Below, piece after piece: positions 1 to 48,492 of a DNA stretch of 48,492 nucleotides. This DNA is from Candidatus Moraniibacteriota bacterium (lineage in GTDB: Bacteria > Patescibacteriota > Minisyncoccia > Moranbacterales > UBA1568): positions 1 to 48,492 of the forward strand of contig CAITOC010000047.1 in NCBI GenBank assembly GCA_903893925.1, read 5' to 3'. The translations under genes were made by a program, and so were the position numbers. The notes beneath the pieces are model-generated. The model ran no database searches. It worked only from the letters and a program-made list of their open reading frames with translations, and was not told where the DNA came from. Positions within the stretch are counted from its first letter, which is position 1, and each line of letters opens with the position of its first letter.

Positions 1-87
1 ATCGCTACTAGAGGAGTACTAGAGGAGTTCGACTCCCTATAGGGAGTCGAACTCCTGAACGTAACAGTGATGTAGTTCATTTGGTAT
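1..87 (-). repeat. Dispersed palindromic repeat family, copy R1 (truncated by window start)
   Basis: Reverse complement reads ATACCAAATGAACTACATCACTGTTACGTTCAGGAGTTCGACTCCCTATAGGGAGTCGAACTCCTCTAGTACTCCTCTAGTAGCGAT. Same flanks as copies at 25872 and 32923. Perfect 34-nt palindrome at 23-56. Confidence 0.85.
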
Positions 88-107
88 AAGAAATTACTTC
101 CCTTCGC

Positions 108-204
108 CTTTGCGAGTCCGCAAACTGGCGGAGAAGCGGTCCAGGACTCTGGATTGCCACCCCGGCATACGCGGGGCAGGCTACCCGAGGACAGGCTCGC
201 AAAG
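108..204. repeat. Palindromic intergenic repeat with 9-bp terminal inverted repeat (CTTTGCGAG...CTCGCAAAG)
   Basis: CTTTGCGAG at 108-116 and CTCGCAAAG at 196-204. Interior contains GGATTGCCACCCCGG, resembling the widespread TTGCGAG...GTGGCAATCC...CTCGCAA class of bacterial palindromic repeats. Confidence 0.7.
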
Positions 205-378
205 ACAGACTATTTGATATGGTTTCAGTTGCTAACGTGACTGAGTATATATCGTAGTAAGGGAATGTAAACCGAGAAGACATGAATGTGGGGTCCTCAT
301 ATTTTCGCAGGATGAACCTCTTCGCTCCTGGCACGCCGTTCACTACCATGTAATAGTATATGGTAGTGTGGCTGTCCG

Positions 379-402
379 AAAAAAATACTCCCCGAAAGGG
401 GC
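379..402 (-). terminator. Rho-independent terminator for the minus-strand GT2 gene
   Basis: On the minus strand: CCCC-TTTC-GGGG stem-loop followed by AGTATTTTTTT. Lies just past the stop of 460..1227. Confidence 0.65.
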
Positions 403-459
403 GTACGATGGCGCATGTCGGGTTATGTTCCGAGTATTCGGCGGTTATTTCGACGGCGG

Positions 460-1227
460 TTATTTTTTCGTGCGAATGCGTTTCTTGTCGTATCTGCCGG
501 CCAGATTGTTCCAGCGGATGCGGATAAGCGCGAACAGCATATTGATGGAATCGTGTACCACTCGCACGTTCGTATTGCGCGTGTCCTTGCGGATGAGTAC
601 CGGCAAGATGGCGACCCGATATTGACGTTTGCGGGCGATGAAGAGGAGTTCGGCGTCGAAGGCGAATCGACGGATCGTGATCTTTCCGAAGAGGTCCTTG
701 GCGACGGTGCGGTTGAAGAGTTTGAACCCGCATTGCGTATCCGAGAACTCGAATCCGCCGAGGATGAGGATTTGCAGGAGGTGAAATCCTCGGGCCGTGA
801 GGACTCGGTACCATGGTGACGGTTCCTCGAGTCGGGCGCCCGGAGCCAGGCGTGATGCGATGACGATATCGGATTCGGATTGGTTGAGGACGGACATGAA
901 CTCGTCGAGCTCGTCGATCGGGATGGTGAGGTCCGCGTCGATGAAGAGGATCGGATTGTCTTTGGCTGCCAAGACACCCGCTTTGACCGCGGCGCCTTTG
1001 CCGCGGTTCACCGCGAAACGAATGTGGGTGAGTGACACTTCCGGATGGTCCTTGATGAATTGTTCGACGATGTCCGGCGTGCCGTCCGGACTGCCATCGG
1101 TCACGACGATAATCTCGTACCGTTCGAAGCGCTCGAGCAAATAGCGATGAACCGTCATGATGTTCGCCGCGATAACCTCAGACTCCTTGTAGCAGGGGAT
1201 GACGACGGATATTTCCTGATATTTCAT
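460..1227 (-). CDS. Glycosyltransferase family 2 (dolichyl-phosphate glucosyltransferase/DPM1-like)
   Basis: SVVIPCYKESEVIAANI...IIVVTDGSPDGTPDIV...NRGKGAAVKAGVLAA...LFIDADLTIP...DTQCGFKLF: GT2 GT-A fold motifs. Confidence 0.93.
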   Translation of the reverse strand: MKYQEISVVIPCYKESEVIAANIMTVHRYLLERFERYEIIVVTDGSPDGTPDIVEQFIKDHPEVSLTHIRFAVNRGKGAAVKAGVLAAKDNPILFIDADLTIPIDELDEFMSVLNQSESDIVIASRLAPGARLEEPSPWYRVLTARGFHLLQILILGGFEFSDTQCGFKLFNRTVAKDLFGKITIRRFAFDAELLFIARKRQYRVAILPVLIRKDTRNTNVRVVHDSINMLFALIRIRWNNLAGRYDKKRIRTKK

Positions 1228-1268
1228 ATCACAAGTCTTCCGGCCGGACCGGGTGATTTATTGATGAT

Positions 1269-1296
1269 AGTATAGCAAAAAAACGGGATTCGCGAA
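1269..1296 (-). promoter_or_regulatory. Candidate sigma70-type promoter for 460..1227
   Basis: Minus strand TTCGCG-N16-TATACT (-10 at 1269-1274), 42 nt before the start codon; -35 is weak. Confidence 0.4.
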
Positions 1297-1310
1297 ACGG
1301 CATAAAATGA

Positions 1311-1399
1311 GCTTATGTATTCAGGGGTTCGGCCCCGTGAATGCCGGGCGAGCTCCTCTGGTAGTGATATACAACACATCAAGTTATTTCAATATAAGC
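1311..1399 (+). repeat. Dispersed palindromic repeat family, copy R2 (diverged 5' end)
   Basis: TTCAGGGGTTCGGCCC...GGGCGAGCTCCTCTGGTAGTGATATACAACACATCAAGTTATTTCAATATAAGC. Shares the CTCCTCTxGxAGxGATATACAA right flank with the other copies; GCTTAT/ATAAGC inverted ends. Confidence 0.75.
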
Positions 1400-1450
1400 A
1401 TCTATTCTAGGTGAAAAAAAGCCATTTCAAGGCGGAAAAACGTATAAAAA

Positions 1451-1545
1451 GAGCCGCCAGTGAGTGGAGAAGAAAGAGATGTTCATGATTGTCATGAAGG
1501 TTCGGAAGTGTACCGAACATCTTTTTCTACACTGTATGGCGGCTA
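1451..1545. other. Long imperfect stem-loop in divergent intergenic region (possible ncRNA/leader)
   Basis: AGCCGCCA (1452-1459) pairs with TGGCGGCT (1537-1544). Inner AGTGGAGAAGAAAGAGATGTTC pairs imperfectly with GAACATCTTTTTCTACACT. Confidence 0.45.
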
Positions 1546-1950
1546 GTTTTGGGAGGGAGGCGGTACCGGATTTCGGATAAGACGATTTCGAGGCGATGAA
1601 GCTGTCAATATCATCAACGGCATTCATACGGCAGATTATTCTCGCGGTAGGAAGCCGGGTCTTGTGACCTTCCAAAATCCAGAGAGTCTATTCTCAAGTT
1701 ATCAAATAACGGTCGGGATAGTACACATGCGATCATCCTCCCTCATGCCTCAAACATAGCTTAAAACAATGAGGCTGTCAAGCATGACTACTCCTGGCCC
1801 GTGGATGGTGAAGATAGGGCTCGAATCTCCTGTTCGGACCCGACTGAGAACGGTCTGTTTCTGGTTTGCCGGAACGGGAAAAACGTTCTAAAATAGGAAA
1901 AGAAAGACCTGTCGGTCCGAGAGGACCGTAACGGGTCGCATAGCTTATTC

Positions 1951-2904
1951 GTGAGTATTTCGAATATGGAAGACCAGAAGATCTCCTTGTCGGTCGTGGT
2001 GCCTCTCTATAACGAGGAAGGGAACGTGAAGGAACTGCATGAACGGATCGTGAAGGCGTGCCGTGAGCTTGGAAAGCCGTTCGAGATCATTTTCGTGGAC
2101 GACGGATCCAAGGACGATACCGTCAAGAATTGCGAGAGCCTTTCGCCGCTGACACTGATCAAATTCCGTAAAAATTTCGGCCAGACGGCTTCCTTCGATG
2201 CCGGGATCAAACAATCGAAAGGAGATGTCATCGTCATGATGGATGGCGATCTGCAGAATGATCCGGCGGACATAGGACTTTTGCTGGAAAAAATGGAAGA
2301 GGGTTTCGACGTGGTCACCGGATGGCGATTCAAGCGCAAGGACAGTCTCGGGAAAAAGATTTTCTCGCGCACGGCCAATCTGTTGCGCAAGGTATTGATC
2401 CAAGACAAGATCCATGACAGCGGTTGTTCGCTCAAGGCTTACAAGCGAAGCTGTTTCGAGGATTTGGATCTTTTCGGCGAGATGCACCGGTTCATCCCGG
2501 CGATACTCGAAATGCAGGGATACAGCGTCGGTGAGGTCAAGGTGAGTCATCATCCTCGCGTGTCGGGCGTGACGAAATACAATTGGAAGCGGGGGATGAA
2601 GGGGTTTGTCGACATGATCTCGATCTGGTTCTGGCGCAAGTATTCCAACCGACCATTGCATCTCTTCGGCGGTACGGGTATCGTTTTCTCCGCCTCCGGT
2701 TTCGTGATCCTCGTCTGGATGGGGATCGAGAAAATCCAAGGCCAGGCGATCGCTGCGAGAAATTGGCCGCTCGTCGGAGTGTTCTTCGTGCTCGTCGGCA
2801 TACAGCTGTTCGTGTTCGGGCTCCTGGCCGATATCATGCTGAAGAACTATTACAAGGTTCAGGGGAAGATGAATTACAGCATCAAGGAAATCATCAATTC
2901 ATAG
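1951..2904 (+). CDS. Glycosyltransferase family 2, polyisoprenyl-phosphate glycosyltransferase (ArnC/GtrB/DPM1-like) with C-terminal TM helices
   Basis: LSVVVPLYNEEGNVKELHERI...FEIIFVDDGSKDDT...VIVMMDGDLQNDPADI...DSGCSLKAYKR plus two C-terminal hydrophobic segments. Confidence 0.94.
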   Translation: MSISNMEDQKISLSVVVPLYNEEGNVKELHERIVKACRELGKPFEIIFVDDGSKDDTVKNCESLSPLTLIKFRKNFGQTASFDAGIKQSKGDVIVMMDGDLQNDPADIGLLLEKMEEGFDVVTGWRFKRKDSLGKKIFSRTANLLRKVLIQDKIHDSGCSLKAYKRSCFEDLDLFGEMHRFIPAILEMQGYSVGEVKVSHHPRVSGVTKYNWKRGMKGFVDMISIWFWRKYSNRPLHLFGGTGIVFSASGFVILVWMGIEKIQGQAIAARNWPLVGVFFVLVGIQLFVFGLLADIMLKNYYKVQGKMNYSIKEIINS

Positions 2905-2915
2905 ACTACGGGCAT

Positions 2916-4241
2916 ATGAGAATAGCGGTAATCGGGACGGGATATGTGGGTTCGGTCACGGGCGCATGCTTCGCGGAAATGGGCAATACGGTCGTCTGTG
3001 TCGACAAGGACCGGAATAAGATCGCGCAGTTCGAGTCCGGAAAAGCGCCTTTGCATGAAAAAGGTCTGGACGAACTCGTACTTCGGAACCTGAAGAATGA
3101 GACGCTTTCGTTCACGACGGATTTCGAGGATGCCGTCAAAAAAAGCGACATCATCTTCATCGCGGTGGGAACCCCGCCCAACGAGGACGGGAGTGCCGAT
3201 CTCTCCCATGTGCTGGGAGTGGCGATCGACCTCGGGCGATGTATGGATCACGAGATTATCGTCGTCGACAAATCGACGGTACCGGTCGGCACCGCTCAGT
3301 CGGTGTCGGAGAAAATTGCCGAACAGTTGCAGACGCGCGGTGTCGAGATCCCATTCCAGGTGGTGAGCAATCCGGAATTTTTGGCACAGGGGACGGCCGT
3401 GAAGGATTTCCTCGAGCCGAGCCGGATAGTCGTCGGTTCCGACGATCCAAAGGCAATCGAGACGATGCGGGAACTCTATGCGCCGTTCACGCGTCGGGAG
3501 GGCCGATTCTTCGCGATGGACGCCAAGACCGCTGAGATCGTGAAATATGCCTCGAATTGTTTTCTCGCAGTCAAGATCTCGGCATCGAACGAGTTGGCTA
3601 ATATCTGTTCGAAGGCGGGTGCGGATTATGAGAATGTCCGGAAGGCAATGGGAGCGGATCCGCGCATCGGTGAAGCGTTCTTGTATGCGAGCGCCGGCTT
3701 CGGCGGTTCGTGTTTTCCGAAGGATGTGAAAGCGCTCGTGAAGACGGCCGGCGATTTCGGATACGATGCCAGAATGCTCAGGCAGACGCTCGATACCAAT
3801 GAGAAGCAGAAGCTCGTCTTGGCACAGATGGTGACGGACCGATTCGGAGAGGATTTGAAGGGTAAGACATTCGGTGTGTGGGGGCTGGCATTCAAGGCCG
3901 GTACGGACGATATGCGTGAATCGCCTGCGATTACGCTCGTCAATACGCTTGTCGGGTTGGGAGCGACTATCCGGGCACATGATCCGGAGGCTATGAAGAT
4001 GGCACGGACGCCGGAATATTTCGGGGAAAATCCGTCCATCTCGTACTTCGAGGACAAGTACGAGGCGCTTGACGGGGCGGATGCGATGCTCGTTATCACC
4101 GAATGGAAGGAATTCCGTACGCCGGACTTCGATCGTATCAGGAAGTCATTGAGGGAACCCATCATATTCGATGGTCGTCTGCTCTATGAGCCAAAAAAAT
4201 TGAAGGAACTCGGTTTCGAGTACCATTCCATTGGAAGATAG
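2916..4241 (+). CDS. ugd: UDP-glucose 6-dehydrogenase
   Basis: MRIAVIGTGYVGSVTGACFAEMG (Rossmann), VGTPPNEDGSADLS, VSNPEFLAQGTAVKDF, KYASNCFLAVKISASNELA, GFGGSCFPKDVKAL, GLAFKAGTDDMRESPA. ATG at 2916 chosen over the longer ORF from 2583, which overlaps the previous gene. Confidence 0.95.
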   Translation: MRIAVIGTGYVGSVTGACFAEMGNTVVCVDKDRNKIAQFESGKAPLHEKGLDELVLRNLKNETLSFTTDFEDAVKKSDIIFIAVGTPPNEDGSADLSHVLGVAIDLGRCMDHEIIVVDKSTVPVGTAQSVSEKIAEQLQTRGVEIPFQVVSNPEFLAQGTAVKDFLEPSRIVVGSDDPKAIETMRELYAPFTRREGRFFAMDAKTAEIVKYASNCFLAVKISASNELANICSKAGADYENVRKAMGADPRIGEAFLYASAGFGGSCFPKDVKALVKTAGDFGYDARMLRQTLDTNEKQKLVLAQMVTDRFGEDLKGKTFGVWGLAFKAGTDDMRESPAITLVNTLVGLGATIRAHDPEAMKMARTPEYFGENPSISYFEDKYEALDGADAMLVITEWKEFRTPDFDRIRKSLREPIIFDGRLLYEPKKLKELGFEYHSIGR

Positions 4242-4242
4242 T

Positions 4243-5388
4243 ATGAAAATACTGTTTCTCAACTATGAGTATCCTCCGCTCGGAGGCGGGGCGGGGAATG
4301 CGACCGCGTATCTTTTGCGTGAATATGCGAAGGTGCCCGGTCTTGAAGTGCATCTCGTCACGTCGGCCGTCGGCACCGAATATGTCCGAGAGACGGTCGG
4401 CGATCGGATCGTCATTCATCGTTTGCCAATCGGCAAGGATCCCAATCGCCTGTCCTATCAGTCTAGGAACAATCTCTTGGCATATTCGTGGAAGGCGTAT
4501 TTTTTCTCGGAGAACCTGATCGGGAAGGAAGGGGGATTTGACCTTATTCATGCGTTCTTTACCGTTCCATGTGGATTTCTGGCATTGATACTTGGCTTAC
4601 AATACCGTCTGCCGTATATCATCTCCCTGCGCGGGGCGGACGTCCCTGGATACAGCGAACGCTTCAGGGCGCTCTATGGGTTCCTTCGCCCGCTCGTCCG
4701 GGTCATCTGGCGTCATGCGGTCCGGGTCATCTCGAACAGTGCGGGACTGCGAGACTTGGCAAGGAAAACCGATTCCGGTCTGGAAATACCGATCATCCCA
4801 AATGGCGTCTCCATGGACGAATTCTCGCTCACGAACCGACAGACGTCTGACGGCGTGGTCCGTGTCCTTACCGTATCGCGACTCACCCCTCGCAAAGGGA
4901 TACGTTTCTTGATCCGTGCGATGGTAGGGCTTCCGAAGCATATCAGGCTCATAATCGTCGGAGAAGGGGATGAACGCCACACGCTCGAATCAATTGCTGA
5001 TTCGGCTGGCGTCTCGGACCGTGTCGAATTTCGAGGGCTCATTCCGCATGAGGAACTGCCGGCCATTTATCGCGAGGCTGACATCTTCTGCCTGCCATCA
5101 CTCAACGAAGGGATGAGCAATACCATGCTCGAAGCGATCGCTTCGGGACTCCCTATCGTCGCGACGATCACCGGTGGTACGGAGGAGCTCGTGACGAACG
5201 GACGGAACGGATACTTCGTACAGACATCGTCCTCTGACGACCTGGCGGACAAACTCGGGATACTTGCGGCCGACCCGGTTCTTCGCGCCCGTATGGGTGA
5301 AGTAAGTCGTGCCAAGGCCGAATCGATGAGCTGGCACGCCGTCGCCTCGGACTATGTGGACGAGTATCACCGATCCATCTCGCGCTGA
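4243..5388 (+). CDS. Glycosyltransferase family 4
   Basis: MKILFLNYEYPPLGGGAGNAT..., IPNGV, VSRLTPRKGIRFLI, DIFCLPSLNEGMSNTMLEAIASGLPIVAT: GT4 motifs. Confidence 0.94.
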   Translation: MKILFLNYEYPPLGGGAGNATAYLLREYAKVPGLEVHLVTSAVGTEYVRETVGDRIVIHRLPIGKDPNRLSYQSRNNLLAYSWKAYFFSENLIGKEGGFDLIHAFFTVPCGFLALILGLQYRLPYIISLRGADVPGYSERFRALYGFLRPLVRVIWRHAVRVISNSAGLRDLARKTDSGLEIPIIPNGVSMDEFSLTNRQTSDGVVRVLTVSRLTPRKGIRFLIRAMVGLPKHIRLIIVGEGDERHTLESIADSAGVSDRVEFRGLIPHEELPAIYREADIFCLPSLNEGMSNTMLEAIASGLPIVATITGGTEELVTNGRNGYFVQTSSSDDLADKLGILAADPVLRARMGEVSRAKAESMSWHAVASDYVDEYHRSISR

Positions 5389-5420
5389 GAGTTTGTTTAT
5401 TTACACGGAGAAATCATGTT

Positions 5421-6374
5421 ATGACAGAGAAACGCCTCAAGAGGCAAATACTATTCGCTTTCAAGGCGATTATGGCGGTCGTGCTGATCGTTTTGTTGAT
5501 CCGCGAAGTGGACTGGCTGAAGATCTGGAGCGAGGTATCGCAGGCGTCGATCCCCCTGCTTTTTGTAGCACTCCTGCTCTATATCATCGGGATTTTCATG
5601 TGTATCGAGCGGTGGTGGCGGGCTGCTCAGTTCAAGAAGTTCGCCATGACGTTCCGGAATGCGATGGAGTTCTATTTCGCAGGGCTCTTTCTGAACAATT
5701 TCCTCCCGTCGTTTCTCGGTGGGGATGCGTACCAGAGTTATATCCTCGGGAAGTCTGAGAAGCGCTATCCGGCAGCGATCTCGACGGTCATGTTCACGCG
5801 ATTCATCGGGTTGTGGACGACGATCGTCTTGTTCCTCATTTTCGGTCTCCTTGGCTATTCCGAGGTCTTCGCCCAACCGCTCTTCGCCTGGTTCGGCATC
5901 CTGTCGATTCTTTTCATGGTCGCAAACGTCGCGATCACGCTCGTCTACTCACATCCGAAGTGTCAGAGTCTCTTCGACCGGTTCCCTGGCAAGATACGAA
6001 AATTTTTTAAGGAGATCGACCGGTATGCGAAATGGCATTTCCTGCGGGATAACTTCGTATTGTCGGCGGCATTCGCGATTGTCGGAGTAGGACTGTTCAA
6101 CCTCGTGCTTTTCTACGCGCTCGGCGAGCATGTGCCGATCTTCCCGTACCTCGCGACCGTGTTCTTGATCAGTCTCGTGTCGAGCCTGCCGGTATCGATC
6201 AACAATATCGGATTCAAGGAATGGGCGTACTATGCCTTCTTCCCGCTTATCGGGATCCGGCCGGAGGCGGCGCTCGCCGTAGCACTGCTGGTACGGTTCA
6301 TCCAGGTATTGGTCAGTATCGCAGGTGCGCCGTTCTTCTTCAAGGAGAAGAAGACGTATGGGACGGAAGGATGA
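5421..6374 (+). CDS. LPG-synthase-TM/UPF0104-family (AglD-like) integral membrane protein
   Basis: NNFLPSFLGGDAYQSYILGK, SLVSSLPVSINNIGFKEWAYYAFF, multiple TM helices; paralog of 8322..9257. Confidence 0.86.
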   Translation: MTEKRLKRQILFAFKAIMAVVLIVLLIREVDWLKIWSEVSQASIPLLFVALLLYIIGIFMCIERWWRAAQFKKFAMTFRNAMEFYFAGLFLNNFLPSFLGGDAYQSYILGKSEKRYPAAISTVMFTRFIGLWTTIVLFLIFGLLGYSEVFAQPLFAWFGILSILFMVANVAITLVYSHPKCQSLFDRFPGKIRKFFKEIDRYAKWHFLRDNFVLSAAFAIVGVGLFNLVLFYALGEHVPIFPYLATVFLISLVSSLPVSINNIGFKEWAYYAFFPLIGIRPEAALAVALLVRFIQVLVSIAGAPFFFKEKKTYGTEG

Positions 6375-6423
6375 TGAGCTCTTGACTTCTCTGCTCCCCG
6401 TTATCTGTTAATTGTTATCTGCT

Positions 6424-8325
6424 ATGTGCGGAATTACCGGAAAACTCTCTTTCATCGACAAACCGGTCTCCCGAAGCGAGATCGAGGCTATGAACGGCGC
6501 CATCGTTCATCGCGGACCCGATGATGGCGGGACCTACGTGTCTCCCGACGGCAAAGTCGGACTCGGACACCGACGACTTTCGATCATCGATCTGTCGCCA
6601 CTCGGTCATCAGCCGATGCGGTATCTGGACCGCTATGAGATCGTTTTCAATGGCGAGATCTACAATTTTCAGGAAAAGCGGGAGATGCTCGAGAAGGATG
6701 GCTATACCTTCGCTTCACATTCCGATACCGAGGTGATACTGGCTCTCTACGACAAGTACGGCAAGGACTGCCTGCAACACCTGCGTGGTATGTTCGCGTT
6801 CGCGATTTATGACAAACGGGAACAGACGCTTTTCTGTGCACGTGATCGGGTGGGCAAGAAACCGTTCAAGTACTATGTCGATGACAACGTGTTCCTGTTC
6901 GCGTCGGAGCTCAAGGCGATTTTGACACAGTCGGAGTATCATCGTGAGCCGGACTCTCTGGCGCTTCATCACTATTTGACGCTGCGATACGTCCCGGCGC
7001 CTCTGACCGGTTTTGTCGGGATAAAAAAGCTCGAACCCGCACACTTCCTCCTCGTCGATTTGAAAACCGGGAAGATCGAGAAAGAACGATATTGGAAACT
7101 CGATTATTCTGAAAAACTTGATTTGTCGGAAGGGGAGTGGAAGCAAAAAATCATGGAGAAGCTCGAGGAAGCGGTAAAAATCCGCATGGTGTCGGACGTG
7201 CCGATCGGCGCGTTTCTTTCGGGCGGTATCGATTCGAGTGCGGTGGTCGGACTGATGAGCCGGCACAGCACGGCTCCGGTCAAGACTTTTTCCATCGGAT
7301 TCAACGAAGAGAAATACAATGAGCTTCCGTATGCCAAGACCGTATCAGAACTCTTCAAGACGGAACATACGGAATTCATTGTCGAGCCCAAAGCGATGGA
7401 AGTCATGCCTCTTTTGGTCAGGCATTTCGAGGAACCGTTCGCGGACAAGAGCATGATCCCGACCTATTATGTGAGTAAGCTGACGCGTGAACGCGTGACG
7501 GTGGCGCTCTCGGGCGACGGTGGGGACGAAAACTTCGCGGGATACGCCCAACATGGCATATTCCGCTTCTCGCTCATATATGATCGGGTTCGTTTTCTGC
7601 ACACGTTGATCGTCCTGCCGGTCGTCAGGTTTTTGGCGGAGCATATCGAGACGACATTTTTCCTGCGCGCGTACCAGTTCGCCAAGACGATGGCGGAACC
7701 GCCGGCACATCGGTATGCGAACTATATGTGCTACTTCACCGACGAGGAGAAGCGCGATGTCTATACCGACGATTTCCGACGACGATTTGCCGACGTCGAT
7801 TCGCTCGGTATTATCGCCGAGACATTTTCCGACAGTGGTTCGGAGGACCGGTTGGACCAAGCGCTTTTCGCCGACTTCACGACCTATCTGCCGGATGATC
7901 TTATGGTCAAGGCGGATATCACCACGATGGCTGCCTCACTCGAATCGCGAAGTCCGTTCCTCGATCATGAGTTTCTCGAACTGACGGCCAAGATCCCGAG
8001 CCGACTCAAGATTCGAGGCATCAATAATCGGAAGTACATCCTCAAGAAGGCGCTCGAGGGATTTTTGCCCGATGGTATACTCTATCGCAAGAAGATGGGA
8101 TTTGCCTCGCCGATCGATGTCTGGTTCAAGACGGATTTGCGAGACTATGCCCGGGAACTTCTCCTGTCGGAAAAAGCCCTCGCACGGGGGATATTTCGCA
8201 AGGAGGCGATCGAAAAAATGCTCGACGATCATGTCACGACCGATATCAATTACGCTCGCCATATCCTGGCGCTTGTGGTGCTTGAATCGTGGTTCCTTGA
8301 GTTTTTCGATGAGAAAACGGTATGA
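6424..8325 (+). CDS. asnB: Asparagine synthase (glutamine-hydrolysing)-type amidotransferase
   Basis: MCGITGKLSF N-terminal Cys nucleophile, RGPDDGG, VFNGEIYNF, FLSGGIDSSAVVGL (PPi motif), SLESRSPFLDHEFLE. True start is the ATG at 6424. Confidence 0.94.
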   Translation: MCGITGKLSFIDKPVSRSEIEAMNGAIVHRGPDDGGTYVSPDGKVGLGHRRLSIIDLSPLGHQPMRYLDRYEIVFNGEIYNFQEKREMLEKDGYTFASHSDTEVILALYDKYGKDCLQHLRGMFAFAIYDKREQTLFCARDRVGKKPFKYYVDDNVFLFASELKAILTQSEYHREPDSLALHHYLTLRYVPAPLTGFVGIKKLEPAHFLLVDLKTGKIEKERYWKLDYSEKLDLSEGEWKQKIMEKLEEAVKIRMVSDVPIGAFLSGGIDSSAVVGLMSRHSTAPVKTFSIGFNEEKYNELPYAKTVSELFKTEHTEFIVEPKAMEVMPLLVRHFEEPFADKSMIPTYYVSKLTRERVTVALSGDGGDENFAGYAQHGIFRFSLIYDRVRFLHTLIVLPVVRFLAEHIETTFFLRAYQFAKTMAEPPAHRYANYMCYFTDEEKRDVYTDDFRRRFADVDSLGIIAETFSDSGSEDRLDQALFADFTTYLPDDLMVKADITTMAASLESRSPFLDHEFLELTAKIPSRLKIRGINNRKYILKKALEGFLPDGILYRKKMGFASPIDVWFKTDLRDYARELLLSEKALARGIFRKEAIEKMLDDHVTTDINYARHILALVVLESWFLEFFDEKTV

Positions 8326-9257
8326 TTATCGACCGAAAAAAAATCGTCCTGTTCGTGCTGAAGCTCCTTGTGAGCGGAGGGTTGTTGGCGTGGCTTATCG
8401 TGAAGGTGAACTGGGCCGACGTGTGGTCGCAGTTGGAACGACTTTCGCTCCGGCAGATCTTTCTCTATATCGCGGTGCTGCTTGTCGGCATGACGGTCTC
8501 GTCGTACAAGTGGAGGGCCCTTGCCGGATTCAAGGGATTGCAGGTAACCGTAGCGGACTGTTTCCGACTCTACCTGACCGGTTCATTCCTGAACAACTTC
8601 TTCCCGTCATTTATCGGCGGAGATACCTATCGGGCGTATCAGCTCGGCAAACGGGACGGGCGATATTCGGATGCGGCCGCGAGCGTGGTGATGGACCGGT
8701 TGACCGGACTCATCGGGGCTATGATATTGTCGGTGTTGTTTGCCATGTTGAATTGGCGTGTCATCGTTTCTCATCAGGTGTTGCTTGGTATCGTCTCAAT
8801 GGTCGCGCTGGCACTCGTCGGGATCGCGGCGCTTGGGCCGATCATGACGCTTCCACTGTGGGAGAGACTGACGCGCTTCATTCCGAAAAAAGCGTTGGAA
8901 TTTCTCCTGGCTTTGCATGAGTATTATGCCCACAAGGGGATGTTTTTCCGTGCGCTCGGATTAGCGGTCTTGTTCAGTCTGATCGGACTCGGATTGCAGA
9001 ATGCGGTCATTTTTTGGGCACTCGGCATCCATGTCGGGGTGCTTGATTACCTGTCGGTGATTTTCCTTATCAGTATCGTGTCTTCCGCTCCGGTGAGTAT
9101 CAATAATATCGGCGTGCAGGAATGGGCCTATGTCACGTTCTTCGGCTTTTTCGGTATCGCATCGTCTTCGGTCATCGCGGTCTCGATCGTTATCCGAGTC
9201 TTACAGATGCTGGTAAGTTTCACGGCGCTCCCGATGTATCTGAAGGGGAAGAAGTAG
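8322..9257 (+). CDS. LPG-synthase-TM/UPF0104-family integral membrane protein (paralog of 5421..6374)
   Basis: FLNNFFPSFIGGDTYRAYQLGKRDGRYSDAAASVVMDRLTGL, SIVSSAPVSINNIGVQEWAYVTFF; ATGA overlap with the upstream asnB-like gene. Confidence 0.87.
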   Translation: MIIDRKKIVLFVLKLLVSGGLLAWLIVKVNWADVWSQLERLSLRQIFLYIAVLLVGMTVSSYKWRALAGFKGLQVTVADCFRLYLTGSFLNNFFPSFIGGDTYRAYQLGKRDGRYSDAAASVVMDRLTGLIGAMILSVLFAMLNWRVIVSHQVLLGIVSMVALALVGIAALGPIMTLPLWERLTRFIPKKALEFLLALHEYYAHKGMFFRALGLAVLFSLIGLGLQNAVIFWALGIHVGVLDYLSVIFLISIVSSAPVSINNIGVQEWAYVTFFGFFGIASSSVIAVSIVIRVLQMLVSFTALPMYLKGKK

Positions 9258-9313
9258 ACGGAACGAGGAAATCAAGAACGTAGAGGAAAAGAGCTGAAAA
9301 AACTGAATCGTTG

Positions 9314-9332
9314 CCGAAGGCTAAACCTTCGG
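9314..9332. terminator. Hairpin between convergent genes (possible weak terminator)
   Basis: CCGAAGG-ctaaa-CCTTCGG perfect stem; no U-tract. Confidence 0.35.
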
Positions 9333-9358
9333 AGATATCGAGTATCGATTGTATTCGG

Positions 9359-10582
9359 TCAGAAAAACAAGTCTAGCCGGAGGAGCATGAAGGTCAGTCC
9401 GAGTGACATCGCGAGCCAGTAGAGGACGAGAAACCGTTCCGCGCGATCGGAGCCCTCTTCTCGGAAGAGGAGGAGGAAAATCAACGGTACGATCGCATAG
9501 CGCTGTTCGATGAGAAGCGACGGAAGCAAACTCAAAATCGCGAACGGGACGATCAAGAGACGGTCACCTTTCAGTCGCATCGACCACAGTGTGACACCGC
9601 CGAGCGCAATCAGGAGGATATAGAGCCAGCCAAAATCGCCATACGCGACTCCAAGCGCGCGATTGCGGAGGAAATGCATATCCAAGTTGTAGACGTGCAG
9701 TGCCGGATGCAACAAGAAAAATGAAAGGCCGACCAGGAGGCTAATCGATAGTACGGACAGGAGAATCCGATTTTTTGTTACTGAAAGGATGTTCTTGAGA
9801 GTAGTTACGGTGACCGGCAGGAAGAGCAGTCCGGTCATGGCGAGGAAGAAATAGATATTTCCCGGATAGAGCCCGAAGACATGGTGTTCCTGATCGCCGA
9901 GTGCGATGCCACCGTTTTGCCAGACAAAGACGAGGAAGACTGTTGCGATCATCACATAGCCGAAAGTCTTTTTTAGGTGGGCCAAAACGGATGCGACGGA
10001 GAAGTCGGATCCGTATTCGGTGATGAACGTGTATAACCAGAGGAACGCAACCCAGACGATCGCATCTTGGCGGACGAGGATGGAAAGGAACGATACGAAG
10101 GCTGAAATCCGATATCGTTTGGACAGTGCGAACAAGAATGCCGTAAGAAGCAGGAGAAGCGAGAAGATATCGGTATAGACGAGCGGGAAATAGAGGAAGG
10201 TGATGGGAAAAACCGCGTACTGCAGGGTACGCCGGTACGGATCGCCAAGGTGCAGACGCGAAGAGATAAGGAAAAAGACTATAAGCGATAGTGACGCGAA
10301 TGCCAGACTGGTCAGGCGAACTTCTCGAAGAGAGGGCTGTTTTTCCCATGGGAAAGTGATTGAAGACACGAAGGCGACCGTTATGTGGTAACCGGGGATA
10401 TTGGTCAGATCGCCCAAGATGGCATAATTGTCCTTGGTATAGCGCTGCACCTGTCTCACATGAGTGCCTTCGTCGATGAAGGTCTTGTCACCGAGGGAAA
10501 TGATACTCATCCATATCGAAAACACTGCAATCAAAAGCGCTATGAAAACCGTTCGTTTGTGGTTTGTGATGAGGTCGTTCAT
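9359..10582 (-). CDS. GT-C membrane glycosyltransferase, possibly ALG10/DIE2-like
   Basis: Polytopic. DKTFIDEGTHVRQVQRYTKDNYAILGDLTNIPGYHI and LLPSLLIEQRYAIVPLIF resemble ALG10 motifs (DExFHxxQAQRY, TTPPGLY, EPRYxxxP). A TTG start at 10615 overlapping the upstream stop is also possible. Confidence 0.7.
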   Translation of the reverse strand: MNDLITNHKRTVFIALLIAVFSIWMSIISLGDKTFIDEGTHVRQVQRYTKDNYAILGDLTNIPGYHITVAFVSSITFPWEKQPSLREVRLTSLAFASLSLIVFFLISSRLHLGDPYRRTLQYAVFPITFLYFPLVYTDIFSLLLLLTAFLFALSKRYRISAFVSFLSILVRQDAIVWVAFLWLYTFITEYGSDFSVASVLAHLKKTFGYVMIATVFLVFVWQNGGIALGDQEHHVFGLYPGNIYFFLAMTGLLFLPVTVTTLKNILSVTKNRILLSVLSISLLVGLSFFLLHPALHVYNLDMHFLRNRALGVAYGDFGWLYILLIALGGVTLWSMRLKGDRLLIVPFAILSLLPSLLIEQRYAIVPLIFLLLFREEGSDRAERFLVLYWLAMSLGLTFMLLRLDLFF

Positions 10583-10611
10583 GGGGTTGTCGTATGTGGA
10601 TCGTTTACATT

Positions 10612-12228
10612 TCAATAAGATACCTGTTCGGTGGGTACGTCACTTCCTATCAGGACCCGGTTCTTGTTTAACGCGGTTCCTTGTGCTGGTATGAGAGAAA
10701 TATTGTGTGTCGTGCTACCGTCGATCGATGCACATACCTTGTTTGATGCGACACAACCGAGGTCGTTGATAGCGACGTTTTGGCCGTTCGTGATGCTGAA
10801 GAGCGGATCGTATTTTGATTGGACGGCGATCGATTGTAGCGTGATGCCGTCAACATTTTTCATGACGACGCCGGTGCCTGATCCGATGACCGTATGCTCC
10901 ATTGTTACGTTTTTGATCGGACTGCTTTCGATCGCGTCAAACTCGATCGCTCTGCGGGTGCGTGGGGACGATATGTCCGAAAAATGGATACCGTCGAAGG
11001 TCGGCACGCCGGTCGGTTCACCCTCTGCTTGATCAGAGCCATAGTGCATGGTCATCTGAACCGCATCGAAGAGCATCTTGTCCACTGCGATGTTTTGGAA
11101 CCAAAGATCGCTCGCCCATACCCGTTCGGTCTCGAGTGCCTTCAGTCGGATGCCATATTGCCCGCCATGCATTTTGAGACCGTATGCGAACACGTTTCGA
11201 ACACCGCCAGCGATCTCACTGCCGATGGCGATGCCGGCATGTCCGTTTTCGACGGTATTATTTCGTATGATGACATTCTCGGTGGGGATATTTTCGGTCA
11301 GACCGTCACGTGCCTTCCCGGATTTGAGAGCGATAGCGTCGTCATTGGTGTCGAAATATGAGTTCTCGACAAGCACATTTTGTGAAGAGTCGATGTCCAG
11401 TCCGTCGTTGTTCTGGCCATTCGTCCGTACGGAGACGTTTCTCACGATGATATCATGGCTATAGGTCGGGTGTAGGGTCCACATCGGACCGCTTTCGATC
11501 GAGAAGTCCTGCAAGAGAATGGCGTCACAATGGACGAATTCGACGAAGGCAGGCCGGAGCATTTTCTCTTGGGAACCGAAGACACGGTCCGGAATCGGGA
11601 CACCGCGATCTCCCATGGCGTAAAGCTCGTGGGTGACGGTGACATCGCCGAGGTCCAGCCATCGTTTGCCGTTGCCGATGAGGGTTCCGGTTCCGGTGAT
11701 TGCGATATTGTGCTTGCCGTAGGCGTAGATGAGAGGAGAATAATTGTAGACATCGGTACCTTCGTAGCGCGACAAGACGACGGGGAGATAGTCATTCGAA
11801 TCCGCGCTGAAGGAGAGGATGGCTCCCGGGTCCAAGTGAAGATCAATGGCGTTTTCAAGATGGATGGCTCCGGTGAGCCAGGAACCTTTCGGAACAATGA
11901 CGTGCCCACCGCCTTGTCGTGAACAGTCGGCAATAGCGTCGGCAATAGCCACCATATTATTATTGGTCGGTCCGGGTACCGCTCCATAGTCGGTGATGGC
12001 ACAGATGCGATCGGGGAAAATGGGCTGTGCGATTGCGGGCATCGGAAACGGAGGTGTCACGCCGTCGGCGTTTGCAAACGGATCGACGAGGGTTGTTTCA
12101 TAGACGGGCGATGGTGGATCGGAGAGCATCTTGATACCGAGTCCGAAGACGGCACAAAAGAAGAGACCTAGACAAAGGCTCTTGGTGAGGGCATGGAAAC
12201 CGATTGTTCGCGGGATCAGTGTGTGCAT
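10612..12228 (-). CDS. Glycoside hydrolase family 28 (polygalacturonase-like), membrane-anchored or secreted
   Basis: N-terminal hydrophobic segment, then ITDYGAVPG, NNDGLDIDSSQNVLVENSYFDTNDDAIALKSG, ENGHAGIAIGSE, GIRLKALE: GH28 catalytic motifs (NxD, DD, GH, RxK). Confidence 0.87.
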   Translation of the reverse strand: MHTLIPRTIGFHALTKSLCLGLFFCAVFGLGIKMLSDPPSPVYETTLVDPFANADGVTPPFPMPAIAQPIFPDRICAITDYGAVPGPTNNNMVAIADAIADCSRQGGGHVIVPKGSWLTGAIHLENAIDLHLDPGAILSFSADSNDYLPVVLSRYEGTDVYNYSPLIYAYGKHNIAITGTGTLIGNGKRWLDLGDVTVTHELYAMGDRGVPIPDRVFGSQEKMLRPAFVEFVHCDAILLQDFSIESGPMWTLHPTYSHDIIVRNVSVRTNGQNNDGLDIDSSQNVLVENSYFDTNDDAIALKSGKARDGLTENIPTENVIIRNNTVENGHAGIAIGSEIAGGVRNVFAYGLKMHGGQYGIRLKALETERVWASDLWFQNIAVDKMLFDAVQMTMHYGSDQAEGEPTGVPTFDGIHFSDISSPRTRRAIEFDAIESSPIKNVTMEHTVIGSGTGVVMKNVDGITLQSIAVQSKYDPLFSITNGQNVAINDLGCVASNKVCASIDGSTTHNISLIPAQGTALNKNRVLIGSDVPTEQVSY

Positions 12229-12238
12229 ACCACGGATA

Positions 12239-13975
12239 TCATCTGAACAATGAGCGCCAGGTGCGCAGTTTCGAGATGTCGGACATCACTACGGACCGCT
12301 TCTGGTCCGCATCGGACTGGCGTGTCCCGACGATCACTTTTTCGAGCGGTTTGAAAAAAGTCACGGTCAGTGCGCCGAAAGGTCTCTGTTCGAGAATCGT
12401 GAACTTCGAATCCGTGCCGAAGGAATCGTCGGCATAGCGGATATCGAAATAGTTTCCTTCGACGTAGAGCGACGAATCGCGTATCTCGTCGTGGTACCGG
12501 ATGCCACGGCGTTCCAGGAGAGCCCAGAATACGGGTTCGTATTCTGGCTTCGCGTTTATATAGACCGGATAGCCGTTCGCATCGTGTTTCGACGCGATGT
12601 AATCGACAATGAGTCGTTGCTCCCCAAACGTGATGCGGTTCGTGTTCGGGAAGATATCGCCCATCTCGATCTCGCCACGCGTCGTCGGGGCGGTGTCGTC
12701 TTGGAGTCGGGAAAACACTGGGAAAATGGCCTGCATATTAAGACCGACCAGAGTCAGTATGACGATACTGAACGCTACGAGGCGTACGCGACTCTTTTCG
12801 GGACCGACAAGCGTCAGGACAAATCCGTACAGCAGGATCGAAAGCGGGGCGATCAGGAGGAAGAATCTCGGATACATCCGGTAGCCGTCCGCGATGGTGT
12901 AGATGAGATAAAAGGAAACCGCAAGCCACAACAGAATTAAAATGAGAAAATTCTTTCGGTCGGCATCATGCTCTCTGAAAATCCGTACGATCAAGATAAC
13001 TGATCCGGAAAGAACCAGCGCGAGTGCGAGGATTTTCAGACCGAAGCTGTCGCCGTACGCTCCGGGTTCGAACCCATAATCTTTCAGTTTTATCCCGTTG
13101 ATGAGGTCTCTTCCGGTATTGATGAAAAAGGATTCGTAAGCGCCGTACTCGACGGTCTGGACCAGGGTGTCCGGCATGATGAAACTTCCCGGACTCGTCT
13201 TGGCGAACTTCTCTTTCAGGTAGTGGAGATTCTCGCGGTTCGTAACGATATCGTTCGCGATGACGGGGGAATAGATGATGAGGACGATTGCCAGGGCTGC
13301 GACCCAGACCTTCCAATGGAATCGTGGCCGACTGATTGCCGTGAATATGACCGCGACGAGTGGCACCACGAGAAACGAATTGAAATGAATCTGTGACGTG
13401 AGAGTGACTGCACCGACGGAAAAGAGAAACCATCTTGCGGAATATCGCTCTTTTCGGGAAACGCCCCGGAGGAGTGTATAGAAGGAGAGGAGGATCAAAA
13501 ACGGGAGTACGTTCGGACTCCAAGAGAACCGTGAGTACATGACGAGGTAGAGCGAGGAGGAGAAGACAGCCAGAAGGCCGACTGATTCGGTCCGGGAGAA
13601 ATACCGTCTGCAAAAAAGATAGAAGAGTGGCATCGACAGGATCGACAGGATAAGGACATTCATCGCATGTCCGGTCGGCGTATTGCCGAAGACGGTTGCG
13701 GCGACATACTCCATATAATAGAACGCCGGACCAAGCCGCAGGAGGCCACCACCGACATTCGGGCCGAGAAGCGGTAGATCGAGTGGGGAATGGCCGACCG
13801 CGGGAGAGACGAGATCGTAGTCAAATGCCTGGTCCAGTTCGAAATGGAGCCAGTCGGAAAAGTGATAGGTACGTAAAAACACTCCCGCACACACGACGAG
13901 TGAGATGACGAGTACATCTCGCCAGTTTGCGTTTATGTTTCGGAACAGTCTTTCTCGGACCGATGAGAGAGGCAT
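12239..13975 (-). CDS. GT-C (GT39/PMT_2-like) membrane glycosyltransferase, array paralog
   Basis: FLRTYHFSDWLHFELDQAFDYDLV...GLLRLGPAFYYMEYVAATVFG matches the DWLxFxxDQ paralog family; multiple TM helices; no paired Cys. Confidence 0.82.
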   Translation of the reverse strand: MPLSSVRERLFRNINANWRDVLVISLVVCAGVFLRTYHFSDWLHFELDQAFDYDLVSPAVGHSPLDLPLLGPNVGGGLLRLGPAFYYMEYVAATVFGNTPTGHAMNVLILSILSMPLFYLFCRRYFSRTESVGLLAVFSSSLYLVMYSRFSWSPNVLPFLILLSFYTLLRGVSRKERYSARWFLFSVGAVTLTSQIHFNSFLVVPLVAVIFTAISRPRFHWKVWVAALAIVLIIYSPVIANDIVTNRENLHYLKEKFAKTSPGSFIMPDTLVQTVEYGAYESFFINTGRDLINGIKLKDYGFEPGAYGDSFGLKILALALVLSGSVILIVRIFREHDADRKNFLILILLWLAVSFYLIYTIADGYRMYPRFFLLIAPLSILLYGFVLTLVGPEKSRVRLVAFSIVILTLVGLNMQAIFPVFSRLQDDTAPTTRGEIEMGDIFPNTNRITFGEQRLIVDYIASKHDANGYPVYINAKPEYEPVFWALLERRGIRYHDEIRDSSLYVEGNYFDIRYADDSFGTDSKFTILEQRPFGALTVTFFKPLEKVIVGTRQSDADQKRSVVMSDISKLRTWRSLFR

Positions 13976-13979
13976 ACGT

Positions 13980-15824
13980 TTACTCGTTGGCGATGGCGGA
14001 TGCCCGGATGATCTTCACGAAATTATTCGGTCGCCCACCAATGACGACCTCATGTTCGTAAGCAATCGTGTCACTGTACACTTTCTTGAAGTTGATGATA
14101 CTGCTTACCGAGCCGGAGAGTTTCAGCGAGCGACCTTGTCGGCCGATCGAGACGACGAAATAATCGTACGTTTTTCCTTCGAGGTCCTTTTTGCTGAATC
14201 CGATATTACAGGTCCCGACGAATTCGGTGCAGACCGCTCCCTTGTCCGACCAGACGACCAGATTACGGGCATTCGGAAGCGAATTGAGATACGCTGCGGC
14301 CTCGAAGCTCCCGTCGCCCATATCCTTGGTATTGAGGAGGTATTGTGTGGGAAGGAATGCCGAGGCGTATGCGAAATAGAACGGTCGGAGGTAGAGCAGT
14401 GATGCAGCGAGGATAATGATACACGCGAGTGTCGCCGGCAGAGGCTTGACGAAGCGCTTGACCCGATCAATGGACAATACCTCGGCGGCTCCTATCGCTG
14501 CGATGATGAACGCCAGCGGATAGAGGATAATTTGGTAGCGGACGGTCGCGACCACGTCGTTGACGGTAGACGCCAGGTAGTAGAGGAGTATGAAGAGTGA
14601 GAAGGAGATGACCGTTCTCGTTTTCAATGTCATGGGGGTACCGCGGCGGACAGCGGTGAGGAGTCCGACGATGAAGAGAATGAGGAGTATCGGGTGTAGG
14701 CCGAATATCAGGCTGTATGCATTCGCTGTCAGCGCACCGAGAAAGGCAAGCAGGACACCGTGATCATTTATGCCGATGCCTTTCGGGGACGAGAGGATGC
14801 CTTCGAGGTCGAACGGCTTCATACCGAGATAGGTGTCGGCCATGGCAAATAAGATGAGCCCGATAAGGACGGATATCAGTGTTGTTGCCAGCACCCGTTT
14901 GTACTTCGAGAAGAACCGGAGTATCGGACCGATGATTTGGGCGCCGAGGGCGGTGACATCGAGGGCGATGAAGGCGACTAAGCCGGCAAAAATCGGCCAC
15001 GTCTTTTGGAAGGCCTTGCTTCCGAAGGTACCGTCGAGCAAAACATTTGGGTGCGCCCAGGTGGCCGGATAGAGCGCATAGAAGGTCACCATGGAAATCG
15101 CGATGATGGCGAGGTAATTCACGAATGATTTTTTCAGGTACGCTTTCAATTCCGGTTTTTCATCAGCGAGGATATAGTCGAGGAACGGAAGGATGAGGAA
15201 GAAGACATAGAGGATGTTTGCGACATACTTCGTCAGAAGCGAGAGACCGAGGAATACGCCGGTCGTGACGAGAAAAATATTTTCACCCTTCTTCTGGAAG
15301 GTGAGATAACTGAGGAGGGACAAGGGGAGAAATATCCAGAGGAGTGAATCGGGATTGATAATGAGCGAGATTCCGAGCAGGATCGGCGACAGGCCGATGA
15401 ACACGAACCCGAGGAGTGCCGTCTTTTTTCCGAAGAGTTTGTTGAGGAAAAAGGAGAAGGCGGGGAGCATGAACGTGCAGAAGAGGAAAATCGGGAGACG
15501 GAAAGAATAATTGATTCCGTCGATATCGGCGAGTTGGGCGTCCGTCTTGATGCCACCGCGTATATCCTTGGAAAGCATCGGATCGTACTTCAGCAGGCCG
15601 AACCCGGACAAGAGCGCGACGGTGATACCAGGCTTGTCATTGATATTGGTCGATCGCCATTTCTGTTCGGCGACGGCGGTCCAGAATTTCGAGGTCCGCC
15701 CGTAGGTCCAATAGGGCTCGTCGACCGCCGAATAGGTGCTGAGTCGGGGAATGCCGAGGAACAGGTTCAATCCGATGACGAAGAAAATGACGGTTGGTGC
15801 GAAATACTTTCTGAACGTTTTCAT
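13980..15824 (-). CDS. GT39/PMT_2-like membrane glycosyltransferase
   Basis: Polytopic; YSAVDEPYWTYGRTSKFW...NINDKPGITVALLSG, typical PMT_2 first-loop acidic motif. Confidence 0.78.
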   Translation of the reverse strand: MKTFRKYFAPTVIFFVIGLNLFLGIPRLSTYSAVDEPYWTYGRTSKFWTAVAEQKWRSTNINDKPGITVALLSGFGLLKYDPMLSKDIRGGIKTDAQLADIDGINYSFRLPIFLFCTFMLPAFSFFLNKLFGKKTALLGFVFIGLSPILLGISLIINPDSLLWIFLPLSLLSYLTFQKKGENIFLVTTGVFLGLSLLTKYVANILYVFFLILPFLDYILADEKPELKAYLKKSFVNYLAIIAISMVTFYALYPATWAHPNVLLDGTFGSKAFQKTWPIFAGLVAFIALDVTALGAQIIGPILRFFSKYKRVLATTLISVLIGLILFAMADTYLGMKPFDLEGILSSPKGIGINDHGVLLAFLGALTANAYSLIFGLHPILLILFIVGLLTAVRRGTPMTLKTRTVISFSLFILLYYLASTVNDVVATVRYQIILYPLAFIIAAIGAAEVLSIDRVKRFVKPLPATLACIIILAASLLYLRPFYFAYASAFLPTQYLLNTKDMGDGSFEAAAYLNSLPNARNLVVWSDKGAVCTEFVGTCNIGFSKKDLEGKTYDYFVVSIGRQGRSLKLSGSVSSIINFKKVYSDTIAYEHEVVIGGRPNNFVKIIRASAIANE

Positions 15825-15869
15825 GATGAAGCGTTAAGGATAAATTCACATGAGACCGATATCATATAT

Positions 15870-15897
15870 AATATACCGAAATTGGACCCTATTGCAA
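15870..15897 (-). promoter_or_regulatory. Candidate promoter for 13980..15824 and downstream minus-strand genes
   Basis: Minus strand TTGCAA-N16-TATATT. Confidence 0.45.
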
Positions 15898-15929
15898 ACA
15901 AAATATCTGTAAAGAAGCCAAAAAATGAC

Positions 15930-15958
15930 TTTACGGTACGATAATAATAAGGTACTAT
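15930..15958 (+). promoter_or_regulatory. Candidate promoter for the metallophosphoesterase gene
   Basis: TTTACG-N17-TACTAT, 28 nt upstream of the ATG at 15986. Confidence 0.45.
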
Positions 15959-15985
15959 TCCAGTGTGGAAAAGAATACCCTAAAA

Positions 15986-16918
15986 ATGTGGGAAACGGTC
16001 AAACGATCGTGTATCGTTGGCTTTCAAAAATATCGGGCCACACTCTTCGTCGTGGTGTTTTTGTTTTGCACATTCTTCGTTCGGATATATCACATTGCCG
16101 GTCAGTGGTCTGTTGAGATGGGCAACCCGAAGGATTCTTTGGTCGTTCTTGATTCGACAGATTTCCTGAAACGGTATGTCCCCGGTTTCAGGGTCGAAGG
16201 ATATGCGCGGGAGGGAGAGAAAATCGGTTGGATCACGGATATCCATGCGGATCGATTCAAACGACGGACCGTCGAAAGCGGAACGATATATCCCAGGCAG
16301 TATGAAGAGTATGTGCCGAAGGTTTTTGATGCCCTGCGTTCGCAGGGGATAGATACGGTTGTCACGACGGGTGACAATGTCAATTCCGGCGATTCCAATT
16401 ACAGCCGTGCCTTGGAGAAGATTGCTGAGGAAAAACACATGCGGGTGATCTGGACGATCGGAAACCATGACCGCGAGTCGACGATGGCTGATTTTGGCGT
16501 AACCGGGAAGATGTATTATTATACCGACTATGGGAACACGAGGATTATTTCGATTGATGACGTTGACTTTAATAGGGAATCATGGGATTACGTGGGCGGG
16601 ATAGACAGTGAACAGTTGTCGTGGCTTCAGGAGGCGCTTCAGACTGACAAGCGCGTCATTATCGCCATGCATATCCCGATATTTCCGTCATCGCTCGAAT
16701 CTGTGGTGGTAGATCGCTATGCCGCATTCGAGAATCTTGTCCGTGAAAGCGGTGCCGTGAAATTGGTGCTCTCCGGACATTTCCATATTCCATGGCAGAA
16801 GGAGTTTGACGGGATTCCGTATTATGGTGAGGCAGCGCTGTCACGTGACGAGTATAAGGGAGCATACGGAGTGATCGATCTTGGAAAGGATACGGTTCAG
16901 TACCTTTTTGCGAAATAG
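15986..16918 (+). CDS. Calcineurin-like metallophosphoesterase with N-terminal TM anchor
   Basis: GWITDIHADRF, VVTTGDNVNSG, WTIGNHDRES, IIAMHIPIF, LVLSGHFHIPW: metallophosphoesterase motifs. GTG at 15965 is an alternative start. Confidence 0.9.
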   Translation: MWETVKRSCIVGFQKYRATLFVVVFLFCTFFVRIYHIAGQWSVEMGNPKDSLVVLDSTDFLKRYVPGFRVEGYAREGEKIGWITDIHADRFKRRTVESGTIYPRQYEEYVPKVFDALRSQGIDTVVTTGDNVNSGDSNYSRALEKIAEEKHMRVIWTIGNHDRESTMADFGVTGKMYYYTDYGNTRIISIDDVDFNRESWDYVGGIDSEQLSWLQEALQTDKRVIIAMHIPIFPSSLESVVVDRYAAFENLVRESGAVKLVLSGHFHIPWQKEFDGIPYYGEAALSRDEYKGAYGVIDLGKDTVQYLFAK

Positions 16919-17016
16919 AACGAGCACTTGGGGAACATCACTTCGATTTTTTGTTTGCGATCTGGAAAAATGGTTCAGGGCGTTTATCGTATAAAGAAGA
17001 TGTAAAGCCGACTGCT

Positions 17017-18768
17017 ATGCGAAAAGTACTCAAATGGTTTGCTAACAACTACGCATTGCTCGTACTCACCGTCATTGTCGGCGTTTCGATATTCGTGCGC
17101 ACGTATCATTTCGACGACTGGCTGTATTTCAAGATGGATCAGTCTCGCGATGCGATTCTGATGAGCAATGCGGTGGAAAACGGTCCGCAGTACCTCCCAC
17201 TTCTCGGTGCACGCGCCGGTGCGGTCAAGCTCAAACACGGATTTCTCCGCCTCGGCCCGATTTTTTATTATTTCCAGTATCTGTCCGGCGTCATCTTCCA
17301 TTCGACACAGCCGTACGTGTACGCATATCCGGATCTACTGTTCTCCATCCTCGCGATACCGCTCCTCTATCTTCTCGTGCGGTTGTATTTCAGTAAGAGA
17401 AACGCTCTTTTGGTGACGGCGATGTATGCGTTCTCGTTCATCATCATCCAGTATTCGCGGTTCGCGTGGAATCCGAACTCGTTGCAATTTTTCCAGTTGG
17501 TGAGTTTCTATGGGCTACTCCGATTTCTGAACGAACCAATCGAGAAACGGAAAAAATGGTGGATGGCGATGTGGGCGACCGGCATGACGATCGGTTCGCA
17601 GCTACACTTCTTTGGCTTCTTCAGTCTCGTCGGGATTTCGGGGCTTCTCTTTATCTTTCATTTCGAGTTGTGGAAGAAGGAGCATATTCAGGCCTGTTTG
17701 CATAAGGACGCACTGAAAAAGATTGCGATCTATGCCGGCATCGCCGTATTGGTCTTCTCATTCTTCTATGCCCCTGTTTTCATCAGTGAGTCCATGCGCG
17801 GTGGGCAAAACTCAAAAAATTTTATTGAGGCACTCGGTTCGAAGCCTGCAGCCAAACCGCTTTCCGACAAGCTCGTGAAGACGGTGACGGAAAACATCAA
17901 ATACTACTGCCTGGTTACGACCTCACAGTGCTATGGGAGTAGCATGAAAAACGAGCTTCCCGCCCTGTCCGTGACGGCGCTCATACTCCTTGCCGGCGCG
18001 TTCCTGGCCATCCGGTCGCTCCGTGACAAGACGAGGTCCGTCGTCGCGCGGGACTTCCTTTTTCTACTCATTGCCTGGGTGGCGGTGTTCACCATATTGA
18101 CCGTGCCGGTCTCTTTTCAACTCCGTCCACGGTTTTTTATCGTCGTGTTTGCGATTCCATTCATTTTCGTCGGCCTGATAGCGGAGTATCTCGATTCTCG
18201 ACTCAAGCGTGGTTCGGCACTCGCGATCGCCTTGTTGCTCGCCGGTGGCATCGTCGGGTGGAATACGCACGGGACCTCCGCGTGGTTCAAGGAGCAGGAA
18301 AAATCGCAGAAGAGCGCGTTAATCGTGAAGCGGACGCTCATCCTCAAGGCCAAGGACGGGGTGACTTTGGGGGAACTGCAGGGCGTGACCGATTGGATGT
18401 ATGCGAGGCATGAATCAGGGAAGACACTTTACTACTATGTGAAGCCGGAACACGTGCGACCGATCGACTATCTGCTTTCTTCCAAACATGATGCCGGACT
18501 CTCTTTCGCTACCATGACGAACAAGACCGACTCGGAGGCTCAGTTTTTCGCGGTGACGCCGACCAAAAGCGGACTCGCTCCCGTGACGAAGAAATTTGGT
18601 GTCAACATAACCGCTCTCAGCTCGCAGCAGTTCGGTCAATTGACAGTATATGAGCTCAGTTTTCCGGATCGTATCATCGAATCGAGTTCTAAGGTCAAAA
18701 AGACGAATGCAGAGCCGGACAGGGTTTTTTGGAAGGATGTGTTCACTTTCAAATCTGCCAAGAAATGA
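17017..18768 (+). CDS. GT-C (GT39/PMT_2-like) membrane glycosyltransferase, array paralog
   Basis: IFVRTYHFDDWLYFKMDQSRDAILM...RLGPIFYYFQYLSGVIF, multiple TM helices. Confidence 0.83.
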   Translation: MRKVLKWFANNYALLVLTVIVGVSIFVRTYHFDDWLYFKMDQSRDAILMSNAVENGPQYLPLLGARAGAVKLKHGFLRLGPIFYYFQYLSGVIFHSTQPYVYAYPDLLFSILAIPLLYLLVRLYFSKRNALLVTAMYAFSFIIIQYSRFAWNPNSLQFFQLVSFYGLLRFLNEPIEKRKKWWMAMWATGMTIGSQLHFFGFFSLVGISGLLFIFHFELWKKEHIQACLHKDALKKIAIYAGIAVLVFSFFYAPVFISESMRGGQNSKNFIEALGSKPAAKPLSDKLVKTVTENIKYYCLVTTSQCYGSSMKNELPALSVTALILLAGAFLAIRSLRDKTRSVVARDFLFLLIAWVAVFTILTVPVSFQLRPRFFIVVFAIPFIFVGLIAEYLDSRLKRGSALAIALLLAGGIVGWNTHGTSAWFKEQEKSQKSALIVKRTLILKAKDGVTLGELQGVTDWMYARHESGKTLYYYVKPEHVRPIDYLLSSKHDAGLSFATMTNKTDSEAQFFAVTPTKSGLAPVTKKFGVNITALSSQQFGQLTVYELSFPDRIIESSSKVKKTNAEPDRVFWKDVFTFKSAKK

Positions 18769-20933
18769 TGAACCTGAATATGGTATCAAAGCGATTCAAG
18801 AGTCTCCCTCTTCATCACCCGACGAGTATCTCGGTGTTTTTGTATCTGATAATTACGCTCGTATTCACGTATCCGTTGATTGGGAACATCGGCAGTGAAA
18901 TCCCGCAAGGAAGAGGCGACGTTTATCAGGCCATGGCGAATATAGAGAGTCGTGTGGTAAGCGTGACGACGCTCAGCACGCCCGACAAGCTCGTTTTTTT
19001 CGCAAAAAATATCGGCGTTCATCTACCGTACGTGATTCTGAACCTGTTTTTCAACAAATACGTTTCCTATAATCTCCTGTTTCTCTCGAGTTTTGTCTTG
19101 AGTGCGTTGGGAGCGTATCTTCTCGCTTTTTATTTCACGAAAAACAGGTATGCCGCCTTTCTTGCGGGACTGATATACGCATTCTCGCCGTTTCACTTCT
19201 ATCAATCGACGGTGGTCAATCTCGGTACGATGCACCAGGAATGGATTCCCTTTCTCGTCTTGGTGTTTTTCAGGTTTTTCGAGAAGTTGGAAATCAGGTA
19301 TTTCGTGGCGGTTTCGATTTTCGCGTTCCTGATCGCTCTGAATGAACATCAGATGCTCGCTTTCTCCGTGTTGTTCATGGTTATGATAGCGGCATATAAG
19401 ATCTGGATCGATCGGAGCATCCTGAAAAACCGTAGATTTTGGGCATACGTGACTTGCTCCATCGTGCTCCTCGCCACCGTCGCTATTGGAATGTTCGGTG
19501 GGATGCTGAAAGTGGCTACTTCCGACAATAACTATCTGGATGCCGGAGAAAATGCCGCGAACAAATATTCCATCAAAGTGCTCGATCCGATCATGCCACC
19601 GGTCTTCCATTCGATCTGGGGCACTCTGAGCGTGAACATTCAGGAGGCTGTCCTCGGTGATTCCAACAGGGGGTCATACTTCATTGGACTATCGGTATTG
19701 GTGACGATCGTTTACTTCGCTTTCCGGGCACGGAAGAAACTCGTACCGGAAGCAGACGAGGTCACCTATCGCCATGATGTCGCGTTTTGGAGCATATCGT
19801 CACTCCTTTTTTATCTTTTTTCGCTCGGGAACTCGATTTCGATAGGGACATTCGTCATATATCTTCCTTACTATCTGATCTATCGGTTCCTTCCATTCTA
19901 TGAGAACATCCGTACGACCGGACGAATGTTCGTGTTCGTGATGTTGGGAATCTCGGTCCTGTTTTCCTACGGATTCATACAGTTGTTGAAAGAATTTCCG
20001 AAGAAAAAACTAGTGCTGACGGGAATTTTCTCTTTCGTCATACTTCTTGAATTTTGGGCCGCTCCCATAGCCATCATGTCCGTGTCGTATTCGCCCTTTT
20101 ACGATACGATCGCCAAGGATGCCGAACCGTACTCCCTGATCGAGATACCCGGCTCCACCAGCTATGAGTTCGCAAGCTATGCGATGATGACCGACGTCGT
20201 TCACAAGAAGGCGGTCCTCAACGGCATGCCGCTCGCCCGCAAGATCAGCGGTCAGTTCGATATGCAACAGGAGACCCCGATCATTAAACAGCTCCTGTAT
20301 ACGATTCCGAAAGGGAACGATCCGGATACGAAAGACATGACCGATATCCTGAAAGGATTCGACTGGTCACAGGCAAACGATATCCTGAATTATCACCATG
20401 TGCGCTATATCACGGTGAGCAAGCTCTACGCCACCGCGAAGGTACGCTCGCTTGCCGAAACATTCATCACGAATCATATCGCCGTCATGAGCCGGTATGA
20501 GGACCGGTACCTGATCGCCTACGAGGTCGTGAACACGGATCCGAAGGGATACTTCTTCTCGCTCGGAGTGAAGAATGATCAGATTTCGACCATGTTTTTG
20601 GGCGATGATTTGCAAAACTATCGCGAGATCGGGAACGGTGCCGGACTCAAGATCGTCGATATGGGATCCACACCCGAGACGCTGACGATACGGGTTCGCC
20701 TCAAGGGGGCCGTACCGGGACTGACGTTTGGGTCGGTGGGCGATACCGGTCAGACGGTTCTTCCGCTTGACTCGGACCTGAAGGAATATTCCTTCGTGAA
20801 AACGGTGCAACCAGGGGAGAATATCATTCCGTTTTCGGTCCACGATGCGTCTGGAACGCCGGTTTCGATCTCCACTACCAAAAAGAAACATCAGGCTGCG
20901 CTGGTCACCAATATCACCATTGAATCGAAATGA
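18765..20933 (+). CDS. Large polytopic membrane protein, GT-C-like with C-terminal soluble domain
   Basis: About 12 hydrophobic segments (HLPYVILNLFFNKY..., SPFHFYQSTVVNLG...), then a roughly 250-aa hydrophilic, beta-rich-looking tail. ATGA overlap with the upstream GT-C gene. Confidence 0.65.
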   Translation: MMNLNMVSKRFKSLPLHHPTSISVFLYLIITLVFTYPLIGNIGSEIPQGRGDVYQAMANIESRVVSVTTLSTPDKLVFFAKNIGVHLPYVILNLFFNKYVSYNLLFLSSFVLSALGAYLLAFYFTKNRYAAFLAGLIYAFSPFHFYQSTVVNLGTMHQEWIPFLVLVFFRFFEKLEIRYFVAVSIFAFLIALNEHQMLAFSVLFMVMIAAYKIWIDRSILKNRRFWAYVTCSIVLLATVAIGMFGGMLKVATSDNNYLDAGENAANKYSIKVLDPIMPPVFHSIWGTLSVNIQEAVLGDSNRGSYFIGLSVLVTIVYFAFRARKKLVPEADEVTYRHDVAFWSISSLLFYLFSLGNSISIGTFVIYLPYYLIYRFLPFYENIRTTGRMFVFVMLGISVLFSYGFIQLLKEFPKKKLVLTGIFSFVILLEFWAAPIAIMSVSYSPFYDTIAKDAEPYSLIEIPGSTSYEFASYAMMTDVVHKKAVLNGMPLARKISGQFDMQQETPIIKQLLYTIPKGNDPDTKDMTDILKGFDWSQANDILNYHHVRYITVSKLYATAKVRSLAETFITNHIAVMSRYEDRYLIAYEVVNTDPKGYFFSLGVKNDQISTMFLGDDLQNYREIGNGAGLKIVDMGSTPETLTIRVRLKGAVPGLTFGSVGDTGQTVLPLDSDLKEYSFVKTVQPGENIIPFSVHDASGTPVSISTTKKKHQAALVTNITIESK

Positions 20934-22585
20934 TCGGATCATCAAACCGTATGCCAGAACCGAAACCGTCTTCCGTCCGTCCGACCACAAAAACCCTCCT
21001 GATCCTGCTCGTCATCGTGGCGGTGGGCGTGTTCTTCCGGACCTATCATTTCCATGATTGGTTGCAGTTCAGTCCGGATGAGGCTCGCGATGCCACGTAT
21101 ATCAGTGATGCACTCACCGGGAAGGCTCCGCTTCCGAAGCTCGGTCCGCAGGCCGGAAACACGCAGTTCTATCTCGGTCCGCTCTACTATCAGGCCGAAT
21201 ACGTCGCGGGTCGCGTGTTTGGGAACGCTCCGGACAAGATAGCCTACTTCGATTTGCTCTTCTCGATCCTCGCGATTCCGATGTTGTTTTTCTTCCTGCG
21301 GAAATGCTTCTCTGACCGGATTTCGCTCTTTTTGACCGGGGTCATGAGCGTCTCGTTTTTTGCCATCCAGATTTCACGCTTCGCTTCCAATCCGAACACT
21401 ATTCCATTCTTCGTCCCGCTTTTCCTGTATGGATTGCTCGGGTTGATGGGGGAGGAGAGAACGAAAAAATGGGCATACGCTGTCGCGGTCGGTATCGGGA
21501 TGGGTGTCGGCATCCAGCTTCATACTCTGTTATTTCTGATCATGCCCTGTGTCGGGGTCTGCGTCGCCGTGTTCCTTTTCGTGAAGCGAAGCCTGTCCAT
21601 GAGAGATCTTCTCATCGCGCTCTTCTTTTTCCTTCTCATGAATTTTGGACAGATCGGTTTCGAGATACAAAGCAACGGGGCGAACATCAGTCAGCTCTTC
21701 AAGGGAGCCGGGAGCGAATCGAGTGTCGGGGCCAGCACGCTCGTGCGCAATATTTCACTCATCGCATCATGCCAGGCGCAGGCGAATGTGAACATCGTCT
21801 TCTCGGTCATCGATGTACAGAAGTGTGGTGGGATATTCAATATCGCGAAATCGTTTCGGGCGAATAAGTATCTACCAGGAACCGCTATCTTGAACGGTAT
21901 CGTGTTCATCGTGGAAGGGATCGTGACGCTTCTCTTCTCGATGGTCGGATATATGTTCGTTCTCCGCTCATTCCGAAACGAACCCGATCGGTCGAAGCGG
22001 GATTTCTTGGGACTCGTATTTTTCTTCAACGCCGTCTCATTCATTGCGCTTGTGCCGGTCGCTTCACAGATAGAAGTGCGTTATTTCAGTATTCTTTCCG
22101 TCGTCCCATTCGTCTTGCTCGGAATCATCCTCTCGGCGCTTCCTAAAGGTCGCTCCGGTATTTCTTTTGGTACCGGCTTCATGCTGGCGCTGCTTGTGGC
22201 AAATGTCTTGACGCTTGTAGTATTGGCCCAACCGTATTTGAATGGGAACGCAAGCAATGTCGACAATAGCATTCTCGGTGAGACGGAATCGATGGCCACC
22301 TATCTCGAAACGCATACCGAAACTCGCGGCGCAGTCTTTCTCGACGGACAGACATTTTATCTGAAGCGCTTTCTTAAACCATTCGAGTATCTCGCTTTAC
22401 AACAAGGCATCTCCATCACTCGTCCAGGAAGCAATGAGCCGTTTCCTTCCGGCACGGCATACTTCTTTATAGACGGAGTCCGCTCGAAACCGTATGCACT
22501 CGGCGATAAACTCTCCGGAGACGTCATTCTCGGGTACGAGCGGTTCGGGAACATCATGATCTATTCCTTAGTAAAAACACGATGA
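20930..22585 (+). CDS. GT-C membrane glycosyltransferase, array paralog
   Basis: FFRTYHFHDWLQFSPDEARDATYI, FYLGPLYYQAEYVAGRVFGNAPDKIAYFDLLFSILAIP, SCQAQANVNIVFSVIDVQKC. Confidence 0.85.
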   Translation: MIGSSNRMPEPKPSSVRPTTKTLLILLVIVAVGVFFRTYHFHDWLQFSPDEARDATYISDALTGKAPLPKLGPQAGNTQFYLGPLYYQAEYVAGRVFGNAPDKIAYFDLLFSILAIPMLFFFLRKCFSDRISLFLTGVMSVSFFAIQISRFASNPNTIPFFVPLFLYGLLGLMGEERTKKWAYAVAVGIGMGVGIQLHTLLFLIMPCVGVCVAVFLFVKRSLSMRDLLIALFFFLLMNFGQIGFEIQSNGANISQLFKGAGSESSVGASTLVRNISLIASCQAQANVNIVFSVIDVQKCGGIFNIAKSFRANKYLPGTAILNGIVFIVEGIVTLLFSMVGYMFVLRSFRNEPDRSKRDFLGLVFFFNAVSFIALVPVASQIEVRYFSILSVVPFVLLGIILSALPKGRSGISFGTGFMLALLVANVLTLVVLAQPYLNGNASNVDNSILGETESMATYLETHTETRGAVFLDGQTFYLKRFLKPFEYLALQQGISITRPGSNEPFPSGTAYFFIDGVRSKPYALGDKLSGDVILGYERFGNIMIYSLVKTR

Positions 22586-24201
22586 ACGAACGAATACAAC
22601 GGATACTTCGATCGAAGCAGGCTCTGTGGTGTGTCGTCATCGTCGTGTTCGCGCTGGCAGTCTTCCTTCGTACGTACCGGTTCCATGACTGGCTCCATTT
22701 CGGTAACGATCAGGCTCGTGACGCCGCCTTGGTCGAGAACGTAGTAAAGAATAATGCTTCCTGGCCTCAGCTTGGGTCTTCGATGGGGAACACCGGCTTT
22801 CTCCTCGGTCCGTTCTACTATTATTTCCAGATCATCTCCGTGAAGCTCTTCGGGATCGGTCCCGATAAGTTAGCGTATCCCGACCTCCTCTTCAATTTGC
22901 TCTCCATCCCACTCCTCTATTTCTTCCTGAAACGGTATTTCAACAAAGGAATCGCCTTGTCTTTGACGGGGCTCTACGGCGTCTCGTATTATGCGATCGA
23001 ATATTCCCGGTTCGCCTGGAATCCGAATCCGATCCCATTCTTCGTCATCTTGTTCTTGTGGGCGCTCTGGGAATTCCTTCTCGACTTGGAGAAAACACGA
23101 TGGGTTTGGGTGATTGCGCTCGGTATCGCTCTTGGTATCGGTTCCCAGCTCCACGCCATATTGCTTCTGACGATGTTTGGCACGCTCGGGCCAGCCTTCT
23201 TGTTTTCTTTGAGGAAAAGCCGGAAGACAGCGAGTCGGTGGGCGGTAGTGTTTCTCATAGTTTTGGTAGCGAATACCGGGCAAATCATTCATGAGTATCA
23301 GCACGACTACGAGAACACGAAAATCTTCCTGAATTCGTTTTCCGACAAGTCTGATAATGGCGGAAACAAGCGATTTATTCGGAATTTTGAACTCGATACC
23401 GCTTGCACTGCTCAGGCCAATACGTTGATTCTTTCCTCGATGGGAAACAAGGAAAACTGCGACTTCCTTTATTCCAAGGCGCGTAATACTCGACCGGGAG
23501 CGAAATTACAGTTGCCAAGCAATACGCTTTCGCTTCTCGGCATCACTGGAAGTGCGTTGTTCTCCGTCTTCGGATATGGGATGCTCGCGTTTTTGACCTG
23601 GACGGAGACCGACCGGAAGCGAAGATTTTTCACCGGCATCATCCTTCTGTATTCGGTCGTATCCTTTTCAGTGATGCTGCCGATCATCGATCAGGCGCCG
23701 ATGCGCTATTTCATCCACGTGACATTCCTGCCGTTCGTTTTCCTCGGAGTGCTCTTCGAGAGTATGAGACGGAAGCATCCCAAGCGATTTATGGTGCCGG
23801 CGCTTCTTCTTTTGGCCGTACTTGCTGTTACGAACCTTTTTTCGATCCGCGACGAGGCGATAGCTCTCGCAAATAAGAACCGTGCCGACTCCGGATACCT
23901 CGTGCTCGATGAGGCACAGACTCTTGTCGACTTTATCGTCTCTCGTGCCGGAGGATCAAAGGAAGCGTACTTGTTCGGTGGGACGCGGTATTATTCGCCG
24001 TACAACAAAACGCTCGTCTATCTGGCCGCGAAGCAGGGATTGACGCTGAAACGGGGGATCGATATCGGTGCGGTCCCGGCTGACGTACATGCATTCTATG
24101 TGGGATCGAGCCTTGGGAAGAGCGCAGCGACAGAGATCGGTGGGATGGGATTTTCCGATCATCTCGATGTCGGACAAGTGGGGATGTATCAGGTCCGGTA
24201 A
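22582..24201 (+). CDS. GT-C membrane glycosyltransferase, array paralog
   Basis: FLRTYRFHDWLHFGNDQARDAALV, LLGPFYYYFQIISVKLFGIGPDKLAYPDLLFNLLSIP, ACTAQANTLILSSMGNKENC. ATGA overlap with previous gene. Confidence 0.86.
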   Translation: MNERIQRILRSKQALWCVVIVVFALAVFLRTYRFHDWLHFGNDQARDAALVENVVKNNASWPQLGSSMGNTGFLLGPFYYYFQIISVKLFGIGPDKLAYPDLLFNLLSIPLLYFFLKRYFNKGIALSLTGLYGVSYYAIEYSRFAWNPNPIPFFVILFLWALWEFLLDLEKTRWVWVIALGIALGIGSQLHAILLLTMFGTLGPAFLFSLRKSRKTASRWAVVFLIVLVANTGQIIHEYQHDYENTKIFLNSFSDKSDNGGNKRFIRNFELDTACTAQANTLILSSMGNKENCDFLYSKARNTRPGAKLQLPSNTLSLLGITGSALFSVFGYGMLAFLTWTETDRKRRFFTGIILLYSVVSFSVMLPIIDQAPMRYFIHVTFLPFVFLGVLFESMRRKHPKRFMVPALLLLAVLAVTNLFSIRDEAIALANKNRADSGYLVLDEAQTLVDFIVSRAGGSKEAYLFGGTRYYSPYNKTLVYLAAKQGLTLKRGIDIGAVPADVHAFYVGSSLGKSAATEIGGMGFSDHLDVGQVGMYQVR

Positions 24202-24212
24202 ACGATACAGTT

Positions 24213-25844
24213 ATGAAGCCGTTATCGAAAAATACAACGTGGCCGTATCGTCACGTACTCATTCTGTTAGTCATCATCTTAGGAGGCGCTTTTCTTCGTA
24301 CCTACCGTCTCCACGACTGGCTGGAATTTCGGGGTGATCAGACGAGGGATGCGACCATCGTTGATACGGTGGTGAACGAAGGTTCGAAGTGGCCTCTCCT
24401 TGGTCCGAACATGAATCATACCGGGGATACCGAAGAAACCCGTTTCCATCTCGGTCCGATCTATTATGATTTTCAAATCATGTCGGCCAAGATTTTCGGA
24501 AGCAACCCGGATGTGTTAGCCTATCCCGATGTCATGTTCTGCATCCTGTCTATCCCGCTCCTGTACGCCGTCCTCAGGATATTGTTCGGGGCCAATCTCT
24601 CTCTCGGTCTCACGGGATTATATATGATTTCCCCATATATCGTCCATTATTCCCGTTATGCATGGAGTTCAAACTCGGTCCCGTTTCTCGTACTGCTCTT
24701 CCTTTATTCACTTTACAAATTTCAAAACGACGATGAAAAAACGGATTGGGTCTGGATCATCGGGCTTGGCTTCGCGTGGGGGGTCGGTTTTCAGATCCAT
24801 GCCATACTGATGGTTCTCTTTTCAACGGTTTCTCTCTTCGCATTTATCAGTTCGATGCAAAAGAATCCTGCAGTGTGGAGGCGATGGGCCGTAATAGGAA
24901 CTCTTTTCCTCATCTTGAACATGGGCCAGATCGCCTATGAGATGAAAACGAACTTTGGAAACACGAGGATATTTATCAATTATTTTTATCGTGACAAGAG
25001 TACTGAGATCCCGGTGAGCAAGTTGACGTTGTTGGAGAACGACCTCTCCTGCCATTTTGCGGCGAATTTCTTTTTTCTGACCTCGGCCGGTGAGGGCAAA
25101 TGCTTGTATGATTATTCGGAAATATTTTCGAGGGACCAAAAAATCGGTTTTGGACGGATGTTCAAAGCGGAATCCGGCAGGTTCGTCCTGATCATAAGCC
25201 TCCTGTTTTCCGTTATCGGGTATTCCTTGTTGATATGCCGTGCCAAAAATGAGGCTGTTGATGAAAAGAGGCGGTTTCTACGGCTTATGGTCTTGTACGC
25301 CGGTCTCGGATTTGTCATCATGGCGCCCCTTAGCAACGATGTTTTCAGCGATCTTCGATACTTCACCTTCGTCATATTCATGCCGTACCTTTTTCTCGGA
25401 TTCATCGTGAACGGTCTGTCTGAATGGTCTGCGAAATGGTATTCTGTCGTTGTCGTCGGCATAGTCTTCATCCTAATCGCATGGTTCGATATTTTTGGAA
25501 TTATAGAAGAAGCATCTGTGCTGAATGATGGGAATGGAATTTGTTCCCGTACGGCTATACTCGGTGAGTTGGAGCCGATAGCAGACTACGTCTCTTCGCA
25601 TGCGAATGGACGGACCTCTGTCTATTTGGATGGAGACTATATGATGATCAATTATATCATTTTTCCAATGAAGTTCCTGTTAGCGGAGCGGCACATCGAT
25701 GCGATCAAGTCCGGCGAAGAAAGCGGTGTCACAGCTTCTTCGGATACGCCGACGTTCTATGTGAGTTGCAAAGTATCGCCACAGCATATAAATGAGACCC
25801 AGAAGATCGGGCGCGCGTACGTGTATCCAATAGAGAATCGATGA
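24213..25844 (+). CDS. GT-C membrane glycosyltransferase, array paralog
   Basis: FLRTYRLHDWLEFRGDQTRDATIV, HLGPIYYDFQIMSAKIFGSNPDVLAYPDVMFCILSIP, SCHFAANFFFLTSAGEGKC. Confidence 0.86.
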   Translation: MKPLSKNTTWPYRHVLILLVIILGGAFLRTYRLHDWLEFRGDQTRDATIVDTVVNEGSKWPLLGPNMNHTGDTEETRFHLGPIYYDFQIMSAKIFGSNPDVLAYPDVMFCILSIPLLYAVLRILFGANLSLGLTGLYMISPYIVHYSRYAWSSNSVPFLVLLFLYSLYKFQNDDEKTDWVWIIGLGFAWGVGFQIHAILMVLFSTVSLFAFISSMQKNPAVWRRWAVIGTLFLILNMGQIAYEMKTNFGNTRIFINYFYRDKSTEIPVSKLTLLENDLSCHFAANFFFLTSAGEGKCLYDYSEIFSRDQKIGFGRMFKAESGRFVLIISLLFSVIGYSLLICRAKNEAVDEKRRFLRLMVLYAGLGFVIMAPLSNDVFSDLRYFTFVIFMPYLFLGFIVNGLSEWSAKWYSVVVVGIVFILIAWFDIFGIIEEASVLNDGNGICSRTAILGELEPIADYVSSHANGRTSVYLDGDYMMINYIIFPMKFLLAERHIDAIKSGEESGVTASSDTPTFYVSCKVSPQHINETQKIGRAYVYPIENR

Positions 25845-25871
25845 TGACGATTGTTCGCGAGTGAGCTTCTT

Positions 25872-25976
25872 ATACCAAATTAACTGAATCACTGTTACGT
25901 TCAGGAGTTCGACTCCCTCTAGGGAGTCGAACTCCTCTAGTAGCGATATACAAAAAATTACGTTATTTCGGTATTA
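25872..25976 (+). repeat. Dispersed palindromic repeat family, copy R3
   Basis: ATACCAAATTAACTGAATCACTGTTACGTTCAGGAGTTCGACTCCCTCTAGGGAGTCGAACTCCTCTAGTAGCGATATACAAAAAATTACGTTATTTCGGTATT. Near-perfect 34-nt palindrome at 25903-25936. Confidence 0.88.
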
Positions 25977-26081
25977 TGTCGAAAATAACTTGATCGTTGA
26001 ACATCGCTGCCGGAGAAGTTCGCCCCGAAAATGCTGGAGTAAACTCCCGATGTGACAGTGTTTTCGTCAACGTGGTATTAT
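25972..26081 (-). repeat. Dispersed palindromic repeat family, copy R4 (diverged), tail-to-tail with R3
   Basis: Reverse complement: ATACCACGTTGACGAAAACACTGTCACATCGGGAGTTTACTCC...GGGGCGAACTTCTCCGGCAGCGATGTTCAACGATCAAGTTATTTTCGACATAATA; aligns with both family flanks. Confidence 0.7.
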
Positions 26082-26099
26082 ACTGGTCCCAAGGTATGA

Positions 26100-27755
26100 A
26101 TGTCTATGAATACGAATGACTGTTCGAAGTTGAATATCCGGCGGATTCCGAAGCATATCTGGTTGCTCCTGTTGATTGTCTGCATCGGCGTGTTCTTGCG
26201 TACGTATCACTTCCACGACTGGCTGGAATTCAAGGGGGACCAGGCGCGCGACGCGAGCCTGGTCCAAGACGTGGTTGCGGGGAATGCCGAATGGCCCCTC
26301 ACGGGTCCCTTCATGTCCAATTCCGCCGCCAACAAGGACGAAACGTTCCATATCGGGCCTCTGTACTATTATTTTCAGATCGTTTCCGCACAAGTATTCG
26401 GCAATATCCCGGAATCATTGGCTTATCCCGATGTATTGTTCTCAATCCTTTCCTTACCGCTGTTCTACCTTTTCTTCAGGAAATACCTCGATCAGAAACT
26501 GTCTTTAGGCGTCACCTTCCTCTATGTGGTCTCCTTTTTTTTCGTGATGCATTCCCGGTTCGCGTGGAATTCCAATCTCATCCCGTGTTTCACCTTGCTC
26601 TTCCTCTTGTCCTTGTTCGAATTCGAATCGGGAGGAATCGCGGTCGGTTGGTTGTGGGCGGTCTTACTCGGTATCGCTCTTGGGGTCGGGGTGCAACTCC
26701 ATGCCATAACCATGATTATTTTTTCGGCCGTTACCGTCTTGTCAATCGGTCGTTCCATCTTCCGGAAACAATCGATCCCGTGGAAAAAATGGGCTGTGGT
26801 CTTCGCGGTGGCGCTCCTTTTGAATACGGGTCAGATTATCGGCGAAACGCAGACCGGCTTTTCCAATGCAAAGATATTCCTCGGTTACTTCACGAATACT
26901 CATCACGATACGTCCGCAAGCAATCAACCATGGAGCGACGCTCATGCGAGCCTCGTGAACGATATCGATTGCCATCTTGAGGCAAATCTCTATTTGTTTA
27001 CTTCCCTGGGTCAAGATCATTGTGTCTATTCCTTTGATGCCCTTTTGAGTGGGACGCGGAGAAATGCAATGAAAATTTTGTTTGAGACACCGCTGTTTTT
27101 CGGTGCCCTTTTCTCGATATTCGGTTTCGCCATGCTCGTGATCCGATGCGCTTCGGAAAAAGACGAGCGGAAGAGAATATGGCTTCGTATGATCGCCTGG
27201 TATATCGCTGTTTCGTTTTTGATCATGTTCCCCGTCGTCAAGGGGAGTCTGGAACTTCGGTATTTCAACTTTGCATTTTTTCTCCCATTCCTGTTCCTTG
27301 GGCTCCTTGCGGAACATGTGATGAGTCAAAAGAATACATGGCTTCTGTATACGGTTCTTTTGGCATTCCCGGCCATAGCCATGATCAATATCCTGTCATT
27401 GTCATCGGTGTATGACGAGCTCGTCCAAAAGGGCCGGATCTATTCACGCTCGGTCGTCCTCGATGAGATAGAACCGATAGCGACATACGTGGTCGCTCAT
27501 GCGGATGGACATACTACGATCTCTCTGTCAGGGAACTCCAAAATTTTGGATTATGCCTTTCATCCCCTAGTATATCTTGTCGCGCAATCCGGGAAGGAAC
27601 TCATCCGTGTCGGAGCCTCGAAAGTGGATGATGTGGCCCGTTCCGGACAGAAGGTATTCTTTGTGAGCACTACTCCTCCCGATCCGGCGGATGCTCCCGA
27701 GTATGGGGCGGTCGGAGAGAAGATATATGTATACGAGGTGAGAACGAACCAATGA
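26100..27755 (+). CDS. GT-C membrane glycosyltransferase, array paralog
   Basis: FLRTYHFHDWLEFKGDQARDASLV, HIGPLYYYFQIVSAQVFGNIPESLAYPDVLFSILSLP, DCHLEANLYLFTSLGQDHC. Confidence 0.86.
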   Translation: MSMNTNDCSKLNIRRIPKHIWLLLLIVCIGVFLRTYHFHDWLEFKGDQARDASLVQDVVAGNAEWPLTGPFMSNSAANKDETFHIGPLYYYFQIVSAQVFGNIPESLAYPDVLFSILSLPLFYLFFRKYLDQKLSLGVTFLYVVSFFFVMHSRFAWNSNLIPCFTLLFLLSLFEFESGGIAVGWLWAVLLGIALGVGVQLHAITMIIFSAVTVLSIGRSIFRKQSIPWKKWAVVFAVALLLNTGQIIGETQTGFSNAKIFLGYFTNTHHDTSASNQPWSDAHASLVNDIDCHLEANLYLFTSLGQDHCVYSFDALLSGTRRNAMKILFETPLFFGALFSIFGFAMLVIRCASEKDERKRIWLRMIAWYIAVSFLIMFPVVKGSLELRYFNFAFFLPFLFLGLLAEHVMSQKNTWLLYTVLLAFPAIAMINILSLSSVYDELVQKGRIYSRSVVLDEIEPIATYVVAHADGHTTISLSGNSKILDYAFHPLVYLVAQSGKELIRVGASKVDDVARSGQKVFFVSTTPPDPADAPEYGAVGEKIYVYEVRTNQ

Positions 27756-29386
27756 ACGATCACAACACGAATACCGGCATACGATCTTGGGTGAGAAATA
27801 TCCCGAAAAGTGTCCTGATCCTGATCGGGATCATACTGGTCGGTATATTCCTGCGCACATACCGGTTCCACGACTGGCTGGAATTCAAGACCGACCAATC
27901 CCGGGATGCGAGCCTCGTCCAAGACGTGGTACGCCATGATGCGCCGTGGCCACTTTTGGGTCCGGCTATGGGGAATTATGCAACCGATGACGGTGCTCAT
28001 TTCCGGATCGGTCCGATATACTATTCTTTTCAGATCCTCTCCGCAAAGGTATTCGGCCCCACTCCCGACGCGTTGGCCTATCCCGATCTGTTCTTCTCGA
28101 TCCTGACGATCCCGCTCCTCTATTTTTTTCTCAGGAAAGCCTTTGCAGAGAAACTTTCTTTGTGGCTGACCGCTCTGTATACGGTTTCCTTTTTTGCCAT
28201 ACGGTATTCGCGGTTTGCCTGGAATTCCAACCTGATCCCGTTCTTCGTATTGCTCTTCCTTTTGTCCTTGTACGAATTTTGGATACGCCGGGAGCGGGTT
28301 TCGTGGTGGTGGGTCGGCGCACTCGGAGTAGCATTGGGTGTCGGAATCCAATTACATGTCATCACGCTCATACTCTTCTCGGGATTTTTTCTGTTCCTTG
28401 CCATCATCATGTCGATACGGTGGAAGGGGATTCGGTACAAGTTGCTTGCGGTTTGTACCCTGGCACTACTCCTCAACGCCGGTCAGATACGAAGCGAAGT
28501 AGAGACGAATTTCGCCAATGCGAGGATATTCCTTGGCTATTTTATGAAGAGCGACCAAATCGTCTCCCAAGACGAGACCGATGGTGGGCCGAGTATACTC
28601 AACGACGTCGACTGTCATATCCAGGGCAATTCCTATATGTTGACTTCGCTCGGAGAGGACAGTTGTTCGTATACGTTTGGGAGTCTACTCTCGGGAGAAA
28701 TGAACAAGAATGTTCGAAACTGGTTCTTTTGGGTGACGCTGGCGACGAGTCTCGCCTTCTCGGTTTTGGGATATGTCGTGCTTTTCAACCGAGCCCGCAA
28801 AGAGACGGATGCAGATAAGAGGGTCTGGTTCCTCCTTCTTGCCTCGTACCTGGCAGTCTCGTTTTTGGTCATGCTTCCCGTCATCAAGGGAAAAATCGAG
28901 CTTCGCTACTTCAGTTTTGCATTCTTTGCCCCCTTCCTTTTCCTCGGATTTTTGGTAGACTATCTGAAGTCGGCATTTCCGGGATCTTTCAAAGTCGTAG
29001 CGACTCTGCTCTTTTTGGTCATACTTTCGGCCAATACGGTTTCTCTGGTCGCGATGACTCAGGAACTTCTGGACAAGAACAGGCTGTTTTCGAACTCGGT
29101 CGTGCTCGATGAGATGGATCCGATTGTCAGTTACATGACGGAATATGCGTACGGAAATCATACCGTTTCCCTTGGTGGAGACTCCAGAATCGTGGATTTC
29201 GCATTCGCCCCGTTGCAGTACCTTTCGGAATCTCGGGGTATGACACTCGTGCGATCAGCAGATGAAGGCGTTGCATTTGCGTCTCGTAACGAGCGACCGT
29301 CGTTTTTCATCAATAACAAACAGAATTCGGCTACCGCTGTCGGATATCTGAAAATAGGCCAGAAACTCTATGTCCACCGATACTGA
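27752..29386 (+). CDS. GT-C membrane glycosyltransferase, array paralog
   Basis: FLRTYRFHDWLEFKTDQSRDASLV, RIGPIYYSFQILSAKVFGPTPDALAYPDLFFSILTIP, DCHIQGNSYMLTSLGEDSC. ATGA overlap with previous gene. Confidence 0.86.
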   Translation: MNDHNTNTGIRSWVRNIPKSVLILIGIILVGIFLRTYRFHDWLEFKTDQSRDASLVQDVVRHDAPWPLLGPAMGNYATDDGAHFRIGPIYYSFQILSAKVFGPTPDALAYPDLFFSILTIPLLYFFLRKAFAEKLSLWLTALYTVSFFAIRYSRFAWNSNLIPFFVLLFLLSLYEFWIRRERVSWWWVGALGVALGVGIQLHVITLILFSGFFLFLAIIMSIRWKGIRYKLLAVCTLALLLNAGQIRSEVETNFANARIFLGYFMKSDQIVSQDETDGGPSILNDVDCHIQGNSYMLTSLGEDSCSYTFGSLLSGEMNKNVRNWFFWVTLATSLAFSVLGYVVLFNRARKETDADKRVWFLLLASYLAVSFLVMLPVIKGKIELRYFSFAFFAPFLFLGFLVDYLKSAFPGSFKVVATLLFLVILSANTVSLVAMTQELLDKNRLFSNSVVLDEMDPIVSYMTEYAYGNHTVSLGGDSRIVDFAFAPLQYLSESRGMTLVRSADEGVAFASRNERPSFFINNKQNSATAVGYLKIGQKLYVHRY

Positions 29387-31037
29387 ACATTCTCCGTCGG
29401 GACGCCTTGGCAGTCTCTGTGATTGGGTCCGGACGGTTCCGAAATTCATATGTATCCTCATCGGTATCGTGGCGGTCGGGATATTCCTCCGTGCCTACCA
29501 TTTCCACGACTGGCTACGATTCAATGCGGATCAGTCGCGTGATGCCGGAGTGGCGAGCGACTCTGTCCAGGGGACCGGCGCCTATCCCTTGCTTGGTCCG
29601 AAAGCCGGCGGAACCGAATTTAAGCTCGGCGGAGCGTTCTATTCGTTGCAGATCCTTTCCGCGCAGGTATTCGGAAACAGCCCCGACAAGATGGCCTATC
29701 CGGATCTGTTCGCGTCCATCGCGACGATCCCGCTCCTCTTCCTCCTCCTTCGTCGGGTATTCCGACAGCCGGTAGCGCTTCTTTTGACGGCCATTTTGTC
29801 CGTGAGCGTCTTCGCGATCAAATACGCCCGGTTTGCCTGGAATCCGAATTCCGGGCCATTTTATTCCATACTGTTCCTATATGCACTTCTCCTATTGGCC
29901 GAGGAACAGACAAAGCGGAGATGGCTCTGGGCGATAGTCGCCGGTGTCGGTCTTGGTATCGGTGTACAGTTACACACCCTGCTTCTGATCATCATGCCGG
30001 TCACCGTTTTTGGTTTTTTCATATTTATCGGGCGAAAGCGACCAACACTCTGGCGACAGGCCGGCATCGTCTTGCTCGTCGCGCTTGCGTTGAATACGGG
30101 ACAGATCGTGGAGATGAGACAGACGAACGGTTCGAATATCAAGGCGTTTTTCGGTGGAACCGCGAGTAAGACGGCCAAGGGACACTCTATTCTTGGGAAC
30201 GTTCTTGACGATGCGACTTGTCAGATACAAGGAGACACATTCATCGTGAGCGGACTCGGCAATGACGACCAGTGCGGTTCAGTCAGCATCTCCGACACGT
30301 ATCAGAAGACCAAAGGTATCGCGGGGAAACTCGCCTTCATGGCCGGGTTATTTTTGTCGGCGGTTTTCACCGTTGGTGGGGTGTGGCTATGGATAGTGGC
30401 TCTCAAGAACACGACCGAACCGAGGAGGAAACTCGCACTGCAACTCACCTTGTGGTACGCTCTGGTCGGATTCGTCCTACTCATCCCGCTTGCAAAAGAG
30501 ATCTCGCTTCGATTCTATCTGGCGATGCTCTTCGTCCCGTTTGTCTTGCTCGGACTCTGGGCGGAGGCCGTCATTTCGTGGGCGAAAGATCACCATACCT
30601 ATGCGTATATCGCTCTCGGTATCGTTACGCTCGTTTTTGTAGGGACGAACCTTTCTGCCGTCTCGATCGCGTTTTCCGATCATTCCGGCAGGAAACAGAT
30701 CGTCGGTTCGACCGATGCGGAGATCACCCTTGGGGAAGTCGAGGGGATGGCGAAGTATATAACAGAGCATTTCCAATCGGGTCAGACGATTTATGTCCGG
30801 GGAAAGCAGACCTATCTCTTCAAGTACCTGAAATCGATCGAATACGTCACTCTGAAGAGCGGTGTCGTCTTGAAGCCGTATTCCAAGAACATGATACCGT
30901 CAAAGGATGACCAGACCGTCCTCATCGCGAATGCCATAAACAAAGGCAAGCTTACGAAGTCGATGGCGGAGGCGTATGATCCCATCGATATCCGGATCTT
31001 CGGACGGTTCTCAATCGAACAAATCGTGCTTAAATAA
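29370..31037 (+). CDS. GT-C membrane glycosyltransferase, array paralog
   Basis: FLRAYHFHDWLRFNADQSRDAGVA, KLGGAFYSLQILSAQVFGNSPDKMAYPDLFASIATIP, TCQIQGDTFIVSGLGNDDQC. Overlaps previous gene by 17 nt. Confidence 0.86.
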   Translation: MSTDTEHSPSGRLGSLCDWVRTVPKFICILIGIVAVGIFLRAYHFHDWLRFNADQSRDAGVASDSVQGTGAYPLLGPKAGGTEFKLGGAFYSLQILSAQVFGNSPDKMAYPDLFASIATIPLLFLLLRRVFRQPVALLLTAILSVSVFAIKYARFAWNPNSGPFYSILFLYALLLLAEEQTKRRWLWAIVAGVGLGIGVQLHTLLLIIMPVTVFGFFIFIGRKRPTLWRQAGIVLLVALALNTGQIVEMRQTNGSNIKAFFGGTASKTAKGHSILGNVLDDATCQIQGDTFIVSGLGNDDQCGSVSISDTYQKTKGIAGKLAFMAGLFLSAVFTVGGVWLWIVALKNTTEPRRKLALQLTLWYALVGFVLLIPLAKEISLRFYLAMLFVPFVLLGLWAEAVISWAKDHHTYAYIALGIVTLVFVGTNLSAVSIAFSDHSGRKQIVGSTDAEITLGEVEGMAKYITEHFQSGQTIYVRGKQTYLFKYLKSIEYVTLKSGVVLKPYSKNMIPSKDDQTVLIANAINKGKLTKSMAEAYDPIDIRIFGRFSIEQIVLK

Positions 31038-31070
31038 AGCACTTTTCGTCTGATTTTGGCTTCATTCGTC

Positions 31071-31169
31071 AGTTTGAAATGATGTGTTGTGTATATTGCA
31101 ACAGAAGGAGCTAGGCTCCGAATCGGATTTTAGCTCCTGAATGTAGGAGTGATTCAGTCAATTTGGTAT
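31071..31169 (-). repeat. Dispersed palindromic repeat family, copy R5
   Basis: Reverse complement: ATACCAAATTGACTGAATCACTCCTACATTCAGGAGCTAAAATCCGATTCGGAGCCTAGCTCCTTCTGTTGCAATATACACAACACATCATTTCAAACT. Same flanks, different palindromic core. Confidence 0.78.
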
Positions 31170-31172
31170 CAG

Positions 31173-31202
31173 TTGCCATGATTGGCGGATTTCGTATATA
31201 CT
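31173..31202 (+). promoter_or_regulatory. Candidate promoter for 31266..31859
   Basis: TTGCCA-N18-TATACT directly downstream of repeat R5. Confidence 0.45.
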
Positions 31203-31265
31203 ATCGGTGAAAGAGACGGCTTTGCCCACCGCGGCGATTGCGGGAACACAACCGGAACCTTCACA

Positions 31266-31859
31266 ATGGCCAAGAAAAAGTTTTTTATCGGGGACATCCT
31301 GAACCTGCTGTTCTACGATGTCAATGACGAATGCGAATTATTTCTGGACGACGACCGCTCTGAGGGAATCGACGATCTCCTCGCATTCATGCTCGGCCTC
31401 AGTACTGATCCGCAGAAATCGCCAGAAAAGCTCAAGAAGATCGGTGTTTCGGAGGCAGCGGATTATTTCGAGGACAATCATCGTTTTTCACTCGCGATGC
31501 AAGTGTGTATTGAGAGTCTTCTTTGTCAGTTCGAATGCTTTACGGAACGGAGATTCAGGGATGAATTGAAGTCCATGAAGAAACGGGCGAATAAATCGAG
31601 CTTTGGCGAAGAGATAGAAACAAACTGGCTGACGCAACAAGCACGACTTTATGCGGAGGATCAGGCTACGTCAGGCACCTCGAGTCGTAGGGTAAGACGT
31701 GGCAGGAAAAATAAATCCGAATGCGTTGATGATGAGTATGATGTGACGATGCTTGAAGTCGAATCCATCGGATACCTTCATATCCCAGCTGGTCAGGAGC
31801 GATTCGAGCGGGTGTCGAGCTTTGAACTTTTCAATGATCGTCCCATGAACACGAACTAA
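31266..31859 (+). CDS. Hypothetical protein (orphan, soluble)
   Basis: Open ORF with own promoter candidate and terminator; MAKKKFFIGDILNLLFYDVNDECELFLDDDRSEG... No family recognised. The ORF-track start at 31182 is less likely because it lies within the promoter/leader. Confidence 0.7.
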   Translation: MAKKKFFIGDILNLLFYDVNDECELFLDDDRSEGIDDLLAFMLGLSTDPQKSPEKLKKIGVSEAADYFEDNHRFSLAMQVCIESLLCQFECFTERRFRDELKSMKKRANKSSFGEEIETNWLTQQARLYAEDQATSGTSSRRVRRGRKNKSECVDDEYDVTMLEVESIGYLHIPAGQERFERVSSFELFNDRPMNTN

Positions 31860-31868
31860 TCGTGGTAG

Positions 31869-31902
31869 AACCCCTCCGGACAAATGTTGCGGAGGGTTTT
31901 TT
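31869..31902 (+). terminator. Rho-independent terminator
   Basis: CCCTCCG-gacaaatgttg-CGGAGGG followed by TTTTTT. Confidence 0.85.
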
Positions 31903-31943
31903 AGTGCTTCTTCGGCAAGTGCTTGAGAAAAGGTGGTGCCGTG

Positions 31944-31973
31944 TTGACAAAAACGCTATCGACGGGGTATGCT
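31944..31973 (+). promoter_or_regulatory. Candidate promoter for 32039..32830
   Basis: TTGACA-N18-TATGCT. Confidence 0.55.
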
Positions 31974-32038
31974 CCCGGCAAGGATGTTCTGTAGTCTTAC
32001 CAACATAACCGCCGTAAAAAGTGGAAAAGGAGAGAAAA

Positions 32039-32830
32039 ATGGAAATTAGAAATACGACAGATTCGACACTGGAGCAATTCCGTGCGAATCGCTACTGGGA
32101 AAACCTGCTTGCCGTTACGCCGGGTCTTCCGAAAGAAAAAGATTATGAATTCGCGAAAAATTTCGCGAAGCAGATGAAAGCCGGTAACTCATACGGGATC
32201 ATGTTGTATACCCATACAGCGGTTCCTTTCCAGGTCTTTATTGCACGGGTGGCACGAGTCGATGGAAGCAGAATACCGACATTCGGATACCGCGGGGAGG
32301 ATGAAATCTGCGTCAGGCTTGATGCACCAAACGGAGCTGAATGGCGATTTCTCGACACTCGGAAGAGATTGGCAATGCTGAAAAATCAATCCAAAACACT
32401 CCACTCATATCATTTCCCCGGAGATCGCGCACTTCTGGATATGCTCGGAGTCACGTCTGATTTCCTCACAGGTATTTTCGAAATGGATGAATGGTGGAGA
32501 TGGAAAGAAGAGCTGGTTCGTACGGATTCCGGCGTCCTTGAACGGGCACGGAAATTCCTCATCGAACGCGAATTGGAACAACAACTCTTTTCCGCGGATT
32601 CGTGGAGTGTCTTTGTGCCGATTGGACAAAAGACGATACTCGTCCACTATGACGGACTTGGGAGTATGCCTCTGGACAAGGCGATGGCGTTCATGAATGT
32701 CCGGACACATAAAATCGTCGAAATCGAAAATATGCTCGAATCAAAATGGTTGATGAAGGACATCTGCAACGCTATAGGAGCATTGATTCATAAGGATGTT
32801 CGGTGTATGCACGCGACGTTCTGTTATTGA
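32039..32830 (+). CDS. Hypothetical protein (orphan, soluble)
   Basis: ATG at 32039 preceded by AAGGAGA; MEIRNTTDSTLEQFRANRYWENLL... No family recognised. Confidence 0.75.
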   Translation: MEIRNTTDSTLEQFRANRYWENLLAVTPGLPKEKDYEFAKNFAKQMKAGNSYGIMLYTHTAVPFQVFIARVARVDGSRIPTFGYRGEDEICVRLDAPNGAEWRFLDTRKRLAMLKNQSKTLHSYHFPGDRALLDMLGVTSDFLTGIFEMDEWWRWKEELVRTDSGVLERARKFLIERELEQQLFSADSWSVFVPIGQKTILVHYDGLGSMPLDKAMAFMNVRTHKIVEIENMLESKWLMKDICNAIGALIHKDVRCMHATFCY

Positions 32831-32851
32831 TCGCCAACGATCATATGTATA

Positions 32852-32886
32852 AGACCTATCCGCACAAAACGGGTAGGTCTGTTTAT
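32852..32886 (+). terminator. Rho-independent terminator
   Basis: AGACCTATCCG-cacaaaa-CGGGTAGGTCT followed by GTTTATT. Confidence 0.75.
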
Positions 32887-32922
32887 TATGTGCTGTCTCA
32901 AAAAGGTCCCGATACTGCGATA

Positions 32923-33040
32923 TAATACCAAATGAACTGAATCACTGTGACGTTCAGGAGTTCGCCCCTTCGAATGACGGGGCGAACTCCTCTGGCAGCG
33001 CGATATACAAGAAATCAAGATATTTCGGTATAATTTGGTA
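32923..33040 (+). repeat. Dispersed palindromic repeat family, copy R6
   Basis: ATACCAAATGAACTGAATCACTGTGACGTTCAGGAGTTCGCCCC...GGGGCGAACTCCTCTGGCAGCGCGATATACAAGAAATCAAGATATTTCGGTATAATTTGGTA. TACCAAAT/ATTTGGTA inverted ends. Confidence 0.88.
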
Positions 33041-33088
33041 AGATTGCGGGGCATGTTTATCGGGCGTATCGTGTCTATCTTTTCCGGT

Positions 33089-34561
33089 TTATTTCGTTGG
33101 TTTTGTCGGGAGTAGCTTCAAGAGGGGATCGATGTCCGCGTTTTCCAATGCGCCGAAGAGCTTGAGAATACCGAAGTGAAGGAGAAAGAGAACGGCACCG
33201 GAAACGATGAAGGAGAATGATCCTTCTGGGAGCAATCGGGCGAGCAAGACGAGGACTGCCGAGGAGATGAAGGAAACGACCCAGAGCTTGAGCGGGATGT
33301 GGACCTTGAAATGCCGGTCGGTGAAGATGAGGATACCGGTCATCAGGATGAACGTGACGATGGTCGTGGCGATGGCCGAGCCGACAATGCCGAAGGGCGG
33401 GATGAGGGCATAGTTAAGTGCTGCGGAAGCGACGAGACCGACGCCGGAGACGTACATTGGGATCATGACCAGTCCCGCGCCGGAAACGGCAAAAGCGAGG
33501 ACATAGAATACCGTCAAAAACCCGTTACCGATGGCGAAAACGCTCATTGAGGCGGTCGCACCAGCATAGGCGTGTCCGTAGAAGAGCGAGATGATCGGGC
33601 CGGAATAGGCTGACAGGAGTGTAACGGTGGGAAAGAGGACAAGCGCAAGCAGGCGAAGGGATTTGTTCACGAGCGAGCGGGTTTCGGCTTCGTCGCGATT
33701 CGACGATGTATTGGATATCGCGGGGAGCAAGATAATTGTCAGGGCATAGAAGAGATAATAGGGGATGTTCCCGACGGTGATTACCGCATTGTAGAGTCCG
33801 GTCCAGTAATCATTTCGTAGAAGCGCTTTGACGAGGAAAAGGTCGAGCGAGGTGATGAGTTGATAGAAGAGCATGAAGAGCGTGAGTGGCCAGGCATAGT
33901 CGAGCAGTTTTTTCGTCGGGAAATCCTGCGATTCTCTTTTTTTGGTCGCCGGGAAATACTTTCCGGTCCAGATGAGGTCGAGAATGACGGCGACTCCGAA
34001 GACGACGAGCGGAGAGACGATGTAGCCGGCGACCGCTCCCTTGACCCCGAAATACCAGGCCAGGAGTATGATGAAGACCATCCGGGTGACCGAGCGGGTC
34101 GTTTTGAGAGCGGCCTGCAAACGGAAGAAATGCAGTCCGGTAAAGTAGGAAAAATAAAACGAGGCGGCGGCGAACGAAGGGATGATGAGCGAGGAAAGTC
34201 GGAAGAGCGGAGTGAGTGTCGGGTCGCCTAGGAGTGAGGCGATGAATGGGGAAGCCAGGAAAAAAAGCACCGTGACCACTGCCATGATACCCGTTTGGAG
34301 AATGACCGATGTGCGCTTGATGCCCCTGATCCGGTCGGGATGTGTCTCGAAAATCTCACTCAGATATTTCGACATGGCGGTCGGGATGCCATTACCGATG
34401 AGGATGATGACAGTCGTCGTCAGGTTCACGATGAGGCCGTATCTCCCGTAGTCGGCGGGTCCGAGTAATCGGCCCACGACGGAGTGGATGAAATATCCCG
34501 AAGCGTTGAAAATAATCTCGGAAACGGTGAGCCAGATAAGGGCGCGTGAGAAATTTTTCAT
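33089..34561 (-). CDS. Polysaccharide flippase, Wzx/MATE-MVF superfamily
   Basis: GYFIHSVVGRLLGPADYGRYGLIVNLTTTVIILIGNGIPTAMSKYLSE, about 12-14 TM segments. Confidence 0.92.
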   Translation of the reverse strand: MKNFSRALIWLTVSEIIFNASGYFIHSVVGRLLGPADYGRYGLIVNLTTTVIILIGNGIPTAMSKYLSEIFETHPDRIRGIKRTSVILQTGIMAVVTVLFFLASPFIASLLGDPTLTPLFRLSSLIIPSFAAASFYFSYFTGLHFFRLQAALKTTRSVTRMVFIILLAWYFGVKGAVAGYIVSPLVVFGVAVILDLIWTGKYFPATKKRESQDFPTKKLLDYAWPLTLFMLFYQLITSLDLFLVKALLRNDYWTGLYNAVITVGNIPYYLFYALTIILLPAISNTSSNRDEAETRSLVNKSLRLLALVLFPTVTLLSAYSGPIISLFYGHAYAGATASMSVFAIGNGFLTVFYVLAFAVSGAGLVMIPMYVSGVGLVASAALNYALIPPFGIVGSAIATTIVTFILMTGILIFTDRHFKVHIPLKLWVVSFISSAVLVLLARLLPEGSFSFIVSGAVLFLLHFGILKLFGALENADIDPLLKLLPTKPTK

Positions 34562-34576
34562 GACGGTGAAAAAAAG

Positions 34577-35173
34577 TTACGTATCTATGACCTTTCGAAT
34601 GAGCGATACGACCTCGTTTTTTGATCCGTCCGCATCGATCCGTATGAGATTGAATCGCTCAGTGTCCGTAAGGAAGAGGGACCGTTTCTTCTTTGTATAT
34701 TCCAAACCTTGTTCCGGTATACGTTCCCGTTTCGTGATTTCTTCGGGAGAGACATCGAGAAAGAACGCGAAATCGGGTCGAACGATGGTCCTGTCGAGAC
34801 TACGGAAAGCCTTTGAACCGGAAAGATACTCGATATTCACGACCGAATCGAAAAAATATCGATCCGAGAGGAGGATATCGATCCCGTATCCTTTCAGGAT
34901 ATGTTTATACATCCTGAATGCGATAACGTCGACAGCGAGCGTGAGTTTGCGCAGACGGATCGAAAACGACGAGGCTGAAGTGACCGCCTTTTCTTTGCCG
35001 GGCTTGAAGTCACGGCGTCCGCGAAGAACTCGCCATGTCTTGTGAATGAGGGAGTGTTCGAGTGCGTGAAAGTAAGCGACCTTCTTGCCACTTTTTACGA
35101 AGGAGTCACGGAGGAGGGCAGTCTGTGTGGATTTCCCGGACCCGTCGGTGCCGGAAAGAGTTATGAAAATCAT
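34577..35173 (-). CDS. Thymidylate kinase-like P-loop kinase
   Basis: MIFITLSGTDGSGKSTQTALLRDSF (Walker A), LLSDRYFFDSVVNIEY (DRY/YFDS), PDFAFFLDVSPEE. Confidence 0.85.
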   Translation of the reverse strand: MIFITLSGTDGSGKSTQTALLRDSFVKSGKKVAYFHALEHSLIHKTWRVLRGRRDFKPGKEKAVTSASSFSIRLRKLTLAVDVIAFRMYKHILKGYGIDILLSDRYFFDSVVNIEYLSGSKAFRSLDRTIVRPDFAFFLDVSPEEITKRERIPEQGLEYTKKKRSLFLTDTERFNLIRIDADGSKNEVVSLIRKVIDT

Positions 35174-35326
35174 GCGAAAGGAATCAAGAATAGGGAATCA
35201 AGCCTCTATGATCGACGATTTGAAATGAAAAAACGCTTGAAATAGGCAAAACCTGTTCATAGAGTATCAGAAAATGGTACAATAGGCAATAATGTTGACG
35301 TAAATGAAATCGGGGTTCGTTTTAAA

Positions 35327-35360
35327 AGAGGCTAAGCCTCCAATTGGAGGCTTAGCCTCT
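35327..35360. repeat. Perfect 34-nt palindrome upstream of the O-antigen-ligase-like gene
   Basis: AGAGGCTAAGCCTCCAA|TTGGAGGCTTAGCCTCT; each half also folds as GAGGCT-A/T-AGCCTC. Confidence 0.85.
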
Positions 35361-35408
35361 AGCACCTTGCTAAAAGACTTGTTTCGTAAAAATGGCTAGT
35401 TACTCTTT

Positions 35409-36983
35409 ATGAATCGTTTGACGAGATATACCGACAACCTCTTTTTCGTATTTCTTTTCATCCTGCCGTTTCAAACGGTGTATTTGTGGCGTGAGCCGAT
35501 CATGAATGGTGCGAAGTGGCAGTATGGCACAATCGGTATATATCTGTCTTCCTTGATTGTAGCCGTTGCGATCATGCTCGGTGCCATTGTGAAAGCGAAC
35601 GCTTCAAAAAAGAAAACCATCATCGATATGATGACGACTCTGTGGCATGAACGGAAATCGGACATGTTCCTTCTCCTCTTCGTTCTCTGGTCGGGCTTGT
35701 CGATACTGTGGGCGCAGGACACGGCTTTAGCCCTATATACCTTCGTAAAGATCCTTCTTGCAGCGGATGTGTTCGTCATGACGCGAGACCTGGTTCGAAG
35801 AGGGAAGATGAAACGGATCGTCGTCGTACTTTTCGTTGCGGCCGCGATCCAGTCCGTCATCGGTATCGGACAGTTCCTGACGCAGGATAGCTTCTCCTCG
35901 AAGGTTCTCGGCATGAGCGCGTACGAATCGTGGCAGGCCGGAACATCAGTCTTGAAAAATGAAAGCGGGCGGTTCCTGCGTGCGTATGGTTCCTTTTCGC
36001 ATCCGAACGTATACGGATTATTCCTTGCAGTCGTTCTTATTCTTGTGGTATCGACAATTGGCGAAAAATCCCTCTTGTTCCCCCTTTTTCAAAGAGGGAA
36101 ACTGCTCAATGTCGTTCCATCTTCAAAGGCACGATTCCTTTTTATTAAAAATTGGAAGACGTCCTGTCTCCCATTTAAAAATGGGGTACCGAGTCTTCGA
36201 GGGGACTGCGTGTCGCCAATAGCTTTAGCGGTGGTGCAGGGATTTTGTAGTAGGACTGTTACATTTTTTGGTATCCTTATCATTCTTCTAGGTCTCATCA
36301 TGTCCTTTTCCCGTCTGGCATGGGGAGGGTTCGCACTCGGATTCATCTTTCTTGCGTGGCGATCAATTTCGGATATATATTTTTGTCATCCCGGGCTTGA
36401 CCCGGGATCCACGAAAAAAAATATTCTGGATTCCGGCTCAAAGGCCGGAATGACAGGGAGATATCCGCTTGCCATCTTCGCGACCATCGTCATTTCGACG
36501 GTGATTTTTACCGGCATATTGCACGAGACGGTTTTCCCGCGGTTCGACGGGGGTGTCGTCGATCGGGACGGTTCGGTCGTCGATCGGATGTCGACCTACC
36601 GTGACGCTTTCCAAATCGTCCGTGCTCATCCGCTCCTCGGAGTCGGTGCGGGAAACGAGACCGCAGAACTGATCCGTATCTCTCCTCATCGTCCAATATG
36701 GGACATTCAGCCGTCTCATGATGTTCCGCTCCTCATCCTTACCGAACTCGGTATACCTGGCCTCGTCCTCGCTTTGTGTTTTTTCTGGTTTTCTCTATTT
36801 CCGATAGTGAAAACAAAAACTCCCTTAGGCGATGGGAGGGCACCAGTCATCGTGATACTTCTCGTCCTCATTCCAAGCCTGCTCCTCGATCATTTCCTCT
36901 GGGACTCGAATTTCGGACTTATGTTCGTATTCATTCTCCTCGGACTGACATTCGATACAAATTATCGCTTAAAAAGGCCATAA
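35409..36983 (+). CDS. O-antigen ligase/polymerase (Wzy_C/WaaL-like), carrying two in-frame palindromic repeat insertions
   Basis: Polytopic; GSFSHPNVYGLFLAVVLIL, MSFSRLAWGGFALGFI, RMSTYRDAFQIVRAHPLLGVGAGN: Wzy_C motifs, interrupted by repeat-encoded peptides. Confidence 0.88.
   Translation: MNRLTRYTDNLFFVFLFILPFQTVYLWREPIMNGAKWQYGTIGIYLSSLIVAVAIMLGAIVKANASKKKTIIDMMTTLWHERKSDMFLLLFVLWSGLSILWAQDTALALYTFVKILLAADVFVMTRDLVRRGKMKRIVVVLFVAAAIQSVIGIGQFLTQDSFSSKVLGMSAYESWQAGTSVLKNESGRFLRAYGSFSHPNVYGLFLAVVLILVVSTIGEKSLLFPLFQRGKLLNVVPSSKARFLFIKNWKTSCLPFKNGVPSLRGDCVSPIALAVVQGFCSRTVTFFGILIILLGLIMSFSRLAWGGFALGFIFLAWRSISDIYFCHPGLDPGSTKKNILDSGSKAGMTGRYPLAIFATIVISTVIFTGILHETVFPRFDGGVVDRDGSVVDRMSTYRDAFQIVRAHPLLGVGAGNETAELIRISPHRPIWDIQPSHDVPLLILTELGIPGLVLALCFFWFSLFPIVKTKTPLGDGRAPVIVILLVLIPSLLLDHFLWDSNFGLMFVFILLGLTFDTNYRLKRP
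36066..36262 (+). repeat. In-frame repeat-like insertion inside the O-antigen-ligase-like CDS (boundaries approximate)
   Basis: TCCCTCTT...AAGAGGGA (36069-36099) and CCCATTT...AAATGGG (36170-36185) hairpins; encodes EKSLLFPLFQRGKL... between two TM segments. Confidence 0.6.
36384..36455 (+). repeat. 72-nt palindromic element inserted in frame in the CDS
   Basis: TGTCATCCCGGGCTTGACCCGGGATCC...GGATTCCGGCTCAAAGGCCGGAATGACA, TGTCAT/ATGACA ends; encodes CHPGLDPGST...LDSGSKAGMT, the familiar translation of an RPE-like palindromic repeat. Confidence 0.88.
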
Positions 36984-36997
36984 TTCATATCATTATA

Positions 36998-37025
36998 TTG
37001 ACAAAGTCGAGAAGGAACGTATGAT
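36998..37025 (+). promoter_or_regulatory. Candidate sigma70-type promoter for 37105..37650
   Basis: TTGACA-N16-TATGAT. Confidence 0.65.
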
Positions 37026-37104
37026 AGAATATCGGACGTGCAAACGTTTGAGAGCCTCAATTCCTGGCATGAAAGGGAAATCGTTCACTTAACAGGAGAA
37101 AAAG

Positions 37105-37650
37105 ATGGAAACTGACAGAGTCGCAGCTTCGCTTCTTGATTATAAGGAAACGAGCTATATTGCACCGGTTGCATTGACATTCATTCCAGAGAGAGTCACG
37201 TCACATATTCCAATTGATTTTTATCAAACCCTTCATGATAATCATCTCTGCTTTCCTTTCCAGGATCGGTTTGATCTTGATGCATTGAGGATTCCGATAC
37301 TATCGACTACGGAACGTCCCTACGTTTGGTTTTTTCTCAAGAAGGTCCCGATGGTCAATGATATTCGTTTTATATTGCCAAAAGTTTTACGACAGAAATG
37401 CGTTTCACCTCTTGGAGATATAGAAGACCTTCTCAATTTGTATCCATATGGAGAGCCGGGATTTTTTACGCTGGATTATGGTAAAATAAAAATCTGGTTT
37501 TTTTACGAAGGAGTTGGCGGTGAGATCTTTGAAGCGTATTTCAGTTGGGATTATATTCTTCATCGTTGGCGAATTGATGATAGTCGGCAAAATCACAGCC
37601 CATTTCGGTTCAACGTAGGGAATTATATTCTTTCACCATGTTATGTGTGA
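37105..37650 (+). CDS. Hypothetical protein (orphan)
   Basis: ORF starting after AGGAGAAAAAG with own promoter and terminator; no family recognised. Confidence 0.72.
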   Translation: METDRVAASLLDYKETSYIAPVALTFIPERVTSHIPIDFYQTLHDNHLCFPFQDRFDLDALRIPILSTTERPYVWFFLKKVPMVNDIRFILPKVLRQKCVSPLGDIEDLLNLYPYGEPGFFTLDYGKIKIWFFYEGVGGEIFEAYFSWDYILHRWRIDDSRQNHSPFRFNVGNYILSPCYV

Positions 37651-37663
37651 ATCGACGCATACC

Positions 37664-37711
37664 GAAAAAAAGCCCTTTGACTGCGAGTCAGAGGGCCTTT
37701 TTCTTTTTCTG
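37664..37711 (+). terminator. Rho-independent terminator, probably bidirectional between convergent genes
   Basis: AAAAAAAGCCCTTTGACT-gcg-AGTCAGAGGGCCTTTTTCTTTTT. Confidence 0.88.
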
Positions 37712-37791
37712 CATGATCCTATCCTGTTTCCGTGCCTTGTTTTACCAAATTTTCATTAGCTTTTGTATTCGTAATTCATTATTCCGAAAAT

Positions 37792-39297
37792 CTAGTACAT
37801 GATCACCGCCACCGGCTGCAGCTTGGCGACGGGATGGACGATATCATTACGTACGACGCTTTCGATGACGGCGTCGGCGTTCTTGTAGTGGGCGCTGTCC
37901 TGTTCGATGACCTTGGATGACCGGCCGTTGTAGAGGTGCACGCCACGGGTCGAAAGTTTGGCATCGAGCTCCTCACGGCTTGTGGGCACGACGGATTCGG
38001 CTGCCACCTTCGGCTTGCCAGCCCCATGGTTGCATGAGAAGAACGAGGATTCATTGCCGTCGGTACCCACGCAGAGGTACCCATCGGTCGACATGGAGGT
38101 CGGGATGAAAGCCGGCTCGCCGGTCTCACGGAAGGTTGGATGATCGGCCATTCGGGTCGGTCCGTACGCGCGGCTCGTGCCATTGCGATGGATCCAGGCG
38201 CTCTTGCCGTAGTGCTCCTCCTCGGAGACGAGGATATGCGGCATGTCATAGACAAGTTCGAAACCGGGATCACGGCCGAGGACCTCTTTGATCGTTTCGG
38301 ACACATTGTGTGCGATGATGGCACGGTTGGCGTGGGCGAAGTTCGAGCAGGCATTTCGAGCTTCCATATACATCTTCCCATCCTCTCCGTCGCCATCGAA
38401 GGTGAAGAGTTCTTCCTTGGCACCGAAATCGAAGTCTTTGATCTTTTGGGCGATGCCGTCGATGACATGCTGGCGCTTGGTGAAGAATGTCATCCGGCCG
38501 AGCCAGGCCATGAAGGCCTGTGAAAGGTGCTCACGTTTCTTGGCGGTATACATATACATCGTATACTGGCCGAGAATGCCGGAGCCGCAATGGACCATAA
38601 ACACATATTGGCCCTTCCGTATGCCAAGTTTCTCGGCAAGTACCGGATCCGGCAGATCGGACACTTTCATGAGGTCGAGGAAATGGTTGCCGGCGGCACC
38701 GAGGATACCGGAACGGAACTTTGCGAAGAACAGGAAGAGTCGCGGGATAACCTCGTAGATTTTTTGTTTGGAAACCTCTTCGCCGAAAAAGTTTCCGCGA
38801 TCAAGGGAGTTCTCTTTCTCGTACTTCGTCTCGATGCCGAGGTACTCGACAGCCGCGCCGATGCCTTTGCGACAAATATCGACGATGACATGATAGGGGA
38901 GTATCGTGCCGAGGAGTGCCTTGGTAGGGACTTTATTGACGAGCGCCTTGAAGAGTTTGTCGATATCTTCTGGTGAAAGATCGTCCTCGGTCATATTTGT
39001 CCGGACGAGACGCATGCCACAGGCGGGATCGGTATCATTCACTTGCGGGAGGATGTGCTTTTCGGTAGCGACCGTGGTCCCGGTCGCGTTTTTACGGCCA
39101 GGTTTGGAATGGACATCGGCCATCGCGGCGATATGACGGAACAGACCGCTGTTGCTTGCGACGCTTTCCAGTTGTGAAAGCGTGCTGTCTGCTGGTAAGA
39201 GCTCGTCTTGGACATGAAAGACGACCGGCACCTTCATGCGGTCGGTCTTCATCTCGCTTTTGAAATCGGTGAGTTTCGTGAATTTTTCCTTAGACAT
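37792..39297 (-). CDS. RtcB-like RNA ligase (divergent)
   Basis: ADVHSKPGRKNATGT, DTDPACGMRLV, GAAGNHFLDL, VHCGSGILG, IHRNGTSRAYGP, SCNHGAGKPK: RtcB motifs, with changes at several normally conserved positions. Confidence 0.85.
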   Translation of the reverse strand: MSKEKFTKLTDFKSEMKTDRMKVPVVFHVQDELLPADSTLSQLESVASNSGLFRHIAAMADVHSKPGRKNATGTTVATEKHILPQVNDTDPACGMRLVRTNMTEDDLSPEDIDKLFKALVNKVPTKALLGTILPYHVIVDICRKGIGAAVEYLGIETKYEKENSLDRGNFFGEEVSKQKIYEVIPRLFLFFAKFRSGILGAAGNHFLDLMKVSDLPDPVLAEKLGIRKGQYVFMVHCGSGILGQYTMYMYTAKKREHLSQAFMAWLGRMTFFTKRQHVIDGIAQKIKDFDFGAKEELFTFDGDGEDGKMYMEARNACSNFAHANRAIIAHNVSETIKEVLGRDPGFELVYDMPHILVSEEEHYGKSAWIHRNGTSRAYGPTRMADHPTFRETGEPAFIPTSMSTDGYLCVGTDGNESSFFSCNHGAGKPKVAAESVVPTSREELDAKLSTRGVHLYNGRSSKVIEQDSAHYKNADAVIESVVRNDIVHPVAKLQPVAVIMY

Positions 39298-39419
39298 AGG
39301 CAATATCTGCAATAACAACGGAAAGATTAACACGTTTCCGTATCAAGAATACCGTAAAAATGGCATTTTGTCATGCCTTGTCATTCGTTTCGCCATGGTA
39401 CGAGCTGACGGCCGTCATT

Positions 39420-40160
39420 TCACGTCCCTTTGGTTGAAAAGTATTTTCGGTATTCTTTCAGGAATGATTCCAAAGTGACTTTGAAATCCATTCGTTGTTG
39501 TCGATCAAGATGAAGTATATTTTTAGATGACCTCAAAGCAAGTGCCTCTTCAAGAGAAGATATGCCTTTGAAATCCGGATGGTACGACTGTAACAGCTCC
39601 GGAAACAAATTTTTATTTCCGGTGACGCCTCCGCTTAGCAGAATGGCACCACTCATATTGATAATATAGTTGCACCAGTCCTGCGGTTCACGGACGAAGA
39701 TATTTTTTACCGGGTCCGGATCGGTGGCATGAGCATACTCCGCCCGCAATTCGGATCGAAGGTCTCTCTTGAGCAGCTCATGGACCTCAGGTATATCGTC
39801 GGCGATATTTTTTCCGTAGAGCAGACGGGCACGAAGCTTCAAATCAAGGAGATCAAGATTGCCGATAAATCGAGTCGCTCGGTCATTGCCAAGAATCCTG
39901 TTTTGCAGATCCGCGATCGGTCGGACTGTGCATTTGAGAGCGACGGAGTACTTTGCAGAAAGCTTTTCGAAGTTTATATTTTTCGGCGTTCGTGTCGGAT
40001 CCGCAACAAATGCGAGCAGATCGTAGTCGCTGTATCCGTCTACGATGTCATAGGTCGCATAGCTACCGACGACAAAGAGCGATACGAGAGCGTCACTGAA
40101 AGCAGACCGTACAGATCCGATAATCTCATCTTCCATCTGGCCAATCAATTCTTTGTCCAC
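39420..40160 (-). CDS. Nucleotidyltransferase-fold protein
   Basis: LFVVGSYATYDIVDGYSDYDLLAFV: Pol-beta NTase motif GS...DxD. Confidence 0.75.
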   Translation of the reverse strand: MDKELIGQMEDEIIGSVRSAFSDALVSLFVVGSYATYDIVDGYSDYDLLAFVADPTRTPKNINFEKLSAKYSVALKCTVRPIADLQNRILGNDRATRFIGNLDLLDLKLRARLLYGKNIADDIPEVHELLKRDLRSELRAEYAHATDPDPVKNIFVREPQDWCNYIINMSGAILLSGGVTGNKNLFPELLQSYHPDFKGISSLEEALALRSSKNILHLDRQQRMDFKVTLESFLKEYRKYFSTKGT

Positions 40161-40202
40161 AGTGAAAAAGAAAATTCGCGAAACGATTTTTGCTGACCCA
40201 GG

Positions 40203-40472
40203 CTAGTCCAAAATGCTCGTCTTGGCGACAATGCCGTAGAGGGTGTCGAGCTCGTCGGTAAGCGTATTGATGTCCGCAGCAGTACCTTCAACTATGACGG
40301 TAATGAGTCCGCCGTAGGGCGTGATACCGGCGCGTTCCAGGTGTACACCGAGCCGAGCGATGATGCGGTCGCCGTGGCGAGTCAGGATGTCATTAACTTC
40401 CTTGGCATGAGTTCCTCGTTCCTTCACGAGGATCGATACCGTCGCGATGTGGACCTTTTGTTCTTCTATCAT
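40203..40472 (-). CDS. TM1266-like (iron-only hydrogenase regulator-type) ACT/NikR-fold protein
   Basis: KVHIATVSILVKERGTHAKEVNDILTRHGDRIIARLGVHLERAGITPYGGLITVIVEGTAADINTLTDELDTLYGIVAKTSIL resembles TM1266-type small proteins. Confidence 0.65.
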   Translation of the reverse strand: MIEEQKVHIATVSILVKERGTHAKEVNDILTRHGDRIIARLGVHLERAGITPYGGLITVIVEGTAADINTLTDELDTLYGIVAKTSILD

Positions 40473-40474
40473 AC

Positions 40475-41065
40475 TTATTTTGTTATGTATTTACCTAAAA
40501 ATGAGTCGTCTGTATTTGACTGGAGTCGTTTCCGAATTTCTGAAAATGCGCGTTCCCAGTACCCCTCGCCCTCAAAGGAAAATAACTCTGGTCGTTCCCG
40601 ATACGATGCTTCCAACTGATCGATGGTGACATATTTTGCTTCGCTGACCTCGGACTCCTGAAGCACGACATTTTCAATGTTCATGCGATGTTTGATGAAA
40701 TAGATATATTTGAATTCAGCATTTCTGATTCCATTCGGATACCGTATGAGAGCGCTCGATAACAGGGGTTCCCCAAGTTGAGTTTCATGAAGGTGTATCC
40801 CGATTTCCTCATCTGTTTCCCGGATGACAGTCGATGAGATCGATTCTCCGGCAGTAACGTGGCCCGCAGCCGCAGGACTCCATCGATTCGGGTTTACGTC
40901 CTTGTCCGCGTTTCGAAGTTGTAACAGTACGAGTCCTTCATTGTCAAAGAGGAAAATATGTACGGTTCGGTGCCAGAGTCCGTCACGATGTGCCTCACTC
41001 TTCATTCTCGTGATGCCGAGTGCCGTATTGTTCTCGTCGTAGATGTCGATCAGTTCGTCGGCCAT
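40475..41065 (-). CDS. NUDIX hydrolase (IPP isomerase/YfcD-like)
   Basis: Complete Nudix box GHVTAGESISSTVIRETDEEIGI; N-terminus ELIDIYDENNTALGITRMKSEAHRDGLWHRTVHIFLF. Confidence 0.9.
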   Translation of the reverse strand: MADELIDIYDENNTALGITRMKSEAHRDGLWHRTVHIFLFDNEGLVLLQLRNADKDVNPNRWSPAAAGHVTAGESISSTVIRETDEEIGIHLHETQLGEPLLSSALIRYPNGIRNAEFKYIYFIKHRMNIENVVLQESEVSEAKYVTIDQLEASYRERPELFSFEGEGYWERAFSEIRKRLQSNTDDSFLGKYITK

Positions 41066-41073
41066 ACATTTCG

Positions 41074-42210
41074 TTATATGATTTCATATACTTCCGCATA
41101 GCGTTGCGCCGTGATGCGCAGGTCGAAGTTTCGTTCGACGTATGTTCGCGCGGAACGACCCATCTCGGCGAGCTTCTCGCGATCTTTTTCAAGACCGTCG
41201 ACCGCGGCGAGGAACGAGTCACCGTCTCCTCGGGGGACCGTGACGGAAATCGAATCATTCGAGAACTCGCTGAAGAGAGGGATGTCCGAGAGAATGACCG
41301 GCTTGCCGCAGGCGTAGGCCTCGATGATGATGAGTGGCACGTCGAACTTGCCCTTCATGTCGACGACCGGGAACGCGATGACATCGGAGAGGTTGTACAC
41401 GCCGGGCATGTCCGCGAACGTGTCGGAGCAGTAGAATCGGTCCTCAAGTCCGGCTTCCGCGAACTTTCGCATGACGTCTCGTTTTTTCTCCTTGTCGGAC
41501 TCGTTCTTGAGACGGACGGCCCAAAAAAACCTGACGGGCGAATCGGGATAATCGCGATGATAGCGGATAATCGCGTCGGCTAGCATATCGGTCGCACCGA
41601 GTCGGGCATATTCGCCGATATAGGATACGATGAAATCACCCTCCTTGAAATCGAACCGTTTCAGCAAGGCGGGATCTTTCGGTTGCGGACTGAAATGGGT
41701 CAGATCGATACCGGGATAGATGCGTTCCACACCGGAAAAGCCCATCGTCTCGAGTCGGGCCTTCGATCGGTCGGTATAGGTGACGATCCGGTCTGCGAAC
41801 AACATCTTTTTCAGATCCGTCTCGGAATAGAGATCCTCACGCAAGGTAGCGACGGTCTGTATGGTTTTGCCACGCGTCGGCTTGAGAAATGATTTTATCG
41901 CGAAGGCATTGAGTTTCGCCGGGGTGAAGAGATAGTGCGTGATATCGAAGCGACCGCGGAATCGGAACAGGGCGAAGAAGAGCTGTATTTTGGACAGCCA
42001 ATTGAAATCTCCGGAACTGAAAACCGGTTCCTGTACGATCGATTCCGAGAGGTCGTCCAGATGGCCATGAGTCAAGATGGAGATCGGGAGCGTGGGAAGT
42101 GACTTGGCCAGGAAATAGGCGAAAATTTTGGATGCTTCGTCCCATGGGGGACAGAGCGGTCTGGTCACGAGAAGGATTCTTTTCTTGTTGATCATAGGAA
42201 ATTCATTCAA
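41074..42210 (-). CDS. Glycosyltransferase family 4
   Basis: RIYPGIDLTHFSPQ, DFIVSYIGEYARLGATDML, DVIAFPVVDMKGKFDVPLIIIEAYACGKPVILSD. Confidence 0.9.
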   Translation of the reverse strand: MNEFPMINKKRILLVTRPLCPPWDEASKIFAYFLAKSLPTLPISILTHGHLDDLSESIVQEPVFSSGDFNWLSKIQLFFALFRFRGRFDITHYLFTPAKLNAFAIKSFLKPTRGKTIQTVATLREDLYSETDLKKMLFADRIVTYTDRSKARLETMGFSGVERIYPGIDLTHFSPQPKDPALLKRFDFKEGDFIVSYIGEYARLGATDMLADAIIRYHRDYPDSPVRFFWAVRLKNESDKEKKRDVMRKFAEAGLEDRFYCSDTFADMPGVYNLSDVIAFPVVDMKGKFDVPLIIIEAYACGKPVILSDIPLFSEFSNDSISVTVPRGDGDSFLAAVDGLEKDREKLAEMGRSARTYVERNFDLRITAQRYAEVYEII

Positions 42211-42275
42211 ATCGGTTTTTCAGCTCTTTCATGTTCCGTATTTCGTCTTTTGCAATTCTCAATTCTTATTTCCAT

Positions 42276-42701
42276 CTATCGCTCCCGATAAATCTCTTTT
42301 TTCGTGCCGTCATCGGCGGAGACGGAAATGGTCGTGCGGCCTGGATCGGCCGGAATGGCCAATCGTACCGTTTCGCTTTGTCCTTTGCTAAGCGAGATGG
42401 GTGCAGTATTGAGCTCGGTGTCGTCGTGGGAAACGGTATAGGTGAATCGCGTAATGGAGGAGTGGTTGTCAATCGTGAAATCGGATGATGATGGATCTCG
42501 GGTCTCGAAGGAAAGCGTCCACCAGTTCTTCCCGAGATTCGGATCGAGGTCACGGTCTATCCGGACAAAAAGCACTCCGGAAGCGATAGCGAAGAAAAAG
42601 AGTACTATCAAAACCGTCGGGATATCTCCCGTAGCGCGTCTTTGTATGCCGGCAAGCGGTCGCTCGGATTTTTTTTCGACGGTCTTAGCGGTTTCGTTCA
42701 T
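42276..42701 (-). CDS. Small single-TM protein with extracytoplasmic beta-rich domain (hypothetical)
   Basis: ATG at 42701 overlaps the end of the upstream gene; IPTVLIVLFFFAIASGVLFVRI TM, then FTIDNHSSITRFTYTVSHDDTELNTAPISLSKGQSETVRLAIP. Confidence 0.65.
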   Translation of the reverse strand: MNETAKTVEKKSERPLAGIQRRATGDIPTVLIVLFFFAIASGVLFVRIDRDLDPNLGKNWWTLSFETRDPSSSDFTIDNHSSITRFTYTVSHDDTELNTAPISLSKGQSETVRLAIPADPGRTTISVSADDGTKKEIYRER

Positions 42702-44664
42702 AGATTTGGATGGTCGTTCCGGAATAAATGCGCGAGAAGTCGTGGGAACTCTCGAATTGTGCGGCGTCGAAGGCCGGGTTGACCGCCAGGAGATTGACAC
42801 CGACTTCGTCGAAACACGCGCGTCCTCCGTCAAGGTTTGGCATGGAAATCATCCGAAGCGTGCACTGTTCACGAGGATTCGTCTCGTCCACGTAGCGCTT
42901 GAACAGTCCGCGGGAAAGCGGATAGGCATATCCGCGCATGAAAGAGAGCTTCATCCAGGAATCCGCAGCGAGGTAGTTATGGTCTTTCAAGAAGAGATCG
43001 CCTGGTTCGGTCCGGTCGGCGAGGTATCGCGAGGCGGTGAAGACCTCGACAGCATCCTGTGCTTTCCCGGTGGAATTCGGAAGGGATGACTGGTTGTCCT
43101 GCGAACCGTTCCATGTCGCGAAAGAGAAAAGGATAAGTGCGGCGAAGAGGAAGATATTTCCTGGGAGGAACACGCTGCCAGGCTTTCCATCGGTCTTGCG
43201 GAATATGAGTGGGAACGTGGCGAGGAAGAGGCCTGCAAGGACAGAAAACGGAAAGGAAAGATAAGTCCCGATGCGGTCCGACGGAATATTGAGAAAGAGC
43301 CAGGTCGGACGGAGCGCCATGACGAGCAGAATGCCACCCCATCCGAGAACGAACGGGAAAGCAGGGGAACGACGTATCGGACGGATCGAAACGGCAATCA
43401 ACAGTGCAGCGAGGCCGAGTGCCATACGGGCGGGGCCTGTCGAGGAGGATGTTTGCAGGAAGGAGAGTCCGGTCCGGGTCGCTTTGACTGCGGTACCGAC
43501 GGCGGTCGTCACGGCGTTCGTCTCGATATAGGTCGGTTTGGCGACAAGAAAGAAAAACGCCGCGGCGAATCCGAGCGCGAGGAGCGGATATGGGGAAAGG
43601 ACGAGCCTTCCGATCTTTTGGGCCAGGCCCGGAAGCTGTCGGAAAGAAATCGCGATGAGTGAAAGGAATATGCCGGCGATGATGAAGACGAGAACAAATG
43701 TCGAGAGGTGATGCGTATAGGCGAGCGTGAGTGAGATGAGGATACCGAGTCCGAGGAAACGCGAGTCTTCTTCTATGAATGCGCGGAGGAGGGAAAGGAG
43801 AACGAGCGGAATCATCAGGTTTCCGAAGAGATTTCCGACAACGCCACCCGAGACGAATTTCGCTTCGGGAGAAGAAAGCGCAAACAGCGGTCCGGCAAAG
43901 AACAGCACGGCGAGGCCTACGGACACCGGAGAAATCGGTTCTTTGGGAAACAGGAACGAGCCAAGTCGGACGGCGAGGATGAAGGTCGAGATGACGGAGA
44001 GGATATTTATCAGGAGGAGGAAGGAGATCGGGAACCCCGAAATAAACGACACGCCGGAAAGGGTAGCGATCGCGGCGAAGGGAAGATGCTCGCCGATGAT
44101 GAAGTCGGAAATGGGCTCGGGACCCGAAAGGGCGGACTGTCCGTTTCCGACATCGATGATTTCGCGCTTGGAATAATCAGGAAGACGGCCCGTATCGGTG
44201 ATGACCTTGGACCAGTACATGTGATGTCCGAGATCGGTGGCCGTCGGGAGACCGATGTCCGCAAGGTAGAGGGTCTTGAGAAAAATCGTCAAGCCGATCA
44301 GTAGGAGAAACAACGCCCGCTCAGTCGGTGAGAATCGGATCTCTCTGTGACCGACAGCAACGGATGCCTTTTCTCTCGGGCGTCTCCATGTCTCTGGTGC
44401 GTAGCGTCCGTATGCCTGTCGAAGCAGTACGGATGTGATTGGAATGGCGAAGAATGATACGAAAAGGAACGGCGCGGAGAGTATCACGCCGGCCTTTCCG
44501 AGCGCGATCATCGAGAAGTCGAGCGATCCGATGCCGAGTACGAACGAGAACACGAACCGTTCGAGCGATAAAACCTCGAATGATCGACCGAATAATCCCC
44601 GAAACAGGATGTATCCGGAGAGAGGAATGCAACTTGCGATGAGAAGAAAGAGGAGAAACATCAT
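42685..44664 (-). CDS. Large polytopic membrane protein, GT-C-like
   Basis: Multiple TM helices; ATDLGHHMYWSKVITDTGRLPDY first-loop motif and C-terminal soluble tail, typical of GT-C-type proteins. Confidence 0.65.
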   Translation of the reverse strand: MMFLLFLLIASCIPLSGYILFRGLFGRSFEVLSLERFVFSFVLGIGSLDFSMIALGKAGVILSAPFLFVSFFAIPITSVLLRQAYGRYAPETWRRPREKASVAVGHREIRFSPTERALFLLLIGLTIFLKTLYLADIGLPTATDLGHHMYWSKVITDTGRLPDYSKREIIDVGNGQSALSGPEPISDFIIGEHLPFAAIATLSGVSFISGFPISFLLLINILSVISTFILAVRLGSFLFPKEPISPVSVGLAVLFFAGPLFALSSPEAKFVSGGVVGNLFGNLMIPLVLLSLLRAFIEEDSRFLGLGILISLTLAYTHHLSTFVLVFIIAGIFLSLIAISFRQLPGLAQKIGRLVLSPYPLLALGFAAAFFFLVAKPTYIETNAVTTAVGTAVKATRTGLSFLQTSSSTGPARMALGLAALLIAVSIRPIRRSPAFPFVLGWGGILLVMALRPTWLFLNIPSDRIGTYLSFPFSVLAGLFLATFPLIFRKTDGKPGSVFLPGNIFLFAALILFSFATWNGSQDNQSSLPNSTGKAQDAVEVFTASRYLADRTEPGDLFLKDHNYLAADSWMKLSFMRGYAYPLSRGLFKRYVDETNPREQCTLRMISMPNLDGGRACFDEVGVNLLAVNPAFDAAQFESSHDFSRIYSGTTIQIYERNR

Positions 44665-44704
44665 ACGGACAGTATACGGGAAAGCATGCGGAATTCCAAC
44701 CAGG

Positions 44705-45832
44705 TCAGCGGGAGAGGTCGGCTTCGAGGGTTTCGACGTAGCGGTCCGAGAGAGTGCTCCACAGATAGTGTTTTTGGGCGAAATCCTTCGCTTTGACGCC
44801 TTCAGTCGTACGAAGAGACGGATTTCCGATCATCCGGACAATCTCGTCGACAAAGGCATCTGCATTTCCGGGATCAAGAAGGAAACCGTTTTCTCCCGGC
44901 TGTATCGCCTCGGTCAGTCCCTCGAGGTCGGAAGCGATGACAGAAAGTCCGCAGGCGTTCGCTTCGATCACATTGATACCGAATCCTTCCATCGTGCCGG
45001 GGACCTTGATGTTCGGCGACACGGCCAGGTCTGCATTGTTGAGGAGCGTGAGGATGTCTGGTCGGGAAAGATTTTTCAGGAGCCTCACATTTCCTTCGAG
45101 ACCGAGTTCCGAGACGGCTCGTTCGCAGAGCGGGAAGTAATCTTCATCGCCAGCGGTGTTGGCGGAGACGACCGCTCCGGCTGCGACGAAAAAAACTTCG
45201 TCCGGCAGACGTGGCACGACGTTTCGGATGAACCATTCGACGCCCTTATGCTTCACATATCGGCCTATCCGAACGATGACGAAGTGCTTTGACGATTCGA
45301 TGCCGAGGAGCGCGTCGAGCGCGACACGGTCGTGCGGGACGACAAGTGCGTCCGGATCGATACCGTTTTGGATGACCGTTATGCGTTCCGGGTCGATGCC
45401 GGCGAAAACGGCTTCTTGTTTCGTGAATGAACTGACGGCGAAAATCCGATCCATCGATTTCAGGGAAGGTAGGTTCAGTCCGGCATAGAGACGAGAAAGG
45501 AAGCTATGCTTCGATCCGTATGTGAGGTCGAGACCGTGGACGACGCAGGCGGTCAGTATTTTGGGACGGAACCATGAGAGGACGAATGCGATCGGCGCCA
45601 GCACTCCGTCTCCGATGAGTATGACGTCGTTCCGATACAGTCCAAAGAGTGCTTTGATGAATGCATACGGGAGGAAAAGTGGAAGAAATCCCTTGCCACG
45701 ACGGTTCGCGATGAGTGTCAGGTCGGTCTTCTTGCCGAGCCAGAACGCGAGGTCGCGATTGTGATTCTCGATGCCACCTATGATCGGCGGGTAGGCGCGC
45801 GAGATGAAGAGTATTCTCATAATTTCGCTCAC
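44705..45832 (-). CDS. Glycosyltransferase family 4
   Basis: MRILFISRAYPPIIGGIENHN, VIQNGID, IVRIGRYVKHKGVEWFI, GTMEGFGINVIEANACGLSVIASDLEGLTE. Confidence 0.94.
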   Translation of the reverse strand: MSEIMRILFISRAYPPIIGGIENHNRDLAFWLGKKTDLTLIANRRGKGFLPLFLPYAFIKALFGLYRNDVILIGDGVLAPIAFVLSWFRPKILTACVVHGLDLTYGSKHSFLSRLYAGLNLPSLKSMDRIFAVSSFTKQEAVFAGIDPERITVIQNGIDPDALVVPHDRVALDALLGIESSKHFVIVRIGRYVKHKGVEWFIRNVVPRLPDEVFFVAAGAVVSANTAGDEDYFPLCERAVSELGLEGNVRLLKNLSRPDILTLLNNADLAVSPNIKVPGTMEGFGINVIEANACGLSVIASDLEGLTEAIQPGENGFLLDPGNADAFVDEIVRMIGNPSLRTTEGVKAKDFAQKHYLWSTLSDRYVETLEADLSR

Positions 45833-46815
45833 TTTCCTTTGTAGAGTCGCTTTTTGGTGAGGTACAGCTGTTCCTCAACCAGAAGTCTGCTGGATCTCAC
45901 CATATCGGCGAGCAACGCGAAGACGACGAACTGTAAGCCGACGACAAAAAAAATCGCGGAAAAGGAGAGGTAATTCCGATACGGAGATATTTTGAAATCC
46001 CGAAAATAAAAGAAAAGGAAGATGACAAAAAGGATGATTGAAAGACCGATCATGAACAGTCCTGGAATGCCGAAAAATTTCATGGGTCGGACATCGCGAA
46101 CCGCCTTCAGTATTATCTTGAAACCGTTCGATACGAATTTCGAAACCGACTTCGTGATTTTCGGTTTCCGGTCCGAATGATAGGTGACATTGATCGGAAT
46201 CCAGTGGAGCTTGAGATTCTTCCCTATCGCGTCGATGATCGTTTCCTGCGTATACGTGAAATTCACATTGACGAGATTGAGCCGTAAGAGCGTCTCGCGA
46301 CTATGCGCACGAAATCCGCAAGTGAGATCGTTGGTTTTCGTATTCAGAAAGAAACCGACCATCGAAGCGGCAAACCGATTCAGGAAACTGCGAATCCACG
46401 GAATGTCTTTCGCGGTGATGTTTCCGAAGCGATTTGCTATGGTCATATCACATGTTCCTTCGACCACCGGCTGAAGAAGTTCCGGAATATCCTTCGGGTC
46501 GAACTGCCCGTCGGCATCGATGTTAACCATGAAATCCGCGCCGTTCTCCAAGGAACTTTCGACGGCACGTTTGAATGCGTATGCGAGCTTCCTATTTTGC
46601 TTGTAAGAAATGATGATATCGGCACCAGCTTCCTTGGCACGGATTGCAGTCGAATCGGTAGAGCCGTCATCAACGACCTGTATCAGCTTTTCAGTAAGAA
46701 TATTTCCCGATCCGTTCCGATAAAAATCGGCCTCGAAACTTTTTCTTATCCGACCGATGGTTTCTGCAATCTTTTCTTCCTCGTTGTAGGCGGGGATATT
46801 TACGATGAGTTTCAT
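45829..46815 (-). CDS. Glycosyltransferase family 2 (DPM1-like) with C-terminal TM helices
   Basis: MKLIVNIPAYNEEEKIAETI...VVDDGSTDST...DFMVNIDADGQFDPKDIPELL...DLTCGFRAHSRE. ATGA overlap with 44705..45832. Confidence 0.93.
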   Translation of the reverse strand: MKLIVNIPAYNEEEKIAETIGRIRKSFEADFYRNGSGNILTEKLIQVVDDGSTDSTAIRAKEAGADIIISYKQNRKLAYAFKRAVESSLENGADFMVNIDADGQFDPKDIPELLQPVVEGTCDMTIANRFGNITAKDIPWIRSFLNRFAASMVGFFLNTKTNDLTCGFRAHSRETLLRLNLVNVNFTYTQETIIDAIGKNLKLHWIPINVTYHSDRKPKITKSVSKFVSNGFKIILKAVRDVRPMKFFGIPGLFMIGLSIILFVIFLFFYFRDFKISPYRNYLSFSAIFFVVGLQFVVFALLADMVRSSRLLVEEQLYLTKKRLYKGK

Positions 46816-46838
46816 ATCGTGCGGATGTTAGCGGCGAG

Positions 46839-47075
46839 TTATCGTTTTTTGATCAGGAGTCCGAAATCGACGCAATTCCACTGGCATTGTGAGGCCGCCC
46901 CGTCCGTTCCCGTGCGAACAAGGGTGTCGCGACACTGCATAGCCATGCTGGAGCAGTGCTCTTTCTGTGAATTCCAATAATTCCAATTCGGTTCATACCC
47001 GAAATAGCCGAGTACGAATATGACTACGGTGAACGCCCCTACGATCCAGATGACGGTACGAAACAACGAAAACAT
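46839..47075 (-). CDS. Small membrane protein with four-cysteine extracytoplasmic tail
   Basis: MFSLFRTVIWIVGAFTVVIFVLGYFGYEPNWNYWNSQKEHCSSMAMQCRDTLVRTGTDGAASQCQWNCVDFGLLIKKR: one TM then four Cys. Confidence 0.72.
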   Translation of the reverse strand: MFSLFRTVIWIVGAFTVVIFVLGYFGYEPNWNYWNSQKEHCSSMAMQCRDTLVRTGTDGAASQCQWNCVDFGLLIKKR

Positions 47076-47085
47076 ACTCTATGCG

Positions 47086-48390
47086 TTATCGTCCGATTCC
47101 CTTGTATGCGATGCCGGCCTCTGTTATGGCTTGGCGGTCGAAAGTGTTCTGTCCGTCGATAAATACCCTGACTCCATGCTTTGCGAGCAGCTCTGGCGTA
47201 ATCGAATCCAGGAACTCGCGATGTGCGGTGACAAGGATGACCGCGTCGGAACGATCGAGTATCGCCTCGAGCGTCTTTTCCGAAGAGAGGCGTAAGATAT
47301 GCGGGTCGAAGGTCGCGATATCGGCGCCGTATCGTTCCAGTTCCGCAATGACATCTTCTGCGGGGGATTCCCGAAGATCGTCCACGTTCGGCTTGTAGGC
47401 GAGTCCGAGTACACCGACCTTGGTCCCGTTGAGCGGTAGACGGATCGAGTTCAGCTCGTCTTGCAACAGTTCGACCGCATAGGCCGGCATGGAGTTATTG
47501 ATTTCGCGAGCGATTTTGAGGAACCGGTGGTCGAAACCGGACTGTTTGGCCCGCTCGATGAGATAGTACGGGTCGACCGGGATGCAGTGTCCGCCTACGC
47601 CACACGACGGATAGTGCGCCATAAACGCGAACGGCTTGGTAGCCGCACCGCGAATCACGTCTTTCACGTCGATACCGAGCTTGTCGAACGAACGTGCGAG
47701 TTCATTGACGAATGCGATGTTGATGTCACGAAAAGAGTTCTCGACAATCTTGACTGCCTCGGCTTCCCGTATGGACTTCATCGGACGAATCTCTCCATCG
47801 ACGATACTTCCGTAGAAGGCGAGTGCCCGCTCCAGCCCCTCGGGACTCGTCGAACCGACGACGCGCGGGATGTTCTTGACCGACCACTTCGTGTCCCCGG
47901 GATTGATCCGTTCGGGACAATGTGCCAGATGGATATCCTGGCCTACGACGAAGCCGGCTTTTTCAAGTATCGGCTTGACCACTTCCTCGGACACTCCCGG
48001 ATTTACGGTCGATTCCAAAACAACGAGAGCACCCTTTTTCGCATACTTGGCGACAAGGTCGGTCGCTCCTTTGACCGGAGCGAGGTCGGGGAAATGCACG
48101 TCGTCGACGGGTGTCGGTACACAGATAAGGATGATATCGGCATCGGACAGTATTGACGGGTTGGTCGAGGCCGTGAACGGATACTTCGGCAGTTCTTCCG
48201 ACAAACCCGCATCCTCGATCGGGGACTTCCCATCGTTGATGAGAGTCACTTTGCGCTCATCGAGATCGAGTCCTGTGACGGAATATCCTCGCTCCACGGC
48301 TCGCACTGCGATCGGGAGGCCGACATAACCGAGACCGATAACGCACACGGATCGATCTTTCCCGGAAACCTTATTCATTGTTTCGGCCAT
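47086..48390 (-). CDS. Nucleotide-sugar dehydrogenase (UDP-GlcNAc/ManNAc 6-dehydrogenase, WbpA/WecC-like)
   Basis: VCVIGLGYVGLPIAVRAVERGYSVTGLD, CVPTPVDD, LESTVNPGVSEEV, HCPERINPGD, YPSCGVGGHCIPVDPYYL, GLAYKPNVDDLRESPA. Confidence 0.93.
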   Translation of the reverse strand: MAETMNKVSGKDRSVCVIGLGYVGLPIAVRAVERGYSVTGLDLDERKVTLINDGKSPIEDAGLSEELPKYPFTASTNPSILSDADIILICVPTPVDDVHFPDLAPVKGATDLVAKYAKKGALVVLESTVNPGVSEEVVKPILEKAGFVVGQDIHLAHCPERINPGDTKWSVKNIPRVVGSTSPEGLERALAFYGSIVDGEIRPMKSIREAEAVKIVENSFRDINIAFVNELARSFDKLGIDVKDVIRGAATKPFAFMAHYPSCGVGGHCIPVDPYYLIERAKQSGFDHRFLKIAREINNSMPAYAVELLQDELNSIRLPLNGTKVGVLGLAYKPNVDDLRESPAEDVIAELERYGADIATFDPHILRLSSEKTLEAILDRSDAVILVTAHREFLDSITPELLAKHGVRVFIDGQNTFDRQAITEAGIAYKGIGR

Positions 48391-48416
48391 AATTCATCAT
48401 TACATGTTTCAGTGAC

Positions 48417-48445
48417 AGTATACGGAAAAGAAGCGAATAAATCAA
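48417..48445 (-). promoter_or_regulatory. Candidate sigma70-type promoter for the minus-strand glycan operon
   Basis: Minus strand TTGATT-N17-TATACT, 27 nt before the start codon of 47086..48390. Confidence 0.6.
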
Positions 48446-48492
48446 TCAATGATGATAGATTGCCATTATATTATTGTTTCTTTCCCATTTCG

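Follow-up and report, generated by a model that had tools for sequence, protein, structure and literature searches.

Conserved ends and exchanged palindromic cores in a repeat family of a Moranbacteria-like genome, probably a non-autonomous MITE

Results

Repeat copies and their surroundings in the window

The window (the whole stretch of 48,492 nucleotides analysed here) contains six copies, R1–R6, of an element of about 101 bp (TACCAAAT...ATTTCGGTA), which lie where a preliminary description of this DNA had placed them or within a few bases of it. R1 (positions 1–87, match 17–87, minus strand) is truncated by the contig end and is longer than the other copies through an additional 11-nt CTCCTCTAGTA unit on its right side, while R2 (1312–1395, plus strand) is a decayed copy with an intact right end whose left end is gone. 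The full-length R3 (about 25873–25973, plus strand; TACC...GGTA with a type B core) stands in tandem with the diverged R4 (about 25977–26077, minus strand) in the order TTA-R3-TTA-R4-TTA: the left target duplication of R3 occupies 25870–25872, the TTA at 25974–25976 is common to both copies, and the outer target duplication of R4 occupies 26078–26080 (all on the plus strand, the last two read directly). R5 (about 31066–31169, minus strand) is another diverged copy, its left end intact and its right end decayed, with the core AGGAGCTA...TAGCTCCT. R6 (about 32923–33033, plus strand) is full length, has TAA at each flank, and carries a type A core in which the central loop is reversed in orientation.

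A larger repeat with CACCCCGGCATACGCGGGGCAGGCTACCCGAGG adjoins R1 (88–280; also L098:4364, L077:9533 and L070:8798), and its copies occur both with and without an inserted element. Short units have been added in tandem in the arms of some copies, CTCCTCTAGTA on one side and TTACGTTCAGGAG on the other (L031:6441, L032:7546, L038:4, L039:22 and window 1–27). Hexamers resembling promoter elements overlap R4 and R6 at their left ends (26052–26106 and 32922–32951), and the element end GGTA together with the target duplication can form an outward-reading TATAAT or TATTAT; across the region, promoter-like sites are no more numerous than chance would give. Between 12239 and 31037 lie consecutive ORFs of approximately 540–610 amino acids, several with a similar start (GVFLRTYHFHDWL and variants), a run that resembles tandem paralogous membrane proteins. 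Among named genomes, a protein from the window matches one of Candidatus Moranbacteria most closely (84% protein identity).

Ends, target duplications and empty sites

When copies were aligned with their flanks, similarity dropped abruptly beyond ATACC...GGTAT. Terminal inverted repeats are present, ATACC(R)AAAT at each end and imperfect further inward, and the outer pairs are formed in 86% of cells among 41 aligned copies. A T lies two places to the left of the element in 35 of 36 copies and an A two places to the right in 32 of 36, the base between being identical on both sides in 27 of the 36. The pattern amounts to a direct duplication of 3 bp, TNA, on either side of TACC...GGTA. In an independent set of 31 copies, whose flanks are common to no other copy, 24 have an exactly duplicated TNA and 27 agree in its middle base, against an expected fraction of 0.33 (P about 6e-10). 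A C preceded the target in 17 of these 31 and a G followed it in only eight; the exact duplication is missing in seven, probably through decay or recombination.

Empty paralogous sites were also found: a larger repeat is without the element in three of its copies, which run through one TTA or a remnant of it (TTTC-TTA-GAAATGG), while two other copies of this repeat contain the element, the right-hand TTA there now being TGA. Empty sites with one TTA are the pattern expected of a transposon. In the relative genome G004, flanks matched without the element at several places, in intergenic DNA too diverged for exact junctions.

Copy number and placement in the genome

The source genome comprises 1.18 Mb in 88 contigs and is 98% complete. 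With R3-R4 as the query, tens of further places were found on many contigs (E down to 1e-39), and a profile made from clear copies and run over 1.15 Mb gave 96 non-overlapping matches at E<0.01, of which 50 exceeded 50 bits and 41 were full length. Because many contigs, that of the window included, begin or end within a copy, these numbers are lower bounds. The genome thus holds at least 50 good copies, far above chance and many more than the six first noticed.

The copies are dispersed and without coding capacity. Most are intergenic and some are nested within other repeats: 44 of 56 fall outside a simple ORF set that covers 85% of the genome, that is, within approximately 15% of it. Intergenic gaps of every orientation hold copies roughly proportionally, with no preference for convergent gaps. 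No match to the element was found in Rfam.

Distribution among relatives

A sequence-only model of the left end was run through 132 genomes of the order. It matched 52 places in the source genome itself, one in a congener and one in a further genome from a third family, as well as 2–17 places in each of the six genomes surveyed from a genus of another family, all of which matched. Among 387 genomes sampled from the class, matches occurred only in genomes already known to carry the element; an exact-pattern scan of GTDB genomes, a set that may exclude the source genome, found none, and no phage or plasmid record matched. The earlier suggestion that the element is specific to this lineage is partly right: its ends were found in two genera plus one other genome of the order, and in none of the remaining genomes of the class sample.

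In the second genus the copies keep these ends and are of similar length, and TNA duplications surround nearly all of them, while their cores differ, reading GGAGGCTCAACCTCC, GGAGGCTCGACCTCC, GGAGGTTCAACCTCC, AGAGGCTAAGCCTCC or CGGAGCTAAGCTCCG with their complements. The ends are thus conserved across two families of the order, and the cores are not.

Search for the transposase

We searched the source genome and/or its relatives with the Pfam models PF01609, PF13359, PF13586 and PF13340 and with Y1, and recovered IS903-type, IS4-type and IS5-family elements, the last with GTATC ends, along with two Y1 genes. No autonomous element with the ends of the repeat, and thus no transposase of the kind the preliminary description had proposed to look for, was found in 1.15 Mb of the genome, in eight relatives or in the order sample; nor did the unpaired ends, most of which sit at contig ends, yield longer elements with a left end, a gene and a right end. 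The IS903-type and IS4-type elements were set aside since their ends differ, as was a DDE gene in the relative G052, whose ends are not those of the repeat.

The IS5-family element of this genome has the ends TNA-GTATCTATCTCAAATCT and is cut by five contig ends; in a relative, a copy with both its ends has TAA at each flank, and its conceptual transposase scored 206 bits against an IS5-family model (cut-off 110). The repeat has the 3-bp TNA duplication of IS5-derived MITEs and does not have the ends of this element, which are GTATCTATCTCAAATCT. A second repeat family, with the ends TNA-GTATCTMTCTCAAATCT (for example L086, L087, L096 and L119), has these ends in common with an IS5-family transposase cut by contig ends (L016, L032, L083, L125 and L147). 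One of the two Y1 genes is a weak match to the REP-associated model (22.9 bits, cut-off 80), and in the sequence covered neither gene has a copy of the repeat closer than 3 kb.

The palindromic core

The element folds far better than shuffled sequences. Among the 41 aligned copies, pairs form in 91% of the core cells and 86% of the outer ones; changes on both sides affect 12 pairs (6.2 in shuffles) and 42 cells (12.1 in shuffles), the covariation score was reached by none of 500 shuffles and by no slid pairing, and slid pairings were only 31–46% paired as against 89% for the true one. These controls do not remove the relatedness of the copies, and since the cores of different subfamilies differ in sequence, aligning them with one another is in part arbitrary. 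Even so, the observation that the palindrome changes sequence yet keeps its pairing is borne out: compensated changes, most of them between subfamilies, keep the core a near-perfect palindrome, and such changes are apparently commoner than independent mutation would give. Of the 24 copies in relatives, 22 have core stems of 14–16 perfect pairs, in at least five stem sequences.

Single copies, by contrast, decay mostly without compensation. Among core cells that depart from the consensus, 28 are one-sided and three two-sided and paired in type A (27 copies), and six are one-sided and four two-sided and paired in type B (eight copies).

The type A core reads AGGAGTTCG[CCCCGGCATTCGCGGGG]CGAACTCCT. 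A double-hairpin module, CG[CCCCGnnATnnCGGGG]CG[TCCGGCnnAnGCCGGA]CG in either order, occurs in the T-loop (between TTCG and A) of extra, partial or altered tRNA genes, several of which directly adjoin an intact tRNA gene, and one of its hairpins matches the type A core. Such modules lie near position 1500 in L043, L044, L045, L047, L048 and L051, at L226:10151, L230:7071, L240:15912 and L241:11861, and in the source genome at L022:2400 and L084:2095.

Discussion

The inverted repeats at its termini, the 3-bp TNA duplications, the empty sites and the scattering of copies over mainly intergenic DNA identify the element as a MITE, as the preliminary description had suggested. We consider it likely that R1–R6 are non-autonomous copies moved in trans by an IS5-type DDE transposase, with a core that is free to change. 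It is the TNA duplications that point to such an enzyme acting in trans, and because no autonomous element with the MITE's ends was recovered, the enzyme class, probably IS5-type, is assigned by the target duplication alone. MITEs whose parent has not survived are common, so that the failure to find a parent that encodes a transposase and shares the ends does not exclude membership. TNA duplications are typical of IS1031-type IS5 elements.

One candidate enzyme is that of the genome's own IS5-family element, which would have to act across families of ends. It resides in the same genome, its TNA duplication and the C before the target are alike, other repeats carry GTATCTATCTCAAATCT ends, and MITE copies are nested in repeats bearing IS5-family ends. 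Yet the ends differ (GTATCTATCTCAAATCT as opposed to TACCAAATTAACT), and the second genus has many MITE copies while such a transposase was not found there, so we regard this source as improbable. Far less credible is the REP/Y1 (IS200-type) origin raised earlier, in which a REP/BIME-like element would have been spread by a REP-associated Y1 tyrosine transposase using a single-strand hairpin. The strong hairpin, the GTAG beside the core and the two Y1 genes, one of them weakly REP-associated, would suit it; but in the sequence covered no copy flanks a RAYT gene or comes closer than 3 kb to a Y1 gene, the variable part of the element is its hairpin while the conserved ends lie outside it, and the 3-bp TNA duplications and single-TNA empty sites are foreign to IS200/IS605 transposition, which produces no target duplication.

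Two further readings concern the core. That the hairpin is selected as an RNA, a transcription terminator or a cruciform binding site, with copies retained for function, would agree with the intergenic placement, with covariation above shuffles and with the 14–16-pair stems of at least five sequences in 22 of 24 relatives' copies. It is nonetheless a doubtful explanation: arm changes in type A are mostly uncompensated, no T-run follows a full core in the window (only a five-pair terminator-like site is called there, inside R5), convergent gaps are not preferred, and Rfam gave no match. The earlier statement that compensatory change implies selection on the hairpin was too strong, given that 28 of the 31 departing type A cells changed on one arm and three were compensated; for the same reason we reject the view that covariation proves a functional RNA. 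Selection acting on an RNA need not be invoked, as changes within copies are mostly uncompensated, and it is not implied, as copying from arm to arm can yield covariation between subfamilies. Somewhat unlikely, too, is a two-part transposon in which a central TTCG/CGAA site between the conserved ends docks another mobile hairpin, a very small one. With the same TTCG...CGA junctions, the type A hairpin also occurs in the T-loops of additional, incomplete tRNA copies in sister genomes; no copies with the intact AGGAGTTCGAACTCCT core were seen in close relatives. If this reading were true, cores would be swapped by insertion of palindromic units and not by drift with compensation.

Under the MITE interpretation that we favour, an IS5-type DDE transposase supplied in trans would recognise the ends and move the element, and the TNA remade at each end would offer a new target, from which tandem pairs such as R3-R4 would arise. 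The central palindrome would not be a transposase site and could change or be replaced. It may be kept because one arm templates the correction of the other, by hairpin extrusion and template switching during replication, and selection on the source copies that are active may contribute. Source copies would then stay palindromic through arm-to-arm copying, with or without selection, and inserted copies would drift; this is the simplest account of the cores.

Like the bacterial MITEs reviewed in PMC10969869, the element is short and geneless, with terminal inverted repeats, target duplications and many intergenic copies; its ends and sequence match no described family among those that could be checked, and its core palindrome is swapped from subfamily to subfamily. 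IS5-family IS and PHIS transposons have the same 3-bp TNA duplication, TNA and C-TNA-G targets being described for one group of the PHIS superfamily, whose members are related to IS5 (PMC4482050), whereas the MITE has no transposase gene and its ends are unlike those of the one IS5-family element in this genome. REP sequences with RAYT transposases (surveyed in PMC3733652) are also palindromic hairpins in many copies, but are 20–40 bp long, whereas this MITE has conserved ends outside the hairpin and a target duplication.

This is a new MITE family of a known kind, the unusual part being the palindromic cores exchanged between fixed ends. By description rather than sequence it can be likened to ERIC and Correia (NEMIS) elements, which are imperfect palindromes of approximately 100 bp, intergenic and dispersed, although Correia elements have a 2-bp TA duplication in place of TNA. 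We found no paper on MITEs in Patescibacteria or on transposable repeats in Moranbacteria, which is weak evidence of novelty in a search whose scope mostly excluded subscription papers. Moranbacteria-like Patescibacteria, which have very small genomes, hereby gain a clearly delimited, many-copy MITE family whose copies also break the assemblies of these genomes. Found in two or more families of a single bacterial order, with its ends fixed and its palindromic cores exchanged, this MITE family offers a natural test of what keeps palindrome arms complementary, whether selection or copying from arm to arm in replication.
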